From an uncultured Jannaschia sp. (GTDB lineage: Bacteria; Pseudomonadota; Alphaproteobacteria; Rhodobacterales; Rhodobacteraceae), in contig NZ_CANNEZ010000001.1 in assembly GCF_947503795.1 (NCBI RefSeq), positions 2,223,001 through 2,287,000 of the forward strand: a stretch of DNA of 64,000 nt, read 5' to 3'. The notes beneath the pieces were generated by a model. The model was not told the DNA's origin and made no database searches. It was given only the letters and a program-made list of their open reading frames with translations. The number at the start of each line of letters is the position of its first letter. Position 1 is the stretch's first letter. Made by a program: the position numbers and the translations under genes. Positions 1 through 64,000 of this stretch are shown here, in pieces.

Positions 1-388
1 CGACTCGATCCCCGAAGGCACGATCCGCGTGCGCCCACTGATGACGGGCCGCGAGGTGAAGCTGCACAACTGGATCGCGGACCGCCTCGAGGCCGAGGCG
101 CCGGTCTGCACCCTTCATGCGGGCGTGTCGCTGAAGGCGTTCCTCACGTCCGACATCGCGCGCGAGGGTCACGACCCGCTGGCCGGGATGGTCGCCGACC
201 TGCTGATCGCCGACGAGAAGGGCCAGCCCGTGGCCGCCCTCATCCGCGAGAACACCGCCGATCCGACCCGTCACCTGCTGATGCTGGATGCGCTGCTCGA
301 CGCCGATATCCCGATTGTGGACATTCCGTCGCGCCCGTCGCTGAGCGCGCTCTGGGCTGATATTTCGGCCACGCTGCCGGTCGACTGA
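1..388 (+). CDS. DUF2726-like protein, C-terminal part (5' end outside window)
   Basis: The reading frame is open to the left edge (frame from base 2), so the GTG at 29 is probably internal and the gene starts before the window. The visible 129 or so residues contain an RPLMTGREV segment, then a hydrophobic/charged alternation around VADLLIADEKGQPVAAL. This resembles the DUF2726 pattern, which opens with R-P-L-L/M-T, continues with a V-S-L strand and ends in a restriction-endonuclease-like core. Function is unknown; a nucleic-acid-related role would be inference from the fold only. It ends 24 bases before a strong terminator. The family call is moderate because only the C-terminal part is seen. 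Confidence 0.55.
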   Translation, partial: DSIPEGTIRVRPLMTGREVKLHNWIADRLEAEAPVCTLHAGVSLKAFLTSDIAREGHDPLAGMVADLLIADEKGQPVAALIRENTADPTRHLLMLDALLDADIPIVDIPSRPSLSALWADISATLPVD

Positions 389-411
389 CGCCCGATCCTC
401 CGCCGCGATGC

Positions 412-440
412 GGCCCGGTCCTTCGGGGCCGGGCCTTTTT
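412..440 (+). terminator. Rho-independent terminator with UUCG tetraloop
   Basis: A 10-bp stem (412-421 with 426-435, the inner part including one G-T pair) closes on the exceptionally stable C(TTCG)G loop and is followed directly by five T residues. It ends the gene at 1-388 and separates it from the convergent MORN gene, whose stop is at 479. Confidence 0.9.
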
Positions 441-478
441 CGTTCCGGGAGCCGCGCGCGTCGGTCGCCGCGTCGCCT

Positions 479-1948
479 TCAGCCGTCGCTGCCCGCGGGA
501 ACCGGCGCAGCCGCGGCGGGCGCCCCTTCGGCCGCCGGGATGGCCGCGTCGGTCGGCGCGGGAGCGTCGTCGCGGCGGGTCAGCGCGCCGGCCGCCCAGT
601 CGCCCGATTCCACTTCGCCGGTCGCATAACGCATCGTCCCCGGTCCTTGCCTGCGACCGGCCGCGAACGCGCCTTCGTAGACATCGCCGTTGGCATAGGT
701 CGCGACGCCTTCGCCGTCGATCTCGCCATCGTCCCAGCCGCCCGTGTAGGAGAAGCCGTCGGCCATGGTGATGGTGCCCTGCCCCTCGCGCTGGCCCCGG
801 ATGAACCCGCCCTCGTAGACGGTGCCGTCGGCATAGGTCGCGCGGCCCTGCCCGTGACGCAGCCCGTCGGCCCAGTCGCCCTCGTAACGGTAGCCGTCGG
901 TGAAGGTCATCGTGCCGGTGCCGTGGTTCTGCGCGTTGACGAACTCGCCTTCGTAGACCAGGCCGTTGGGATAGACGGCGCGGCCCTGGCCCTGGATCAC
1001 GCCCGCTTCCCACTGGCCTTCGTAGGTGGCGCCGTCGGCATAGGTGATCGTGCCCTCGCCATCCGCCAGGTCGTTGGCAAAGCTGCCGACATAGACCGAG
1101 CCGTCGGGATAGGTGACCTCGCCCGAGCCCTCGATCCGGCCCTCGACCCAGCCGCCGGTATAGACATAGCCGTCCGTGCCCCGGAACGTGCCCTGCCCGT
1201 GGCGGCGGTCGTCTGCGAACTCGCCCTCGTAGACGTCGTCATTGGCATAGGTCACGCGGCCTTCCCCCTCGCGGCGGCCATCGACCAGCGTGCCTTCGTA
1301 GATGTCGCCATTGGCCTGCGTCAGCACGCCCTCGCCGTTGATCTGCCCATCGGCCCAGGCCCCCACATAGGTCAGCCCGTCCGGCGTCCTGAGCGTGCCC
1401 TGCCCCGAGCGGACATTGTCCGCCATGCCGCCTTCGTAGGTCGAGCCGTCCGGATAGGTGATCCGCCCTTCGCCCGATTTCACGCCGGCCGACCAGCCGC
1501 CGTCGTAGCGATAGCCGTTGGGGCTCTCCATCACGCCCTGCCCGTCATGCAGCGCGTTGACGAACCCACCGGTATAGCGCGTGCCGTTGGCGTAATCCGC
1601 GACGCCCTCGCCCTCGATACGCCCGTCGGTCCAGGTGCCGGTATAGGTACCGCCATCGGCGAAGATGATCGTGCCCTCGCCCTCGGGCTTGCCGGCGACG
1701 AACTGGCCCTCGTAGATCGAGCCGTCGGGGAATTCGGCGCGGCCTTGGCCGCGGATCTCGCCATCGACCCATTCGCCCGTGTAGACGTAACCCGAAGGCA
1801 GCGTGTAGGTGCCCGTGCCGTGCTGCATGCCGTCGCGGAACGTACCCTCGTAGACGCCACCGCCCTCGTATTGCTTGACCTGCACGTCCTGAGCGGCCAG
1901 CGGCGTCGCCGCCAATGCCGCAAGTGTCGTCAGTATCAGCCTGTCCAT
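479..1948 (-). CDS. Secreted MORN-repeat protein, 18 tandem repeats
   Basis: This 489-residue protein starts at 1948 with a clear signal peptide (MDRLILTTLAALAATPLAAQ, predicted cleavage after AQ); a Met 9 codons upstream would spoil it. The mature part is almost entirely 23-residue MORN units of the form (Y)xYxGxWxxGxxxGxGxxxxxxG. I count 18 full units plus a degenerate nineteenth, then an Ala/Pro-rich tail of about 40 residues. MORN repeats form elongated beta-hairpin solenoids, usually for membrane or protein contacts. Here the signal peptide places the solenoid in the periplasm or outside the cell. It diverges from nadE across 148 bases. The specific role is unknown. Confidence 0.85.
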   Translation of the reverse strand: MDRLILTTLAALAATPLAAQDVQVKQYEGGGVYEGTFRDGMQHGTGTYTLPSGYVYTGEWVDGEIRGQGRAEFPDGSIYEGQFVAGKPEGEGTIIFADGGTYTGTWTDGRIEGEGVADYANGTRYTGGFVNALHDGQGVMESPNGYRYDGGWSAGVKSGEGRITYPDGSTYEGGMADNVRSGQGTLRTPDGLTYVGAWADGQINGEGVLTQANGDIYEGTLVDGRREGEGRVTYANDDVYEGEFADDRRHGQGTFRGTDGYVYTGGWVEGRIEGSGEVTYPDGSVYVGSFANDLADGEGTITYADGATYEGQWEAGVIQGQGRAVYPNGLVYEGEFVNAQNHGTGTMTFTDGYRYEGDWADGLRHGQGRATYADGTVYEGGFIRGQREGQGTITMADGFSYTGGWDDGEIDGEGVATYANGDVYEGAFAAGRRQGPGTMRYATGEVESGDWAAGALTRRDDAPAPTDAAIPAAEGAPAAAAPVPAGSDG

Positions 1949-2096
1949 GCCCGCAATCCCCAGTCCTGCCTGCACCGGAAGCTAGGCCCCGCAGCGCCGG
2001 GGCGCAACGGGGGGCGGACCATCGCGCGACGCATCGGCGCTTCCCCCCACCCCGCCCCCGCGCTAGGTCCAGCCCGACCCGTGCCCGGAGAGCCCG

Positions 2097-3761
2097 ATGC
2101 CCGATACGTTCCGCCTGACGCTGGCCCAGTTGAACCCCGTGATGGGCGACCTGGACGGCAACGCCGCCAAGGCCCGCGCGGCATGGGCGGCGGGCCGGGA
2201 CGCGGGCGCGCAGATGGTGGCTCTGCCCGAGATGTTCCTGACCGGCTATCAGCCACAGGACCTGGTGCGGAAGCCCGCCTTCGTGGCCCATGCGGCGGAA
2301 GTGCTGAACGCGCTGATCGCGGATTGCGCCGACGGCCCCGCCCTCGGGATCGGCGTGCCGCTCTGGCCGGTGGGCTCCGAGAAGCCCTACAACGCCTGGG
2401 TGGTGGCCGAAGGCGGCCGCGTGGTGGCCGAAATCGTCAAGCACCACCTGCCCAACTACAAGGTGTTCGACGAGAAGCGCTATTTCGAGAGCGGCGACGT
2501 TTCGGGCCCTTATGTCGTCGGCGGCGTCCGCATCGGCACGCCGATCTGCGAGGACGCCTGGTTCGACGACGTGACCGAAACGCTGGCCGAAACCGGGGCC
2601 GAGATCCTCGTGGTGCCCAACGGCTCGCCCTATTTCCGCGGCAAGCAGGACGTCCGCTATGCCCACATGGTCGCGCGCACGGTCGAGACGGGGCTGCCGC
2701 TCGCCTATCTCAATCTCGTGGGCGGGCAGGACGACCAGATCTTCGACGGGGCGAGCTTCGTGCTGAACCCCCATGGCGTGCTCAGCCACCACCTGCCGAG
2801 CTTCGAGGACGCCGTCGTGCATGTCGATTTCGCGCGCGGCGACGACGGTTGGGCTGCGGTGCCCGGCGACCGCGCGTCGCAGCCCGAAGGGGCCGAGGCC
2901 GATTACCGTGCGATGGTGCTGGCGGTGCGGGACTACATGGCCAAGGCGGGGTTCTCGAAGGCCCTGCTCGGGCTGTCGGGCGGCGTGGATTCGGCCATCG
3001 TCGCGGCCATCGCCGCCGATGCGATCGGGCCCGCCAATCTCCGCTGCGTGATGCTGCCGTCGGAATACACGTCCGAGCATTCGCTCGAGGACGCGCGCGG
3101 CGTGGCCGAACGGCTGGGCTGCCGCCTCGACACCGTGCCCATAGCCGCCGGGCGCGCCGCGATCACCGAGACGCTGGCGCCGCTCTTCGAGGGCACCGAA
3201 CCCGACCTGACCGAAGAGAACATCCAGTCGCGGCTGCGCGGGCTTCTCCTGATGGCGCTGTCGAACAAGTTCGGCGAGATGCTCCTGACGACGGGCAACA
3301 AGTCCGAGGTCGCGGTGGGCTACGCCACGATCTACGGCGACATGGCGGGCGGCTATAATCCGGTGAAGGACCTCTGGAAGACCGACCTCTTCGAGATCTG
3401 CCGCTGGCGGAACGCGAACTGGGTCGAGGGCTTTCTCGGGCCGAAGGGCGAGGTGATGCCCACCCGCGTCATCGACAAGCCCCCCTCGGCGGAGCTGCGC
3501 GACGACCAGAAGGACGAGGATAGCCTGCCGCCCTACCCGGTGCTCGACGACATCCTGCGGCGCCTGATCGACGACGAGGCCTCGGTGGCGGAGGTCGTGG
3601 CCGCCGGGCACGACCGCGAGACCGTGACGCATGTCGAGAAGCTGATCTACCTGTCGGAATACAAGCGCTTTCAGTCCGCACCGGGCGCGCGCCTCTCCCA
3701 GCGCGCGTTCTGGCTCGACCGGCGCTATCCGATCGTGAACCGCTGGCGCGATCCCGGCTGA
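2097..3761 (+). CDS. nadE: Glutamine-dependent NAD+ synthetase
   Basis: This makes NAD+ from nicotinic acid adenine dinucleotide, ATP and glutamine in the cytoplasm, the last step of NAD synthesis. The 554 residues hold an N-terminal nitrilase-type glutaminase domain with its triad in place: Glu near 45 (LPEMFLTGY), Lys near 115 (KHHLPNYKVFDEKRYF) and Cys near 151 (GTPICEDAW). The C-terminal synthetase domain has the ATP pyrophosphatase P-loop LSGGVDSA near 293 and the TTGNKSE motif. Length fits the two-domain bacterial type. The ATG at 2097 follows a ggag-like site. It is divergent from the MORN gene and followed by a pair of dispersed elements. Confidence 0.96.
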   Translation: MPDTFRLTLAQLNPVMGDLDGNAAKARAAWAAGRDAGAQMVALPEMFLTGYQPQDLVRKPAFVAHAAEVLNALIADCADGPALGIGVPLWPVGSEKPYNAWVVAEGGRVVAEIVKHHLPNYKVFDEKRYFESGDVSGPYVVGGVRIGTPICEDAWFDDVTETLAETGAEILVVPNGSPYFRGKQDVRYAHMVARTVETGLPLAYLNLVGGQDDQIFDGASFVLNPHGVLSHHLPSFEDAVVHVDFARGDDGWAAVPGDRASQPEGAEADYRAMVLAVRDYMAKAGFSKALLGLSGGVDSAIVAAIAADAIGPANLRCVMLPSEYTSEHSLEDARGVAERLGCRLDTVPIAAGRAAITETLAPLFEGTEPDLTEENIQSRLRGLLLMALSNKFGEMLLTTGNKSEVAVGYATIYGDMAGGYNPVKDLWKTDLFEICRWRNANWVEGFLGPKGEVMPTRVIDKPPSAELRDDQKDEDSLPPYPVLDDILRRLIDDEASVAEVVAAGHDRETVTHVEKLIYLSEYKRFQSAPGARLSQRAFWLDRRYPIVNRWRDPG

Positions 3762-3771
3762 GGGCGCCGGG

Positions 3772-3811
3772 GGCCAGCCCCCGGACCCCCGGCATATTTC
3801 GGCCAAGATGA
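3772..3811 (+). repeat. Dispersed intergenic element, copy 1
   Basis: The element consists of a G/C-rich inverted part (ggccagcccccggaccccc) followed by a ggcatatttcggccaagatgag tail. The same layout recurs at 3964-4014 (inverted), and more loosely at 28513-28605 (inverted) and 38880-38930. The shared core is a run of C residues, then G-x-x-TATTT, then a purine-rich GGCxAxAxxA segment. It lies directly behind nadE. Confidence 0.7.
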
Positions 3812-3963
3812 GACCCGTTCACCGGGCCTTAACCACGGGTGTGCCAGCCTCGCTGTGCGGTACAGGCTGGCAAGCCGATGACCGCCCAAGGTGAAGCCCC
3901 GCTTCGCCGCGCGTTCCGGCCCGAAGCTTGCATGACCTGCGACGCCCGGGACGCGCGTTCCCA

Positions 3964-4014
3964 TCTTCATCTTGGTGGAAATATGCCGGGGTCCGGGGCA
4001 GCGCCCCGGCTCGC
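3964..4014 (-). repeat. Dispersed intergenic element, copy 2 (inverted)
   Basis: Read on the minus strand this is ggggcgctgccccggacccc followed by ggcatatttccaccaagatg. It is nearly identical to the copy at 3772-3811 over about 35 bases. The two copies face each other and could pair into a long cruciform or RNA stem enclosing about 150 bases. Confidence 0.7.
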
Positions 4015-4071
4015 TCCACAGGCGGTCCCTCGGCGATTGACGCACGCGGGTGCAACCGGCATCCCTCGAGC

Positions 4072-4482
4072 ATGAGCATCTTCCACTTCGCCTTCAACGT
4101 CCGCGATCTCGACATGGCGCGCCGGTTCTACGGCGACCTCCTCGGCTGCGCCGAGGGGCGGTCGACCGACAGCTGGGTCGATTTCGACTTCTTCGGCCAC
4201 CAGATCAGCCTGCATCTCGGGCCGCCCTTCGAGCATGCCCCGACTGGCCATGTCGGCGAGCACATGGTGCCGATGCCGCATTTCGGCGTCCTGATGCGGA
4301 TGGACGCATGGAAGGTGTTGGCCGACCGGCTTCGCGCGGCCGAGGTGGAGTTCGTCATCGAGCCGGTGCTGCGCTTTCCCGGCGAGCCCGGCGAGCAGGC
4401 GACGATGTTCTTCCTTGACCCATTCGGGAACCCCATCGAGATCAAGGGGATGCGCGACCTCAAATCCGCCTTCGCCACGTGA
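4072..4482 (+). CDS. VOC family protein (glyoxalase/bleomycin-resistance fold)
   Basis: A 136-residue cytoplasmic protein starting at the ATG at 4072 (MSIFHFAFNVRDLDMARRFY), where the VOC fold begins; the open frame extends upstream through repeat sequence that is not protein-like. The beta-alpha-beta-beta-beta repeats are visible: an N-terminal HFAFNVRD strand, and a C-terminal FFLDPFGNPIEIKG strand with the metal-ligand Glu. Such proteins are metal-dependent lyases, dioxygenases or binding proteins, and the substrate cannot be read here. Its stop overlaps the start of the next gene by 4 bases (GTGA), so the two are probably translationally coupled. Confidence 0.85.
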   Translation: MSIFHFAFNVRDLDMARRFYGDLLGCAEGRSTDSWVDFDFFGHQISLHLGPPFEHAPTGHVGEHMVPMPHFGVLMRMDAWKVLADRLRAAEVEFVIEPVLRFPGEPGEQATMFFLDPFGNPIEIKGMRDLKSAFAT

Positions 4483-5420
4483 CGCGGATCCTCTTCGCTG
4501 CCGCCCCGGCCCGCTGGGCGGAGTACCGCGAGCCTCTGCCCCACGCGCTGGATGCCGTCGGCGTGGCCCACCGGATCGTCACGCTGGAGAACGATCCCGA
4601 TCCCGCGACGATCGACTGGATCGTCTACGCCCCCAACTCCGCGCTCCAGGATTTCACGCCTTATACGCGGCTCAAGGGGGTGCTGAACCTCTGGGCGGGG
4701 GTCGAGGATGTCGAGGGCAACCCCACGCTCCGGGCGCCGCTTGCGCGGATGGTCGAGGATGGGCTGACGCGGGGCATGGTCGAATGGGTGACGGGCCATG
4801 TGCTGCGCCACCACCTCGGGATGGACGCGCATATTTCCAATCCGGATCGCATCTGGACCGCGACGCCGCCACCGCTGGCGCGGGACAGGCCCGTCGCGAT
4901 GCTCGGGATGGGCGAACTCGGGACGGCCTGCGCCACGGCGCTGACGACGCTGGGCTTTCCGGTGACGGGATGGTCGCGCGGGCCGAAAACCGTGCCCGGC
5001 GTACGCTCGGTGACGGGGCCGGACGGCTTGGCGGATGCCCTGGGCGGCGCTAAAATCGTCGTGCTGCTGACGCCCCTGACCCGATCCACGGCCAACCTGA
5101 TCGACGCTGCGGCCCTTGCCGCCATGCGGCCAGGTTCCGTCCTCCTGAACCCCGGCCGGGGCGGACTGGTCGAGGACGACGCTCTGCTGGCGGCGCTGTC
5201 GGACGGGCACCTGGCCCATGCGACGCTGGACACGTTCCGGACCGAACCGCTTCCCGACGATCACCCGTTCTGGTCGCACCCGAAGATCACTGTGACGCCG
5301 CATATCGCCTCGGCCACGCGGCCCGACGGCGCCGCCCGCGTCATCGCCGAAAACATCCGTCGGGGCGAGGCGGGCGAGCCGCTCCTGCACCTCGTCGATC
5401 GGTCCGAGGCGCTCGCCTGA
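4479..5420 (+). CDS. ghrA: D-2-hydroxyacid dehydrogenase, glyoxylate/hydroxypyruvate reductase A type
   Basis: This is an NAD(P)H-dependent reductase of glyoxylate or hydroxypyruvate to glycolate or glycerate. The 313 residues show the dinucleotide motif GMGELG near 146, the catalytic Arg in NPGRGGLVEDD, Glu in TFRTEPLP and His in PHIASATRP. The WAGVE and GMVEWV segments fit the GhrA subgroup rather than the phosphoglycerate dehydrogenases. It starts with GTG at 4479, overlapping the VOC gene by 4 bases, and a histidinol-phosphate aminotransferase-like gene follows 43 bases on. A class V glyoxylate-type aminotransferase nearby makes a glyoxylate-handling neighbourhood plausible. Exact substrate is inferred. 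Confidence 0.88.
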   Translation: MTRILFAAAPARWAEYREPLPHALDAVGVAHRIVTLENDPDPATIDWIVYAPNSALQDFTPYTRLKGVLNLWAGVEDVEGNPTLRAPLARMVEDGLTRGMVEWVTGHVLRHHLGMDAHISNPDRIWTATPPPLARDRPVAMLGMGELGTACATALTTLGFPVTGWSRGPKTVPGVRSVTGPDGLADALGGAKIVVLLTPLTRSTANLIDAAALAAMRPGSVLLNPGRGGLVEDDALLAALSDGHLAHATLDTFRTEPLPDDHPFWSHPKITVTPHIASATRPDGAARVIAENIRRGEAGEPLLHLVDRSEALA

Positions 5421-5463
5421 GCGCGCTTGCACCCGGTCCCCGTTCCGGGCCACCCCTGTCGGC

Positions 5464-6567
5464 ATGACCCATCGCCTGACCGATCTCGCCCGGAGCCTGC
5501 CCGCCTCCGTCCCCTTCGTCGGCCCCGAGACGCAGGAGCGGCAGCGGGGCGCGCCCTTCGCCGCCCGGCTCGGCGCAAACGAGAGCCCGTTCGGCCCCTC
5601 GCCCCGCGCCGTCGCAGCGATGGCGGATGCCGCGGCCGACGGCTGGATGTACGGCGATCCCGAATATCATGACCTGCGCCACGCGTTGGCCGCGCATCAC
5701 GGGATCCCGCCCGAGGCGGTCGTCGCGGGCGAGGGAATCGACGGGCTCTTGGGCTATCTCGTGCGGCTCCTGGTGGCACCGGGCGACGCGGTGGTGACCT
5801 CGGCCGGGGCCTATCCGACCTTCAACTACCACGTCGCGGGCTTCGGCGGGGTGCTGCACGCGGTGCCCTACGCGGGCGACCACGAGGACCCGGACGCGCT
5901 TCTGGCGCGGGCGCGTGAGACGGATGCGCGGCTGATCTACCTCGCCAATCCCGACAACCCGATGGGCAGCTGGCATGACGCCGCCCGCATCGCTGCGCTC
6001 ATCGACGCGATGCCCGATGGCACGCTCCTTTGTCTCGACGAGGCCTATGCCGACCTCGCCCCGCCCGAGGCGATTCCGCCGCTCGACCCCGGCGATGCGC
6101 GCGTGATCCGGATGCGGACCTTCTCGAAGGCGCACGGGCTGGCGGGGCTGCGCGTGGGCTATGCGATCGGACATCCCGAACTGATCGCGGCCTTTGACCG
6201 GGTGCGGAACCATTTCGGCCTGAACCGGGTGGCGCAGGCAGGCGCGCTGGCCGCCCTGGCCGATCCCGACTGGCTGGCCGAGGTGCAGGCGCGGGTGGCG
6301 CAGTCGCGCGACCGGCTGGCGGCGATCGCGACCGAGCATGGGCTGTATCCACTGGCCTCGGCGACCAATTTCGTGACGATGGATTGCGGTGGCGACGGCG
6401 ATCTGGCGCGGCGCGTGATGACGGCCCTCCTCGATGAAGGGATCTTCGTGCGGATGCCGGGCGTGGCCCCGCTCGACCGCTGCATCCGCGTCTCCTGCGG
6501 GACGGCGGCGGACATGGACGCGTTCGGCGCCGCCCTGCCGCGCGCGCTGCGATCCGCGCGATCGTGA
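5464..6567 (+). CDS. Pyridoxal-phosphate aminotransferase, histidinol-phosphate aminotransferase family
   Basis: This 367-residue fold type I aminotransferase has the N-terminal LGANESPFGPSP substrate/cofactor motif typical of HisC, the NPDNPMGSW loop, the LDEAYADL strand holding the cofactor-contacting Asp and Tyr, and the PLP lysine in TFSKAHGLAGLRVGY. HisC-type enzymes convert imidazole acetol phosphate to histidinol phosphate, and many paralogues act on aromatic amino acids. With no other his genes present, an aromatic or broad-specificity paralogue is possible, so no symbol is given. It follows ghrA by 43 bases on the same strand. Confidence 0.88.
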   Translation: MTHRLTDLARSLPASVPFVGPETQERQRGAPFAARLGANESPFGPSPRAVAAMADAAADGWMYGDPEYHDLRHALAAHHGIPPEAVVAGEGIDGLLGYLVRLLVAPGDAVVTSAGAYPTFNYHVAGFGGVLHAVPYAGDHEDPDALLARARETDARLIYLANPDNPMGSWHDAARIAALIDAMPDGTLLCLDEAYADLAPPEAIPPLDPGDARVIRMRTFSKAHGLAGLRVGYAIGHPELIAAFDRVRNHFGLNRVAQAGALAALADPDWLAEVQARVAQSRDRLAAIATEHGLYPLASATNFVTMDCGGDGDLARRVMTALLDEGIFVRMPGVAPLDRCIRVSCGTAADMDAFGAALPRALRSARS

Positions 6568-6637
6568 GGTGTCGCGGGCGAAAGCCGCGCTAGTCTTGTC
6601 GCGTCGAGGTTACGCGAATCACCCGGAGGCCCGGATC

Positions 6638-6874
6638 ATGGACAACGAACCGATCGGTCAGGTCGAGGATTACACCAACGCCTTTCTCGGCGCGCTCTAT
6701 CTCGTGCTCGTCGCGGGGTTGGTGCTGATCTGGGGCGTCTGGGGGTATGTCGTGGCGCTGGCGCTCTGCGTGGCAATCCACCGCGTGATCGAGATCGTCG
6801 GGACCCGCCGCGCGCGCGCCGAAGCCGAATGGGACGCGCGCGTCGCCGCCTGCATCGCACGCGCCCGCCGCTGA
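6638..6874 (+). CDS. Small membrane protein of unknown function (78 aa)
   Basis: The start at 6638 (MDNEPIGQVEDYTNAF) follows a good cggagg ribosome site at 6623-6629; the longer open frame would run back into the aminotransferase gene. Residues about 15-50 are strongly hydrophobic and fit one long or two short membrane segments, followed by a basic/acidic amphipathic tail rich in Arg and Ala. I do not recognise the family. It converges with another small membrane protein gene, 10 bases away. Confidence 0.7.
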   Translation: MDNEPIGQVEDYTNAFLGALYLVLVAGLVLIWGVWGYVVALALCVAIHRVIEIVGTRRARAEAEWDARVAACIARARR

Positions 6875-6884
6875 GGCGACGGCG

Positions 6885-7151
6885 TCAGGGCGTCAGGCGC
6901 GACTTCCAGGTCAGGTCTTCCAGCGTATCATGGGCCAAGTCGTCGATCGTCGGGCCCGCGGGCACGAATTCGGCGACGGGCATGACCTCGACGGCCGATG
7001 TCGCGGGTGGCCGAGTTTCCGAATAATGCGAGATCCGCTCGGATCCGCGGATGATCGAGATCAGAATCGGCGTCCAGAGCAGGCCCATGGCGGCGCAGCC
7101 CAGCAGGAAATAGCCCGACGGGCCGAGGATGTATTGTTTCAGCTTGGTCAT
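6885..7151 (-). CDS. Small membrane protein of unknown function (88 aa)
   Basis: The N-terminal half (MTKLKQYILGPSGYFLLGC, then AAMGLLWTPILISIIRGS) is a membrane segment preceded by a Lys-containing cytoplasmic start. The C-terminal half is soluble and acidic, ending in TLEDLTWKSRLTP. An aggggtccgg-type purine stretch precedes the ATG. It is convergent with the gene ending at 6874 and downstream of the class V aminotransferase on the same strand (84-base gap). No domain is recognised. Confidence 0.65.
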   Translation of the reverse strand: MTKLKQYILGPSGYFLLGCAAMGLLWTPILISIIRGSERISHYSETRPPATSAVEVMPVAEFVPAGPTIDDLAHDTLEDLTWKSRLTP

Positions 7152-7235
7152 GCCGGACCCCTCCGTACGGCCTCCGGAACGGGCCGCTGGGGGGATATGG
7201 CAGGCAAATGAGGCCAGAATTCGGCGCTTGCCTCT

Positions 7236-8456
7236 TCAGCGCCCCGCAATGGCCCGCGCCGCCGCCGCCAACCCGTCGCCGCCATGGGGCACATCCAGCG
7301 CCACCAGCGCGGCCTGGATCGCGCCCAGCGTGCCCATCATCGAATGGGCCGACAGATGGCCCATATGCCCCACACGGAAGAAGCCGTCGGCCTCGGGGCT
7401 GTCGCGCGGCGCCATGCCGAGGCCTATGCCCAGCGTCACGCCGACCTGGTGCTCGGCCCAGTCGCGCAGGCGCGTCCCGTGATCGGGCAGGCGCACCGCC
7501 GTCACCGCGTTCGAGCGGTCTGCGGGGTTACGGACGTTCAGCTCCAGACCGCCCGGCGCCTCCCAGGTGTCGAAGGCCGCATGCAGGGCGCCGGCCAGCA
7601 CCGCGTGACGGGCCCAGACGTTCTCGATCCCTTCTTCGTGGACGATCATGTCGAGCGCTTCGCGCAAGCCGTAGAGGTGATGCGTCGGACCGGTGCCGTA
7701 GAAGTAGCGGAAGTAGTAGTCGGGGTTCGTACGCGGCCGCCAATCCCAGTAGCCCGTGACGCAATCGGCCCGTTCGCGCGCGCGGTCGGCGCGGTCGTTG
7801 TAGAAAACGAACGCCATGCCCGCGGGCGTCATCAGGCCCTTCTGGCAGCCCGCGATCATCACGTCGGCGCCCCACTCGTCCATCTCGAACCGGTCGCAGC
7901 CGAGCGAGGCCATGCAATCGGCCTGAAGAAGTGCCGGGTGGCCCGCCGCGTCCATCTCGGCGCGGATGGCCGCGATGTCGGAGCGGACGCTGGACGAGGT
8001 GTCGACATGCACCGCGAGGACCGACCGGATCTCGTGGTTGGTGTCGTCGCGCAGGCGCTGGCCGATGGCGGCGGCGTCCATCGCGGTCCGGTTGCCGAAA
8101 TCGAGATACTCGACGCGCAGGCCCAGATCCTCGGCGATCTCGCCCCAGCCGTCGGCGAAGGTTCCGGTGCGCGGGATCAGCACGAGGTCGCCGCGCGCGT
8201 GGGTGTTGGCGAGGCACGCCTCCCAGACGGCGTGGCCGTTGCCGATATAGATCGTGGCGGCATGTTCGGTGCGCGCGACGGCCTTGAGGTCCGGGATCAG
8301 CGAATGGGTCAGGTCCACCAGCGGGCCGGTATAGATATTCGGGCTGGGCCGGTGCATCGCGCGCAGCACCCGTTCGGGGATGATCGACGGGCCTGGAATG
8401 GCAAGTGTCCGGGGGCCGTGGGCCAGGCTCGGGGCGGTGGGGGTGTCGTCGCGCAT
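7236..8456 (-). CDS. Class V aminotransferase, serine/alanine-glyoxylate type
   Basis: A 406-residue PLP enzyme of the alanine/serine-glyoxylate aminotransferase family. Visible features are the N-terminal PGPSIIPERVLRAMHRPSPN substrate loop, the YIGNGHAVWEA cofactor loop, the conserved HVDTSSSVRSD segment, the QADCMASLGC Asp strand and the Schiff-base lysine in AGCQKGLM. These enzymes move an amino group from serine, alanine or ureidoglycine-type donors to glyoxylate, in photorespiration-like C2, serine-cycle or purine-breakdown pathways. A glyoxylate-type reductase gene (4479-5420) lies close by, which would suit C2 metabolism. Exact donor is not decidable here. Confidence 0.85.
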   Translation of the reverse strand: MRDDTPTAPSLAHGPRTLAIPGPSIIPERVLRAMHRPSPNIYTGPLVDLTHSLIPDLKAVARTEHAATIYIGNGHAVWEACLANTHARGDLVLIPRTGTFADGWGEIAEDLGLRVEYLDFGNRTAMDAAAIGQRLRDDTNHEIRSVLAVHVDTSSSVRSDIAAIRAEMDAAGHPALLQADCMASLGCDRFEMDEWGADVMIAGCQKGLMTPAGMAFVFYNDRADRARERADCVTGYWDWRPRTNPDYYFRYFYGTGPTHHLYGLREALDMIVHEEGIENVWARHAVLAGALHAAFDTWEAPGGLELNVRNPADRSNAVTAVRLPDHGTRLRDWAEHQVGVTLGIGLGMAPRDSPEADGFFRVGHMGHLSAHSMMGTLGAIQAALVALDVPHGGDGLAAAARAIAGR

Positions 8457-8555
8457 CGGGGCCTCCGGGTGGTCTCGGGTCCGGGCTACGCCCCGCGCGA
8501 GCGGCGGTCAATCGGAGGGCTTGCCGCGGCCGCGCGATGCGCCCATGTCGAAGGC

Positions 8556-9272
8556 ATGACACGCTCCGTCCTCCGCATCTCCGGGCCCGACCGCGAGACA
8601 TTCCTCCACGGCCTCATCACCCGCGACGTGCCCGACACGGGGCTCGGCTACGCGGCCCTTCTGACGCCGCAGGGCAAATATCTCGCTGATTTCCTGACGT
8701 TTCGCGACGCTGACGCGTTTTATCTCGATGTGGCCGCGGACCTCGCCGCGGGGCTGGCGCAGCGACTGGCCATGTACCGGCTGCGCGCCAAGGTCGAGAT
8801 CGCGGTATCGGACCTAGTGCCCACGCGCCATGCCACCGAGGTGCCGGGTGCCATGGCGGACCCCCGCCCCGGCATGGGCTGGCACAGCTATGACGGCACG
8901 CCCGGCGACGACACCGATTGGGACGCGCGCCGGGTCGAGCATATGGTGCCCGAGACCGGCATCGAACTGATCCCGAATGAGACGTTCATCCTGGAAATGG
9001 GCTTCGAGCGGCTGGGCGGCGTCGATTTCCGCAAGGGCTGCTATGTCGGGCAGGAGATCGTGGCCCGGATGAAGCACAAGACCGAGTTGCGCAAAGGGCT
9101 GGCGCGGATCGCCGGGACGGATCTCGTGCAGGGCGCCGAGATCACGGCGGCCGGCAAGGCGGCGGGCACGGTCCACACCGTGTCGGGTGACCGCGCGCTG
9201 GCCTATCTGCGCTTCGACCGGGTCGATGGGATGGAGGCGGGCGGCGTCCCGGTAACGCTGGACGCGCGTTGA
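8556..9272 (+). CDS. ygfZ: Folate-binding YgfZ-type protein (Fe-S cluster maintenance)
   Basis: A 238-residue member of the GcvT/YgfZ family, which uses tetrahydrofolate to help assemble or repair iron-sulfur enzymes. The signature K-G-C-Y-x-G-Q-E is present (FRKGCYVGQEIVARMKHK, near residue 157) with the invariant Cys. The ATG at 8556 gives the family N-terminus (SVLRISGPDRETFLHGLITRDV); the longer frame upstream is antisense to the aminotransferase. It diverges from that gene across 99 bases. The protein is short relative to GcvT, as expected for YgfZ. Confidence 0.9.
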   Translation: MTRSVLRISGPDRETFLHGLITRDVPDTGLGYAALLTPQGKYLADFLTFRDADAFYLDVAADLAAGLAQRLAMYRLRAKVEIAVSDLVPTRHATEVPGAMADPRPGMGWHSYDGTPGDDTDWDARRVEHMVPETGIELIPNETFILEMGFERLGGVDFRKGCYVGQEIVARMKHKTELRKGLARIAGTDLVQGAEITAAGKAAGTVHTVSGDRALAYLRFDRVDGMEAGGVPVTLDAR

Positions 9273-9296
9273 ACGGCGGCAAGGCGGGAGTTCTGT

Positions 9297-9635
9297 ATGG
9301 CTCAATCATTTGATCGCCTCGTGGAACGGCAAATCCAGAAGGCTTTGGCGGAGGGCAAGCTTCGCGGCCTCGATGGCGAAGGAAAGCCGCTACCCGACCG
9401 CTCCGGCGAAGCTCTTTCAGACATGGCATCAGCAGTAGCCGTTCGCATCATGGCCGAAGCAGGCGCACTCCCTGAAGAGTTCAAGATCAAGAAGCTGCTG
9501 GACTCGGCGAAGCAGAGCTACAGGGCAGCCGACGGCGAAGACGGAAAACGCGTCGCGATGGCGCTGATCGCTGACCTTCAGCAACGTTACAATATCGCGG
9601 TCGAGGCGAGACGCAGGTTCATGGGGAAAGACTGA
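9297..9635 (+). CDS. DUF1992 (DnaJ-homologue C28-like) protein
   Basis: This 112-residue protein matches the DUF1992 pattern: an N-terminal FDRLVERQIQKALAEGKLRGLDGEGKPL stretch, in which a helix is followed by the Gly-rich G-E-F/L-D-x-L-x-G-x-G-K-P-L type turn, then charged helices ending in YNIAVEARRRF. Function is unknown. Its base composition stands out: codons such as TTT, GTA, TCA, GCA and CTA are frequent, whereas neighbours nearly always end codons in G or C. Recent acquisition or relaxed selection is possible. It starts 24 bases after ygfZ. Confidence 0.8.
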   Translation: MAQSFDRLVERQIQKALAEGKLRGLDGEGKPLPDRSGEALSDMASAVAVRIMAEAGALPEEFKIKKLLDSAKQSYRAADGEDGKRVAMALIADLQQRYNIAVEARRRFMGKD

Positions 9636-9835
9636 GGCAGCTATACATCTGCCCTGCGGCATTCGACACCACGAGAGCACACCGGGCATATGACGCTCTC
9701 CCGCGAACGTCGCGAAGGCTACGCCGCCCGTTCGCGCCCATCTCGACCCAGAGTGAGGCGCCGAAGGGGACCGATCCATTTGCCCCTCGCCCGCCGACTC
9801 CTTACCTAGGAGCGGACACCAGACACGAGGCCCCC

Positions 9836-11647
9836 ATGACCCTGATCCGCGATGCCAACGCCACGCCCGGCGGCGACCCCTTGGGCGATCTTCCCGAGTG
9901 GAATCTCGACGACCTCTATACCGGGGAGGACGCGCCGGAGCTCGTGCGCGACCTCGAGTGGCTGGAGCGTGAATGCGCAGCCTACGCGGCGGCGTACGAG
10001 GGCAAGCTGGCCGGGCTGGATGCAGAAGGCATCCTCGAGGCGATCCGCCGCAACGAGCGGATCGACGAGGTCGCGGGCCGGATCATGTCCTATGCTGGCC
10101 TGCGCTACTACCAAGAGACCACGAATGGCGACCGCGCCAAGTTCATGTCCGACATGGAGGGCCGCGTCACCGAGATGACAACGCCGCTGGTGTTCTTCTC
10201 GCTGGAGTTCAACCGCGTCGCGGACGCGACTTACGAAGGCTGGATGGCCGCGAATGCCGATCTGGCGCGCTACCGCCCCGCGCTCGACCGATTGCGCGCG
10301 ATGAAGCCGCACCAGCTCTCGGACGAGCTCGAGCGGTTCCTGCACGACACCTCGGTCGTGGGCGCGAGCGCGTGGAACAAGCTCTTCGACGAGACGATCG
10401 CCGGGCTGACCTTCCCGGTGGGCGACGAGGAGTTGGGCATCGAGGCCACGCTGAACCTGCTGACTGACGCCGACCGCGACCGCCGCGAGGCCGGTGCTCG
10501 CGCGCTGGCCGAGGTCTTTGGACGCAACGTCCGCACCTTCGCCCGCGTCCACAACACGCTGGCCAAGGAAAAGGCGATCACTGACCGCTGGCGCAAGCTG
10601 CCGACGCCGCAATCGGCGCGCCATATCTCGAACCACGTCGAGCCCGAGGTGGTCGAGGCGCTGCGAAACGCCGTCGTCGCCGCCTACCCGCGACTGTCGC
10701 ACCGCTACTACAAGCTGAAGGCCAAGTGGCTGGGGCTGGAGACGCTGCAGGTCTGGGACCGGAACGCGCCGCTGCCGATGGAGGAGACGCGCACGATCGG
10801 CTGGGACGAGGCGCGGATGACCGTGATGGATGCCTATGCCGGCTTCGCGCCCGAGATGGCCGAGATCGCCAAGCCCTTCTTCACCGACGGCTGGATCGAT
10901 GCTGCCGTGAAGCCCGGAAAGGCGCCGGGCGCCTTCGCGCACCCGACTGTGACGACGGTGCATCCCTACGTGATGCTGAACTACCTGGGCAAACCGCGCG
11001 ACGTGATGACCCTGGCTCACGAGTTGGGCCATGGCGTCCACCAGGTGCTGGCCGCCCCGCAGGGCGAGATGCTGTCGAACACGCCCCTGACCCTGGCCGA
11101 GACGGCGAGCGTCTTCGGCGAGATGCTGACCTTCCGCGCGATGCTCGACGGCGCCGAGACCGACGCCCAGCGCAAGGTCATGCTGGCCGGCAAGGTCGAG
11201 GACATGATCAACACCGTCGTCCGCCAGATCGCGTTCTACGATTTCGAGTGCAAGCTGCACGCCGCCCGCGCCGAGGGCGAGCTGACGCCCGAGGATATCG
11301 ACGCGCTCTGGATGTCGGTGCAGGCCGAAAGCCTCGGGCCGGTCTTCGAGTTCATGGAGGGCTACGAGCACTTCTGGGCCTACATCCCGCATTTCGTGCA
11401 CTCGCCCTTCTACGTCTACGCCTATGCCTTCGGGGACGGGCTGGTGAACGCACTCTATGCCGCCTACGAGGAGGCGCCGGACGGCTTCCAGGAGAAGTAT
11501 TTCGACATGCTGCGCGCCGGTGGCACCAAGCATCACACCGAACTCCTGGCGCCCTTCGGCCTCGATGCCAGCGATCCGGCCTTCTGGGACAAGGGTCTTT
11601 CGATGATCGAGGGCTTCATCGACCAGCTCGAGGCGATGGAGGCCTGA
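9836..11647 (+). CDS. pepF: M3 family oligoendopeptidase F
   Basis: A 603-residue cytoplasmic zinc metallopeptidase of the M3B/PepF family that degrades short peptides. The zinc site HELGHGVH is near residue 394, and the third ligand Glu is in the helix LAETASVFGEML about 25 residues later. The N-terminal helical domain begins with the family's LPEWNLDDLYTG. The start at 9836 follows acacgaggc. The 200 bases upstream are gene-free. The gene is followed after 19 bases by pth on the same strand, so they may be cotranscribed. Confidence 0.93.
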   Translation: MTLIRDANATPGGDPLGDLPEWNLDDLYTGEDAPELVRDLEWLERECAAYAAAYEGKLAGLDAEGILEAIRRNERIDEVAGRIMSYAGLRYYQETTNGDRAKFMSDMEGRVTEMTTPLVFFSLEFNRVADATYEGWMAANADLARYRPALDRLRAMKPHQLSDELERFLHDTSVVGASAWNKLFDETIAGLTFPVGDEELGIEATLNLLTDADRDRREAGARALAEVFGRNVRTFARVHNTLAKEKAITDRWRKLPTPQSARHISNHVEPEVVEALRNAVVAAYPRLSHRYYKLKAKWLGLETLQVWDRNAPLPMEETRTIGWDEARMTVMDAYAGFAPEMAEIAKPFFTDGWIDAAVKPGKAPGAFAHPTVTTVHPYVMLNYLGKPRDVMTLAHELGHGVHQVLAAPQGEMLSNTPLTLAETASVFGEMLTFRAMLDGAETDAQRKVMLAGKVEDMINTVVRQIAFYDFECKLHAARAEGELTPEDIDALWMSVQAESLGPVFEFMEGYEHFWAYIPHFVHSPFYVYAYAFGDGLVNALYAAYEEAPDGFQEKYFDMLRAGGTKHHTELLAPFGLDASDPAFWDKGLSMIEGFIDQLEAMEA

Positions 11648-11666
11648 GGCCCCCGGCGCGGAAGGG

Positions 11667-12365
11667 ATGACGATGCAACTCTGGGTGGGTCTGGGAAATC
11701 CGGGTGGGAAATACGCGGGCAACCGGCACAATATCGGTTTCATGGCGCTGGACCGGATCGCGTCCGATCACGGGGCGACCCCGTGGCGGTCGAAGTTCCA
11801 GGGCGAGATCGCGGAGGTCCGGTTCGGGTCGGACAAGGTGTGGCTCCTGAAGCCCGCGACCTTCATGAACCTGAGCGGCCAATCGGTGGGCGAGGCGATG
11901 CGCTTTCACAAGCTGACGCCTGCGGATGTCACCGTCTTCCACGACGAGCTGGATCTCGCGCCCGGACGGCTGAAGCTGAAGACCGGCGGCGGCCATGCGG
12001 GGCATAACGGGTTGCGTTCGATGCACCAGCACATCGGGCCGGATTACGGCCGCGTGCGGCTGGGGATCGGGCATCCGGGGCACAAGGACCGGGTCGCGGG
12101 CTACGTGCTGTCGGATTTCGCCAAGGCCGAGGGCGACATGCTGGACGACCTCCTGCGCGGCATCGCGGACGGGGCGCCGAAGCTCGCCGCGGGCGACGGG
12201 TCGGGCTTCATGAACGCCGTGGCGCAGCGGACCGCGCCGCCGCGTTCGTCCAAGCGCGCGCCGCCCGATGCCCCTGCGGCGAAGCCCGCCGCCAATCCCG
12301 AACCCGCGCCCCCGCCCGAGCGCCCGTTGTCGCCGCTCCAACGGCTCGCCGCGCGGTTCAAGTGA
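11667..12365 (+). CDS. pth: Peptidyl-tRNA hydrolase with C-terminal extension
   Basis: This recycles tRNA by cleaving peptidyl-tRNA. The N-terminus shows GLGNPGGKYAGNRHNIGF with the catalytic His and substrate Asn residues, FMNLSGQSV, and HDELDLAPGRLKLKTGGGHAGHNGL with the conserved Asp. At 232 residues it is about 40 longer than the E. coli enzyme; the extra C-terminal part is Pro/Ala-rich and ends in PLQRLAARFK. An in-frame ATG two codons later (11673) is an alternative start. The stop overlaps the next gene by 4 bases (GTGA). In many relatives pth sits beside rplY; here rplY is 43 kb away. Confidence 0.95.
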   Translation: MTMQLWVGLGNPGGKYAGNRHNIGFMALDRIASDHGATPWRSKFQGEIAEVRFGSDKVWLLKPATFMNLSGQSVGEAMRFHKLTPADVTVFHDELDLAPGRLKLKTGGGHAGHNGLRSMHQHIGPDYGRVRLGIGHPGHKDRVAGYVLSDFAKAEGDMLDDLLRGIADGAPKLAAGDGSGFMNAVAQRTAPPRSSKRAPPDAPAAKPAANPEPAPPPERPLSPLQRLAARFK

Positions 12366-13381
12366 AGCTGGTCCGGGCGTTCCATGCCCAGGCCGCCGCC
12401 TGCGCGACGCTGGGCTCGCCGTTCATGGCCCGTCTCATGACGCTGCTGGCCGACCGGCTGGAGCCCGATCACGGCGCGGTGGCGCGGCGTCTCTTCGAGT
12501 GGCCGGGCGACGTGACACCCGCCGGGGCGTCGCTGCCGCTGCGGTTGGCGGGCGGGCTGCACGCATTGCGGCTGGGCGGCGATGCGGGGCTCGCGGCGGT
12601 CTATCCGCCCGCGAACGCGTTGGATGACGCGCTCTGGGACGCGGTGTCGGCGGCGATGACGCGCGAGGCGCCGTTTCTCCTCGACTGGGTCCGGCGCGCG
12701 CCGCAGACCAACGAGATCCGGCGCGCGGCGGTGTTTCGCGCGGCGGGGCATTGGCTCACCGCACGCTACGGCCTGCCGCTGGAGCTGGCGGAACTTGGCG
12801 CCTCGGCAGGGCTGAACCTCCATTGGGACGCCTACGCGCTGCTGGTCGGCGACACGACCTTCGGGCCGAAGGACTCCGTCCTGACGCTCGCGCCCGACTG
12901 GACCGGCGTCATGCCGCCGGCGAACGCGCCGCGCATCGCCGCCCGGCGCGGCAACGACCTTGCGCCGCTTTCGCCCATCGGCGACCGGATGCGCCTTCTG
13001 GCCTATCTCTGGCCCGACCAGCCGGGCCGCCTCGCCATGACCGAGGCCGCGCTAGCGCTGCCACCCGCGCCGGTCGATGCGGCGGATGCGGCGGATTGGC
13101 TGGACGCGCTATCGCCCCAACTCCCCGGCACCTGCCGGATGATCTGCCATTCGGTCGCGTGGCAGTACTTCCCCGACGACGTGCAGGCCCGCGCCCGTGC
13201 CACCATTGCGGACCTCGGGGCCGCCACCACAACGGACCGGCCCCTCGCCCACCTGGAGATGGAGACCGACGGCGCGACGCCGGGTGCCCGGCTGACGCTG
13301 ACCACCTGGCCCGGCGGGACGGTTCACGATGCAGGCCGCGCGGATTTCCATGGACGCTGGATCGACTGGCGGCTGACGTAG
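12362..13381 (+). CDS. DUF2332 family protein
   Basis: A 339-residue cytoplasmic protein beginning with GTG at 12362 inside the pth stop. Conserved DUF2332 features are visible: an N-terminal HAQAAACATLGSPFMARLM segment, LDWVRRAPQTNEIRRAAV, ELAELGASAGLNLHWD (resembling a Rossmann/methyltransferase glycine loop) and a C-terminal strand with THIS-type HSVAWQYF. Function is unknown; the ELGASAGLN loop hints at SAM or nucleotide binding, but this is inference. The coupled start with pth suggests cotranscription. Confidence 0.85.
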   Translation: MKLVRAFHAQAAACATLGSPFMARLMTLLADRLEPDHGAVARRLFEWPGDVTPAGASLPLRLAGGLHALRLGGDAGLAAVYPPANALDDALWDAVSAAMTREAPFLLDWVRRAPQTNEIRRAAVFRAAGHWLTARYGLPLELAELGASAGLNLHWDAYALLVGDTTFGPKDSVLTLAPDWTGVMPPANAPRIAARRGNDLAPLSPIGDRMRLLAYLWPDQPGRLAMTEAALALPPAPVDAADAADWLDALSPQLPGTCRMICHSVAWQYFPDDVQARARATIADLGAATTTDRPLAHLEMETDGATPGARLTLTTWPGGTVHDAGRADFHGRWIDWRLT

Positions 13382-13442
13382 CGGTGCGCTCGACGCGACG
13401 GCCGTGCGCGTGCTTAGGACACCGGCGGGAGGACCGGGATTG

Positions 13443-14591
13443 ATGTGGATCAGACGGATTGCGCTGGCGGCACTGGCCATGCTGGTGCTGGCAGGCGGTG
13501 CGGCGCTCTGGAAGCGCGAAGAGATCGGGCGGCTGATGGCGGTCAACAGCCTCTTCGCGCCCGACCGGATCGTGTCAAATTTCTCCAACATGGATGCGGC
13601 GTTCCTCAGCACGCCGGTGAGCACCGGGCCCGGCACGCCCCTGCCCCGCGGGCTGGAGGTGGCGCTGCCCGAAGGGGCCGAGGACTGGATCGCGGACCGC
13701 GCGGTGACCGGACTTGTCGTCCTGCACGACGGCGCCATCACCCATGAAAGCTATTATCTGGGCACCACGGAAGACGACCTGCGGATCAGCTGGTCGGTCG
13801 CCAAGTCCTTCCTGTCGCTGCTGACCGGTATTCTGGTCGAGGAGGGCGCGCTGTCGCTGGCCGACCCGGTGACCCGACACGCGCCCAGGCTGGTCGGGAC
13901 TGCCTATGATGGCGCCACGGTCGAGGATGTCCTCCAGATGGAATCCGGCGTGACCTTCGACGAGGACTATTTCGACCGCGACAGCGACATCAACCGGATG
14001 GGTCGCACGGTGGCGCTGGGCGGCGCGCTCGACGACTTCACCGCCGCCTTGACCGAGACGAACCGCACGCCGGGGGGCGAGATGCGCTACGTCTCGATCG
14101 ACACGCACGTCATCGGGATGGTCCTGCGTGGGGCCACCGGCCGCAGCATTCCCGATCTTCTGGACGAGCATTTGATGGGTCCGCTCGGGATCGGCGCGTC
14201 CTACTTCGTGACCGATGGCGCGGGCGTGGCCTTCGTGCTCGGCGGGCTCAACATGACGACGCGCGACTATGCCAAGATGGGCGCCATGGTCGAACGGGGC
14301 GGGCGCGTCGGCGACGTGCAGGTCGTGCCCGAGGCATGGATCGACGCGTCGACGGTGCCCTCAGCCAATACCGCGCCGGGCGGGATGCAATACGGCTACC
14401 AGTGGTGGATGCCCCGCGACGCGCGTCCGGGCGAGATCTTGGCGCAGGGGGTCTATGGACAGTTCGTCTATATCGACCGCCTCCGCGATGTCGTGATCGC
14501 GGTCAACGGCGCCGATCTGGGCTTCCGGGGCGAAGGCGTGTCCGCAGGCAATATCGAGATGTTCCGTCGCATCGCCGCCGCGCAGGGGTGA
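13443..14591 (+). CDS. Membrane-anchored serine hydrolase, beta-lactamase/6-aminohexanoate-dimer hydrolase family
   Basis: The chosen start (MWIRRIALAALAMLVLAGG) gives a hydrophobic N-terminal anchor or uncleaved signal, so the catalytic part should be periplasmic. The SxxK motif is SVAKS near residue 118 and the second-site Tyr is in RYVSIDTHVIG. Length (382 residues) and the N-terminal block before SxxK fit the NylB/esterase family VIII group rather than true beta-lactamases. Substrates in this family include amide oligomers and esters; none can be assigned here. A Met 13 codons upstream (13404 frame) is possible but lacks a signal-like context. Confidence 0.85.
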   Translation: MWIRRIALAALAMLVLAGGAALWKREEIGRLMAVNSLFAPDRIVSNFSNMDAAFLSTPVSTGPGTPLPRGLEVALPEGAEDWIADRAVTGLVVLHDGAITHESYYLGTTEDDLRISWSVAKSFLSLLTGILVEEGALSLADPVTRHAPRLVGTAYDGATVEDVLQMESGVTFDEDYFDRDSDINRMGRTVALGGALDDFTAALTETNRTPGGEMRYVSIDTHVIGMVLRGATGRSIPDLLDEHLMGPLGIGASYFVTDGAGVAFVLGGLNMTTRDYAKMGAMVERGGRVGDVQVVPEAWIDASTVPSANTAPGGMQYGYQWWMPRDARPGEILAQGVYGQFVYIDRLRDVVIAVNGADLGFRGEGVSAGNIEMFRRIAAAQG

Positions 14592-14638
14592 CGCGGGCGC
14601 CCGCGGGGCTAAGCTCTCGGGCGAGGAGGACGCCTGCC

Positions 14639-15025
14639 ATGACCGAAGATCGACCCGGACAGGTGCCGTCGCGCAATGTCGATGGCGGCCCCTTGGCCAC
14701 CTGTTCGACCAATCCGGTCACGGGGTTCTTTCGGGACGGCTGCTGCAACACCGGGCCGCTGGACACCGGCCAACACACAGTCTGTGCCGTGGTCACGGCC
14801 GAGTTCCTCGCCCATTCCAAGTATCTCGGGAACGATCTCAGCACGCCGCGCCCCGAATACGGCTTCGCGGGGCTGAAGCCCGGGGATCGATGGTGCCTCT
14901 GCGCCGCGCGGTTCCTGCAGGCCCACGAAGAAGACGTAGCCCCGCAGGTCGACCTCGCCGCGACCCATGAGCGTGCGCTGGATATCGTGCCCGAAGCCGT
15001 GCTTCGGCGCTACGCGGCGCGGTAG
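14639..15025 (+). CDS. DUF2237 family protein
   Basis: A 128-residue protein nearly coextensive with DUF2237. Characteristic blocks are NVDGGPLATCSTNPVTGFFR, DGCCNTGPLDTGQHTVCAVV, GNDLSTPRPEYGFAGLKPGD and RWCLCAARFLQAH. The conserved Cys residues and the DLSTP segment are intact. Function is unknown across the family. The start at 14639 follows gcgaggagg. It converges with the secreted Gly/Asn-rich protein ending at 15060. Confidence 0.9.
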   Translation: MTEDRPGQVPSRNVDGGPLATCSTNPVTGFFRDGCCNTGPLDTGQHTVCAVVTAEFLAHSKYLGNDLSTPRPEYGFAGLKPGDRWCLCAARFLQAHEEDVAPQVDLAATHERALDIVPEAVLRRYAAR

Positions 15026-15059
15026 CCGGCGGGACACGTCGCGCGCCCCGCCCCTCGTC

Positions 15060-15539
15060 TCAACCGTTGCGGCCGTTGCCGTTGCCGTTGCCGCCGCCGT
15101 TGCCGTTGCCGCCGCCATTGCCGCCGTCGTTTCCGCCACCATTGCCGCGGCCGTTTCCGCCGCCGCGCGCAGCGTTGCCTTCACGCTCCGAGCGGGCGGT
15201 TTCGCGGTCCGCACGCCGCTCCGCATTGCGCAGATGTTGCTCCAGCGCGTTCTCGATGCCCTTGAGACCCGGATGCGACGCCGCGGTCTCGCCGTCCTCG
15301 CCCTCGACCGTCGTCCGGCCGCTCAGCTTGTCATGGACGATCAGCAGCGATTCCGTGCCCCGCGTCAGCCGATACTCGGTCGAGGCGATCCGATCGCGGA
15401 TGCTGACCTCCTCGTAGCCCTCCTCGGCGGCGATCTCGACGACCTCCTCGCGGATGTCGGCGTCCTGCGCCTGCGCGACCGGGGCCAGAGCCGTGGCGGC
15501 AAGGGCAGCCAGCGCAAATCTGATGGGGTGGCGTGTCAT
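15060..15539 (-). CDS. Secreted PepSY-like protein with Gly/Asn-rich tail
   Basis: The 159-residue product starts with a signal peptide (MTRHPIRFALAALAATALAPVAQAQ). A domain of about 60 residues follows (REEVVEIAAEEGYEEVSI, then strands ending in LIVHDKLSGRTTVEGEDGE), whose helix-GY-strand-strand pattern resembles the PepSY_2-type domains of the two proteins encoded upstream. After a charged helix, the last 40 or so residues are Gly and Asn only, with a few Asp/Arg. It is the last of four minus-strand genes with the LuxR gene and two acidic-tail proteins. Role unknown; domain assignment is by pattern only. Confidence 0.7.
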   Translation of the reverse strand: MTRHPIRFALAALAATALAPVAQAQDADIREEVVEIAAEEGYEEVSIRDRIASTEYRLTRGTESLLIVHDKLSGRTTVEGEDGETAASHPGLKGIENALEQHLRNAERRADRETARSEREGNAARGGGNGRGNGGGNDGGNGGGNGNGGGNGNGNGRNG

Positions 15540-15655
15540 CTCGGAATCTCCCGTTTTTCGATTTCGCCGAAATTGATCCGCGTTCTGGACAAAATCATGG
15601 CCATTCGATGTCGGGCGCCAAGAACCGGCCGCACGGGTCGGCGCACCGCGAACGC

Positions 15656-16144
15656 TCAGGCGCGGTCTTCCATCATGTCCTCGACGAAGAGGCCGAGAAG
15701 CTGGGTGCGGCTGGACACGCCCGCCTTGCGGTAGACCGCCGCGCTCTGCGCCTTGATCGTGCCTTCGGACGTGCCCCGGAGACGGGCAATGTCGCCGAGC
15801 CCCTGTCCCTTGAGCGAAAACAGCGCCACGTCGCGCTCCGCCGGGGTCAGCCCCCAGGCGTCGAATCGCTCCTCCACCAGGTCCATGAAGGCCGAGGACG
15901 CCGCGTGCAGCCGACGCTCGGCCTCGCGGCGGCGCCGGTCCGCCTGCCGGATCGCCAGCGCGCCGAGGACCGAGCCAAGAAGCAGGCCGAGCGCGGCGCC
16001 GATCTCGATCAGCTCGCGCAGCCCCCAGGCCAGCGGCACCGTCCGCAAGCCCAGCACGCCGACCAGGATATCGTAAACGAACACGATCGCGCAGACAGCC
16101 TGCACGGCCACCAGCAGCGCCAGAGCCAGCCCGCGCGTCTTCAT
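15656..16144 (-). CDS. Membrane-anchored LuxR-type transcription regulator
   Basis: The 162-residue protein has two hydrophobic segments (about residues 5-28 and 38-65, separated by a short LRTVPLAWGLRELIE loop) followed by a cytoplasmic linker rich in Arg and a LuxR helix-turn-helix. The HTH is LTPAERDVALFSLKGQGLGDIARLRGTSEGTIKAQSAAVYRKAGV, near residues 100-145, with the usual T-x-x-E-x-x-V and G-T-I-K marks. It has no receiver or autoinducer domain, so the signal may be sensed through the membrane part. Neighbouring genes encode three secreted PepSY-like proteins; control of or by them is inference. Confidence 0.85.
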   Translation of the reverse strand: MKTRGLALALLVAVQAVCAIVFVYDILVGVLGLRTVPLAWGLRELIEIGAALGLLLGSVLGALAIRQADRRRREAERRLHAASSAFMDLVEERFDAWGLTPAERDVALFSLKGQGLGDIARLRGTSEGTIKAQSAAVYRKAGVSSRTQLLGLFVEDMMEDRA

Positions 16145-16171
16145 GCGACGCAGGTGTTCCCGTCGTCGCGA

Positions 16172-16609
16172 TCACTCATCGTTGTCGCCACCGCCGCCCG
16201 AGCCGGAGCCGGAATTGCTGCTGCCCGAGCCCGAGTTGCCGCTGCCGCCGTCATCATCGTCGTCGTCATCGTTGTCGTCGTCGTCATCATCGCGATCGTC
16301 GCGGTCATCCCTGCCGCGCCCCCGTCCGCGATCCCGGCGGTCGTCGTCGCTGTCGTCATCGGCGCGGGCGTAATCGCGCAGCACCTCGCCCGTGCGCGGA
16401 TTGAAGACGATCTCGCGGCGCTGTCCGTTGCCCCGCGCCTCGATGCGGACCCGCCCCAGAAGCGTGCGGCTGACCTCGATCCGGTCGAAGCCCTCGGCCT
16501 GCAACCGGCCGATCATGCCTGACGCCGTCTGCGCCTGCGCAGCCACGCCGAACGACAGGGCCCCGACGAGAAGCCCTGCCCGAAGAAGCCGCGAACACAT
16601 ACGTATCAT
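16172..16609 (-). CDS. Secreted PepSY-like protein with Asp/Arg and Gly/Ser tail
   Basis: The 145-residue protein opens with a signal peptide (MIRMCSRLLRAGLLVGALSFGVAAQAQ); a second Met at 16600 is an equally good start. The mature N-terminus, GMIGRLQAEGFDRIEVSRT through REIVFNPRTGEVLRDY, has the helix, G-F/Y turn, basic strand pair and T-G-E-V-L end typical of PepSY_2 domains. From about residue 85 the tail changes to Asp/Arg repeats, then a run of Asp broken by one Asn, then Gly/Ser/Asn. It ends 27 bases before the LuxR gene. Function unknown; the acidic tail could bind calcium or other cations. Confidence 0.72.
   Translation of the reverse strand: MIRMCSRLLRAGLLVGALSFGVAAQAQTASGMIGRLQAEGFDRIEVSRTLLGRVRIEARGNGQRREIVFNPRTGEVLRDYARADDDSDDDRRDRGRGRGRDDRDDRDDDDDDNDDDDDDDGGSGNSGSGSSNSGSGSGGGGDNDE
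16246..16350 (-). repeat. GAY trinucleotide tract coding for Asp-rich tail
   Basis: On the minus strand the sequence is mostly alternating GAC and GAT codons with some CGC/CGG codons, encoding the Asp/Arg part of the protein at 16172-16609. The codons are mixed rather than one pure triplet, which would slow slippage but still allow recombination between blocks. Confidence 0.7.
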
Positions 16610-16683
16610 CTCCTGCCCTCTTCGCGGGATGGAGGCGGGCGCGCCGCCCCCATCCCCGTTCCTAGTCCCGATCCGGACGCGGA

Positions 16684-16805
16684 TCAGTCGTCGTCGCTGT
16701 CATCGTCGTCGTCATCATCATCGTCGTCATCATCGTCATCGTCATCGTCATCATCATCATCGTCATCTTCGTCGTCGTCGTCATCATCGTCGTCATCGAA
16801 ATCGT
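16684..16805 (-). repeat. GAC/GAT codon tract coding for poly-Asp
   Basis: About 40 consecutive GAC or GAT codons on the minus strand, with one GAG and one AGC near the ends. The two codons are interspersed without a longer period. The tract is the densest low-complexity sequence in the window and a likely place for length differences between strains. Confidence 0.85.
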
Positions 16806-17112
16806 CGTCATCGAGGAAGTCCTCGTCGCGGCGGTCGATCTCGATCCCCTCGCGCCCCAGATACTCGTCCTCGGCGGCCTCCATCTCCTGCTTGAGGATC
16901 TCGCCGCTCTCGTTGTCGTAGATGACCTCGAGCTTCATGTCGCCGTCGACGGCTTCAACCTTCGTCTGGGTCGGACCGTTCTTGATCTCGATATACTCGA
17001 ACCCCTGCCCTTCGAGGTCGGCGATGATCTGCTCGTTGAAGGTCTGGGCCGAGGCGGGCAGGCCAAACATCAGACCGATGATACCGGCCAGCGAGGTGGG
17101 TTTGATGAACAT
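16684..17112 (-). CDS. Secreted PepSY-like protein with poly-aspartate tail
   Basis: The start at 17112 (MFIKPTSLAGIIGLMFGLPASAQ) gives a signal peptide; a longer frame to 17214 lacks one. Residues about 24-85 (FNEQIIADLEGQGFEYIEIKN, KVEAVDGDMKLEVIYDNESGEILKQEME) form a PepSY-like unit clearly related to that of the protein at 16172-16609. From about residue 100 the protein is almost pure aspartate to its end, roughly 45 residues with only a Phe, a Glu and a Ser. It is the first of the four-gene minus-strand set, 120 bases downstream of trpB. Function unknown. Confidence 0.75.
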   Translation of the reverse strand: MFIKPTSLAGIIGLMFGLPASAQTFNEQIIADLEGQGFEYIEIKNGPTQTKVEAVDGDMKLEVIYDNESGEILKQEMEAAEDEYLGREGIEIDRRDEDFLDDDDFDDDDDDDDDEDDDDDDDDDDDDDDDDDDDDDDDSDDD

Positions 17113-17232
17113 GTCGCGCTCCTGCGTCTGGTTGCAATGGAGCGAGGGTCGGCCGGCGATCCCGATCTGGCCATTCGACGGCGGTTTAGGCCCGCAATGC
17201 AGGACCTTGGTCACATGCGCATAACCCGTGGA

Positions 17233-18465
17233 TTAGAGGACGTCGCCCATGTCCCAGCCCAGGGCGCGGGCCACGGTGAAGATATCCTTGTCGCCCCGGC
17301 CGCACATGTTCATGCAGATCAGGTGATCGGCCGGCAGGTCGGGGGCGATCTTCATGACGTGGGCCAGCGCGTGGCTGGGCTCGAGCGCGGGGATGATCCC
17401 TTCCATCTCGCAGCAGAGCTGGAACGCCTCCAGCGCCTCGACATCGGTGATCGAGACGTATTCCGCCCGGCCGATGTCGTGCAGCCATGAATGCTCGGGG
17501 CCGATGCCCGGATAGTCGAGGCCCGCGCTGATCGAGTGACCCTCGAGGATCTGACCGTCGTCGTCCTGCAGCAGATAGGTCCGGTTGCCGTGGAGCACGC
17601 CAGGCCGCCCGCCGGTCAGGGACGCGCAATGCTCCATCCGGTCGTTGACGCCCTTGCCGCCGGCCTCGACCCCGATGATCGCGACCTCCTTGTCGTCGAG
17701 GAACGGGAAGAACAGGCCCATCGCGTTCGACCCGCCGCCGATGGCCGCGATGATCGTGTCGGGCAGACGGCCCTCGGCGGCCATCATCTGCTCGCGGGCT
17801 TCCTTGCCGATGATCGCCTGGAAGTCGCGGACCATGGCCGGATAGGGGTGCGGACCGGCGACGGTACCGATGCAGTAGAACGTATCGCCCACGTTGGTCA
17901 CCCAGTCGCGCAGCGCGTCGTTCATCGCGTCCTTGAGCGTGCCGCGACCGGAGGTGACGGGAATGACCTCGGCGCCCAGCAGCTTCATGCGGAAGACATT
18001 GGGGCTTTGGCGCTCGACGTCGTGGGCCCCCATGTAGACGACGCATTTCAGACCGAACTTGGCGCAGACCGTCGCGGTGGCCACGCCATGCTGGCCCGCG
18101 CCCGTTTCGGCGATGATGCGGGTCTTGCCCATGCGCCGGGCGAGGATGATCTGGCCCAGCACGTTGTTGATCTTGTGCGCGCCGGTGTGATTCAGCTCGT
18201 CGCGCTTGAGGTAAATCTTCGCGCCGCCCAACCGCTCGGTCAGACGCTCGGCGAAGTAGAGCGGAGAGGGACGGCCGACATAGTGGGTCCAGAGATCCTG
18301 CATCTCGGCCCAGAAACTGTCGTCGGTCTTGGCGAATTCGTATTGCCGCTCGAGCTCGAGGATCAGCGGCATCAGCGTCTCGGAGACGAACCGTCCGCCG
18401 AAATCGCCGAACCGTCCGTTCTCGTCGGGACCGGTCATGAAGCTGTTGAGACGATCGTCGGGCAT
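17233..18465 (-). CDS. trpB: Tryptophan synthase beta subunit
   Basis: This PLP enzyme joins indole and serine to give tryptophan. The 410 residues from the ATG at 18465 ([20 protein letters not shown]) contain the PLP lysine in [15 protein letters not shown], the catalytic Glu in [13 protein letters not shown], the phosphate-binding GGGSNAMG and the GRDKDIFTV-like [10 protein letters not shown] end. A gggggagcgacc ribosome site precedes this start, which is why the Met 9 codons upstream is not preferred. trpA is not adjacent, and trpF lies 3 kb away beyond rpsA on the other strand. An imperfect inverted repeat at 18551-18595 lies just upstream. Confidence 0.96.
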
Positions 18466-18911
18466 GGTCGCTCCCCCATCTGCGCGACGCACCGTCTAGC
18501 GAGGGCACGGGCGCGCGGCAACGGGCGAAGCGTCGCGCCGGGTTCCCTAGCGTCACCCGACATGCCGAGTGCACATAGGTAGATGTCGGGCGACGTAATG
18601 TGACGATCCTCCTCTTCGGCGCGGTTATGGCGCCGGCCGGCCGCTTCGCCCTGATCGCCTCTCCCGGCCTCGTCCTCACGGTCCCCGCCCCGGCCCGGAC
18701 CATCGCCGCCATGTTGCGCGCCCCCTTGCGGATCGGGCGCATTTCCCCTAACCCACGCGCGTCATCCGACAGCGCGATCCAAGGCGCGGCTTCCGGCCGC
18801 ATCCCACGCGCTTTCATCCGACCAACCCGTTTCGCCGAAGGCGGACATCAACCTAGACCGGCGGAGACAACCGCGCGGCCAGCAACAACCAGATAGGACA
18901 CCATCAGCCAC
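18466..18911. other. Divergent control region between trpB and rpsA
   Basis: These 446 bases hold no credible gene. The notable structure is the inverted repeat at 18551-18595. The rest should hold the rpsA promoter and leader. Ribosomal protein S1 leaders often carry autoregulatory structure, but I could not delimit one by eye. Confidence 0.6.
18551..18595. promoter_or_regulatory. Inverted repeat between trpB and rpsA
   Basis: The arms cgtcacccgacat (18551-18563) and atgtcgggcgacg (18583-18595) pair in 12 of 13 positions around a 19-base spacer. Arm spacing suits a dimeric DNA-binding protein as well as a hairpin. It lies 86 bases upstream of the trpB start and 317 upstream of rpsA, so trpB is the likelier target. 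The binding protein is unknown. Confidence 0.5.
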
Positions 18912-20591
18912 ATGGCTCAGAACGCATCCATGGAGGAATTCGAGGCCCTCCTTAACGAAAGCCTCGAAATCGACACGCCGACCGAAGGGTCGGTGGTCAA
19001 GGGCAAGGTCATCGCGATCGAAGCGGGCCAGGCCATCATCGACGTCGGCTACAAGATGGAAGGCCGCGTCGACCTCAAGGAATTCGCCCAGCCCGGCGAA
19101 GCCCCCGAAATCGAAGTCGGCGACGAGGTGGAAGTCTACCTCCGCAATGTCGAGAATTCGCGCGGCGAAGCCGTCATCTCCCACGAGATGGCCCGCCGCG
19201 AAGCCGCCTGGGACCGCCTCGAAGCGGCCTACGGCAAGGAAGAGCGCGTCGAGGGCGCGATCTTCGGTCGCGTCAAGGGCGGCTTCACGGTCGATCTCGG
19301 CGGTGCCGTGGCGTTCCTGCCCGGCTCCCAGGTCGACGTGCGCCCCGTGCGCGACGCCGGCCCCCTGATGGGCCTCAAGCAGCCGTTCCAGATCCTCAAG
19401 ATGGATCGCCGTCGCGGCAACATCGTGGTCTCGCGCCGCGCCATCCTCGAGGAAAGCCGCGCCGAGCAGCGCGCCGAGGTCATCGGCAACCTGGCCGAGG
19501 GTCAGACTGTCGAGGGCGTGGTCAAGAACATCACCGAATACGGTGCGTTCGTTGATCTCGGCGGCGTCGACGGCCTGCTGCATGTCACCGACATGGCCTG
19601 GCGCCGGGTCAACGACCCGCGCGAGATCCTGTCGATCGGCGAGACGGTCAAGGTGCAGGTCATCAAGATCAACAAGGAAACCCATCGCATCAGCCTCGGC
19701 ATGAAGCAGCTGCAGGACGATCCGTGGGATACCGTGATCGCGAAGTACCCGCTCGATTCGACCCATACGGGCCGCGTCACGAACATCACCGACTACGGTG
19801 CGTTCGTGGAGCTGGAGCCGGGCGTCGAGGGACTCGTGCACGTCTCCGAGATGTCCTGGACCAAGAAGAACGTCCATCCGGGCAAGATCGTGTCCACCTC
19901 GCAAGAGGTCGAGGTCATGGTTCTCGAGATCGACACCGCCAAGCGCCGCGTGTCGCTCGGCCTCAAGCAGACGATGCGCAACCCGTGGGAGGTCTTTGCC
20001 GAGACCCATCCCGAGGGCACGGCCGTCGAGGGCGAGGTCAAGAACATCACCGAGTTCGGCCTGTTCATCGGCCTGCCCGGCGATATCGACGGCATGGTCC
20101 ACCTCAGCGACCTGACCTGGGAAGGTCGCGGCGAGGACGTCATCGGCGACTATCGCAAGGGCGACATCGTCCAGGCGGTCGTGTCCGAGGTCGATACCGA
20201 CAAGGAGCGTATCAGCCTTTCGATCAAGGCGGCCGGGGGCGACCCCTATGCCGAGGCGATCGGCGGCGTGAAGCGCGGCTCGATCATCACCGTCGAGGTG
20301 ACCAAGATCGAGGATGGCGGCATCGAGGTGGAATACGAGGGCATGAAGTCCTTCATCCGCCGCTCGGATCTGGCCCGCGATCGTGCCGATCAGCGTCCCG
20401 AGCGCTTCGGCGTCGGCGACAAGATCGACGTCCGCGTGACCAACGTGAACTCGAAGGAGCGTCGTCTGGGTCTCTCGATCAAGGCGCGCGAGATCGCCGA
20501 AGAGAAGGAAGCCGTTGAGCAGTTCGGGTCGTCCGACTCGGGCGCGTCGCTCGGCGACATCCTCGGCGCGGCGCTCAAGTCCGACGACTGA
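18912..20591 (+). CDS. rpsA: 30S ribosomal protein S1
   Basis: S1 brings mRNA to the 30S subunit. The 559-residue product contains six S1/OB-fold repeats; the repeated blocks VKNITEYGAFVDLGGVDGLLHVTDM, VTNITDYGAFVELEPGVEGLVHVSE and VKNITEFGLFIGLPG are obvious. The N-terminus, MAQNASMEEFEALLNESL, matches alphaproteobacterial S1. Codon use is strongly biased (AAG, GGC, CTC, ATC), as expected for high expression. A strong terminator follows at 20622, and ihfB lies downstream, keeping the common rpsA-ihfB order. Confidence 0.98.
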   Translation: MAQNASMEEFEALLNESLEIDTPTEGSVVKGKVIAIEAGQAIIDVGYKMEGRVDLKEFAQPGEAPEIEVGDEVEVYLRNVENSRGEAVISHEMARREAAWDRLEAAYGKEERVEGAIFGRVKGGFTVDLGGAVAFLPGSQVDVRPVRDAGPLMGLKQPFQILKMDRRRGNIVVSRRAILEESRAEQRAEVIGNLAEGQTVEGVVKNITEYGAFVDLGGVDGLLHVTDMAWRRVNDPREILSIGETVKVQVIKINKETHRISLGMKQLQDDPWDTVIAKYPLDSTHTGRVTNITDYGAFVELEPGVEGLVHVSEMSWTKKNVHPGKIVSTSQEVEVMVLEIDTAKRRVSLGLKQTMRNPWEVFAETHPEGTAVEGEVKNITEFGLFIGLPGDIDGMVHLSDLTWEGRGEDVIGDYRKGDIVQAVVSEVDTDKERISLSIKAAGGDPYAEAIGGVKRGSIITVEVTKIEDGGIEVEYEGMKSFIRRSDLARDRADQRPERFGVGDKIDVRVTNVNSKERRLGLSIKAREIAEEKEAVEQFGSSDSGASLGDILGAALKSDD

Positions 20592-20621
20592 TCGCGGGCG
20601 CAGCTTGCGTCATATCACTTC

Positions 20622-20652
20622 GAAGGGGCCCCTCGCGGGCCCCTTCTTCGTT
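20622..20652 (+). terminator. Terminator after rpsA
   Basis: A perfect 10-bp stem (gaaggggccc at 20622-20631 with gggccccttc at 20637-20646) and a 5-base loop are followed by ttcgttt. It lies 30 bases behind the rpsA stop and would separate rpsA from ihfB transcription, at least partly. Confidence 0.88.
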
Positions 20653-20894
20653 TCGCCCGAACCTTGGGTTACGGCGTTTTCGCCCGAACGCCATGCGGCA
20701 TGGCCGCATAACGGCGTGTCGAAAGACGTATCCCAAATGGGCCCGACCCATACCATATGTTGATCGTTCCGTGAAAACATGGTTATTTCACACGGAGTTC
20801 GCGCCTGCCCCCTTTCGGTATCCCGCGACTTTTGCGATACACAGCGACGTAGCCGCCTGAACGTGGGACAGGCGGGCGGTGGGGGAACACCAGT
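20653..20894 (+). promoter_or_regulatory. Upstream region of ihfB with clustered inverted repeats
   Basis: No gene is visible. There is a 6-bp hairpin (20673-20692, ggcgtt/aacgcc) immediately followed by a 7-bp palindrome with 3-base spacer (20693-20709, atgcggc/gccgcat). Around 20773-20795 an A/T-richer stretch has gtgaaa and tttcac arms. Because a terminator precedes it, this region should contain an ihfB promoter. I could not identify -35/-10 boxes with confidence. Confidence 0.45.
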
Positions 20895-21179
20895 ATGATA
20901 CGCTCCGAATTGATCCAGAAGGTCTCCGACGAGAATCCGCATCTCTACCAGCGCGATGTCGAGAAGATCGTCTCGACCATCTTCGACGAGATCACGTCCG
21001 CGCTGGCCGATGGGGACCGGGTTGAACTGCGCGGCTTCGGCGCCTTTTCCGTCAAGGAACGCGATGCGCGCATCGGGCGGAACCCGCGCACCGGTGAATC
21101 CGTCAATGTCGATCGCAAGCATGTGCCGTTCTTCAAGGCGGGCAAGCTGTTGCGCGACCGGCTGAACAACCGCGCCTGA
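20895..21179 (+). CDS. ihfB: Integration host factor beta subunit
   Basis: The beta half of the IHF DNA-bending heterodimer, used in replication, recombination and transcription. The 94 residues match the HU/IHF fold: [17 protein letters not shown], then [28 protein letters not shown] with the minor-groove-inserting R-N-P arm tip. It is followed by lapA after 46 bases. Strong A/T patches and inverted repeats in the 240 bases upstream may mediate control. Confidence 0.96.
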
Positions 21180-21225
21180 TCGCCTTCATCTGGACAGCAC
21201 CGCGCGGCAGGGCTAGGTCCGGAGC

Positions 21226-21570
21226 ATGAGCTTTCTGCGCTATCTCTTCCTCGGGCTCCTCGCCTTCCTGCTCCTCGTGCTGGCGCTGGCCAATCGCGGT
21301 GCGGTGACGCTGCGCCTGCTGCCCGAGGGCCTGAGCGACTATGTCGGCGCCGGGGCCGGGATCACGCTGCCGCTCTTCGTCGTCATCTTCGCGGCCATCG
21401 CGGTCGGCCTGCTGATCGGGTTCGTCTGGGAATGGCTGCGCGAGCACAAGCACCGCGCCGAGGCCCGGTCCGAGCGTGCGCAGAAGGAACGGCTCGAGCG
21501 CGAGCTGGCCAAGACCCGTGCGACCACGGAGCAGGACGAGGTTCTCGCCCTGCTCGACACCCCCCGCTGA
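21226..21570 (+). CDS. lapA: LapA-domain (DUF1049) inner-membrane protein
   Basis: The 114-residue protein has two membrane segments (about residues 3-22 and 45-66: [19 protein letters not shown] and [19 protein letters not shown]), the N-R-x-x-V-x-L motif between them, and a basic coiled tail ([23 protein letters not shown]). This is the LapA/DUF1049 layout. In E. coli the related YciS/LapA acts with LapB in controlling lipopolysaccharide synthesis; no lapB is adjacent here. It sits between ihfB and trpF on one strand, probably in one transcript. Confidence 0.88.
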
Positions 21571-21580
21571 GACCGAATCC

Positions 21581-22240
21581 ATGCTGCGCGTGACACGTCG
21601 CACCGGCGGCGTGCGCGCCAAGATCTGCGGCCTGCGGACGACGGCCGACGTGACCGCGACCGCGGACGCCGGTGCGGCCTATATGGGCCTCGTGTTCTTC
21701 CCCAAGTCCCCGCGCAACGTCGATCCCGCCACGGCGCGCGACCTGGCACTTGCCGCGCCACCCGGACTCGCCAAGGTCGCGCTGGTGGTCGATCCCGAGG
21801 ACGCTCTGCTGGACGCGCTGGAGGCAGTCCCGCTCGACATGATCCAGCTTCATGGACGCGAGACGCCCGAACGGGTCGCGGCGATCCGAACCCGGACCGG
21901 CCTGCCGGTGATGAAAGCCGTGGGCGTGCGCGATGCGGGCGACCTCGCGGCACTCGACACCTACGCGCATGTCGCCGACCAGCTCCTCGTCGACGCCAAG
22001 CCGCCCGAGGGCGCGGTGCTCCCCGGCGGCAACGGCATCGGCTTTGACCGGAACCTGATCGCGGGGCGGAACTGGACCCTGCCCTGGATGCTGGCCGGGG
22101 GCCTGACGCCCGAAAACGTGGCCGAAGCGGTGCGCCTGACGGGCGCGCGACAGGTCGACGTGTCGTCGGGGGTCGAATCGGCGCCGGGCGTCAAGGACGC
22201 GGCGAAGATCGCAGCCTTCTGCGCGGCCCTAGCGGATTAA
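21581..22240 (+). CDS. trpF: Phosphoribosylanthranilate isomerase
   Basis: Third step of tryptophan synthesis, an Amadori rearrangement of PRA to CdRP. The 219-residue TIM barrel has the catalytic Cys strand AKICGL near the N-terminus, the catalytic Asp in LLVDAKP, GFVFF-like [13 protein letters not shown] and the phosphate-binding [10 protein letters not shown]. Its ATG at 21581 is 10 bases behind the lapA stop, and the first 12 residues precede the family core, so a slightly later start is possible. Its 3' end overlaps the convergent dienelactone hydrolase gene by 12 bases. Confidence 0.95.
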
Positions 22241-22912
22241 GGTGCGGGCGAAGAACGCGTCCACCGCCGCCTGTGTCCGCTCGGCCGAGGCCGCGACATA
22301 GCCCATCTCCGCATTGCCCTCGCCCTGGTCGGGATTGGTGAAGGCGTGGCCGGTCTGCCCGAAGCAGAGCGCGTGCCAGTCGGGCGAATGCGACTCCAGC
22401 TCCTCGGCCATGGCACCGAAATCGGCGGGCGTCGCCAGCGGATCGTTCCAACCGTGGCACAGGAGCACCGGCGGCATCGTCCGGGTCTCGGTCGGCGGCC
22501 GGTCGTAGATGCCGTGGAGCGAGACGGCCGCATCCAGATGCCCTGACCGCGAGAGGTCGAGCACGGCCTTCGCCCCGAAGCAGAAGCCCACGGCGCCGAC
22601 CGGGCGGCCTTCGGAGATCAGGTCCAGCGCCGCCTCGGTCCGGCGGAGAAGCGCGGGCCGGTCGGTATTGAGGCGCTGCATCGCCTGCGACGCCTCGTTC
22701 ATGTCGGCGGCCGTCCAGCCGTCGCCGTAGTAATCGACGCCCAGCACGTCGTAACCCATGGCAGCGAAGCGATCCGCCTGCGCCATCTCGAAGTCGCGCA
22801 GCCCCGCGAAGGCGGGCATCACCAGAAGGGCCGCGCCATTGGGCGAGTCGGGCCGCGCGCGGTAGCCGCGCATCGTGGCGCCATCGGCAGCGTAGTCGAT
22901 CCGGTCACCCAT
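22229..22912 (-). CDS. Dienelactone hydrolase family protein
   Basis: A 227-residue alpha/beta hydrolase. The nucleophile is Cys in GFCFGAK (DLH type, not Ser), the acid is Asp in [10 protein letters not shown] and the base is His in [10 protein letters not shown]; all three are in place. Family members open cyclic dienelactones in chloroaromatic breakdown, but most bacterial copies have unknown ester or lactone substrates. It overlaps the DUF2130 gene by 8 bases upstream, suggesting coupled translation, and converges with trpF. Confidence 0.9.
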
Positions 22913-24095
22913 CCTCGTGATCCTCCAGCAAATCAGGCTCCAGCCCCTCGATCGCGGCGACCGCGCTGCCCGCGATCCCCTTCACGTCGCCATACATGCC
23001 CAGCATCGCGGCCATCGCCTTCTCGAGCTGCTTCTCGCGGGCGGCCCATTGACCGGTCATGTGTTTCTTCTCGCGCAGGAGCGCCTGCTGCATCGCCTCG
23101 AACGGCTCGACCACGGCCTCCATCCGGCCCCGGAACTGCGGGCCGGTCAGGTAGTCGTAGAGCATCTCGGTCTTGGTCGCCTGCCCCTCGCGTGCGCCGC
23201 GGGCCTCGGCCACGCGGGTCATCCCGTCGCGCAGCACGTGGGCCAGCGGCACGGCATAGCGCGGCGCGGCGATCCAGACCCCGTCGACATGGGCGAAGGT
23301 GTCGATCCCGTCGGGCCGCATCTCGGAGACGAGGACACAGAGATCGGCCCCCGCGCTGCGCATGTCGTCGCGCAGCTTGGGAAGCCAGTCCTTCGACCAG
23401 GCGGCCGTGCGCTTTGATTCCCACAGGATCGTCCCGGCCCCGCCGACGCGCAGGATGCAATCGGCACCGCGGATTCCCTTGGGAACCGGCTCGACCGCAT
23501 CGGTGGGGAACGCGCGCGCGAGCTGGTCTTCCAGCACCAGTTCCGCCGCTTCGCCCTGTCGCTGCTGCGAGCCCTGCTCGACCTTCTTGGTCAGCACGTC
23601 GATCTGGCGCCGGAGCGCGTCCATCTGGGTGTCCTTCTCGGCGATCTTCAGGGTCGCCGCCTCCTGCGCCTCTCGGAGCCGGTCCTCGGCCATCGCCTTG
23701 GCCTGCGCATCCAGCTTTGCGCGTGCGGCCTGCGTGGCGGCGGCCACCTGCTTCTGGATGGTGAGGTCCATCTCGCGCGCACGCTCGTCCAGCTCGGTCT
23801 CGCGGGCCAGCGCGCGGGCCTGCGCCTTCTGCGCCTCCGCCAACTTCTCGCCCTGCGCGGCCGCCCGTTCGGTGGCGGCCTTGGCCTCGGCGCGGGCAGC
23901 GTCGAGCGCTTCGGCCTGCGCGGCCTGCGCGGCCTCGCGCGCGGCAACCTCGATCTCCGCCTTCTGGGCCTCGAGCGCGGCGGCCTGCCGGTCGGCGGCG
24001 TCGCGTCTTGTCTGCGCCAGAAGCGGCCCGGCCAGCGATTCGGTCAACTTGATGGTGCCGCCGCAATCGGGGCAGGAAATCTCGGGGTCGGTCAT
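22905..24095 (-). CDS. DUF2130 protein: zinc ribbon, coiled coil, PD-(D/E)XK-like domain
   Basis: Three regions are visible in 396 residues. First is a short zinc-ribbon-like start (CPDCGGTI). Residues about 25-175 are Ala/Glu/Arg/Lys coiled coil. The C-terminal DUF2130 region has LVLEDQLARAFP, then GADCILRVGGAGTILWESKRTAAW. The D...E-x-K spacing in this block fits a PD-(D/E)XK nuclease active site, a known prediction for this family. Biological role is unknown. It is cotranscribed with the dienelactone hydrolase gene (8-base overlap), with no restriction or defence partners nearby. Confidence 0.85.
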   Translation of the reverse strand: MTDPEISCPDCGGTIKLTESLAGPLLAQTRRDAADRQAAALEAQKAEIEVAAREAAQAAQAEALDAARAEAKAATERAAAQGEKLAEAQKAQARALARETELDERAREMDLTIQKQVAAATQAARAKLDAQAKAMAEDRLREAQEAATLKIAEKDTQMDALRRQIDVLTKKVEQGSQQRQGEAAELVLEDQLARAFPTDAVEPVPKGIRGADCILRVGGAGTILWESKRTAAWSKDWLPKLRDDMRSAGADLCVLVSEMRPDGIDTFAHVDGVWIAAPRYAVPLAHVLRDGMTRVAEARGAREGQATKTEMLYDYLTGPQFRGRMEAVVEPFEAMQQALLREKKHMTGQWAAREKQLEKAMAAMLGMYGDVKGIAGSAVAAIEGLEPDLLEDHEDG

Positions 24096-24134
24096 GGCGT
24101 CACGCTGCCTGTTGGCGGCGGCGCCTTCAAGCGG

Positions 24135-24638
24135 TCAGATGTCCTGACCCTTCTCCTGCAGCCGGTCCAGAAGCTGACGCTGCTCGCCCCGGCTGTCGCC
24201 GCGCCCGAATTGCAGGGCGCCCGAGGTAAAGAGCGTGCCGTAGGTCAGCGCGGCGTTCACCGTCTGGCCGATCCCGTCGATCAGCTGGCGGCGGTCCAGC
24301 GCGCGGAACGGGTGGATGAAGATCGCCCAGACACGGCCCTCGGCCACGGCATAGCGCGCGTCGAGCGCGCTGTCGAAATTCGCCTGCATCATGCGGCGGA
24401 GATCGGCCTCGGTCAGGCCCGCGGCGGATCGGATCGGCACCATGGCCCGCATCCGGTCGGCGCGCGGGTCGGTGACGATAAGGACGGGCACGTCCTCGAT
24501 GGTGAAGCGGAACGCGCCGCCCGCCGCCTCGATCTCCGGGTCGAGGGCGGTCAGGATCTCGGTCATCCGGTCGAGCGTCATGTCGTGGGCCGCTGCGGGC
24601 AACGGCAGGAGGATCAGAAGGAGGAGCGCGCGGATCAT
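24135..24638 (-). CDS. Secreted protein of unknown function, YbjN/secretion-chaperone-like fold
   Basis: The 167-residue product begins with a signal peptide (MIRALLLLILLPLPAAAHD). The mature part has an alpha-beta pattern (RMTEILTALDPEIEAAGG, then FRFTIEDVPVLIVTD, MRAMVPIRSAAGLTEADLRRMMQANFDSALDARYAV and VWAIFIHPFRALDRRQLID). This order of strands, NFD/YAV segment and FIHP-L strand resembles the fold of type III chaperone-like and YbjN-like domains. That is a pattern match only. It is the gene downstream of cmk on the minus strand, 59 bases away. Confidence 0.6.
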   Translation of the reverse strand: MIRALLLLILLPLPAAAHDMTLDRMTEILTALDPEIEAAGGAFRFTIEDVPVLIVTDPRADRMRAMVPIRSAAGLTEADLRRMMQANFDSALDARYAVAEGRVWAIFIHPFRALDRRQLIDGIGQTVNAALTYGTLFTSGALQFGRGDSRGEQRQLLDRLQEKGQDI

Positions 24639-24697
24639 AGCCCGATCCTAGGCGCCGCGACCCGCGACGCGAAATGAACCTTCGGTGATCGCGGCAC

Positions 24698-25309
24698 TCA
24701 GCCCGGCAGCCGGTCGCGGACGAGCGCGGTCGCGGCGGCCAGCGCGGCCTCGACGCTCATCTCGGACGTATCGAGATACAGCGCGTCCGGGGCGGCGGCG
24801 AGCGGCGCCTCGACCCGGCCCATGTCGCGGGCATCGCGGGCGAGCACGTCCTCCAGCACGCCCTGCCGCGTCACCGCCGGGTCCTTGACCACCAGCTCCA
24901 GGTAGCGACGTTCGGCACGGACCTCGGGTGCGGCGGTGACGTAGAGCTTCACCTCGGCCTCGGGGACGACGACGGTTCCGATATCCCGCCCGTCGAGCAC
25001 GGCGCCGCCTTCGCGTCGCGCCATGCGCCGCTGGAAGTCCAGCAGGGCCGCGCGTACCTCGGCGATCACGGCGCAGCGGCTGGCGGCGGCGGCGATCTCG
25101 GCGGTGCGCAGCGCGGGGCTCTCGAGGTCGTCCGGCCTGAGCGCACGGGCGGCTGCGGTCGCATCGTCGCCCGCCATCACGCGCGCGCCCACCGCACGGT
25201 AGAGCAGCCCCGTGTCGAGATGCGAAAACCCGAACTCGGCCGCCAGCGCCCGCCCGATCGTGCCCTTCCCCGACGCCGCCGGCCCGTCGATGGCCACCGT
25301 GAAGATCAC
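24698..25309 (-). CDS. cmk: Cytidylate kinase
   Basis: This phosphorylates CMP and dCMP with ATP. The 203-residue enzyme has the P-loop [11 protein letters not shown] at the N-terminus, [10 protein letters not shown], the [10 protein letters not shown] block and the lid-region Arg residues ([20 protein letters not shown]). It lies 64 bases downstream of aroA on the minus strand. In many proteobacteria the order is aroA-cmk-rpsA-ihfB on one strand; here aroA-cmk point away from rpsA-ihfB, with about 4 kb of other genes in between. Confidence 0.96.
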
Positions 25310-25373
25310 GACGGCACCCGCGTGGTCAGGACCTCATCGGCCCGCGCGGACTGCGGCAGGTCGCCCGTCCCGG

Positions 25374-26708
25374 TCACAGCGACGCCCCCAGCCCATTCAT
25401 CAAATCGCGAAAGATCGGAAAGGACGTGGCGATGGGCGTCGCGTCGTCGATCGTGACCGGAGCCTGGGCCGCCAGTCCGGCCACCGCGAAGGACATCGCG
25501 ATGCGGTGGTCCAGATGGCTCTCGACCGCGCCGCCGCCGGGCATCCCACCTGCGCCACGGCCGTCGACCTCCCACCAGTCGGCGCCATCGCGCACCGTGA
25601 TGCCGTTGGCCCGCAGGCCCGTCGCCATCGCGTCGATCCGGTCGCATTCCTTGACCCGAAGCTCGGCCACGCCGCGCATCACGGTTGTGCCCTCGGCATG
25701 GGCTGCGACGACCGAGAGAATCGGGTATTCGTCGATCATGGAAGCGGCCCGCTCGGGTGGCACCTCGATGCCGCGCATGTCGGGCGAGAAGCGCGCGCGG
25801 AGGTCGGCCACGGGCTCGCCCCCCTCTTCGCGCGGGTTTTCATAAGTCAGGTCCGCGCCCATGTCGCGCAGCGTCTCGAAGAGGCCCGCGCGCGTGGGGT
25901 TGAGGCCGATATTCGGCACCAGAACGTCCGAGCCGGGCACGATCAGCGCGGCACAGACGGGGAAGGCGGCGCTGGACGGATCGCGCGGCACCACGATGAC
26001 CTGCGGGCGCAGCTCGGGGCGGCCGACCAGCGTGATGACGCGGCCCTCGGACGTCTCCTCGACCGACAGATCTGCGCCGAAGCCCGCCAGCATCCGCTCG
26101 GAATGGTCACGAGTCGCCTCGCGCTCGATCACGACGGTCTCGCCCGGCGCGTTCAGCCCCGCCAGCAGGACCGCCGACTTCACCTGTGCCGAAGGGACCG
26201 GGACCGCGTAGCGCACCGGCACAGGGTCAGACGCGCCCACGAGCGTCATCGGCAACCGCCCGCCCGAGCGGCCATGCGCCACCGCCCCGAAGAGCGCCAG
26301 CGGGTCCGTCACCCGCGCCATCGGTCGCGCCCGGAGCGAGGCGTCACCCGTATAGGTGACCGCGAAGCCGTGGGTCGCCGCCGCCCCCATCAAGAGGCGG
26401 GCGCCGGTGCCCGCGTTGCCGCAATCGATCACGTCCTCGGGCTCCATCAGCCCGCCGACGCCGACGCCGTGGACATGCCAGGTGTCGCCGCGCTTCACGA
26501 CCTCGGCCCCGAAGGCCCGCATCGCGCGGCCGGTGTCGAGCACGTCCTGACCTTCCAGAAGGCCCGTCACCCGCGTCTCGCCCACGGCCATCGCGCCAAG
26601 GATCAGCGACCGGTGGCTGATCGACTTGTCGCCGGGCACATGCGCGTCGCCGGTCAACGGCCCGGAGGCGCGGGCGGTCAGGGGCTGGGGCGTTCCGTGG
26701 CCGGACAT
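25374..26708 (-). CDS. aroA: 3-phosphoshikimate 1-carboxyvinyltransferase (EPSP synthase)
   Basis: This joins shikimate 3-phosphate and phosphoenolpyruvate in the chorismate pathway. The 444 residues carry [36 protein letters not shown], the [15 protein letters not shown] block with catalytic Asp, and [12 protein letters not shown]. In the PEP-binding loop near residue 98 the sequence reads N-A-G-T-G-A-R, with Ala after the second Gly. In the glyphosate-tolerant class II enzymes (for example CP4) this position is also Ala, so class II is likely. Start at 26708 follows ggagaccgcc. Confidence 0.96.
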
Positions 26709-26767
26709 GGGCGGTCTCCTGTCGTCTCGGGCGCGGGCTTAGCGCGTCCCGCCGCCCCCCGCCACCA

Positions 26768-27367
26768 TCAGTCGAACAGAGGGATGTGCGGGGCCGCGTC
26801 GCGGGGCAGCAGGCCGGCCAGGCGCGGGTCGGCGAGCACTTCGACCTCCTGCCGGGTCACGACGAAGCCGCTGCGCCGGTAGAAGGCGGGTGCGGCCGGG
26901 TGGTCGAGCGTGCAGGTATGGACCCAGACGCGCGCGGGCGATGTGGCCCAGGCGAGATCAAGCGCGCGGTTCATCATCCAGCGCCCGGCGCCCGTGCCCT
27001 GCATGGGCGCGACGAGCGCGAAAAAGGCAATCTCGACCGAGGTCCGGTCGCGGCGGTCGATCTCCAGAAGGCCGACCGCATCGGACCCGCGGCGCAGCAC
27101 ACGGATCTCCACGCCCGGATCGCCCAGGATCGCGGCCAGGGCCGGGTCGCCCATCGCCAGTCGCGACTGCCAGAGCCAATCCGCCCCGACGAGACGGAAC
27201 AGCGCGCGATAGCTCTCCGGCGTCCGCGCCTCCAGCGGGCCGAGCGTGAGGTCTGTACAAGGCGCCTCGGGTCGCGGGGCGGGCTTCGCGCGCATCTCCA
27301 GATGGGTCACGATGGTGGCGATGTGGCCGTCGGGCACGTCGTGAAAGCCGGGGGCGAGCGCGGTCAT
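26768..27367 (-). CDS. GNAT family N-acetyltransferase
   Basis: A 199-residue acetyl-CoA-dependent acetyltransferase. A strong aaggag ribosome site sits 7 bases before the ATG at 27367, which fixes the start against a Met 21 codons upstream. The GNAT core is in the second half: VEIAFFALVAPMQGTGAGRWMMNRAL, containing the Q/R-G-x-G-x-G/A acetyl-CoA loop, then ARVWVHTCTLDHPAAPAFYRRSGF. The acceptor is unknown. It diverges from the metallo-hydrolase at 27459 across 91 bases. Confidence 0.88.
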   Translation of the reverse strand: MTALAPGFHDVPDGHIATIVTHLEMRAKPAPRPEAPCTDLTLGPLEARTPESYRALFRLVGADWLWQSRLAMGDPALAAILGDPGVEIRVLRRGSDAVGLLEIDRRDRTSVEIAFFALVAPMQGTGAGRWMMNRALDLAWATSPARVWVHTCTLDHPAAPAFYRRSGFVVTRQEVEVLADPRLAGLLPRDAAPHIPLFD

Positions 27368-27458
27368 GGGTATCTCCTTGGCCTCCGCGATAGCCGCCCC
27401 TGCCCCGATCCGTCCAGCCACCCTGTCCAAGCGGGCCGCCGCCCCTATCTACCCCCCA

Positions 27459-28502
27459 ATGAAACGCCGCACCTTCCTCGGCCTCGGTGCCCTTCTGGGC
27501 ATCGGGGCCTGCGCCACACGCGAGGCCACCATGGGCAACCGCTACTATTCGGGCCCGGTCTCGGATCACTTCGACGGCACGCAGTTCTTCAACCCCGGCG
27601 GCACCGCGCCCAAAGGGTTTCGCGACCTCCTCCGCTGGCAGTTCGAAGGCGGAAAAGCCGATTGGCCCGACGATGTCGGCATCACGCGCGCCAAGCCCGA
27701 GGCGCGGGTCGCGGACCTGCGGGTCACGATGATCGGCCACGCGACCGTGCTGATCCAGGCGGGCGGGCTGAATATCCTGACGGACCCGGTCTGGTCCCGC
27801 CGCGCGAGCCCGCTCAGCTTCGCCGGTCCCGCGCGCGCGACGGCGCCCGGTGTGGCCTTCGCGGACCTGCCTCCGATCGATGCCGTGCTGCTCAGCCACA
27901 ACCATTACGACCACCTCGACATCGCGACGCTGCGACGCCTCCACGCCGCGCACGGAATGCCGGTGCTGACGCCGCTCGGGAACGACACGATCCTGCGGGA
28001 CGCGATCGACGGGATCGACGCGCGGGCGGGCGATTGGGGCGGCGTGCTCGAAGCGGGCGACCTCGCCGTCCGCCTCCTGCCCTGCCACCACTGGAGCGCA
28101 CGCGGCACGGGCGACCGCAGTCACGCGCTCTGGGCCAGCTTCGCCATCGAGACACCTGCGGGCCGCATTCTCCATATCGGCGACACCGGCTATGACGACG
28201 GACGTCCCTACGCCGCCGCCGCCGCGCACGGCCCCTACCGGCTGGCGATCCTGCCGATCGGCGCCTACGCGCCCCGCTGGTTCATGAAGGATCAGCACCA
28301 GAACCCCGAAGAGGCGGTCGCGGGCTTCCGCGCCTCGGGCGCGCGTCACGCGTTGGCGCACCATTGGGGGACGTTCCAGCTGACGAACGAGGCCCGGGAC
28401 GAGCCTCCCGGTCGCCTCCGCAAGGCCCTGGCGCAGACGGATATGAGCGCCGACAGCTTCCGCGCCGTCCCACCGGGCGAGGTCTGGGACGTCCCGGCCT
28501 GA
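27459..28502 (+). CDS. Tat-dependent lipoprotein, NAPE-PLD-like metallo-beta-lactamase-fold hydrolase
   Basis: The N-terminus MKRRTFLGLGALLGIGAC combines a twin-arginine signal with a lipobox (GIGAC), so the protein should be exported folded and lipid-anchored. The 347 residues hold the metal site SHNHYDHLD near residue 147, HHWSARG, GDTGYDDG, and a late His in HHWGTF, as in N-acyl-phosphatidylethanolamine phospholipase D-like/RomA-type hydrolases. A phosphodiester lipid substrate is plausible but not proven. It is followed by a two-hairpin element and the convergent trmB. Confidence 0.88.
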   Translation: MKRRTFLGLGALLGIGACATREATMGNRYYSGPVSDHFDGTQFFNPGGTAPKGFRDLLRWQFEGGKADWPDDVGITRAKPEARVADLRVTMIGHATVLIQAGGLNILTDPVWSRRASPLSFAGPARATAPGVAFADLPPIDAVLLSHNHYDHLDIATLRRLHAAHGMPVLTPLGNDTILRDAIDGIDARAGDWGGVLEAGDLAVRLLPCHHWSARGTGDRSHALWASFAIETPAGRILHIGDTGYDDGRPYAAAAAHGPYRLAILPIGAYAPRWFMKDQHQNPEEAVAGFRASGARHALAHHWGTFQLTNEARDEPPGRLRKALAQTDMSADSFRAVPPGEVWDVPA

Positions 28503-28512
28503 CGCCCGGCCC

Positions 28513-28605
28513 TCCTCTGGCCTGAAATACCTACGGGGTTCTCCAAGGGGGACGTGTCCCCCTTGGACGGGGGAGCGCGAGGGGGCTGGCCCCCTCGCCC
28601 CGCCC
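28513..28605 (-). repeat. Dispersed intergenic element, copy 3 (variant with two hairpins)
   Basis: On the minus strand the order is two stable hairpins, then ccccgtaggtatttcaggcca. The TATTT and GGCCA tail matches the copies at 3772-3811 and 3964-4014, while the G/C-rich part is expanded. It fills the whole gap between two convergent genes, where it may act as a bidirectional terminator. Confidence 0.6.
28543..28598. terminator. Two tandem hairpins between convergent genes
   Basis: Hairpin one pairs ccaaggggga (28543-28552) with tcccccttgg (28557-28566), a perfect 10 bp with a 4-base loop. Hairpin two pairs gcgaggggg (28577-28585) with cccccctcgc-type 28590-28598, 9 bp. There is no T run on either side, so termination would not be of the classic intrinsic kind; protecting mRNA 3' ends is an alternative. 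Confidence 0.55.
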
Positions 28606-29300
28606 TACCGCCGGCGAAACGTCATGTAATGCGGGACACGGTCCTCGCGGATCGCCTTGGCCTCGTAGCGGGTGCGCACCCAGTCGTTCCAGGGCGTGCG
28701 CCAGTCCGACGGCCCCTCGGCCAGCCAATCAAAGCCGTGGCGCGGCACCTCTTCCATCGTCTGGCGGACGTAATCGGGGATGTCCGTCGCGACCCGGAAC
28801 TCGGCCCCGGGCTTCAGGATGCGGGCCAGCGGCTCCAGGTGCTCGGGCGTCACGAAGCGCCGCCGATGGTGGCGCGATTTCGGCCAGGGATCGGGATAGA
28901 GCAGAAACGCCTTCGCGATACTCGCCTCGGGCAGCACGTCGAAGAGGTCGCGCGCGTCGCCGGGATGGATGCGGACATTGTCGACCGCCGCCTGCCTCAG
29001 CTTGCCCAGCAGCATCGCGACGCCGTTGATATAGGGCTCGGCCCCGATGATCCCGACCTCCGGGTTGGACGCGGCCTGATGCACCATGTGCTCACCGCCG
29101 CCGAAGCCGATCTCCAGCCAGATGTCGCGCCCGCCGAAGAGCGCGGCAATGTCCAGCGGCGCGCGTTCGGGGTTCGCGTCCCAGTCGACCGCCCCGGGCG
29201 ACAAAGCCGCGAGATCGGCGTCAAGATAGCCCTGATGCGATGCCTTCAGGTGCTTGCCCTTGATGCGGCCATAGAAATTGCGATGCGGTCGGTCGGTCAT
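28605..29300 (-). CDS. trmB: tRNA (guanine-N7-)-methyltransferase
   Basis: This makes m7G at position 46 of tRNAs. The 231 residues show the SAM loop WLEIGFGGGEHMV, the acidic EPYINGVAML strand and the family-specific LLYPDPWPKSRHHRRRF block, plus ATDIPDYV. The preferred start at 29300 (MTDRPHRNFYGRIKGK) places the conserved RNFYGR block at the N-terminus; a Met 4 codons upstream exists. It lies 46 bases upstream-facing from purK's stop at 29346, but purK reads toward it, so purE-purK-trmB may be one transcript. Confidence 0.96.
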   Translation of the reverse strand: MTDRPHRNFYGRIKGKHLKASHQGYLDADLAALSPGAVDWDANPERAPLDIAALFGGRDIWLEIGFGGGEHMVHQAASNPEVGIIGAEPYINGVAMLLGKLRQAAVDNVRIHPGDARDLFDVLPEASIAKAFLLYPDPWPKSRHHRRRFVTPEHLEPLARILKPGAEFRVATDIPDYVRQTMEEVPRHGFDWLAEGPSDWRTPWNDWVRTRYEAKAIREDRVPHYMTFRRR

Positions 29301-29345
29301 GGCGCGGGCCATACGACGGGCGGGCGGCGGGGTGAACCCCGTCCC

Positions 29346-30407
29346 TCAGCCCGTGATGCGGTTGATGTGGCCCATCTTGCGGCCCGGGCGGACCTCGGAC
29401 TTGCCGTAGAGATGCACCTGCGTCGCCGGTGCGGCCAGATGCGCGGGCAGACGGTCCATGTCGTCGCCAATCAGGTTCTCCATCACCACGTCCGCATGAC
29501 GCCGCCCGTTGCCCAGCGGCAGGCCCGCGACGGCGCGGATATGCTGCTCGAACTGGTCGACCGCGCAGCCGGCCTGCGTCCAGTGGCCCGAATTGTGCAC
29601 CCGCGGCGCGATCTCGTTCACGACGAGGCCCGACCCCGTGACGAACAATTCGACCCCGAGGACGCCGACATAGTCGAGCGCGTTCACCACGCGCCCGGCC
29701 AAGAGCGCGGCATCGGTGCGCTCGGCCCCCGAGAGCGCGGCAGGCACCGTCGTCGTCCTGAGGATACCCCCCTCGTGAACGTTCTCGCCCGGATCGAAGC
29801 AGACTGTCTCGCCCGAAAGGCCCCGCGCGACGATCACCGACACCTCGCGGCGGAAATCGACAAAGCCTTCGAGGATGGCGTCCTGCCCTGCCATCGCGGC
29901 GAAGGCGTCGGCGGCCTGACCCGGATCGTCGATGCGCACCTGGCCCTTGCCGTCATAGCCCAGCCGCCGGGTCTTGAGGATCGCAGGCGTGCCGAGTTCG
30001 GCCAGCGCCGTTTGAAGCGCGGCGAGGTCGGGGATGTCGCGGAACGGCGCCGTCGCAAGCCCGAGACCGCCGAGGAACGTCTTCTCGGTCAACCGGTCCT
30101 GGCTGACGGCCAGCGCGTCTATATTCGGGCGGATCGGGCGGGCCGCGCCGAGCAGGTCGAGCGCGGTCGCAGGCACGTTCTCGAACTCGTAGGTGATGAC
30201 CGAGACGCCGGCGGCGAAGGCACGCAGCGCGGCCTCGTCCTCGTAAGGGGCCTGCGTGACGGCATGGGCGACATGGGCGGCGGGGGCCGCGCCGGGTTCG
30301 TAGATATGGGTGAGGTAGCCGAGGCGACTGGCGGCGACCGAGAGCATGCGGCCGAGCTGTCCGCCACCGAGGATGCCGATTGTCGCGCCGGGTGGGAGCG
30401 CCGTCAT
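29346..30407 (-). CDS. purK: N5-carboxyaminoimidazole ribonucleotide synthase
   Basis: An ATP-grasp enzyme that makes N5-CAIR from AIR, ATP and bicarbonate in purine synthesis. The 353 residues start with [16 protein letters not shown], continue with the ATP-grasp lysine strand [23 protein letters not shown] and the substrate block [13 protein letters not shown]. The ATG at 30407 overlaps the purE stop (ATGA), so translation is coupled and the longer frame into purE is rejected. Gene pair purE-purK is the standard arrangement. Confidence 0.96.
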
Positions 30408-30889
30408 TCGGGCGTCTCCGGAATGCCGTCCGACAGGGCCTGCCGCCACGCGTCGAGCCGCTCCGCCAGCTCGGGGTCGCCCAGCGCGAGGATGCCCGCC
30501 GCCATCAGGCCCGCATTGGCCGCCCCCGCCGCCCCGATCGCCATGGTCGCCACCGGAAAACCGCGCGGCATCTGGACGATGGAGTAGAGCGAATCCACCC
30601 CCGAGAGCGCCTTGGTCTGCACCGGTACGCCGATCACGGGCAGCCGCGTCTTCGACGCCATCATGCCCGGCAGATGCGCCGCACCGCCCGCCCCCGCGAT
30701 GATGACCTTGAGGCCGCGCCCGACGGCCTCGCGCCCATAGGACCAGAGGCGGTCGGGCGTACGATGCGCCGAGACGATCCGCGTCTCGTAGCCGACCCCG
30801 AGCGCGTCCAGCATCTCCGCCGCGCCCTGCATCGTCGGCCAGTCGGAGGTCGATCCCATGATGATCCCCACGGGCGGTGCGTCAGCCAT
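30404..30889 (-). CDS. purE: N5-carboxyaminoimidazole ribonucleotide mutase
   Basis: This converts N5-CAIR to CAIR. The 161-residue class I PurE has the GSTSDWPTM phosphate-binding start, [10 protein letters not shown] with the catalytic His, and [14 protein letters not shown]. It directly precedes and overlaps purK by 4 bases. A small DUF465 gene starts its own frame 9 bases upstream on the same strand (stop at 30899), so the transcript probably begins at or before that gene. Confidence 0.96.
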
Positions 30890-30898
30890 CTTGGCGCC

Positions 30899-31120
30899 TC
30901 ATGCGATGATGTCGGGGGTCAGCTCGTCCTCGATCCGCGCGATGCGGTCCTTCAGGGCGAGCTTCTGCTTCTTGAGCCGCTTGACCGCCAGAAGATCCGG
31001 CGAGCGCGACTCCTCCATCGCCCGGATGGCCGTATCGAGATCGCCATGTTCCTGTCGGAGCACCTGGAGGCGCACGCGCAACACCTCCTCGTGGCTCATC
31101 TCGCTTGGGGTCTCTTGCAT
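30899..31120 (-). CDS. DUF465 (YdcH-like) small helical protein
   Basis: A 73-residue protein, nearly all amphipathic helix, with the DUF465 pattern of a basic KRLKKQKLALKDRIARIE stretch in its second half preceded by LRQEHGDLDTAIRAME. The family is short, cytoplasmic and of unknown function. A second Met at 31099 could be the real start. It is 9 bases upstream of purE and may share its transcript. Confidence 0.82.
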   Translation of the reverse strand: MQETPSEMSHEEVLRVRLQVLRQEHGDLDTAIRAMEESRSPDLLAVKRLKKQKLALKDRIARIEDELTPDIIA

Positions 31121-31187
31121 CGGCTCCGGCGTGGGTCAGACGAGGATTGCCGCGTCCTACACGGCTTGGGCGCGCGGGTCCAATGAT

Positions 31188-31216
31188 CTTGCACCGCGGC
31201 CTGCGCATACCCACAT
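31188..31216 (+). promoter_or_regulatory. Candidate RpoH (sigma32) promoter for hsp20
   Basis: cttgcac (31188-31194), 15 bases, then cccacat (31210-31216) matches the sigma32 consensus CTTGAAA-N(13-15)-CCCATNT at 5 of 7 and all but one defined position. Transcription would begin about 65 bases before the Hsp20 start codon. A gene for RpoH is present at 58969-59862. This was found by eye and has not been scored. Confidence 0.5.
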
Positions 31217-31288
31217 TGCCTTCCGAACCCGGTGCCGCACAGGCGGGCCGGGCCACACTCGGATCGCTTGACGCATGAGGACCCGACG

Positions 31289-31714
31289 ATGAGCAAGACG
31301 ACCTTCGCCACCCATCCGTTTCTTTTGGGCTTCGACGAGCTGGAACGGCTGGTCGAGCGCACCGCGCGCACCGGCAACGACGGCTACCCACCCTACAATA
31401 TCGAGCAGACCGGCCCTTCGGGCTTCCGCATCACGCTGGCGGTCGCGGGCTTCCGCGAGGCGGATCTTGCGATCACGCTGGAGGATCGCCAACTGGTGAT
31501 CCGCGGCCGGAGCCAGGATGACGGCGAGCGGACCTACCTCCACCGGGGCATCGCCGCGCGGCAATTCCAGCGCGCCTTCGTCCTCGCCGAGGGCGTCGAC
31601 GTGCAGGCCGCGACGATGGAACACGGATTGTTGCATATCGACCTGCAACGATCCGAGCCCGAGAACGTTGTTCAGACGATCCGCATCGAAACCGGCGGGA
31701 GCAGCGCAAGCTGA
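31289..31714 (+). CDS. Small heat-shock protein, Hsp20/IbpA family
   Basis: An ATP-independent holdase of 141 residues that keeps unfolded proteins soluble. The alpha-crystallin domain runs from about residue 35 to 130, with YNIEQTGPSGFRITLAVAGF, LVIRGRSQDD, YLHRGIAARQFQRAF and the A-x-x-x-x-G-L motif as ATMEHGLLHI. Start at 31289 follows gaggacc. It pairs with a DUF1150 gene, as usual in alphaproteobacteria, and the two share one terminator. A sigma32-type promoter upstream fits heat induction. Confidence 0.94.
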   Translation: MSKTTFATHPFLLGFDELERLVERTARTGNDGYPPYNIEQTGPSGFRITLAVAGFREADLAITLEDRQLVIRGRSQDDGERTYLHRGIAARQFQRAFVLAEGVDVQAATMEHGLLHIDLQRSEPENVVQTIRIETGGSSAS

Positions 31715-31740
31715 TCCGCGCGACGCGAAAGGATGGTCCC

Positions 31741-31971
31741 ATGGCCAGACACGAACTCACGAACGCGACGACGACCGGGCTTGTTTATGTGCGCAAGGTC
31801 GAGATCGGCGATCTCCCGAGTGCTGTGCAGCAGGAGGCGCGGGACGGCGGGCTGGACGAGATCTATGCGCTCCACAAGCCCAATGGCGAGCAGGTTGCCC
31901 TGGTCGGCAACCGGGGCCTCGCATTTTCGCTGGCGCGGCAGAACGACCTGAACCCGGTCAGCGTCCACTGA
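31741..31971 (+). CDS. DUF1150 family protein
   Basis: This 76-residue protein matches DUF1150: YVRKVEIGDLPSAVQQEA, then IYALHKPNGEQVALVGNRGLAFSLARQNDL. The family occurs almost only in alphaproteobacteria next to hsp20 genes and may assist or regulate the small heat-shock protein; no activity is known. It is 26 bases behind hsp20 and precedes a strong terminator. Confidence 0.92.
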   Translation: MARHELTNATTTGLVYVRKVEIGDLPSAVQQEARDGGLDEIYALHKPNGEQVALVGNRGLAFSLARQNDLNPVSVH

Positions 31972-32010
31972 ACCGACGTGACGGGGTCCGACGCCCCGCC
32001 CGCGATGACG

Positions 32011-32037
32011 AACGGCGCCCCATGGGGCGCCGTTTTC
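32011..32037 (+). terminator. Terminator after hsp20-DUF1150
   Basis: aacggcgcccc (32011-32021) pairs perfectly with ggggcgccgtt (32024-32034), which overlaps a TTTT run (32033-32036). A short loop must open by a pair or two at the tip. It lies 39 bases after the DUF1150 stop. Confidence 0.9.
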
Positions 32038-32084
32038 GTATCGGTGGTCTGATGTGTCGGGCGGCCGAAATGGCGGCGCGGCGG

Positions 32085-32447
32085 TCAGTTCGCGCGTTTT
32101 ATCATCTCGGCCAAGAAGTGCGACAGGCCCATCGTATCCGACGGCTTGCGAATGATCGGGACATCATCGCCGTAGCGGCTACGGAGCGTGTCGAGATCAT
32201 CGCGCCCGGTATGGAAGAGGAATGGCTTGCCCGCCGCGCGCAGTTCGTCGGCGACCGGGAAGACCGCCTCGCCCCGAACATCCACGTCGAGAACCGCCGC
32301 ATCCGCATCGCGGATACGGGTCAACGCCGTCGCGACGCTGGAACAGGGGCCGAGGATCTCGGCGCCCTCGTCCTCCAGCGACATCGCCACTTCCATGGCG
32401 ATGAGCGCTTCGTCCTCGACGACGAGAATGTTCAGTTCATCAAGCAT
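32085..32447 (-). CDS. Single-domain response regulator (orphan receiver)
   Basis: The 120-residue protein is one receiver domain: ILVVEDEALIAMEVAMSLE with the acidic pair, the phospho-acceptor strand AAVLDVDVRGE, the switch Thr in LFHTGRDD and Lys in PIIRKPSD. It has no output domain and no kinase gene is adjacent. Such stand-alone receivers of alphaproteobacteria often act in phosphorelays of HWE/HisKA_2 kinases. The Met at 32447 gives the usual N-terminus; the longer frame upstream (to 32660) lacks protein-like composition. It is convergent with the hsp20 unit. Confidence 0.85.
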   Translation of the reverse strand: MLDELNILVVEDEALIAMEVAMSLEDEGAEILGPCSSVATALTRIRDADAAVLDVDVRGEAVFPVADELRAAGKPFLFHTGRDDLDTLRSRYGDDVPIIRKPSDTMGLSHFLAEMIKRAN

Positions 32448-32763
32448 GCGTTGCCGCGTCTTTCGCTCCGGTCCCTCGCCCGTCCTGCGCGTCGGACCGA
32501 TCCGACGCAGCCGGTGCGGGGCGGGTCCGTGACGGACCGGCCCGCATCGGGCGCTCTGACGGTCAAACCACGGCTCCGCGAGATCGGTTCCGGCAATCTG
32601 GAGAGAAATCGGACCTGATCGGGCCGCGAATGTCGGAACCCGCTTTTTCATATTTCGCACATGTTCTGGTCCTCCAGAAATCCTGGAGGACTCGTCCGCG
32701 CACTTTTGTGCGCAAATGTCGGGACGGGGCGGTGGGGCGCCCCGGCCGTGGGCGGCGCTGGCG

Positions 32764-34482
32764 TCAGCCTGCGATCAGGCCCATGCCTTCGAGTTTCAGG
32801 AGAACCTGCTGCGCACAGTTGTCCACCTCGAACCCTTCGGTGTCGACCACCAGTTCGGCGGCGACCGGTGCTTCGTAAGGGTCCGAGATGCCGGTGAATT
32901 CCTTGATCTTCCCCTCGCGCGCCAACTTGTAGAGACCCTTGCGGTCGCGCCGCTCGCATTCCTCCAGCGAGGTGGCGACATGCACCTCGACGAAGGCGCC
33001 ATAGGCCTCGATCATCTCCCGGACCGAGCGTCGGGTCGCGGTGTAGGGTGCGATCGGCGCACAGATCGCGATGCCGCCGTTCTTGGTGATCTCGGACGCG
33101 ACATAGCCGATCCGCTTGATGTTGATGTCGCGATGCTCCTTCGAGAAGCCCAGCTCGCTCGACAGGTGCTTGCGGACCACGTCTCCGTCCAGAAGCGTCA
33201 CGGGGCGACCGCCCATTTCCATCAGCTTGACCATGATGGCGTTGGCGATGGTGGATTTGCCCGACCCCGACAGCCCGGTGAAGAACACGGTGAAGCCCTG
33301 CTGGCTGCGCGGCGGCGAGGTTCGGCGGAGTTCGCGAACCACCTCGGGGAAGGAGAACCATTCGGGGATCTCCAGGCCTTCGCGCAGGCGGCGGCGCAGC
33401 TCGGTGCCCGAGATGTTCAGGATGGTGACGTCATCACAGTCCGCGATCTCGTCGGCGGGCTCGTACTGTGCGCGCTCGGCGACATAGACCATGTGCTTGA
33501 AGTCGACCATCTCGAGGCCGATCTCGTCCTGATGCTGCCGGAAGAGGTCCTGCGCCTCATAGGGTCCGTAGAAATCCTCCCCTGCCGAATTCTTGCCGGG
33601 ACCGGCGTGGTCGCGCCCGACGATCATGTGGGTGCAGCCGTGGTTGCGGCGGATGATGCCGTGCCACACCGCCTCGCGCGGGCCGGCCATGCGCATGGCG
33701 AGATTCAGAAGGCTCATGGTCGTGGTCGAGGGCTGGTACTTGTCGAGCACCGCCTCGTAACAGCGGACGCGCGTGAAGTGGTCCACGTCGCCCGGCTTGG
33801 TCATGCCGACGACCGGGTGGATCAGTAGGTTCGCCTGCGCCTCGCGCGCGGCGCGGAAGGTCAGTTCCTGATGCGCGCGGTGCAGCGGGTTGCGCGTCTG
33901 GAAGGCGACGATGCGGCGCCATCCCAGCTTGCGGAAATAGGCGCGCAATTCGTTGGGCGTGTCTCGGCGGGCGCGGAAATCGTAATGCACCGGCGGCTGG
34001 ATGCCGGTGATGGCCCCGCCCAGATAGACCGGCCCGGCCTGGTGGTGCAGGTAATTCACCGCCGGGTGGGCCAGATCGTCGGCGCCGTAGACCATCTCGG
34101 CCTCGCGCGCCTTGTCGGGCGTCCAGAGATCGGTGACCGACAGGATCGCGAGGATCACGCCCTCGGCATCGCGCAGCGCGATATCCTGACCTTCGGCGAT
34201 CTCGCCCGCAAAGGCCTCGGACACGTCGAGCGTGATCGGCATCGGCCAGAGTGTGCCATCGGCCAGCCGCATCTCTGCGACGACGCCGTCGTAATCGGCC
34301 TCGCTCATGAAGCCCTTCAGGGGCGCGAAGCCGCCGTTCATCAGAAGTTCGAGGTCGCAGACCTGGCGCGGCGTCAGATCCCAGCTCGGCAGGGCGGCGG
34401 CCTCGTGCCGGAGCTTCTGCGCGCTGTCATAGCTGACATAGAGTTCCTGGATCGGGGCGAGGTTCGGCGAGGCGGTGGACAT
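32764..34482 (-). CDS. Bifunctional sulfate adenylyltransferase/adenylylsulfate kinase
   Basis: This activates sulfate to APS and then PAPS. The 572 residues contain an N-terminal PUA-like part, the ATP sulfurylase site QTRNPLHRAHQEL (near residue 191) with GRDHAGPGKN, and a C-terminal APS kinase with P-loop FFTGLSGSGKST near 402, DGDVVR, and the KGLYKLAREG stretch. The fused single-chain form is common in alphaproteobacteria and is unlike CysDN. The start at 34482 avoids an unsupported upstream extension. The pyrophosphate it releases could be removed by the PpaC encoded at 37176-38096. PAPS is also the donor for the sulfotransferase at 41074-43158. Confidence 0.96.
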   Translation of the reverse strand: MSTASPNLAPIQELYVSYDSAQKLRHEAAALPSWDLTPRQVCDLELLMNGGFAPLKGFMSEADYDGVVAEMRLADGTLWPMPITLDVSEAFAGEIAEGQDIALRDAEGVILAILSVTDLWTPDKAREAEMVYGADDLAHPAVNYLHHQAGPVYLGGAITGIQPPVHYDFRARRDTPNELRAYFRKLGWRRIVAFQTRNPLHRAHQELTFRAAREAQANLLIHPVVGMTKPGDVDHFTRVRCYEAVLDKYQPSTTTMSLLNLAMRMAGPREAVWHGIIRRNHGCTHMIVGRDHAGPGKNSAGEDFYGPYEAQDLFRQHQDEIGLEMVDFKHMVYVAERAQYEPADEIADCDDVTILNISGTELRRRLREGLEIPEWFSFPEVVRELRRTSPPRSQQGFTVFFTGLSGSGKSTIANAIMVKLMEMGGRPVTLLDGDVVRKHLSSELGFSKEHRDINIKRIGYVASEITKNGGIAICAPIAPYTATRRSVREMIEAYGAFVEVHVATSLEECERRDRKGLYKLAREGKIKEFTGISDPYEAPVAAELVVDTEGFEVDNCAQQVLLKLEGMGLIAG

Positions 34483-34543
34483 GCGGTGTTCCCGTGCGGT
34501 CGGTGGCTGCGGCGCGTCTCGCACGCGAGTGGCGCGATTTTAA

Positions 34544-34566
34544 GGCCGGTCATTCGGGGACCGGCC
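34544..34566 (-). terminator. Hairpin between trxB and sat-cysC
   Basis: ggccggtc (34544-34551) pairs perfectly with gaccggcc (34559-34566), loop 7 bases. On the minus strand it is followed by ttaaaatc, a poor T run. It could partly terminate trxB transcripts or attenuate sat-cysC, whose start lies 62 bases further. Confidence 0.5.
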
Positions 34567-34670
34567 ATGCGCCAGCGGCATGGCAGACGTCAAGGGCGGC
34601 ACCCGGCCCGACGCGACAGATAGGCGGCAAACCCTTCGGGAAGCCTAACGCCGCGGAACGACGCGTGCGG

Positions 34671-36347
<1,677 letters not shown>

Positions 36348-36348
<1 letters not shown>

Positions 36349-36743
36349 TGGCCCGGCCCAGCTTTCACATGATCGACGGCGCACCCTCGCCCGTCGCGAC
36401 CTTCTCCCATTGCACCGAGGTCGATGGCTGGGTCTTCCTGACCGGCCAGATGCCGACCTGGCCCGGCGAGCCGGACCGCGCGCTGCCCGATGGCGTCGCC
36501 GCACAGACCGCCCGCGTGATGGACAACCTGATCCTCGTCCTCGAGGGCATGGAACTCGATCTGGGCTGCGTCGCGCAGGCGCGGGTCTACCTCACCGACT
36601 TCGAGCGGGACTACGCCACGATGAACGCGACCTATGCCGCCTATTTCCCCAAGGGCGCGCTTCCGGCGCGGACCTGCATCGGGGTCACCGGGCTTGCGGT
36701 GGGCGCGCTGGTCGAAATCGACATGGTCGCCCGCCGCCCCTGA
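36348..36743 (+). CDS. RidA (YjgF/UK114) family protein
   Basis: RidA proteins hydrolyse reactive enamine/imine intermediates released by PLP enzymes. The 131 residues include FLTGQMPTWPGEP, VAAQTARVMDNLILVLEGM, ARVYLTDFERDYATMNATYAAYF and GALPARTCIGVTGLAVGALVEIDM. The conserved Arg that binds the keto-acid carboxylate is in P-A-R-T-C. The start shares a base with the lrp stop, so the two are coupled, as is typical of regulator-RidA pairs. Confidence 0.92.
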
Positions 36744-36944
36744 CCGGCCTGCCCGATTCCCGTCATGTTCGGCGATTTCGGGTGCATCCGGGCACTGTTT
36801 GGCATGTCGCTACAATATCTCGCGATTCTCGGAAACGGGCAGCCCCGACGGTGGGGTTTGTCGCGATCCCGCGCGGCAAAGCTGCCCCGAGTCTGCCTTA
36901 TTTCCGCACTAGAATGGCCTTAGTTTCGACTTGGGGAAAACAAG

Positions 36945-37106
36945 ATGAACGTCTGCATCAAGTACTGGAGCGCCGCGCCGCGCTGCACCGGCTCACTCAT
37001 GGATCAGCTACACGGAGCCTCGCCTGGCGGGCTGGAGGCGGGAGTGGCGATCCTGCTGCTCGTGGGCGCCGCGATCGCCGTTTTCGTGTTCCGCAATCCG
37101 GCATGA
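36945..37106 (+). CDS. Predicted 53-residue membrane protein
   Basis: ATG at 36945, stop at 37104. The product has a polar N-terminus with two Cys (MNVCIKYWSAAPRCTGSLMD), a Gly-rich turn and a C-terminal hydrophobic helix (AGVAILLLVGAAIAVFVF) ending in RNPA. A ggggaaaac purine stretch lies just upstream and a 13-bp hairpin lies 5 bases after the stop. Hydropathy and the bracket by structured sequence support translation. The short length and lack of a known family mean it could also be chance. Genes around it are ridA and the convergent ppaC. Confidence 0.55.
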   Translation: MNVCIKYWSAAPRCTGSLMDQLHGASPGGLEAGVAILLLVGAAIAVFVFRNPA

Positions 37107-37111
37107 CGCAC

Positions 37112-37145
37112 GCGACCGGCCGCTTCGGGGGGAGCGGCCGGTCGC
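37112..37145 (+). terminator. Strong hairpin after the 53-residue ORF
   Basis: gcgaccggccgct (37112-37124) pairs perfectly over 13 bp with agcggccggtcgc (37133-37145), loop 8 bases. No T run follows, but the stability is high. It lies between two convergent genes and could stop transcripts from either side. Confidence 0.65.
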
Positions 37146-37175
37146 AGTAGCCCGGGTCTGGCCGTCGGGGGGCGG

Positions 37176-38096
37176 TCAGACCTTGAGGCTGGGGATGATC
37201 TGCTTCTTGCGGCTCATCACGCCCGGCAGCACGACCTGATCGCCCGTGACGGGAACGCCGAAGCTCGCCTCGGCGACCGATTTCACCAGCGCGTTCGGCA
37301 CGAGGAGCGTCGCCTCCTCGGCGAGGATGTCCACCACGAAGAGCAGCACCTGTGCGACGCCGTCCTCGGCGGCGACGGCGGGCATCGCCTCCATCAGCGC
37401 GGCCTTCCTGTCGAGGATCGCGGCGGGCGACGTCGTCTCGAGGACCGAGACGCGGAACTTGGTGCCGCCGACCTCGTACTCCTTCGAATCCATCCGCAGA
37501 AGCTCGGCCTCCGAGAAGGACGACACGTCCGACTTGGCCGCGAACATGTCGGCGGCGAAGGACGGGATGTCGACGCCGAGGTCGTCGGCCAGCCGCTCGG
37601 CCACCGCGCGGTCGTGATCGGTCGTCGTCGGCGAGCGGAATTCCAGCGTGTCCGAGAGGATGCAGGTCAGCATCGCGCCCTTGATCCCTTCGGGCGCCGA
37701 GGACAGCGCCTGCCCCATCAGGTCCGCCATGATCGTCGCGGTGCAGGCCAGCGGGCGGATCGTGATGTCGATCGGGGCTGCCGTCTCGAGCCCGCCGACC
37801 AGCTTGTGATGGTCGATGATCTGTCGCAGGTCGGCCTGCGCGATCGAGGCCGGAAGCTCGGCGGGGTTGTTGGTGTCGACCACGACGACCGGCTGGCCGG
37901 GGGCCAGCTCCGAGATCACCTCGGGCATGTCGAGGCCCCAGCGGCCCAGCATCCACGCCGCCTCGGTGTTGGGCTGGCCGGTCAGGACGGCGCGGGCGGG
38001 CGTGCCCTGCACCTCGGACATGTACCACGCCCAGGCGATGGGGCTGCCGGTCGAGTCGGTATCGGGGGAGAAATGGCCGAGAACGAGGTGGGTCAT
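37176..38096 (-). CDS. ppaC: Manganese-dependent inorganic pyrophosphatase (family II)
   Basis: This hydrolyses pyrophosphate to phosphate, pulling biosynthetic reactions forward. The 306-residue protein is a DHH-superfamily enzyme: LGHFSPDTDS metal motif, VVVDTNN, IIDHHKL (DHH) near residue 97, and the DHHA2 domain ending in the SRKKQIIPSL substrate motif. Family II enzymes are less usual in alphaproteobacteria than PpaA-type but well known in marine Rhodobacterales. ATP sulfurylase in the same window is a pyrophosphate producer, though not in the same operon. Confidence 0.95.
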   Translation of the reverse strand: MTHLVLGHFSPDTDSTGSPIAWAWYMSEVQGTPARAVLTGQPNTEAAWMLGRWGLDMPEVISELAPGQPVVVVDTNNPAELPASIAQADLRQIIDHHKLVGGLETAAPIDITIRPLACTATIMADLMGQALSSAPEGIKGAMLTCILSDTLEFRSPTTTDHDRAVAERLADDLGVDIPSFAADMFAAKSDVSSFSEAELLRMDSKEYEVGGTKFRVSVLETTSPAAILDRKAALMEAMPAVAAEDGVAQVLLFVVDILAEEATLLVPNALVKSVAEASFGVPVTGDQVVLPGVMSRKKQIIPSLKV

Positions 38097-38190
38097 GGGG
38101 CAGGTCCCTGGGGTGATGGCGGTCGCGCGGGGCCTTAGCGCGCCCGGCGGCGCTTGTCACGGGGGCGCCCGCGCCGCTATCCCCGACCCC

Positions 38191-38847
38191 ATGCGCGAGA
38201 CCGACCTCTACCCGCCGGTGAAGGCCTTCCTCGAAGGCCAGGGCTACGCGGTGAAGGGTGAGATCGGACCCGCCGACGTGGTCGCCATCCGGGGCGACGA
38301 GCCGCCGGTCATCGTCGAGCTGAAAACCGGGTTCAGCCTGGCGCTCGTGCATCAGGGCATCGACCGGCAGGCGATCACGCCGCATGTCTATCTCGCCGTG
38401 CCGGACGTCGCGGGGCGGCGCGGATGGTCGGCGCTGAAGGCCAACCTCAAGCTCGCCCGGCGGCTGGGGCTCGGGGTGCTGACGGTGCGGGCGCGCGACG
38501 GGCTGGTGACGGTCCATTGCGACCCCGGCCCCTTCCAGCCCCGCCTGCTCTCGAAGCCCCGCGCCCGGCTGCTGCGGGAATTCGCGGCCCGGCGCGGCGA
38601 CCCGTCGCCCGGCGGTGCCACGCGGATCGGACTGGTGACGGCCTACCGCCAGGATGCGCTGGCCCTCGCGGCGCATCTGGCGGCCGAGGGCACATGCCGT
38701 GGCCGCGACGCGCGAGCTGCGACCGGCGTGACCCGCGCCACGCAGATCATGCGCGACAACCACTACGGCTGGTTCGTGAAGGTCGCCGTGGGCACGTTCG
38801 AGCTGACCGAGGCGGGCCGCGCGGCGGCGGAGGGGGCAAATCCCTGA
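38191..38847 (+). CDS. DUF2161 protein with PD-(D/E)XK nuclease-like core
   Basis: The 218 residues start with MRETDLYPPVKAFLEGQGY, a block common to PD-(D/E)XK proteins. The putative active site follows: GPADVVAIRGDEPPVIVELKTG, with D, then E-x-K. The second half has a winged-helix-like AATGVTRATQIMRDNHYGWFVKV. The family is annotated only as DUF2161; nuclease activity is a prediction. It diverges from ppaC across 94 bases and precedes a dispersed element. No restriction or methylase gene is nearby. Confidence 0.85.
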   Translation: MRETDLYPPVKAFLEGQGYAVKGEIGPADVVAIRGDEPPVIVELKTGFSLALVHQGIDRQAITPHVYLAVPDVAGRRGWSALKANLKLARRLGLGVLTVRARDGLVTVHCDPGPFQPRLLSKPRARLLREFAARRGDPSPGGATRIGLVTAYRQDALALAAHLAAEGTCRGRDARAATGVTRATQIMRDNHYGWFVKVAVGTFELTEAGRAAAEGANP

Positions 38848-38879
38848 AGGAGGGATTTGCGGGCGCATCGCGGCGGCGG

Positions 38880-38930
38880 GGCGGGATGGGTGGCCCCCGT
38901 GGCACCCGCATATTTGGGGAGCAAAGACCG
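38880..38930 (+). repeat. Dispersed intergenic element, copy 4 (divergent)
   Basis: A G/C-rich stretch with ggcccccgtggcacccgcatatttggggagcaaaga. The CATATTTGGGG-AxCAAAGA tail matches the TATTT and purine core of the other copies, though the G/C part has decayed. It lies between the DUF2161 gene and the permease. Confidence 0.5.
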
Positions 38931-38996
38931 GCAGCCTCGCACGGCCGTGACCCGATGCGCATTGCGCGGGCCGGGCCGCGCGGGCATTCGGGCGGG

Positions 38997-39848
38997 ATGC
39001 GCCTGTTCCTGATGACCGCCCTCGCCGTGACGCTTCTGGCGGCCAACTCGCTTCTGACGCGCGCGGGAGTGCTCGACGGGACTGATCCCGTAGCCTTCGC
39101 GGCGATCCGGGTCGGGGCGGGCGCGATCGTGCTGGGTCTGCTCGCGGCGGGGCGTGGCATCGACCTTCGCGGCAGGCGGCGCTGGGGTGCCGCGTTGGCG
39201 CTGGTGATCTACCTTATGGGCTTCAGTCTCGCCTATCGCAGCCTCGACGCGGGGCTCGGCGCGCTGATCCTCTTCGCGACGGTCCAGCTGGCCCTTTTTG
39301 CCGCCGGTGCGGTCCGGGGCGAACGGGCGGGCCCGGTGCGCATGGTGGGCATGGCGATAGCGCTGGGCGGGCTCGTCTGGCTGTTGGCCCCCGGCGGCGG
39401 GCCCTGGGCGATGGTCGATGCCGTGCTGATGGGCGCCGCGGGGCTCGGCTGGGCGGCCTACAGCTTTGCGGGCAAGTTCGAGCCGAAGCCGCTCGCGGGC
39501 ACGGCCGGGAATTTCATCCTCGCCGCCGGGGCCGTCCTCCTTGCCGCACCGCTCTGGTGGGGGGCGGACGTCACACCGCTGGGCTGGATCACCGCCGTCG
39601 CATCCGGTGCGGTCGCCTCGGGGCTGGGATACGCGCTGCTCTTCCGGGTGCTGCCGCGCATGGGGCTTGCGACGGCAGGCGTCGCCCAACTCTCGGCGCC
39701 GGTGATCGCGATGGCCGGCGGCGCGCTCCTGCTGGGCGAATGGCCCACCGGGCGCGCGCTGGCGGCGGCGAGCCTCGTGCTGGCCGGTATCGCGCTGGCG
39801 ACGATCGGGCCGCGGCGTCAGCCCACGATGCGCTCCAGCGGATCGTAG
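38997..39848 (+). CDS. DMT-superfamily (EamA) permease
   Basis: A 283-residue inner-membrane transporter with about ten hydrophobic segments in two EamA repeats, the first beginning MRLFLMTALAVTLLAANSLLTRAGV and the second near VDAVLMGAAGLGWAAYSF. Internal Ala/Gly/Leu richness and the R-L-x-x-A/G pattern fit the drug/metabolite exporters. The transported compound is unknown. Its 3' end overlaps the convergent NUDIX gene by 31 bases. Confidence 0.85.
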   Translation: MRLFLMTALAVTLLAANSLLTRAGVLDGTDPVAFAAIRVGAGAIVLGLLAAGRGIDLRGRRRWGAALALVIYLMGFSLAYRSLDAGLGALILFATVQLALFAAGAVRGERAGPVRMVGMAIALGGLVWLLAPGGGPWAMVDAVLMGAAGLGWAAYSFAGKFEPKPLAGTAGNFILAAGAVLLAAPLWWGADVTPLGWITAVASGAVASGLGYALLFRVLPRMGLATAGVAQLSAPVIAMAGGALLLGEWPTGRALAAASLVLAGIALATIGPRRQPTMRSSGS

Positions 39849-40273
39849 CGCGGCGCGCCCGCCTCCATCCACGCAACGGAGGGCAATGCAAGCGGGCGAT
39901 AGCGCAGCTCCGCCATCTGGGCGCGCGTGACCCAGCGGCGGCGCGTCACCACGCCCTCGGGATCCTCCCACGCGGGATCGAGCGTCCCCCGCACAAGACG
40001 GCAGCGAAAGAAGAGCTCGACCTGGTGGAAGTCCCGCGCGGGATCGTGGAACTCGTTGACGAGGCAGGGCGCATCGACCCGCACCTCCAGCCCGGTTTCC
40101 TCGCGCACCTCGCGGGCGAGGTTCTCGGGCAGGCCTGCATGCGGCTCGGCCCCGCCGCCAGGGGCGCACCAGAGGTCGCTCCCCACCGAGGGCGGATAGG
40201 CATTGACCAAGAGGAGCCGGTCGCGATGGACGAGGATCGCGCGGGCGGCGATGCGGATGGGGCGGTGCGTCAT
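39818..40273 (-). CDS. NUDIX hydrolase
   Basis: The 151-residue protein has a complete NUDIX box: GGGAEPHAGLPENLAREVREETGLEV, that is G-x5-E-x7-R-E-x-x-E-E-x-G, near residues 39-64. The surrounding strands (RAILVHRDRLLLVNA, VELFFRCRLVRGTL) fit the fold. NUDIX enzymes cleave nucleoside diphosphate derivatives; the substrate is unknown. The start at 40273 gives the normal N-terminus. It overlaps the permease gene by 31 bases at its 3' end and diverges from a secreted hydrolase. Confidence 0.9.
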   Translation of the reverse strand: MTHRPIRIAARAILVHRDRLLLVNAYPPSVGSDLWCAPGGGAEPHAGLPENLAREVREETGLEVRVDAPCLVNEFHDPARDFHQVELFFRCRLVRGTLDPAWEDPEGVVTRRRWVTRAQMAELRYRPLALPSVAWMEAGAPRYDPLERIVG

Positions 40274-40345
40274 GCCGGCCGACATAGCCTGGCTCGCCGC
40301 CACGTCGCGCTGGCGAGCGACCCCGCGCGCACATAGATGGGAGGG

Positions 40346-41077
40346 ATGATCCGCCTTGCCCTGCTTCTTGCGGCCTTCGCCCTGCCCCTCCGGGCCGAGA
40401 CGGTGCCCGATTGCGTGGTGCTCCTGCATGGGCTGGCGCGGAGCGATGCATCGCTGATCGTGATGGAAGAGGCGCTGGAGGCCGAGGGTTTCCAGACCGT
40501 GAATGCCGACTACCCCTCGACCACGGACGATATCGCGGCCCTGGCCGCGCTGACCCTGCCCCGCGCCTTCGCGGGCTGCGCCCCGGACGCCCCCGCGATC
40601 CATGTCGTGACCCATTCGATGGGCGCGATCCTGCTGCGCCATTGGTATGGCACCGCGACGCCGATCCGGCCGGGCCGCACGGTCATGCTGGCCCCGCCGA
40701 ACCAGGGCTCGGAACTGGTGGACGCGCTGGGGGGCCTAGCCCCCTTCGAATGGATGAACGGACCCGCCGGATTGCAGCTTGGCACCGACGGGCTGGCGCC
40801 GCGGCTGGGGCCGGTCTGGCCCGGCGTCGGGGTCATCGCGGGGACGCGCAGCCTCAATCCCGTGGCCTCGGCCATTCTGCCGGGGCCGGATGATGGAAAG
40901 GTCTCGGTCGCATCGACGCGGGTCGAGGGCATGGACGACCATATCGAACTGCCGGTGACGCATACCTTCCTGATGAACTCGCCGCTCGTGATCGGCGAGG
41001 TGCTGGCCTTCCTGCGCACCGGGCGCTTCGACCGCGATCTGGGCTATACGGACGTGATCGAGACCTTCACCGACTAG
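40346..41077 (+). CDS. Secreted alpha/beta hydrolase (lipase-like)
   Basis: The signal peptide [17 protein letters not shown] fixes the export prediction; a Met 3 codons upstream (40337) is an alternative start. The catalytic Ser is in [10 protein letters not shown], the HG oxyanion block is LLHGLARSD, and late Asp/His candidates are [10 protein letters not shown] and THTFLMN. The layout resembles small triacylglycerol-lipase-like or PGAP1-like hydrolases that act on lipids in the periplasm. Length is 243 residues. It converges with the sulfotransferase gene, whose stop at 41074 overlaps by 4 bases. Confidence 0.85.
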
Positions 41078-43158
41078 GCAAGCCCCTCGCGGGCCAGCGC
41101 CTCCAGAAGCGGGCCGATCCGGGCCTCGTGGCGCGCCCAGCCCCCCTCGGAGGTCCGGTAGATCGGCTGGCGCACCTGCGCGAAGCTCAGCGTGTCGACC
41201 CGTCCCGCCGTCTCATGGAAGCCGAGCACGCGGTCGTCCCAGCCGAGCCCGCAGGCGCCCAGCAGCGCGCGCGCCTCGGCCGCGGGATCCGCCAGCAGCG
41301 CCTCGTAGCGGATGGTGTGGAACGCGCCCTCGGGCAGGCGGTCGCGCCAGCCCTCGACCGCCGCACGGAACAGCGCCGCATGGGCCGCGATGCCTTCAGG
41401 CGAGGCGGCATAGCGGTGCGTGCCGTCCGGAAAGTGATTGCGCCAGATCGACAGGGCGGTGTCGCGGGGATCGCGGTCGACGACGACGATCGCGGCGCGC
41501 GGCAGGATCGCGCGGATGAGACCGATCTCGACGAAGGAATGGATCGACTTGTCGGTGACGCGCCCGGAGGCTCCGGTCAGGCGGCGGACCCGTGCGTCGT
41601 AATCGGCGCCGATGGCCCCGAGCATGTCCGGAGGCGGCGTCTCGCCCCGGTCGAGCCGCGTGACGAGCGGGCGGATCGCGTGCGACAGCAGGCCCAGCTC
41701 GCCGCCCGCGGTCACGTCCGGGTGCGCGGCAAGGATGGCCTCGACCAGCGTCGTGCCCGAACGGGGCAGGCCCGTGACGAAGATCGGCGCGGCCTCGCAG
41801 TCGCTGGGCGCGAGGTCGGCAAGCTGCGGCCATCGCCCGAACGCGCGGTCGAGTCCGGCGCGGTCGGCCGCGGCGTCGTGCGGAAAGGCGTCGGCGGTGG
41901 CGGCGTTGGCGCGGGCCAATGCGGCGAAGGCGGCGTCGGGCGCGTGCGGCTCGGTCGCGCGGGCCAGCGCATAGAGCGCCAGCCGCCGGTCGGAGGCCGG
42001 CGTCGCCTCGGCCTTGGCGGCGCTGCGCATCGCGCCGATGGCCGCATCGTCCGCGCCAAGCTTGCCGCCATAGGCCAGCGCGCGGAGCGCCGTGCCATGG
42101 GCCGGGTGCGCGGCGATGGCGGCGCGCAGATCGGCCTCGGCGTCGTCGGACCGCCCCAGCGACTGGTAGAGCTGGCCCCGCGCCGCCAGGAGGTCGGCGT
42201 CACCCGGCGCGCGGTCGAGCGCCGCGCCATAGGTGGCGAGCGCCGCGTTCGCATCGCGGGCCGAGGCCTGCACGTGGCCGAGAAGAAGGGCGCGATCAGC
42301 GGCGTCGGCCTTGCGCGCGGCGGCCGGCTCCAGCGCAAGATCGGGGCGCTTCATTGCCAGCGCCGCCTCGGCGGCGAGACGCAGCGGCGCGTCGGATTTG
42401 GGCGCCAGGGCGCGGGCGGCCTCGGCGGCGCGAAACGCAGGCTCGGCCAGATCCCCGGCGAGTGCCAGCCGCCCGAATGCCATTTGCGCATCGGCCCAGC
42501 CGGGCGCGGCCTGAACGGCGCGCCGCGCTTCGGCCAGGGCCTGCGGCATCCGGCCCGCGCGGGCCAGCGCCCGGACCAGTCCCAGCCGCAGATCGGCGGC
42601 ATAGGGCTCGAGCCGCAAGCCGCGGGCGAAGGCGTCCGCCGCCTCGGGCCCCTTGCCCGCGTCGAGCCGGGCCTGCCCCAGCATCGCCCAGACGATCGCT
42701 CCGGCCTGCGCCTTGAGAAGCGGGGCCGCGACGGTCTCGGCGCCCCTCAGGTCACGGGCCTTCACCTTCGCCGAGAGTGCGGCGAGGTCGCGCTTGCCCG
42801 CGGCCCCCGTTCCTTGCGCGCGGGCACCCTTGCCCGCGGCCGCGCCCTGCACCATCGCGACCAGCGGCGCGGGCAACCCGGCCCCCTTCGCGCGCTTGAC
42901 GAAGGCGGGTCCGGCCCCGGCGGCATGGGCGGCCAGCGCCGCTTCCATCCAGACCGCAGGCTCCTTCGGGGCGGCGGCCAGGATCGCGTCGAACCCGGCC
43001 TGCGCATCCCCGGCCCGACCGTCGATCAGCGCGGCCCGTGCCCGAAGAAAAGCCGCCTCCACCCCGTCGAGCCCGCGCAGCGCCGCGATGGCGGCATCGG
43101 GGCGATCGGCATCGATGGCGCGGCGGGCGTCGGCAAGGGGATCGGGTGCATCACTCAT
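41074..43158 (-). CDS. TPR-sulfotransferase fusion protein
   Basis: The 694 residues divide into an N-terminal region of about 430 residues of Ala-rich TPR-like helix pairs (blocks such as [42 protein letters not shown] and [17 protein letters not shown]) and a C-terminal sulfotransferase domain. The latter has the PAPS 5'-phosphate loop [18 protein letters not shown] and the 3'-phosphate block [14 protein letters not shown]. Acceptors are unknown; TPR-linked sulfotransferases often modify proteins or polysaccharides. The PAPS maker sat-cysC lies 7 kb away. It diverges from the Hint gene. Confidence 0.88.
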
Positions 43159-43335
43159 GCCCGCCGCCTAGCACGGGCCACGGGGCCCCGGAAGCCGCGC
43201 CACAAAATTGCCGGATTCGCACCAACAGGCGAAATCGAAACCTATTGTTTCCGCCAAACCGGTTGATCCAACCCCCTGCCTCCGGCCTATAAGACGGCCT
43301 GCGGTGGGGGCCGTATCTGCTTGGACGATTTCGTC

Positions 43336-44091
43336 ATGACTGCTTACCAGCGGCTTCCTTCCGCGTCGCATATCCCTGTCACACCCGCCGCTGCGGACCG
43401 CGAGGCATCGCGCGCCACCGTCGCGCTCGATCTCGCCTGGTTCGACCCCAGTGGCCGCGCCACGTGGGACCGGCGGCACCTCCCCGACACGCCCGAAGTG
43501 ACCGGCGCCGTGGCGAGCCTGGCGCGCGGGGCGATGCTCAAGGGCACGGACGGCCCGATTGCGGTCGAGGACCTGATGCCCGGCGACGAGGTCTCGACGC
43601 AGGACGGCGAAACGGTTCGGATCGACTGGATCGGCTCGCGCACCTACGCGCCGTCGGACGAGCGGCCCACCTTCTACCGCGTGACCGCCCGCGCCTTCGG
43701 GCCGAATGGCCCCGAGGCGGACGTCATGCTGGGCGCCCGCGCCCATGTGCTGATCGAACACCGGCTCTGCTACGAACTCCTGCGCGTGCCGCGCGCCTTC
43801 GCGCCCGTCGCGGCACTCGAGGACGGACATCTCGTGTCGGCGGTCACGCCTCCGGGCGAGGTCACGGTCTACGGCATCGCCTGTTCGGGCCAGTCCGCGG
43901 TGATGGTCTCGGGCCTCGCGGTCGAGAGCTACCACCCCGCCCGTGCGACCGGACGAAGCCTCAACCGCACCGTCCTGTCCGACATGGCCCGGCTCTTTCC
44001 GCAGATCGGCGACGGCGACGGGTTCGGCCCGCCCCGCATCCCGTATCTCAGCGCGTCCGAAGCGCACGGGCTGGCGATGGCCATCGGCTGA
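43336..44091 (+). CDS. Hint-domain protein lacking the N-terminal cysteine
   Basis: The 251-residue protein contains a Hint (hedgehog/intein) fold from about residue 60: SLARGAMLKGTDGPIAVEDLMPGDEV, VRIDWIGSRTY, ADVMLGARAHVLIEH and VYGIACSGQSAVMVSGLAVESYHP. In self-processing Hint domains the first residue is Cys (CFTPGT-like); here that position is Ser/Ala in an ASLARGA block and the protein continues N-terminally by about 55 residues. It therefore probably does not self-cleave. Such short Hint proteins are typical of Rhodobacteraceae and their role is unknown. TTG at 43321 is an alternative start. Confidence 0.82.
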   Translation: MTAYQRLPSASHIPVTPAAADREASRATVALDLAWFDPSGRATWDRRHLPDTPEVTGAVASLARGAMLKGTDGPIAVEDLMPGDEVSTQDGETVRIDWIGSRTYAPSDERPTFYRVTARAFGPNGPEADVMLGARAHVLIEHRLCYELLRVPRAFAPVAALEDGHLVSAVTPPGEVTVYGIACSGQSAVMVSGLAVESYHPARATGRSLNRTVLSDMARLFPQIGDGDGFGPPRIPYLSASEAHGLAMAIG

Positions 44092-44159
44092 CGGCTGGAA
44101 AGCGGCGATCCTTGCTGTAGGTATCGCGGCGACCCCAACCGTTCCGGAGACCGGCCCCC

Positions 44160-45032
44160 ATGCAGATCATTCACGCCCTGTCCGAGGTCTCGGACCGCTA
44201 CCGCGCGCTGTTCGTGGATCTCTGGGGCTGCGTCCATGACGGGGTGCGGCCCTATCCCGGCGCGGTCGAGGCGCTGCGGGCCTATCGGCAAGGCGGAGGC
44301 CACGTCATCCTCGTGACCAACTCGCCCCGCCCGCGCGCTGGCGTCGCCGAACAGATCGTCGAGATGGGCGTGACCGAGGACGCCTATGACGACATCGCGA
44401 CCTCCGGCGATTCGGCGCGGACGGCGATGTATCGCGGGGCGGTCGGGACGCGCGTCTGGCACCTTGGACCCGAGTTCGACGCCGGGTTCTTCCAGCCGCC
44501 CGCCGTGCTCGACGATCCGCTGGCCGTCGAACGCGTGCCGCTGGAACAGGCCGAGGGCATCGTCTGCACCGGCCCGCTCGACCCCTTCGCCGACCCGTCC
44601 GTGATGCGGCCCCAGTTTCTCGCCGCCAAGACGCGCGGATTGAAGCTGCTTTGCGCCAACCCCGATATCGTGGTGGATCGCGGCGGCGTCCGCGAATGGT
44701 GCGCCGGCGCTTACGCCGAGCTCTACACCGAGATGGGGGGCGAGAGCCTCTATTTCGGCAAGCCGCATCCGCCGATCTACGACCTCGCGCGGCGGCGGCT
44801 GGGACAAATCGCGGATGTCTCGGACGCTTCGATCCTCGCCATCGGCGACGGCCCCGCGACCGATGCGGCCGGAGCGATGGGCGAAGATCTCGATCTCCTC
44901 TTCATCTCGGGCGGCCTCGGCGCCGAGGAAACGGCCACGCCCGAGGGCGGCGACCCGGACCCCGACAAACTGGACACCTATCTCGCGGCAACGGGCGTCG
45001 CACCGACCTACGTCATCGGAACGCTTCGGTAA
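44160..45032 (+). CDS. HAD-superfamily subfamily IIA hydrolase (TIGR01459 type)
   Basis: A 290-residue phosphatase-like protein of the NagD-related HAD group. Motif I is reduced to LFVDLWGCVHDG (D-L-W-G in place of the usual D-x-D-G), as in this family; motif II is VTNSPRPR, the Lys is in YFGKPHPPIYDL and motif III is AIGDGPATDAAGA. Residues near IISTS-like DIATSGDSARTAM complete the cap. Substrate unknown. It precedes the MaoC gene by 104 bases. Confidence 0.88.
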   Translation: MQIIHALSEVSDRYRALFVDLWGCVHDGVRPYPGAVEALRAYRQGGGHVILVTNSPRPRAGVAEQIVEMGVTEDAYDDIATSGDSARTAMYRGAVGTRVWHLGPEFDAGFFQPPAVLDDPLAVERVPLEQAEGIVCTGPLDPFADPSVMRPQFLAAKTRGLKLLCANPDIVVDRGGVREWCAGAYAELYTEMGGESLYFGKPHPPIYDLARRRLGQIADVSDASILAIGDGPATDAAGAMGEDLDLLFISGGLGAEETATPEGGDPDPDKLDTYLAATGVAPTYVIGTLR

Positions 45033-45081
45033 CGTTCGGTCTCTTCTGCGGCAAAATTCGAACAATTCTTTCGTCGTGACT

Positions 45082-45096
45082 TGCCGCAATGCGGCA
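45082..45096. promoter_or_regulatory. Palindrome upstream of the MaoC-type gene
   Basis: tgccgca-a-tgcggca is a perfect 15-base palindrome (45082-45096), 40 bases before the start codon at 45137. It fits a dimeric operator near a promoter. The regulator is unknown; a relation to polyhydroxyalkanoate control proteins, which bind TGC/GCA-type palindromes, is speculation. Confidence 0.4.
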
Positions 45097-45136
45097 TCCA
45101 TGCTAGTTCGCCCCCATGAGTTCGGAGGGAGCGCCC

Positions 45137-45580
45137 ATGCTCGACAACATGCCCCAGAGCACGATCTGCATCGAAGATATCGAGATCGGCATGACGCGGT
45201 CGCTGACCAAGGTGGTGACCGACCGCGACATCGAACTCTTTGCCGAGGTGTCGACCGACCACAATCCCGTCCATCTCGACGATGACTACGCGCGGGACAC
45301 GATCTTCGAAGGCCGCATCGCGCACGGGATGCTGACCGCGGGCCTGATCTCGGCGGTGATCGGCGAACAGCTTCCGGGCCATGGCACGGTCTATCTGGGC
45401 CAGACGCTCAAGTTCCTCGCGCCTGTGCGGCCCGGCGACCTCGTGACCGCTTCGGTCACGGTGACCGCGATGGATATCGCGCGCCGCCGCGTCACCATGG
45501 ACACCGTGGCCGAGATCGACGGCAAGCCCGTCCTCAAGGGGGAAGCGACCGTCATGGCGCCGTCGCGCAAGTTCGACTGA
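45137..45580 (+). CDS. MaoC family (R)-enoyl-CoA hydratase-like protein
   Basis: The 147-residue single hot-dog domain has the hydratase-2 motif with catalytic Asp and His: VSTDHNPVHLDDDYARDT and FEGRIAHGM. In this family it adds water to trans-2-enoyl-CoA to give (R)-3-hydroxyacyl-CoA, linking fatty-acid oxidation to polyhydroxyalkanoate or other acyl pathways. A ggaggga ribosome site at 45124-45130 favours the ATG at 45137 over the ATG at 45116. It stands 55 bases before ribF on the same strand. Confidence 0.9.
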   Translation: MLDNMPQSTICIEDIEIGMTRSLTKVVTDRDIELFAEVSTDHNPVHLDDDYARDTIFEGRIAHGMLTAGLISAVIGEQLPGHGTVYLGQTLKFLAPVRPGDLVTASVTVTAMDIARRRVTMDTVAEIDGKPVLKGEATVMAPSRKFD

Positions 45581-45635
45581 CGCCGGGGCCGGGCCGCGCT
45601 TGCGCCCCACGGGGCGGCGGGCTAGCCCCCGTTCC

Positions 45636-46562
45636 ATGCGGATCTTCCGGGACCATCGTGCCATTCCGACCGACGCCCGCGGCGCCTCGGCGGCCATCGG
45701 CAATTTCGACGGCGTGCATCTGGGCCACCGCCACGTGCTGGACCGGGCCCGCCGCGATGGCACGCCGCTGGCCGTCGTCACGTTCGAGCCGCATCCCCGC
45801 GAGGTCTTCGCCCCCGACGCTGCGCCCTTCCGCCTGATGTCGCCCGCCGCCCGCGCCTCGCGGCTGCCGAAGCTCGGCGTCGACACCTTGTTCGAGCTGC
45901 CCTTTCCCGAGATCGCACCGCTCAGCGCCGAGGCCTTCATGTCGGATGTCCTGATGGACGGGCTGGGCCTGACCCATGTGGTGACCGGCGCCGATTTCCG
46001 CTTCGGCCGCGGCCGCGCCGGCACTGCGGACACGTTGCGCGACGGCGGTGCGCGCCTCGGGTTCGACGTCACCACGGTCGAGCTTCTGGGCGGCGAGGTC
46101 CCCGTCTCCTCGACCGCGATCCGGACGGCGCTGACCGAAGGCCGCCCCCGCGACGCCGCCGAGATGCTGGGCCACTGGCACCGGATCGAGGGCCCCGTTC
46201 TCCACGGCGAGAAGCGCGGCCGGACATTGGGCTACCCGACCGCCAACATGGCGCTCGACGGGCTGCACCTGCCGCGCCTCGGCGTCTATGCTGTGCTGGT
46301 CGATATCCTCGACGGCCCCCATGCCGGGTCGCATCATGGCGTCGCCTCGCTGGGCGTGCGCCCGATGTTCGGCGACAACGTCCCCAATCTCGAGACCTTC
46401 CTCTTCGATTTCACCGGCGATCTCTACGGCGCGCAGCTCTCGGTCGCGCTGGTCGATTTCCTGCGCCCCGAGGCGACGTTCGACGGGCTCGATCCGCTGG
46501 TCGCGCAAATGGATGCCGACAGCGCCCGCGCCCGCGACCTCCTGGCGGCCCTCGATGCCTGA
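45636..46562 (+). CDS. ribF: Bifunctional riboflavin kinase/FAD synthetase
   Basis: This makes FMN from riboflavin and FAD from FMN. The 308 residues have the adenylyltransferase motifs AAIGNFDGVHLGHRHVLDRA and VTGADFRFGRGRAGT, with ISSTAIR-like VSSTAIRTAL, and the flavokinase block GRTLGYPTANM followed by FLFDFTGDLYG. Start at 45636. Its 3' end overlaps the next gene by 8 bases, so ribF, ycgN and ltaE form a tight run. Confidence 0.96.
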   Translation: MRIFRDHRAIPTDARGASAAIGNFDGVHLGHRHVLDRARRDGTPLAVVTFEPHPREVFAPDAAPFRLMSPAARASRLPKLGVDTLFELPFPEIAPLSAEAFMSDVLMDGLGLTHVVTGADFRFGRGRAGTADTLRDGGARLGFDVTTVELLGGEVPVSSTAIRTALTEGRPRDAAEMLGHWHRIEGPVLHGEKRGRTLGYPTANMALDGLHLPRLGVYAVLVDILDGPHAGSHHGVASLGVRPMFGDNVPNLETFLFDFTGDLYGAQLSVALVDFLRPEATFDGLDPLVAQMDADSARARDLLAALDA

Positions 46563-47034
46563 CGATCCCATCGACCGGACGGGATTGCGTGATCGGTTCT
46601 GGACGCAGCCCCTCGGTCGCCTGACGCCGAAGGAATGGGAGGCGCTGTGCGATGGCTGTGGCAAATGCTGCCTCAACAAGCTCGAGGACGAGGACACGCA
46701 GGAGGTCGCGCTGACGCGCGTCGCGTGCCGCCTGTTCGACGACGGGACCTGCCGCTGTTCGAACTATGCCGACCGGCTGTCCTTCGTGCCCGAATGCGTC
46801 GTCCTGACGCCGAAGACCCTGCCGGACGTGGTCTATTTCTTCCCCGAGACCTGCGCCTATCGCCGCCTGCACGAAGGGCGCGACCTGCCGCATTGGCATC
46901 CGCTGCTGACCGGCGACCCGATGTCGCCGCATCTCGCCGGGGCGTCCCTGATGGACGAGACTGTCTCCGAGATGCAGATCCCGGAGGAGGATTGGGAGGA
47001 TTTCGTGATCACCGAACCGACCGGGGGGGCCTGA
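46555..47034 (+). CDS. ycgN: YcgN-type cysteine-cluster protein (UPF0260)
   Basis: A 159-residue member of the YkgJ/YcgN group. The Cys-rich N-terminal part (ALCDGCGKCCLNKLED), then CRLFDDGTCRCSNY and VPECVVLTP, and CAYRRLHEG give eight or so conserved Cys expected to bind a metal or Fe-S cluster. Function is unknown. It overlaps ribF by 8 bases at its start and shares one base with the ltaE start (TGATG), so all three are probably coupled. No signal peptide. Confidence 0.9.
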   Translation: MPDDPIDRTGLRDRFWTQPLGRLTPKEWEALCDGCGKCCLNKLEDEDTQEVALTRVACRLFDDGTCRCSNYADRLSFVPECVVLTPKTLPDVVYFFPETCAYRRLHEGRDLPHWHPLLTGDPMSPHLAGASLMDETVSEMQIPEEDWEDFVITEPTGGA

Positions 47035-48053
47035 TGAACCTCAACTTCGCATCCGACAACACCGGCCCCGTCCATCCCGACATCTGGGCCGCGATGGGCG
47101 CGGCCAATACCGGGGCGGCCATGCCCTACGGCGCAGATCCGTGGATGCCCGGCGTGCGGGACCGTCTGCGCACGCTCTTCGACTGGCCCGAGGCGGAGGT
47201 GCTGCTGGTGCCGACGGGGACGGCGGCCAACGCGCTGGCGCTGGCCGGGCTGGTACAACCCTGGCAATCGGTGCTTTGCCACCGCCTCTCGCATATCGAG
47301 CTCGACGAATGCGGTGCGCCGGAATTCTACACCGGCGGCGCCAAGCTGACGCTGGTGGATGGCGATGACGGCCGCATCGCGCCGGAGGCGCTTGAGACGG
47401 CGCTCGCGGCGATGGAAGGCTCGGTCCACAATGTCCAGAAAGGCGCGCTGAGCCTGACGAACGTGACCGAGACCGGCAGCGTCTATACGCTCGACGCGCT
47501 GGCGGAGCTGACGGGGATCTCCCGCGAGCACGGTCTCGGCACCCATCTCGACGGCGCGCGGTTCGGCAATGCCTGCGCCGCGCTGGACTGCACCGCCGCC
47601 GACCTGGTCCGGGGCTTCGACATGGTCAGCTTCGGGGGCACCAAGAACGGCTGCATGGCGGTCGAGGCGATCGTGATGCGCGACCCGGCCCGGCTCCGCG
47701 AGATGGAGTTGCGGCGCAAGCGCGCGGCCCAGCTCTGGTCCAAGCATCGCTATCTTTCGGCGCAGATGGCGGCCTATCTCGACGGCGATCTCTGGCTGGA
47801 CAACGCCCGCACCGCGAACGCCGCCGGGCAGCGTCTGGTGGCGGGTCTGCGGGATATCGGTGTCGAGGTCGTCGGCGACCCGACGGCGAACATGGTGTTC
47901 GCGCGGATGGACCGCGCGGCTCACGATCGCGCGCAGGCGGAGGCGCAATACTACCTGATGGATGCCGCCGAGCGCCCGCTCGCGCGGCTGGTCTGCGACT
48001 TCACCAAGACCGAGGCCGAGGTGGATCGACTCCTGGAACTGATCCTGGGCTGA
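47034..48053 (+). CDS. ltaE: Low-specificity L-threonine aldolase
   Basis: A PLP enzyme that splits threonine or beta-hydroxy amino acids to glycine and an aldehyde. The 339 residues have the N-terminal FASDNTGPVHPDI, the THLDGARFGNA strand, the PLP lysine in MVSFGGTKNGCM and a C-terminal domain ending in ELILG. The region PYGADPWM and TGTAANALAL bind the cofactor phosphate. It begins on the last base of ycgN and ends its run; the 128 bases behind it show no clear terminator. Confidence 0.93.
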   Translation: MNLNFASDNTGPVHPDIWAAMGAANTGAAMPYGADPWMPGVRDRLRTLFDWPEAEVLLVPTGTAANALALAGLVQPWQSVLCHRLSHIELDECGAPEFYTGGAKLTLVDGDDGRIAPEALETALAAMEGSVHNVQKGALSLTNVTETGSVYTLDALAELTGISREHGLGTHLDGARFGNACAALDCTAADLVRGFDMVSFGGTKNGCMAVEAIVMRDPARLREMELRRKRAAQLWSKHRYLSAQMAAYLDGDLWLDNARTANAAGQRLVAGLRDIGVEVVGDPTANMVFARMDRAAHDRAQAEAQYYLMDAAERPLARLVCDFTKTEAEVDRLLELILG

Positions 48054-48181
48054 CACGCGCCACCCCGCTGCGTCCGGTCGTCACGACGCGCGCATCACCG
48101 CCGCGTCTGCTCCGGCGGGACGAGCCGTCCGAAGCAATCGGACAGAGCCCGGATCAAGACCGCGTCCACCCCGTCGCGCCG

Positions 48182-48442
48182 TCAGCTTTTCCTCGCTGCG
48201 GGTTTCTTAGTCTCCATCGCGTCGAGCCGGGCCTTCAGCGCCTCGTTCTCCTCGCGGGCCTTCTGGGCCATCGCGCGGACGGCGTCGAATTCCTCGCGCG
48301 TGACGAAATCGCGATCGGCCATCCAGCGATCGAGCATCGATTTCATCGCCGTCTCGGCCTCGGCGCGCGCGCCCTGGGCCACGCCCATCGCGTTGGTCAT
48401 CAATTGGCCGATATCGTCCATGAAGCGGTTGCGGGTCTGCAT
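48182..48442 (-). CDS. ubiK: UbiK family accessory factor (BMFP/DUF526)
   Basis: The 86-residue protein has an amphipathic N-terminal helix (NRFMDDIGQLMTNAMGVAQGAR) and a coiled coil (REEFDAVRAMAQKAREENEALKARLDAMETK) ending in a Lys-rich tail, as in the UbiK/BMFP group. UbiK trimers assist ubiquinone synthesis under aerobic conditions in proteobacteria by binding lipids near the Ubi complex. It is divergent from lgt across about 100 bases. No ubi genes are adjacent. Confidence 0.9.
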   Translation of the reverse strand: MQTRNRFMDDIGQLMTNAMGVAQGARAEAETAMKSMLDRWMADRDFVTREEFDAVRAMAQKAREENEALKARLDAMETKKPAARKS

Positions 48443-48548
48443 CTGTCGGGCCTCCGTGCCGGTCTGGGGGACATATGGGGCGCAAGCGGCCCCGTCTCAA
48501 GCCGCACCGCGCTTGACCCCCCGTGCCGCGGCGGGCATGGCGAGGACG

Positions 48549-49448
48549 ATGTTCGCCGCAATCCTGTCCTTTCCCGACGTCTCGCCCGAGATATTCACGC
48601 TCGAACTGGGCGGGTTCGCCTTCGCGCTCCGGTGGTACGCGCTGGCCTATATCGCGGGGATCGTGGGCGGCTGGTGGATGTCGCGCTGGGTCGTCTCGCA
48701 GCCGCGCCTCTGGGCTAATGACACCCCGCCGATGACGCGCCAGCAGGTCGAGGACGTGATGACCTGGATCGTGCTCGGGATCGTGCTGGGCGGGCGTCTG
48801 GGCTACGTGATCTTCTACCAGCCCGTCTATTACCTCCAGAACCCGTCCGAGATCCTCGCCGTCTGGCAGGGCGGCATGTCGTTCCACGGCGGGGCGGCGG
48901 GCACGGCGATCGCGGTCACGGTCTACGCATGGCGGCACGGCATCCCGATGCTGTCGATCCTCGATATAGCCTCGCTGGTGGCGCCGCTGGGCCTCGGGCT
49001 CGGGCGGCTGGCGAACTTCATCAATGCCGAGCTCTGGGGGCGGCCCTGGGACGGGCCGTGGGCGGTGATCTTCCCCGGCGGCGCGGCACAGGCCTGCGCC
49101 AATGTGGGCGAGTTCTGCGCCCGCCACCCGAGCCAGCTTTACGAAGCAATCCTCGAAGGTGCGATCCTTCTGGGCGCGCTCTGGTGGGTGGCGTTGCGCG
49201 GCGGATTCAAGAGGCCGGGGCTGCTCCTCGGGATCTTCCTTGCGGGCTATGGTGCCGCGCGCACCTTCGTCGAGCACTTCCGGCAGGCCGATGCGCAATA
49301 CATCACCGAAGCCAACCCGCTGGGCCATGTCGTCCGATTGGGCGAGGCTGGTCTGACCATGGGGCAGCTTCTGTCGCTGCCGATGCTGGTCGTCGGCCTC
49401 GCGGTGATCGCCTGGGCCCTGACGCGGACCCGCCCCGCCCGCGCATGA
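48549..49448 (+). CDS. lgt: Prolipoprotein diacylglyceryl transferase
   Basis: An essential inner-membrane enzyme that moves diacylglycerol from phosphatidylglycerol to the lipobox Cys. The 299 residues show at least seven membrane helices, the N-terminal FPDVSPEIFTLELGGFAFALRWYALAY, the HGG motif in MSFHGG, the signature GLGRLANFINAELWGRPWD and the RHPSQLYEA block. ATG at 48537 (4 codons upstream) is an alternative start; 48549 agrees best with relatives. Its stop overlaps the midA start (ATGA). It fits the presence of an exported lipoprotein hydrolase in the window. Confidence 0.95.
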   Translation: MFAAILSFPDVSPEIFTLELGGFAFALRWYALAYIAGIVGGWWMSRWVVSQPRLWANDTPPMTRQQVEDVMTWIVLGIVLGGRLGYVIFYQPVYYLQNPSEILAVWQGGMSFHGGAAGTAIAVTVYAWRHGIPMLSILDIASLVAPLGLGLGRLANFINAELWGRPWDGPWAVIFPGGAAQACANVGEFCARHPSQLYEAILEGAILLGALWWVALRGGFKRPGLLLGIFLAGYGAARTFVEHFRQADAQYITEANPLGHVVRLGEAGLTMGQLLSLPMLVVGLAVIAWALTRTRPARA

Positions 49449-50503
49449 CGCTGGCCGAGCAACTCGCCGCGCGAATCCGGGCGACCGGTCCGATGACGCT
49501 GGCGGAGTTCATGGCCGAGGCGCTGCTCCACCCGACGCTCGGATACTACACCACCCGCGACCCGCTCGGCGCGGCAGGCGATTTCACGACTGCCCCGGAG
49601 ATCAGCCAGATGTTCGGCGAGATGCTGGGCCTCTGCCTGGCGCAGACCTGGCTCGACCAGGGGGCGCCCGACGCCGTCACGCTTGCCGAGCTGGGGCCCG
49701 GACGCGGCACACTGATGGCCGACATACTTCGCGCGACCCGAGGCGTGCCCGGCTTTCACGACGCGATCTCGCTGCATCTCGTCGAGGCGTCGCCCGCCTT
49801 CCGCGCCGCACAGGCCACGCGCCTGTCCGACTACGATCCAAGCTGGCACGACGGCGTGGACGGCTTGCCCGAAGACCCCCTTCTACTGGTGGCGAACGAG
49901 TTTCTCGACGCCCTCCCGATCCGGCAATTCGCCCGCGTCGGGGACGGCTGGGCCGAGACGCTCGTGACGGTCACCGATGGCGGGCTGGCATTTGCACGGG
50001 GCGAGCCGGTGCCGGTGCCCGAGCTCGACCATCACGACGTCGCCGACGGCACCATCGTCGAGCGCTGTCCGGCGCTGGTGCCGGTGGTCGGCGCGGTCGC
50101 GGCGCGTGTCGCCACGGGCGGCACGGCGATCTTCGTCGATTACGGCCACTGGCGCGCGCAGGGCGACACGGTGCAGGCCGTGCGCGCCCATGCGCCGGTC
50201 GATCCGCTGGACGCGCCGGGCACCGCCGACCTGACAGCGCATGTCGATTTCGAGGCCATCGCCCGGGCCGCTGCCCCCGCCGCCGTCACGCCGATGATCC
50301 GACAGGGCGTGCTGCTGGAGCGGTTGGGAATCACCGCGCGCGCGCAGGCCCTCGCCCGGAGCCTCGACGGCGCGGAACGCGATGCCCATATCGCCGCCCA
50401 TCGCCGCCTGGTGCATCCCGCCGAGATGGGTGACCTCTTCAAGGCCATCGCGCTTTATCCGCCGGGCGCGCCGCCGCCGCCGGGCTTCGACGCATCGGCT
50501 TGA
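49445..50503 (+). CDS. MidA/NDUFAF7-type SAM-dependent arginine methyltransferase
   Basis: The 352-residue protein of the DUF185 family has the SAM loop LAELGPGRGTLMADILRA, ANEFLDALPIRQF, FVDYGHW and a C-terminal helix region ending in PPPGFDASA. Mitochondrial NDUFAF7 methylates an arginine of complex I; the bacterial relatives are thought to be protein arginine methyltransferases, but no target is known. It overlaps lgt by 4 bases. The pgeF gene follows after 64 bases, likely in one transcript. The start at 49445 excludes an internal lgt frame. Confidence 0.9.
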   Translation: MTLAEQLAARIRATGPMTLAEFMAEALLHPTLGYYTTRDPLGAAGDFTTAPEISQMFGEMLGLCLAQTWLDQGAPDAVTLAELGPGRGTLMADILRATRGVPGFHDAISLHLVEASPAFRAAQATRLSDYDPSWHDGVDGLPEDPLLLVANEFLDALPIRQFARVGDGWAETLVTVTDGGLAFARGEPVPVPELDHHDVADGTIVERCPALVPVVGAVAARVATGGTAIFVDYGHWRAQGDTVQAVRAHAPVDPLDAPGTADLTAHVDFEAIARAAAPAAVTPMIRQGVLLERLGITARAQALARSLDGAERDAHIAAHRRLVHPAEMGDLFKAIALYPPGAPPPPGFDASA

Positions 50504-50567
50504 CCCTCCCGCGCGAACGCGCTCCCCTGCCCCGGACCGAACCCTCGCCCGCGGAGCCCGCGTGACC

Positions 50568-51314
50568 ATGACGCTCGAATTCCTGCGATCCGATCTTCTT
50601 GGCGACGTGGCCCATGGATTCTTCACGCGCCGGGGTGGCGCGTCGTCGGGCATCTTCGCGGGGCTGAACTGCGGCACGGGCTCGTCGGACCAGGCCGAGG
50701 CGGTGGCGACGAACCGCGCCCGCGTGGCCGAGGCGATGGATGGCCCGCTGCACGGCGTGCATCAGGTCCATTCGGCGGATGTCGTGACCATCGACGGGCC
50801 GCTCTCCGAGCCGTCGACGCGGGCCGACGCCCTCGTGACCGCCAGCGCGGGCCAGGTCCTGACCATCCTGACGGCGGATTGCCAGCCGGTCCTCTTCCAC
50901 GAGCCCGAGGCGGGCGTGATCGGTGCTGCCCACGCTGGCTGGAAGGGCGCGCTCGGCGGGGTGCTCGAAGCGACGGTCGACGCGATGTGCGACCTCGGCG
51001 CGACGCGGGGCCGGATCCGCGCGGCCATCGGCCCGACGATCTCGCAGCGCGCCTACGAGGTCGGGCCCGAATTCCTCGACCGGTTCGAGGACGAGGATCC
51101 CGACGCGCTCGCGCATTTCGCCAACGGTGCGAATGGCAAGTACCAGTTCGACCTGCCGGGCTACGGGCTCAGGCGGCTCCGCGCGGCGGGCGTTCAGGCG
51201 GAATGGACCGGACATTGCACCTATTCCGACGCCGGGCGGTTCTATTCCTACCGGCGCACGACCCATACGGGCGAAGCCGATTACGGCCGCCTGATCTCCG
51301 CCATCACGCTCTGA
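50568..51314 (+). CDS. pgeF: Peptidoglycan-editing factor PgeF (laccase-domain protein)
   Basis: A 248-residue protein of the DUF152/YfiH family, now known to be a multicopper-type fold enzyme that clears wrong-residue peptidoglycan precursors. The zinc ligands are in place: HQVHSADV, LTADCQPVLF and AAHAGWKG (His-Cys-His). FTRRGGASSG marks the N-terminus and YSYRRTTHTGEADYGRLIS the C-terminus. A GTG two codons earlier (50562) is an alternative start. It follows midA on the same strand. Confidence 0.93.
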   Translation: MTLEFLRSDLLGDVAHGFFTRRGGASSGIFAGLNCGTGSSDQAEAVATNRARVAEAMDGPLHGVHQVHSADVVTIDGPLSEPSTRADALVTASAGQVLTILTADCQPVLFHEPEAGVIGAAHAGWKGALGGVLEATVDAMCDLGATRGRIRAAIGPTISQRAYEVGPEFLDRFEDEDPDALAHFANGANGKYQFDLPGYGLRRLRAAGVQAEWTGHCTYSDAGRFYSYRRTTHTGEADYGRLISAITL

Positions 51315-51429
51315 CGCGGGGCCGCCCCGGAGCGCCTTGATTCCGCCCCGGAATCACCCGCACGCCGTCCCGCTCCCGCCGTGAGGGCCCGCCATACCGT
51401 CTTCAACGCACGACGAAGGAGACACGGCC

Positions 51430-51561
51430 ATGGCGCGACAGACCTGGATGGACCGCACGATCGAAGAGACCCGCACCGCCGAGATCCGGCTGCCCTGGTC
51501 CCGCCGCCCGACGCCGGCTCCGGACCGCAACGCGCCCGCCCCGGTGCCGATCCGCGCCTGA
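51430..51561 (+). CDS. Predicted 43-residue basic protein
   Basis: An aaggag ribosome site at 51416-51421 lies 8 bases before the ATG at 51430. The product, MARQTWMDRTIEETRTAEIR, then LPWSRRPTPAPDRNAPAPVPIRA, has an amphipathic first half and an Arg/Pro/Ala-rich second half with two Trp. A 59-base gap follows, then a strong terminator. The good start signal and private terminator support a small expressed gene. I do not recognise the family, and there is no membrane segment. Expression is inferred. Confidence 0.6.
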   Translation: MARQTWMDRTIEETRTAEIRLPWSRRPTPAPDRNAPAPVPIRA

Positions 51562-51620
51562 CCCCACACACGAGACGAGACCGGGTTCGAGTATTCTGCC
51601 TGTCACTCCCCGGTCCGACT

Positions 51621-51658
51621 GGACGCGGCCCCGCCTGCCTGGGGTCGCGTCCTTTTTT
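51621..51658. terminator. Terminator between the 43-residue ORF and the TSUP gene
   Basis: A 12-bp stem (51621-51632 with 51641-51652, one G-T pair), 8-base loop and tttttt run (51653-51658) make a strong plus-strand terminator. The stop codon of the convergent TSUP gene begins at its last T (51658-51660), so the hairpin also lies just past that gene. Confidence 0.9.
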
Positions 51659-52398
51659 CATGCGCCGATCAGGCTGCGCGCGATCAGCACCGTCGCCGCC
51701 GTCGCGGCAAGCCCCAGCGCCCAAGGCCTGATGCGCCCCCGCGCCACCCGCGCCGCCCAGGGCCGCACCAGCCACAGCGTCGCGCCGACGACCGGCAGGA
51801 GCGTTGCGGCGAAGGCCACGTGGCGCAGCCCGATCAGCCCCGCGACTGTCAGGGCCGCGATGGACACGGCCATCCCGAAGGCGAAGAACACGTTCTGGGT
51901 CGCCGCGGATCGCCGCGCCTCGATATCGGCATAGACGATCGCCATCGGCGGTGCGCCGATCCCGGTCAGGGTGCCCATCACGCCCGCGACGGTCCCTGCC
52001 CCGAAGAGAACGCGCGGCCCCGGTCCCAGCCGCAGTCCCGCGACCGACAGGATCACACCCAGCCAGACGACCCCGCCGACGACCAGGGGCAGCGCCGGTG
52101 TGCCGACGACGCGCGCCGCGATCCAGGCCGCGATGACCGCGCCCAGCATCCGACCCGCGAAGCCCGGCCGCAGATCGCGCACCACGACCGCCGAGCGGTC
52201 GGCGACGAAGCTACCCGCACCCACGGCGAGCCCGGCCAGAAGCACCGTGCCCGGCAGGAACTCCGGTGCGGCAAGCGCCATGACCGGTGCCGCGATCATG
52301 CCGAAGCCCTGCCCCGCGAGCCGCTGAAGCGCGCAGCCCACGGCCGCCGCGACCGCGCAGATCAGCCATGGCCCCAGCGCGGGCAGGAGGTCAGGCAC
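51658..52398 (-). CDS. TSUP (TauE/SafE) family permease
   Basis: A 246-residue inner-membrane protein with about eight hydrophobic segments and the two G-x-G-x-P-type motifs of the TauE/SafE family: LAGQGFGMIAAPVMAL near residue 28 and TLTGIGAPPMAIVY near 145. TSUP members export sulfite, sulfoacetate or other sulfur anions, or move H+ and small organics. The GTG start at 52398 overlaps the VOC stop by 8 bases, making it the last gene of the coupled MOSC-sulfurtransferase-aminotransferase run. Sulfur transport is inferred from that context and the family. Confidence 0.85.
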   Translation of the reverse strand: MPDLLPALGPWLICAVAAAVGCALQRLAGQGFGMIAAPVMALAAPEFLPGTVLLAGLAVGAGSFVADRSAVVVRDLRPGFAGRMLGAVIAAWIAARVVGTPALPLVVGGVVWLGVILSVAGLRLGPGPRVLFGAGTVAGVMGTLTGIGAPPMAIVYADIEARRSAATQNVFFAFGMAVSIAALTVAGLIGLRHVAFAATLLPVVGATLWLVRPWAARVARGRIRPWALGLAATAATVLIARSLIGA

Positions 52399-52798
52399 GA
52401 TTGGCGATCTCGATCAGGTTGCCATCGGGATCGCGGATATAGAGCGACCGGATGGGTCCCTCGGCCCCGGTGCGCGCCACGGGTCCGGCCTCGATGACGA
52501 CGCCCTCCGCGCGCAGGTGATCGGCCCAAGCCGCGAGGGAATCGTGGCTGAGGAAACAGAGATCGGCACTGCCGGCTTGGGCCACGCGGGCCTTCGGCTC
52601 GAACTCGGCGCCCCTTTGATGGAGATTGATCTTCTGGCGCCCGAACCGCAGCGCCGTCCGGGTCGAGCCGTCGGCGGGGTGGAACGTCTCGACGTCCATC
52701 CCGAGGGTCGCGGCATACCACCGCGCCGTCGCGTCGGTATCCGCGACCGTGAGCACGAGGTGGTCCAGCGCCTCGACCCGCACCGGCGCGTCAGACAC
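52391..52798 (-). CDS. VOC family protein in the sulfur-type operon
   Basis: A 135-residue protein with a complete VOC fold: VRVEALDHLVLTVADTDATARWYA, FGRQKINLHQRG, ADLCFLSH and RSLYIRDPDGNLIEIANR, where His and Glu metal ligands are conserved. Relatives of this type are annotated as glyoxalase I-like or virulence protein-like. The GTG at 52798 starts 8 bases inside the aminotransferase gene; an ATG at 52816 is an alternative. It overlaps the permease by 8 bases. Substrate unknown. Confidence 0.85.
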   Translation of the reverse strand: MSDAPVRVEALDHLVLTVADTDATARWYAATLGMDVETFHPADGSTRTALRFGRQKINLHQRGAEFEPKARVAQAGSADLCFLSHDSLAAWADHLRAEGVVIEAGPVARTGAEGPIRSLYIRDPDGNLIEIANRA

Positions 52799-53975
52799 CG
52801 ACGGCCACGATCGCATCCGCCAGCACTGGCACCGAGCGGGCGCTGAGACCCGCGATGTTGATGCGCCCGTCGGCCACCATGTAGACGCCGTGATCGCGGC
52901 GCAGCGCCTCGACCTGTCCGGGCGTCGCGGGCAGGAGCGAGAACATGCCGCGATGCGCCGCGAGAAAGCCGAACCGGTCCGATCCGGTCCGCGCGCGGAG
53001 CGCCTCGGCCAGCGCCGTCCGCAGGTCGAGCATGCTGCGGCGCACAGCCTCGAGCTCGCCCGCCCAGTCGGCCCGTAGCGCCGGGTCGTCGAGGATCATC
53101 TGCACGACACGCGCGCCATGGTCCGGCGGAAAGCTGAAATTCAACCGGTTGAGCGTCGCCAGCGCGCCCTGCGTGACACCGAGCGCGGCCACCGTGGGCG
53201 CGATCGCCATCAGGAGGCCCGTCCGCTCGCGGTAGATGCCGAAATTCTTAGAGCAGGAAGCCGCGATCAGCAACTCCGGCACCCGGCCTGCCATCTCGCG
53301 CAGGCCCGCGGCATCGGCATCCAGCCCGTCGCCGAACCCCTGGTAGGCGATGTCGACGAAAGGGATGGCGCCACGTTCGGTCAGAAGCTCCGCGACCTCG
53401 CGCCACTGGGCGAGGTTGAGGTTGGCCCCCGTCGGGTTGTGGCAGCAGCCATGCAGCATCACCACGTCGCCCGCCGCCACCCGGCCCAGATCCTCCATCA
53501 TGGCGGCGACATCCACGGACCCGGCCTCGGGGTCGAAATAACGGTAGGGCACGGTCTCGATGCCCAGGTACGCGGCGATGGCGGGGTGGTTCGGCCATGT
53601 CGGCACCGAGAGGCAGAGCCGCGCGTCCGGTGCGGCCATCCGCACCAGTTCCAGACCCTGCCGGATCGCGCCGGTGCCGCCGGGCGTGGCCGCCATCGCC
53701 AACCGGTCGTTCGGCCGGGCGTCGCCCAACACCAGTCGCGACAGCGCGTCGCAGAAGGCCGGATCGCCGGAGAAGCCGACATAGGTCTTGGTGTCCTGCG
53801 CCTCGACCAGCCGGCGTTCCGCGGCCTTGACCGCCTGCATGACGGGGGTGTGGCCGGTCGCATCCTTGTAGACGCCGACGCCAAGGTCGATCTTGTCGGC
53901 GCGCGGATCGTCGCGGAACGCGGCCATCAGGGCCATGATCTTGTCGGGTGCTTGGGGCGCGAGCTCGGTCAGCAT
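52791..53975 (-). CDS. Class I aromatic/aspartate-type aminotransferase
   Basis: A 394-residue fold type I enzyme of the AspC/TyrB subgroup: IDLGVGVYKDATGHTPVM, HGCCHNPTGANL, FVDIAYQGFGDG and the PLP lysine in IAASCSKNFGIYRERTG, plus a C-terminal INIAGLS. These use 2-oxoglutarate with aspartate or aromatic amino acids, and several also transaminate cysteine to 3-mercaptopyruvate. Since its neighbour is a mercaptopyruvate sulfurtransferase with a 1-base overlap, cysteine is a reasonable candidate substrate; this is inference. It overlaps the VOC gene by 8 bases. Confidence 0.9.
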   Translation of the reverse strand: MLTELAPQAPDKIMALMAAFRDDPRADKIDLGVGVYKDATGHTPVMQAVKAAERRLVEAQDTKTYVGFSGDPAFCDALSRLVLGDARPNDRLAMAATPGGTGAIRQGLELVRMAAPDARLCLSVPTWPNHPAIAAYLGIETVPYRYFDPEAGSVDVAAMMEDLGRVAAGDVVMLHGCCHNPTGANLNLAQWREVAELLTERGAIPFVDIAYQGFGDGLDADAAGLREMAGRVPELLIAASCSKNFGIYRERTGLLMAIAPTVAALGVTQGALATLNRLNFSFPPDHGARVVQMILDDPALRADWAGELEAVRRSMLDLRTALAEALRARTGSDRFGFLAAHRGMFSLLPATPGQVEALRRDHGVYMVADGRINIAGLSARSVPVLADAIVAVGV

Positions 53976-54826
53976 CAGGCGTCCCCCGTCGCAAGACCGA
54001 GATCGGGATACATGCCCCACTCGGCCCATGATCCGTCGTAGAGCGCGTGGTCGGGATGCCCGAGCCGCGCCAGCGCGAGGTTCACGATCGCGGCCGTCAC
54101 GCCCGAGCCGCAGCTTGTAATGATCGGGCGCGTCAGGTCGACCCCGGCCTCCGCGAACGCGGCGCGCAGGCCCGCCTCGTCCTTCATGGTGCCGTCCGCT
54201 TCGAGAAGCGTCCCGAAGGGCACGTTGCGCGCGCCCGGAATATGCCCGGCGCGCAGGCCGGGACGCGGCTCGGGCGCGTCGCCGCGGAAGCGGGCGGCGG
54301 CGCGGGCATCGACGACCTGCGCGCCGCCCAGCTTGGCGGCCTGTGCCACATCCGTCACGTCGCGCATCAGCCGCGGCTCGGGGCGCAGCGTCATGTGGCG
54401 GTCCTTGATCTGCGGCAGGTCGCTGGTCAGCGGCCGCCCCTCGGCGCGCCATTTCGGCAGCCCGCCATCCAGAACCGCCGCCCGCTGGCCGAATAGCCGG
54501 AACAGCCACCAGACCCGCGCCGCAGAGAACAGGCCCGCCCCGTCATAGATCACCACCGTGTGCCCGTCGCCGACGCCCATCCGGCGCATCCGCGACATGA
54601 ATTTCGCCGCACTCGGTGCCATGTGCGGCAGGCTGGAGCGCGCGTCCGAGACGTCGTCGAGATCGAGAAACCGCGCGCCGGGAATATGCGCCTCGCCGTA
54701 TTCCTCGAGCGGATCGCGGCCCGCATCGGGCAGGTACCACGACGCGTCGATGATCCGCAGGTCGGGCGACGGCAGCTTGCGCGCCAACCAGTCGGTGCTC
54801 ACCAGGGTGGACGGATCGTCGGTCAT
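53975..54826 (-). CDS. sseA: 3-mercaptopyruvate sulfurtransferase
   Basis: This moves sulfur from 3-mercaptopyruvate to acceptors such as thioredoxin or cyanide. The 283 residues form two rhodanese domains. The active-site loop is [20 protein letters not shown] is the sequence typical of mercaptopyruvate-specific enzymes, rather than the C-R-x-G-x-R/T of thiosulfate rhodaneses. The N-terminal inactive domain ends with [18 protein letters not shown]. The ATG at 54826 overlaps the MOSC stop (ATGA), and the stop shares a base with the aminotransferase start. Confidence 0.94.
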
Positions 54827-55485
54827 CGCACGGCCTCCCGCTCGGAGCGGCGTTCGGCGAAGACGCCGCGCCAACTCGGGTCCAGATCGGCCATCCCGGC
54901 CAACGCATCGACATCGCCCGGATCGGCCTTCAGGTCGAAGAGCGCGGTCGCGACGCGGTGCACGGTCCAGCCGTCATTCGGACGCTCCAGCAGCACCAGA
55001 TCGTCGCCCTCGGCCACCGCGCCGCCTTCGAGGACGCGCAGGTACCAGCCCGTTCGGCGCGTCTTCCGCATCCGGTAGGCCATGCTGTCCTCGCCGACAT
55101 GGGCCGTAAGCTTCCAGCAGGGCTGGCGGCCCTGGCTGATCGCGACGCGGGCCGTGCCCATCGCCATGACGTCCCCGATGCAGACATCCGCTTCGGTCCA
55201 GCCCGCGACCGCGACGTTCTCGCCGAAGCCGCCGGGCGCGAAGGCCGCGCGATCGCCGAGGTCGCGCCGCCAGCGGGCGTAATGCGCGACCGGGTAGACA
55301 TGTACCGCCTTGCCGCGTCCGCCATGCACCGCGAGATCGGCCTGCGCGTCGCCCAGGAACCCCGTGGCACCCAGCGAGACGGGCCCGTCCCTGCGGGCCT
55401 TGGCAATGGCCGAGGGCGGCTTCGTCGGCCAGCGGTCCTGGACCGTGCCGGTGAAAATGCCGTCGATGCGGGCGCGTTCGGTCAT
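54823..55485 (-). CDS. MOSC domain-containing protein (YiiM type)
   Basis: The 220-residue protein has MOSC landmarks: [44 protein letters not shown] and [14 protein letters not shown], where the invariant Cys of the MOSC fold is present. The C-terminal part is the YiiM-type 3-alpha domain. MOSC proteins handle sulfur for molybdenum cofactor and reduce N-hydroxylated compounds as YiiM does. It is the first gene of the five-gene minus-strand run and overlaps sseA by 4 bases, fitting a sulfur or molybdenum theme. Confidence 0.88.
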
Positions 55486-55683
55486 GTCTGGCTCCGGGGG
55501 CGGGACACGGGTCCCTTCGGCTTCCGGGCTTACCGCCGCCCCGTGCGCGAGGCAACGCGCAAGCCCGTGACGGCGTCATTCTCGGGGTTGCAAGGTCGCG
55601 CGCCGGGGTCTAGGACGCGGCCCTTGAGATACGGGCGGACACCCTTGGAGGCCGCCCCAACCGCTAGATATTGGAGACACAAC

Positions 55684-56352
55684 ATGGCTGGTGAGATTCC
55701 GGATCTCGTGGCGCATGCCCGGACGGGGACAGGCAAGGGGGCCGCTCGTCAATCCCGTCGCAACGGCATGGTGCCGGGCGTCGTCTATGGCGGCGGCTCG
55801 GACCCGCTTCCGATCGAAATTCCCTTCAACGACCTCCTGAAGAAGCTCCGCGCGGGCCGCTTCCGGGCGACGCTCTGGAACCTCAAGGTCGAGGGCCAGG
55901 AGGATGTCCGCGTGATCGCCCGCGACGTTCAGCGTGACGTGGTCAAGGACCTTCCGACCCATCTCGACCTGATGCGTCTCAAGCGCACGTCGAAGGTCAA
56001 CCTCTACATCCCCGTGGTGTTCGAGGGCGTCGATGGCTCGCCCGGCGACAAGCAGGGCGGCGTCCTGACGGTCGTTCGTCCCGAAGTCGAGCTGCGCGTC
56101 ACCGCCGGTGACATCCCCGATCACCTGACTGTCGATTGTTCGGGCATGGAGATCGGCGACACGGTCACGATCTCGAACGTCACGATGCCCGAGGGCGCCA
56201 AGCCCACGATCGATCGCGACTTCGTTCTGGCCAACATGCAGGCCCCGTCGGGTCTCGCGTCGCAGTCGGATGACGAGGACGAGGTCACCGAGACCGAGGT
56301 CATCAACCAGACCGCCGATACGGTCGAGGGTGAGGATTCGTCCGAGGACTGA
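55684..56352 (+). CDS. rplY: 50S ribosomal protein L25/Ctc
   Basis: L25 binds 5S rRNA. The 222-residue protein is the long Ctc type: an N-terminal L25 domain ([37 protein letters not shown]) and a C-terminal TL5-like domain, ending in an acidic, disordered-looking tail of Asp/Glu/Thr. Codon bias is strong. The start at 55684 follows a ttggagacac ribosome site; the longer frame upstream overlaps the MOSC gene antisense. A hairpin follows at 56374. The usual neighbour pth is not adjacent. Confidence 0.95.
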
Positions 56353-56373
56353 TCCTCGGCCAAGCATTGCTTT

Positions 56374-56410
56374 CAAGGGGGCGTGGACGGGAAACCGTCT
56401 GCGCCCCTTC
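56374..56410 (+). terminator. Hairpin after rplY
   Basis: A long imperfect stem (aaggggg-cg side with cgccccttc side, plus an inner gacgg/ccgtc part) closes on a GAAA tetraloop (56391-56394). There is no T run. It lies 22 bases past rplY and 19 bases before the convergent oxidoreductase stop at 56429. Confidence 0.6.
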
Positions 56411-56428
56411 TGCATCCGCCGTCGCGTG

Positions 56429-57127
56429 TCAGCCCAGCATTTCGGCCAGAACGGCATCGGGGCCGGATTTCGACGCGGGCTCCTTTCGCGCGATGGCAGG
56501 TGTGCCGCGAATATGCAGATCCTCCGTCGCGCAGCGCAGCATGAAATCGGCCAGATCGCCGGTCCGCGTGCGGATCAGTTCGGGCGGGATCACGTCGTCG
56601 AACACGCGGTAGTCCCCCGACGGACCTTCGTCGAGCAGCCAGCCGGGGCGCACGGCGGTCCAGCGCAGCTGTTCCGTCGCGCGCAGGATGCGCTCCATCT
56701 CGGCCATCTGGTCGAAGATCGACTTCAGCCCCAGCCGCGCCGCCGCCTGGAACCAGATCGGCCCGCGCGCCATCGTCTCGACGAAGCTGGCCGAGATGGT
56801 CACAAGCCGGTCGACGCCGGTCGCGCGCATCGCCTCGATCAGGTTCGCCGTGCCCTCGGTATGGAGCGGCGGCGGGTTCACGAACGTCGACGGTCCCGCG
56901 TCGATCCCGACCGCGTTCAGCACGGCATCGACGCCGGCGAGGTCGGCTTCCAGACCGTCGCGGGTCATCAGATCGCTCTTGATCCAGGTGACGTCGGGGC
57001 CGGTCACGTCCGGCGGGTCGCCCGCGTGATAGCCGGCCCGGATCGTATGACCCGCAGCCAGCCCCTGCCGCACAATGCGCAGGCCGGTCGCGCCATCCGC
57101 GCCGTAAACCAGAAACGTCTTCGTCAT
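56429..57127 (-). CDS. NAD(P)-binding atypical short-chain dehydrogenase (NmrA-like)
   Basis: A 232-residue Rossmann protein with the atypical glycine motif VYGADGATGLRIVRQG at the N-terminus, the IKSDLMTRDGLEADLAGVDAVLNAVG strand and no clear YxxxK catalytic pair, placing it in the NmrA/SDR_a5 type. Members sense NADP redox state or act as quinone reductases. The start at 57127 follows ggagaccccc. It is 53 bases downstream of a Gfo/Idh oxidoreductase gene on the same strand. Substrate unknown. Confidence 0.85.
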   Translation of the reverse strand: MTKTFLVYGADGATGLRIVRQGLAAGHTIRAGYHAGDPPDVTGPDVTWIKSDLMTRDGLEADLAGVDAVLNAVGIDAGPSTFVNPPPLHTEGTANLIEAMRATGVDRLVTISASFVETMARGPIWFQAAARLGLKSIFDQMAEMERILRATEQLRWTAVRPGWLLDEGPSGDYRVFDDVIPPELIRTRTGDLADFMLRCATEDLHIRGTPAIARKEPASKSGPDAVLAEMLG

Positions 57128-57180
57128 GTTGGGGGTCTCCCTTCGCCGGGGAGAACCCGGACCGGCGCGGCACGGTTCCG

Positions 57181-58167
57181 TCAGGCCGCAGGACGCCCGC
57201 CGGCTGCCGCGTAGGCCATGTCGATGACCCGTTGCGTCCCGGCGGCATCCTCCAGCGTCCAGGCGAAGGGTGCCTCCCCCCGGATCGCGGCACCGAAGGC
57301 CTCGACCTGCAGGACGTATTGGTCGACGCCGTGCCACGACCGCTCGTGCGTGATCCCGTCGCGGCCGCGCCATGCCACGCGCGCGGATCCGAAGCGCGCG
57401 GCGTTGAACGGGGCGGTCAGACGGATCAGCCCGGCATCGCCGTGGAACAGCATCACCTGTTCGGGCAGAAGGCGCATCGAATTCACCCAATGCGCGCTGA
57501 AGCCCGGGAAGCGCGCCGAAACGCGGGCCAGCAGGTCGCAGCCGTCCTCCCAGTCGATATCGGCATGGGTGATCGCCTCGGGCTCGGACCGCGTGGCCCA
57601 GCGGGTGGAGCCATAGGTATAGACCCCAATATCCGGCAGCGCGCCGCCGCCCGTCGCGGCCATGTTGCGGATATTTCCGGGGTCGCCCGAATTGTCGTAG
57701 GTGAAGACGCCGCCGACATGGCCCAGCCGCCCGATCTCGCCGCCGTCCAGCAAATCGCGCACGAAGGCCCATTGGGGATGGTGGACGATCATGTAGGCCT
57801 CGGCGGCCTGCAGCCCGGTCCGGTCGCGCGCGGCGATCAGCGGGGCGATGTCGCCCTCGGCCATGGCGACCGGCTTCTCGACGAGCACATGCTTGCCCGC
57901 CTCGAGCGCCCGGATGCCCCATTCGACATGCATCGTGTGCGGCAGCGGGACATAGACGGCATCCACCTCGGGATCGGCCAGGAGCGCGTCGTAGTCGCCA
58001 TGGACGCGCAGACCCGGTGCGCGTTCGGCGAAGGGCGCGGCCTTCTCGGGCGAGCGGGTCGCCAGCGCGGCGAGGACATGGCCCCGCGCCATGTGGATCG
58101 CAGGCGCCATGTCGTTGCGCGCGAAGTTCGAGGCGCCCAGCACGCCCCAGCGGATCGGATCGGTCAT
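57181..58167 (-). CDS. Gfo/Idh/MocA family oxidoreductase
   Basis: The 328-residue protein has the N-terminal dinucleotide fold GVLGASNFARNDMAPAIHMARG, the EKPVAM motif (HVLVEKPVAMAEGDI) and a C-terminal alpha-beta domain with DIGVYTYGSTRW. These enzymes oxidise or reduce sugars or sugar-like substrates with NAD(P). The lack of nearby sugar transporters leaves the substrate open. It probably shares a transcript with the NmrA-like gene downstream. The ATG at 58167 is 62 bases from the convergent-side DksA-like stop at 58230. Confidence 0.88.
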   Translation of the reverse strand: MTDPIRWGVLGASNFARNDMAPAIHMARGHVLAALATRSPEKAAPFAERAPGLRVHGDYDALLADPEVDAVYVPLPHTMHVEWGIRALEAGKHVLVEKPVAMAEGDIAPLIAARDRTGLQAAEAYMIVHHPQWAFVRDLLDGGEIGRLGHVGGVFTYDNSGDPGNIRNMAATGGGALPDIGVYTYGSTRWATRSEPEAITHADIDWEDGCDLLARVSARFPGFSAHWVNSMRLLPEQVMLFHGDAGLIRLTAPFNAARFGSARVAWRGRDGITHERSWHGVDQYVLQVEAFGAAIRGEAPFAWTLEDAAGTQRVIDMAYAAAGGRPAA

Positions 58168-58229
58168 TTCGGCTCCCCCTGTCGATGGGCAAGCTAGGCC
58201 AGAGTTTCGCGCCTAAGTCTCCCCCGGCG

Positions 58230-58499
58230 TCACTTGAGCTGGCTGTCCTTCGACCCGCGCCGGTTGATGCCCGCGCGCGGGGCCGCCCGCCCGTCCCGCT
58301 CGCTCGCGCAATCGACGCAGAGCTTCACGCCCGGCAGCGCCGCGCGCCGCGCCTCGGGGATCGGCTCCTCGCATTCGGCGCAATGGGTCAGGCTCTCGCC
58401 CGTGGGACGCGCCTGCGCCTTCATGCGCGCCAACTCGTCCGAAATCGACGCCTCGATCTGCTCGGACACGGCGCCGTCCTTGGCCCAGCCCCCGGCCAT
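58230..58499 (-). CDS. DksA/TraR-type zinc-finger protein (YbiI-like)
   Basis: An 89-residue protein with the C4 zinc finger CAECEEPIPEARRAALPGVKLCVDC (C-x2-C-x17-C-x2-C) preceded by a short helix and followed by a basic GINRRGSK tail. This matches the small DksA/TraR members resembling YbiI, which lack the long DksA coiled coil. They may bind the RNA polymerase secondary channel or nucleic acids. It overlaps the DUF1428 stop by one base (TGATG), suggesting coupling. Function unknown. Confidence 0.88.
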   Translation of the reverse strand: MAGGWAKDGAVSEQIEASISDELARMKAQARPTGESLTHCAECEEPIPEARRAALPGVKLCVDCASERDGRAAPRAGINRRGSKDSQLK

Positions 58500-58873
58500 C
58501 AGGCGCGCAGCTCCACGATGGGAGCGAAGCCGCCATAGATCATCCGCATTCCATCGAACGGCATCTCGGACATATCCGTCATCGCGGCGGCGAACGCGGG
58601 ATCGGGGTCGCGCATCCGGGCATTGGCCGCGTCATGTGTCGCCTTGTCGGGCCATTCGATCCACGAGAAGGCGACCGTCTCGCCCGGCTCGCACTTCACG
58701 GCCATCGGGAACGAGGTGACCTCGCCGTCGGGCACGTCGTCACCCCAGCATTCGACCTGCGCGATGGCACCCAGCGGCTTGAAGATGACCTCCCATGCTT
58801 CGTGCGCATGGGCGACGAAGGCGTCCTTCTGGTCAGTCGGCACGGCGGCGACGAACCCTGCGAAATAGGACAT
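58499..58873 (-). CDS. DUF1428 family protein
   Basis: A 124-residue cytoplasmic protein matching DUF1428 throughout (MSYFAGFVAAVPTDQKDAFVAHA, then ECWGDDVPDGEVTSFPMAVKCEPGETVAFSWIEWPD and MPFDGMRMIYGGFAPIVEL). The dimeric alpha-beta barrel fold is shared with YciI-type proteins. Function is unknown. A ggaggacgac ribosome site precedes the ATG. It lies downstream of rpoH past the rpoH terminator. Confidence 0.9.
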   Translation of the reverse strand: MSYFAGFVAAVPTDQKDAFVAHAHEAWEVIFKPLGAIAQVECWGDDVPDGEVTSFPMAVKCEPGETVAFSWIEWPDKATHDAANARMRDPDPAFAAAMTDMSEMPFDGMRMIYGGFAPIVELRA

Positions 58874-58914
58874 GTCGTCCTCCTTCCTTCCTGTGCGCCC
58901 TGCAACATAGCACG

Positions 58915-58940
58915 AAAAAGGGGGCCATCCCGGCCCCCTT
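58915..58940 (-). terminator. Terminator after rpoH
   Basis: On the minus strand aagggggcc (58932-58940) pairs with ggccccctt (58918-58926) over 9 bp with a 5-base loop, followed by a T run (58915-58919 are A on the plus strand). It lies 29 bases behind the rpoH stop at 58969. Confidence 0.9.
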
Positions 58941-58968
58941 CGGTCGATCTGCTGTGGGTGCGATCCCG

Positions 58969-59862
58969 TCAGGCGGGGACCATGCCCTTCTCGCGGGCCA
59001 GTTCGCGCACGCGGGTCGAGAGCTTTTCGAAGGCCCGCACCTCGATCTGGCGGATCCGCTCGCGCGAGACGCCGTATTTCTCGGACAGATCCTCGAGCGT
59101 CACGGTCTCCTCGTTCAGCTTGCGCTGGGTCAGGATGTCCTTCTCGCGGTCGTTGAGTACGTCCATCGCATCGGTCATCAGGCCGATCCGGCTTTCGTAC
59201 TCGTCGCGCTCGGCGTAGTCGCCGGCCTGGTCGGCGCTGTCATCGGCCAGCCAGTCCTGCCACTGGGTCGAGCTGTCGCCATCCGACCCGACCATCACGT
59301 TCAGCGACGCGTCGCCACCCGACATGCGCCGGTTCATCGACGTCACCTCGTCCTCGGTCACGCCGAGGTCGGTGGCGATGCGCTGGACGTTCTCGGGGCG
59401 CAGATCGCCCTCCTCCAGCGCCCCGATGCGGTTCTTGGCCTTGCGCAGGTTGAAGAACAGCTTTTTCTGCGCGCTGGTCGTGCCCAGCTTCACCATCGAC
59501 CACGATCGCAGGACATATTCCTGGATCGCGGCGCGAATCCACCACATTGCGTAGGTCGCAAGGCGAAAGCCCTTCTCGGGGTCGAATTTCTTGACGGCCT
59601 GCATCAAGCCGACATTCGCCTCCGAGATCACCTCGGCCTGCGGCAGACCGTATCCGCGATAACCCATGGCGATCTTGGCCGCGAGGCGCAGGTGCGACGT
59701 CACCATCTGGTGCGCGGCGTCGGTGTCGCCCTCCTCGACCCAGCGCTTGGCGAGCATGTATTCCTGCTCGGGCTCCAGCATCGGGAACTTGCGGATTTCC
59801 TGAAGATAGCGATTCAGCCCCTGCTCGGGCGAGGGGGCCGGAAGGTTGGCGTAAGTGGCCAT
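58969..59862 (-). CDS. rpoH: RNA polymerase sigma factor RpoH (sigma32)
   Basis: The heat-shock sigma factor. The 298 residues hold region 2 (LRLAAKIAMGYRGYGLPQAEVISEANVGLMQAVKKFDPEKGFRLATYAMWWIRAAIQEYVL), the RpoH box QKKLFFNLRKAK, and region 4 (LNDREKDILTQRKL, then LEDLSEKYGVSRERIRQIEVRA). The RpoH box separates it from sigma70-family relatives and is the site of FtsH/chaperone control in other bacteria. The start at 59862 follows gggagacaccc. It is a monocistron by its terminator and may activate hsp20 at 31289. Some Rhodobacterales have two rpoH genes. Confidence 0.96.
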   Translation of the reverse strand: MATYANLPAPSPEQGLNRYLQEIRKFPMLEPEQEYMLAKRWVEEGDTDAAHQMVTSHLRLAAKIAMGYRGYGLPQAEVISEANVGLMQAVKKFDPEKGFRLATYAMWWIRAAIQEYVLRSWSMVKLGTTSAQKKLFFNLRKAKNRIGALEEGDLRPENVQRIATDLGVTEDEVTSMNRRMSGGDASLNVMVGSDGDSSTQWQDWLADDSADQAGDYAERDEYESRIGLMTDAMDVLNDREKDILTQRKLNEETVTLEDLSEKYGVSRERIRQIEVRAFEKLSTRVRELAREKGMVPA

Positions 59863-59891
59863 GATGGGTGTCTCCCTCGAAGATGCGGCTG

Positions 59892-59908
59892 TGTTAAAAG
59901 GCTTAACA
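59892..59908. promoter_or_regulatory. Inverted repeat upstream of rpoH
   Basis: tgttaa-aaggc-ttaaca: 6-bp arms with a 5-base spacer, 30 bases ahead of the rpoH start and in an A/T-richer patch. It could be part of the promoter or a small operator. By eye only. Confidence 0.3.
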
Positions 59909-60097
59909 TGCCGTTTGACTGGATATGGTGCGGCTTGACCGACCATTCAAGATCGCGGCCTCGCCGGTCGTTTCGTCTGACGGAGCGGTGATCTACCCCG
60001 TGCGCCAAGGCCGCGAAAGAGCCGGAATGGCGGCTGGACTGCGCGGATTTGCACCAAGAACGCGACCGCAGGCGTCCTGTTCCTTTGGCAGGTCAGG

Positions 60098-61108
60098 TCA
60101 GCTCTCGCCCCGAAGTGCACGCAGCAAGGACTCCATGTCGTCGGGCAGCGGGGCCGCAAAGGACATCTCGGCATCGGTGACCGGGTGCCGAAAACCCAAG
60201 GTCGCCGCGTGCAGAGCCTGCCTCGGGAAGGCCTGCGCCTCGGCCCGCCCCGGCTGATTGCCCGGCATCTTCCGGGACCCGCCATAGACCGGATCGCCGA
60301 TCAGGGCATGCCCGGCATGAGCCATGTGCACGCGGATCTGGTGCGTCCGCCCTGTTTCGAGCCAGCACTCGATGAAGGCCGCCGCACCGAGGTCTTCCAG
60401 CCGCCGCGCGCGGGTCACGGCATGGCGTCCGCCGTCCCAGCGGACGGCCTGCCTCTGGCGGTCCGTGCGGTGGCGATCGAGCCGCGTCTCGATCTTGACG
60501 ATGTCACCGGGCTCCAGCGAGACGCCGCGCGTGCCCCGAAGCCGCGGGTCGCCGGGGGACGGCACGCCGTGGCAGATCGCGAGATAGCGCCGCTCGACAT
60601 CATGCGCCTCGAACTGGGCGGCCAGTCCGTGATGCGCCGCATCTGACTTGGCCACCACCAGAAGGCCCGAGGTGTCCTTGTCGATCCGGTGGACGATGCC
60701 CGGTCGCTTCTCGCCCCCGACGCCCGACAGGTCGCCGCCGAAATGGTGCAGCAGCGCGTTGACCAGCGTCCCGCCGGGCGAGCCGGGCGCGGGATGCACA
60801 ACCATGCCCGCGGGCTTCATGACGACGAGGAGGTCGGCGTCCTCGTGGATTATCTCAAGCGGAATCGCTTCGGGCCGCGTGTCGGGATCGTCGGCGACGG
60901 GAACCTCGACCTGCACCGCATCGCCCTCGGACGGCCGGTCGCGCGCGCCGGCGACCGCGCCGTTCACCGTCACGCGCCCCTCGGCCAGCAAGCGAGCCAG
61001 CCGCGACCGGCTCAGATGCGCGTCGGCTGGCACGTCGCGCGCGATTGCCTTATCGAGGCGCGGCGGCGGATCGGCCGCGATGGCGAAGGTCACGATCTTG
61101 TCCGACAT
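60098..61108 (-). CDS. rluD: 23S rRNA pseudouridine synthase RluD-type
   Basis: The RluA/RluD family isomerises uridines of helix 69. The 336 residues have an N-terminal S4 RNA-binding domain (ARLLAEGRVTVNGAVA) and the catalytic block IVHRIDKDTSGLLVVAKS with Asp near residue 150, then GRTHQIRVHMAHAGHALIGDPVYGG. Basic N-terminal residues of the longer open frame are not protein-like, so the start is 61108 (MSDKIVTFAIAADPPP). That start codon shares two bases with the start of the divergent gene at 61107. Confidence 0.94.
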   Translation of the reverse strand: MSDKIVTFAIAADPPPRLDKAIARDVPADAHLSRSRLARLLAEGRVTVNGAVAGARDRPSEGDAVQVEVPVADDPDTRPEAIPLEIIHEDADLLVVMKPAGMVVHPAPGSPGGTLVNALLHHFGGDLSGVGGEKRPGIVHRIDKDTSGLLVVAKSDAAHHGLAAQFEAHDVERRYLAICHGVPSPGDPRLRGTRGVSLEPGDIVKIETRLDRHRTDRQRQAVRWDGGRHAVTRARRLEDLGAAAFIECWLETGRTHQIRVHMAHAGHALIGDPVYGGSRKMPGNQPGRAEAQAFPRQALHAATLGFRHPVTDAEMSFAAPLPDDMESLLRALRGES

Positions 61109-61391
61109 GGAACCCGTTCCCGAGCCGTCGAACCTGCGCCTCCTGCGGGTGCTGGTGACGGTGTTGACGGGTGTGATGATCGCGGGGCTGATAGCGGTCG
61201 TGGTCGCCCTTGTCACGCGCCTGCCCAGCGCCGCGATCCGCTCGCCCGAGGGGCTTGCTATCCCGGCGGGCACCGAGATCGTCGCGGTGACGCAGGCCCC
61301 GTCTTACTGGCTGGTGACGACCGGGGACGACCGGCTCCTTGTCTTCGCGCCGGACGGCTCGCTCCTGCGCGACATCCCGCTCGGCGACTGA
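61107..61391 (+). CDS. Small single-pass membrane protein (DUF6476-like)
   Basis: The 94-residue protein has a short N-terminal cytoplasmic part, one membrane helix (LLRVLVTVLTGVMIAGLIAVVVALV) and an exported C-terminal domain with PEGLAIPAGTEIVAVTQAPSYWLVTTGDDRLLVFAPDGSLL. The pattern and the neighbour rluD fit the DUF6476 family of Rhodobacterales. Function unknown. Its ATG (61107-61109) overlaps the minus-strand ATG of rluD (61106-61108) by two bases, so any promoter or ribosome site for either lies inside the other's coding sequence. Confidence 0.75.
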   Translation: MEPVPEPSNLRLLRVLVTVLTGVMIAGLIAVVVALVTRLPSAAIRSPEGLAIPAGTEIVAVTQAPSYWLVTTGDDRLLVFAPDGSLLRDIPLGD

Positions 61392-61450
61392 TCGGGGCGG
61401 GGGGCGAATTTTCGTACGAACATTCGCACGCCCCCCGCGCGTCCGGTATG

Positions 61451-62050
61451 TCACGACAGAAGCGGCGCGAGCGTCGGCCAAAGGCTGGCCAACAGGAGCG
61501 CCGCCATCACCCGGTTGAACACGCGTAGCCGTCCCGGCGATGTCAGGACGCGGCGCAGTTGCAGCCCCATCACGAGCCAGAGCGAGATCGACGGCAGGTT
61601 GACGACCGTGAAGATCGCCGCAACCGGCACGACCGCCCAAGGCCCGCCCGCCGTGTAGAGCGTCACCGCCGTCAGGGCCATCGTCCACGCCTTGGGGTTC
61701 ACCCATTGAAACGCGGCGGCCTGCAGGAAGGTCAGTGGCCGGGCCTCGGCGGCGCGCGCCTCGGGCGGGGCTGCGTTTGCAATCTTCCAAGCGAGCCACA
61801 CGAGATAGGCGACGGACAGGATCGCAAGCACCGTCTTGGCCATCGGGTAGGTCGCGAAGACCTGCGCCAGCCCGAGGCCGACGAGCACGATCATCACGCC
61901 GAATCCCAGCGAGATGCCCAGCGCGTGCGGCACCGACCGCGCCACGCCGAAATTCGCCCCCGACGCCATGATCATGAGGTTGTTGGGCCCCGGCGTGACC
62001 GAGGAGACGAAGGCGAAGGCGACGAGGCCGAGAAACAGATCGTAGGTCAT
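61451..62050 (-). CDS. LysE/RhtB family amino-acid exporter
   Basis: A 199-residue inner-membrane protein with six hydrophobic segments and the conserved N-terminal SVTPGPNNLMIMASGANFG motif near residues 18-36, plus QWVNPKAW in the third third. Members export lysine, threonine, homoserine or other amino acids. Substrate cannot be read. It diverges from an Lrp-type gene across 72 bases, a standard exporter-regulator pair. Confidence 0.9.
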   Translation of the reverse strand: MTYDLFLGLVAFAFVSSVTPGPNNLMIMASGANFGVARSVPHALGISLGFGVMIVLVGLGLAQVFATYPMAKTVLAILSVAYLVWLAWKIANAAPPEARAAEARPLTFLQAAAFQWVNPKAWTMALTAVTLYTAGGPWAVVPVAAIFTVVNLPSISLWLVMGLQLRRVLTSPGRLRVFNRVMAALLLASLWPTLAPLLS

Positions 62051-62069
62051 GGCGGAATTCTGCGCCGGG

Positions 62070-62092
62070 TTTCGCACCATGTGCTTGCGAAA
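62070..62092. promoter_or_regulatory. Candidate operator between lysE and lrp
   Basis: tttcgca (62070-62076) and tgcgaaa (62086-62092) are an exact inverted repeat with a 9-base spacer in the 72-base divergent gap. The TGCGAAA half-site also appears inside the trxB/lrp operator region (atgcgaaa at 35781-35788). An Lrp-type regulator binding here would control both genes. Confidence 0.5.
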
Positions 62093-62122
62093 ACGGCGCG
62101 ACAGGCCCATCTTTTGCAAGAT

Positions 62123-62575
62123 ATGGTTCGATTGGACGAAATTGACGACAGAATCCTGCACGCCCTGTCGGAGGATGGCAGGATCACCAATCAGGCGCTG
62201 GCCGATCGCGTTGGGCTCTCGCCTTCGGCGACGCTGCGGCGGGTGCAGGCGCTCGAACGGTCGGGCGTCATCACCGGCTACCGCGCGCGGATCAATGGCG
62301 AGAAGTTGGGCACAGGGTTCACCGCCTATATCGCCGTCGGGCTGAACGATCACACCAAGCGCGGGCAGGAAGCGTTCGAACGGGCCGTCGCCACGGCGCC
62401 CGAGGTCCGCGAGTGCCACAACATCACTGGCGCGGTCGAATACCTGCTGCGGATCGAAGCGCGCGATCTCGCGGCCTACAAGCACTTCCATACCGAGGTG
62501 CTGGGCATCCTGCCGCAGGTCTCGAGCCTGACGACCTATGTCGTGATGGGCAGCCCCAAGGACGACCGCGCCTGA
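62123..62575 (+). CDS. Lrp/AsnC family transcription regulator
   Basis: A 150-residue feast/famine regulator with the HTH LDEIDDRILHALSEDGRITNQALADRVGLSPSATLRRVQALE and a RAM domain (GTGFTAYIAVGLNDH through HFHTEVLGILPQVSSLTTYVVM). It diverges from the LysE exporter gene, so it probably senses an amino acid and controls that exporter, as LrpC/LysG-type regulators do. The 3' end is 3 bases from a broken VOC gene on the other strand. Confidence 0.92.
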   Translation: MVRLDEIDDRILHALSEDGRITNQALADRVGLSPSATLRRVQALERSGVITGYRARINGEKLGTGFTAYIAVGLNDHTKRGQEAFERAVATAPEVRECHNITGAVEYLLRIEARDLAAYKHFHTEVLGILPQVSSLTTYVVMGSPKDDRA

Positions 62576-62578
62576 CGT

Positions 62579-62919
62579 CTAGCGGTGCTGATCGATGAGC
62601 ACCGGATTGCCGTCGGGATCGCGCAGGATCAGGGGGGCGGTGCCGTCGGCGTCGCAACCGCTCTCGGGCGTCAGCGCGGCTGCGACGAGGCACGCCCGGA
62701 TCGCGCGGATGTCGTCGAAGGGACCGGGGACGTCCCTGCCCTCGACCGTCCAGCCCGGATTGAAGGTCAGCGTAATGGCCTCGATCATGCCGGCGAAAAG
62801 GTCCAGCGTGGTCGAGCCCTGCCGCAAGATCAGCCAGCCCCGTTGGGCGACGCCGCGAGATCGGCCACGTTCAGGCTCAGGGGAAAGGCGCCGAGGTCCT
62901 TCCGACGCTCCAAGCCCAT
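62579..62919 (-). pseudogene. Frameshifted and internally deleted VOC family gene
   Basis: The upstream piece starts at 62919 and reads MGLERRKDLGAFPLSLNVADLAAS, the usual opening of small glyoxalase-like VOC proteins, but runs into a stop at 62830-62832. A second frame continues with GWLILRQGSTTLDLFAGM, LTFNPGW and ends in RDPDGNPVLIDQH, the usual C-terminus. The roughly 16 residues expected between AAS and AQ-GW (the FYE-LGF helix and strand) are missing. The break near 62845-62850 therefore combines a deletion of about 47-50 bases with a frameshift. The gene is almost certainly inactive unless the region was mis-sequenced. Confidence 0.75.
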
Positions 62920-62993
62920 GGGAACGCCCCAACTTACCTGCCCGGCGGGTATTCGCCAAATCGGCGCTTCGGTCACGGCATACTGACGGCAAT

Positions 62994-63022
62994 CCGTCAT
63001 CTCACCGTAACATCACCGTCAT
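62994..63022 (+). promoter_or_regulatory. Three-unit Pho box upstream of phoX
   Basis: ccgtcat (62994-63000), ccgtaac (63005-63011) and ccgtcat (63016-63022) recur at exact 11-base steps with 4-base spacers. PhoB boxes are direct repeats of CTGTCAT-like heptamers at 11-base steps, so PhoB-P binding and activation in phosphate starvation is expected. The last repeat is 76 bases before the start codon. A weaker fourth unit (ctgacgg, 62983-62989) precedes them. Confidence 0.75.
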
Positions 63023-63098
63023 GATCGCCCGCGATCCTCCCCGCGCCATCGGGGGGCATCGCCCACCCGGCCCTATCCCTCTGCCAGGAGAATTTGCG

Positions 63099-64000
63099 AT
63101 GAAAGACCTCGAACATCTCAGCGCCGACGAATGGGACGAGATCCGCTCGCCCCGCCCCGAGACCACCGATTTCGACCGCGTGGTCGAGCGGGCCCTGTCG
63201 CGACGCGGCTTCATGAAGGGCGTCCTGGCCTTCGGGTCGGGCGCGGCCGTGATGGGATCGGGCCTCCTGACCTCGACCTCGGCCCGCGCGCAGGAGGCGG
63301 CAAATTTCGCCTTCGAAGGCATCCCGATCCAGACCGATGGCACCGTGCACGTGCCCGATGGCTATGACTGGCAGGTGCTCGCCCGCTGGGGCGACCCGCT
63401 CTTCTCGGATGCCGAACCCTTCGACCCCGAGACCGGCATCACCCTCGCCTCGTCCGACCGCGTCTTCGGCGAGAACACCGACGGGATGGAGACCTTCACC
63501 GTCGACGGCCGACAGCTGATCGCCGTGAACCACGAATACGCCAACGTCTCGACCAACCTGCCGTGGAAGGGCGACAACGCCTTCACCGCAGATGACGTGA
63601 CCATCCTTCAGAACATCCAGGGCGTCACCGTCATGGAAGTGGCCGAGGGCGCGGACGGCTGGGAGGTGGTGGTCGACAGCCCCTACAACCGGCGCATCCA
63701 CCACAACACGCCGATGACCATCGCGGGGCCCGCCGCCGGGCACGACATGCTGAAGACCGAGGACGATCCGACCGGCACGATGGCGCTCGGGACGATGAAC
63801 AATTGCGGGTCCGGCAAGACGCCGTGGGGCACGTATCTGACCTGCGAGGAGAACTTCAACGGCTATTTCGGCGTGGCCGACCCGGAGATCGAATTCTCGG
63901 CCTCCGAGGGCTTCGCGCGCTACGGCATCGGCGCCGAGGGCCGCTACGGCTACGAGCTGCACCAGGCGCGCTTCGACGTCCGCCAGACCCCGAACGAGCC
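63099..64000 (+). CDS. phoX: PhoX-type alkaline phosphatase, N-terminal part (3' end outside window)
   Basis: The ATG at 63099 has an aggag site 8 bases upstream. The N-terminus has a twin-arginine signal (SRRGFMKGVLAFGSGAAVMG, cleavage after SARAQ), so the folded enzyme goes to the periplasm. Following features fit the DUF839/PhoX family: HVPDGYDWQVLARWGDPLF, ENTDGMETF, LIAVNHEYANVSTN, MTIAGPAAGHDMLKT, NNCGSGKTPWGTYLTCEENFNGYF. PhoX hydrolyses phosphate esters using calcium and iron. About 300 residues are visible; a full PhoX has roughly 550-650. Phosphate-starvation control by PhoB is likely from the three-unit Pho box. Confidence 0.92.
   Translation, partial: MKDLEHLSADEWDEIRSPRPETTDFDRVVERALSRRGFMKGVLAFGSGAAVMGSGLLTSTSARAQEAANFAFEGIPIQTDGTVHVPDGYDWQVLARWGDPLFSDAEPFDPETGITLASSDRVFGENTDGMETFTVDGRQLIAVNHEYANVSTNLPWKGDNAFTADDVTILQNIQGVTVMEVAEGADGWEVVVDSPYNRRIHHNTPMTIAGPAAGHDMLKTEDDPTGTMALGTMNNCGSGKTPWGTYLTCEENFNGYFGVADPEIEFSASEGFARYGIGAEGRYGYELHQARFDVRQTPNE

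Follow-up and report, generated by a model that had tools for sequence, protein, structure and literature searches.

A Rhodobacteraceae operon that appears to be controlled by its own membrane LuxR regulator and exports Asp-tailed proteins, possibly for calcium sensing

Membrane one-component regulators such as ToxR and CadC carry a membrane-anchored DNA-binding domain and act without a phosphorelay. Periplasmic PepSY proteins recur beside sensory systems. The available part of one report describes Vc1637, a small secreted PepSY protein encoded in the dbfSR operon of Vibrio cholerae (PMC7768729). UipA binds uranyl through a negatively charged PepSY face, according to the accessible portion of a review that also treats UzcRS with its auxiliary regulators (PMC8963506). 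PepSY, DUF2874 and BLIP have been proposed as one superfamily, periplasmic and probably inhibitory, in the text available from a further study (PMC2954215). Our literature search, made by title and abstract with subscription literature mostly outside its coverage, found nothing on the operon analyzed here. Members of the Rhodobacteraceae share this small operon, which encodes a membrane LuxR regulator that apparently controls it and Asp-tailed proteins that are exported and possibly sense or handle calcium outside the cell.

Composition and conservation of the operon

The window (the whole 64-kb stretch of DNA that was analyzed) contains the following features, with trpB named from sequence and context.

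trpB, 17233..18492, minus strand: PALP match at 4.2e-41; the usual upstream neighbour, outside the proposed circuit
Putative operator dyad CCTCTAATCCACGGGTTATGCG, 17218..17239 (17239-17218), minus strand: degenerate copy, overlapping the trpB stop codon
Second operator element TAAACC, 17183..17188, minus strand: at +52 of the dyad, an exact 6/6 match in the window
Gene A, 17112-16684, minus strand: 142 aa; signal peptide, PepSY-like domain, poly-Asp tail
Gene A tail, codons 85-142 at 16687-16860, minus strand: Asp-rich tail
Gene B, 16609-16172, minus strand: 145 aa; signal peptide, PepSY-like domain, tail of Asp/Arg then Gly/Ser
LuxR gene, 16144-15656, minus strand: 162 aa; predicted two-helix membrane regulator of LuxR type, with a C-terminal HTH
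Gene C, 15539-15060, minus strand: 159 aa; secreted, weakly PepSY-like, with a helix and a Gly/Asn tail; accessory

A sequence-only reading of the window had described four minus-strand genes at this place, three of them for secreted proteins with tails rich in Asp, in Asp/Arg then Gly/Ser, and in Gly/Asn. The four reading frames were confirmed, as were the tail compositions by residue counts; the interpretation that accompanied them is, as a whole, partly supported.

We oriented 121 LuxR loci (40 wider stretches, 80 genome contigs and the window) and retained 117 after dropping four duplicates; these loci were picked by LuxR similarity, and many come from draft genomes. Gene order could be read in the 114 loci that extend 1 kb or more upstream. 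In 103 of them the B position holds a PepSY-like gene whose end is no more than 250 nt upstream of LuxR (among these one fused frame and one match under 40 bits), in 66 an A-like gene precedes the B position, and in 108 there is a PepSY-like match of some kind. In 96 loci the LuxR match starts after base 4000, and 74 of these have a same-strand trpB upstream. A panel of 100 genomes, which is a more independent test than loci chosen by LuxR similarity, contains LuxR at E below 1e-20 in 33 genomes. The B model matches at E 0.01 in 28 genomes, all of them within these 33, and in 0 of the other 67 (Fisher 5e-20; the match in G023 is marginal, at 0.0012). LuxR is present without B in G028, G034, G036, G038 (where LuxR lies at a contig end) and G047. 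Gene B is the most constant partner of LuxR, and the core unit is an A-B-LuxR operon, usually located behind trpB.

Gene C occurs in 5 of 20 genomes of the same genus, two of which lack both B and LuxR, and where its position was looked at it sits in the stretch downstream of trpB. It is accessory, genus-limited in the panel and outside the core. The four-gene set read from the window is therefore kept in relatives as far as A, B and LuxR are concerned, but not for C. One marginal C match falls at the A gene of G039.

A palindromic operator as a marker of the cassette

The palindromic operator GCMTAAACYNNRGTTTAKGC stands before the first gene of the operon. An unsupervised motif search of 81 regions, each running from trpB to the first PepSY-like gene, had yielded the palindrome CATAAACYNNRGTTTATG; the refined matrix exceeds 8 bits in 75 of these regions versus 1.3% of 1620 mononucleotide shuffles, which is an in-sample comparison. 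Sites above 20 bits are present in 70 of the 115 loci scanned and sites above 13 bits in 83, and a whole-locus scan finds a site above 13 bits in 85 of 117 loci and none in 32, including nine paralogue loci (L064-L072). The operator precedes the start codon by a median of 122 nt (interquartile range 105-138, n = 41). The dyad is often followed by a second element, GGTTTA at +34 and TAAACC at +52, with a match of at least 5/6 in 37 and 43, respectively, of 73 other loci and in at most 9 at any other offset scanned. The window's own dyad scores 15.7 bits, the best value in the 64 kb (next best, 10.8); its +34 element matches at 3/6 and is not kept.

The distribution of sites follows the cassette, not trpB or the genus. 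Within the genus, a site of at least 15 bits lies after trpB (in an interval from 25 nt before to 700 nt after the trpB stop) in 7 of 10 cassette genomes versus 0 of 9 without the cassette (Fisher 0.003). In G015 the site lies farther on, ahead of the EF-hand gene. Of the 14 LuxR loci that do not follow trpB, four carry a site as well (L062, 26.4 bits; L056, 20.4; L073, 15.8; L060, 14.1), which argues that the site follows the regulator and not trpB; the other ten, L064-L072 included, have none above 13 bits. No operator site was found in the divergent cassettes of G004 and G013, or in G028, where LuxR is present and B is absent.

The operator can also serve as a genome-wide probe. Model R1, a sequence-only operator model built from 40 sites, was run on 28 chosen genomes. 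Among the matches listed, the cassette was hit in 14 of 18 cassette genomes and missed in G000 (the window's own), G014, G035 and G050; of the 10 genomes without a cassette, again among the matches listed, 7 gave no match and 3 gave weak ones of at most 12.2 bits. A family screen with stricter filters, in which 32 candidates were scored per genome, returned an operator match at E 0.03 in 41 of 248 genomes, with one site in each and two in G059. LuxR lies within 3 kb of 30 of the 32 newly found sites, and of 25 of the 27 outside the training contigs (five sites, on contigs equal in length to training loci, were taken as training contigs, and the 27 may still include other assemblies of training species). 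In one of the two exceptions (L231) a contig end cuts the locus, with a PepSY-like fragment and trpB present. In the other (L236, genome G163) the gene behind the strong operator encodes a secreted repeat protein, rich in Asp and lacking a family match, and LuxR is encoded elsewhere in that genome, where it has a pair of weaker sites (16.2 and 18.5 bits). The link of the operator to the cassette is near-exclusive. A connection between the regulator's operon and the exported acidic proteins had been proposed from the window, and it is strengthened by this common operator and by a probe that leads back to LuxR.

Domains, tails and the membrane regulator

The domains of A and B are homologous (profile-profile probability 98.3, E 1.7e-14). 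The kinship of C is weak, with probability 37 and E 3.6e-4 against the A profile and a best phmmer match to A proteins of 8e-8 when C residues 1-112, signal peptide included, are the query; the suggestion of three related secreted domains thus holds for A and B and less clearly for C. Pfam PepSY_2 matches all three (A, 17.8 bits; B, 15.4; C, 13.7), but below its cut-off of 24.3 bits, and in the relatives scanned it reaches E 0.01 or better in 15 of 37 A and 3 of 47 B proteins (best 5.5e-5). Because scores for PepSY and PepSY_2 (PF03413, PF13670) fall under the cut-off, we use the label ‘PepSY-like’, which implies no family membership. The AF2 model of gene A residues 21-87 has a pLDDT of 95.4. 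The fold match to PepSY structures (a helix and a four-stranded sheet, as in YpmB/BLIP) is weak. The B domain is the most conserved secreted part of the cassette.

Tails were counted after residues 84 (A), 83 (B) and 112 (C). The A tail has 42 Asp in 58 residues and a net charge of -43, and the B tail, Asp/Arg and then Gly/Ser, has 26 Asp in 62 residues and a net charge of -19. With its Gly/Asn composition and net charge of +1, the C tail is no polyanion, contrary to what had been considered for all three tails. Among open frames of at least 60 codons in the window, runs of six or more Asp occur in the A and B frames alone. The Asp codons of the A tail are mixed (GAC/GAT = 24/18), and across 133 tails with at least 15 Asp codons, in relatives as well as the window, the 2794 pairs of neighbouring Asp include 1332 encoded by two different codons, where independence would give 1260; the tails are therefore not simple trinucleotide repeats. 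Relatives vary greatly in the sequence and length of their tails, with a median length of 80 and 46% Asp for A (n = 67) and a median length of 67, 34% Asp and 37% Gly/Ser/Asn for B (n = 104; Gly/Ser/Asn exceeds 40% in 43).

Many tails end in DD. Treating related rows as independent and taking the expectation from the local DD frequency, a terminal DD is found in 62 of 100 B tails versus 24.6 expected (P 1.7e-22) and in 39 of 64 A tails versus 22.3 expected (P 5e-7); low-Asp B tails end this way in 10 of 34 cases versus 1.05 expected. In 21 loci the gap between trpB and the first recognised PepSY-like gene is at least 480 nt, and 12 of these, counted by eye, encode an acidic or Asp/Gly-rich protein with a DD end. 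The first gene of several loci encodes a signal peptide and an Asp-rich tail with no recognised domain. The LDD variant of the ssrA tag is protease-resistant, and by analogy protection from C-terminal proteolysis may be one reason for the terminal DD.

The regulator had been read from the window as a LuxR HTH joined to two membrane helices, and this description stands. The protein has hydrophobic segments at about residues 5-24 and 44-66 and an HTH match at residues 99-150, and Pfam and NCBIfam scans of its 162 aa gave no receiver domain match. The LuxR/GerE HTH model (PF00196) scores 22.7 bits (E 7.6e-5), 0.8 bit short of the Pfam cut-off of 23.5, and the family profile retrieves VraR chains from the PDB at 3.8e-5, in a match that covers the C-terminal DNA-binding region. 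Homology indicates an HTH of LuxR type, short of formal Pfam membership. The best NCBIfam model, the LIC13292 family transcriptional regulator (NF047608), matches residues 79-158 at 45.5 bits, far under its cut-off of 200; no paper on the LIC13292 family was found in the literature searched. A basic flank marks the cytoplasmic side of a membrane segment (the positive-inside rule), and the Arg-rich stretch that follows the second segment therefore suggests an HTH inside the cell and a periplasmic loop of about 20 residues. Conserved acidic residues stand at both ends of this predicted outer loop (D25 in 15 of 19, E44 in 16 of 18, E47 in 18 of 19). Several LuxR paralogues elsewhere have as neighbours a short PepSY-like protein and a gene resembling cytochrome b561, whose identity is Pfam-confirmed in L224 only. 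This suggests that the PepSY-LuxR pairing is a general theme to which the poly-Asp tail is a special addition.

A candidate calcium circuit and its alternatives

Some comparative support for a calcium role comes from proteins that share the A position or the operator. The A position is taken by a protein with paired EF-hands and an Asp tail in three genomes, which belong to two genera (L036, which is Jannaschia aquimarina and has a duplicate in L074; L049; and L218). The fragment shared by L004 and L036 scores 27.3 bits for EF-hand_6 (Pfam cut-off 25), and that of L049 scores 25.2 bits for EF-hand_1, just short of the cut-off of 25.4; the longer L004 frame has no EF-hand match at E 0.01 in the Pfam scan. 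L218 has two canonical EF-hand loops, seen in the sequence, and its EF-hand protein is the only secreted companion of LuxR, with no B found. The second operator of G059 precedes an RTX calcium-binding repeat protein (Pfam 8.2e-54). In G189 the operator is flanked on one side by a PepSY_2-cytochrome b561-LuxR operon and on the other by a gene of the Na/Ca-exchanger family (Pfam 3.2e-29), which also matches, below cut-off, NCBIfam ChaA at 9.9e-74 and TIGR00846 (calcium/proton exchanger) at 1.8e-65. The EF-hand swaps, the RTX gene and the exchanger gene, links that are few and were noticed after the fact, favour rather than prove calcium as the cation.

The explanation that we prefer, with about an even chance of being right, is an autoregulated circuit of the cell envelope, directed at calcium or some other hard cation. 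LuxR, with its N-terminus inside, a loop of about 20 residues outside and its HTH inside, would bind the palindrome before gene A and control, with a sign of regulation that we infer, the operon that encodes LuxR itself and the secreted acidic proteins. The acidic, disordered tails of B and of the exported A-position protein (PepSY-like, EF-hand, or barely more than an Asp-rich tail behind a signal peptide) would serve to bind a hard cation, calcium or some other. The most likely messenger to LuxR would be B, which has an acidic tail on a usually net basic folded domain; cation occupancy of the tail would free or mask the domain for contact with the outer loop. In one form of this model, cations would displace the tail from the basic B domain by competition and leave the domain able to contact the acidic loop of LuxR (D25, E44, E47). 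This form would fit the acidic loop residues and the charges of B, as 75 of 102 B domains are net positive (17 net negative) and 98 of 102 B tails are net negative; of 69 A domains, 60 have a net negative charge. Points against the preferred explanation are the degenerate dyad of the window, the cassette genomes that R1 missed, the LuxR loci that lack a site, the weak match to the PepSY fold, the many B tails made mostly of Gly/Ser/Asn and the net negative B domains. The complete scheme is tentative, and we would sooner expect some part of it to fail: one-component signalling in which a secreted, disordered poly-Asp tail acts as sensor, a PepSY-like domain as relay, and a membrane LuxR controls its own operon through a two-element operator and, in some species, other calcium-handling genes.

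The same autoregulated circuit may instead, although we consider this unlikely, buffer or scavenge iron, a lanthanide, uranyl or magnesium, as UipA does with uranyl. EF-hand and Asp ligands are not calcium-specific, and lanthanides, uranyl or iron can also occupy EF-hands and poly-Asp. UipA, as described in the part of the review available, is a tandem-PepSY protein with a negative uranyl-binding face (PMC8963506), but the RTX repeat protein and the exchanger-family gene linked to the operator lean to calcium. The palindrome, for its part, could be bound by some other regulator, LuxR merely sharing the operon. In favour of this, no site above 13 bits is seen at 32 of the 117 LuxR loci; against it, site presence tracks the cassette and not trpB or genus, extends to some LuxR loci away from trpB, and is almost unique to the cassette in the genome-wide searches. 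We regard this reading as quite improbable.

Two further explanations concern the secreted proteins. The tails may be surface or matrix polyanions (for adhesion, mineral nucleation or hydration), with LuxR sensing the membrane or redox state and the PepSY-like proteins being only envelope cargo or protease inhibitors. Such a role, to which we give a small chance, would suit the LuxR paralogues that travel with cytochrome b561, a membrane redox protein, and the loci whose first gene adds nothing recognisable to a signal peptide and Asp-rich tail; PepSY/BLIP-like proteins are also thought to be inhibitors in the available text of the superfamily proposal (PMC2954215). Against it, the B domain is the most conserved secreted part and was not found without LuxR in the 100 genomes, which suggests that B has a role in the regulator's function. 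It is very unlikely that the low-complexity tails are near-neutral expansions on ordinary PepSY-like proteins. Their wide variation in sequence and length between relatives would be expected of such expansions, but their Asp codons are mixed, terminal DD is in excess even in low-Asp B tails, and an acidic tail is retained where the domain is an EF-hand pair or is unrecognised.

An autoregulated envelope circuit of this kind would point to what exported proteins with extreme Asp content may do, and would open a way to study calcium sensing in the Rhodobacteraceae. The operon is a compact and widely conserved case that brings together a regulator, a defined operator, secreted ligand candidates and natural replacements (an EF-hand pair, a domainless tail), and it thereby makes a messenger role for PepSY-like proteins directly testable.

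Compared with known systems, the operon resembles that of DbfS/DbfR, as far as the available part of that report describes it, in having a small secreted PepSY protein first and a membrane signalling protein last. The two differ in that a histidine kinase and an OmpR-type response regulator act there, whereas here a LuxR-type HTH is part of the single membrane protein itself, and the poly-Asp tails on the secreted proteins are a feature of the present operon. With ToxR and CadC the regulator shares an anchored DNA-binding domain and the lack of a phosphorelay, the anchor and HTH being predicted here; it differs in its C-terminal LuxR/GerE-type HTH, placed after two helices, and in having only a short outer loop. 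Like UipA and UzcRS, in the portion of the review accessible, the operon would tie an exported, negatively charged PepSY domain to a metal response, but the charge of UipA lies on the folded PepSY face and here it is mainly in a disordered tail. Among Vc1637, UipA and the BLIP-type relatives, as covered by the available parts of their sources, none combines a membrane LuxR with poly-Asp tails, the arrangement that marks the operon described here.

Accessory protein C and variants of A and B

Five examples of C, the accessory secreted, weakly PepSY-like protein, were examined:

window:15060-15539, C of the window
L034, L155, L157 and L158, C proteins of relatives

All five carry a Gly/Asn tail with Lys/Arg near its end, opposite in character to the Asp-Asp ends of A and B. 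The C genes lie downstream of trpB, even in L157 and L158, both of which are devoid of A, B and LuxR.

One A protein (L035:2229-3317) has a tandem pair of PepSY-like domains followed by an Asp tail. In one draft genome a single open frame spans B and LuxR (L024:1003-1962) and is missing the first membrane helix; this joined frame is probably a frameshift, less likely a natural fusion.

Operators beyond the A-B-LuxR cassette

L204:1500-2378, second operator and RTX calcium-binding repeat gene (genome G059)
L236:2999-4956, operator and secreted repeat protein (genome G163)
L224:3129-4471, second cassette with a cytochrome b561-like gene

The RTX-linked operator of G059 stands apart from the cassette; it is near-perfect, ~110-125 nt 5' of a probable start codon of the RTX gene. 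The secreted protein downstream of the G163 operator is built of NGTDPVDPT and DDNGDKSGDDRGDK repeats, and matched no Pfam or NCBIfam model at the thresholds applied.

Elsewhere in Rhodobacteraceae genomes, a second cassette (L064, L066, L070, L072, L073 and L224; genes named by eye in all loci except L224, and L066 in partial view only) encodes, in order, a short secreted PepSY-like protein, a cytochrome b561-like protein and a membrane LuxR paralogue. In L224 it bears the same operator as the A-B-LuxR cassette.
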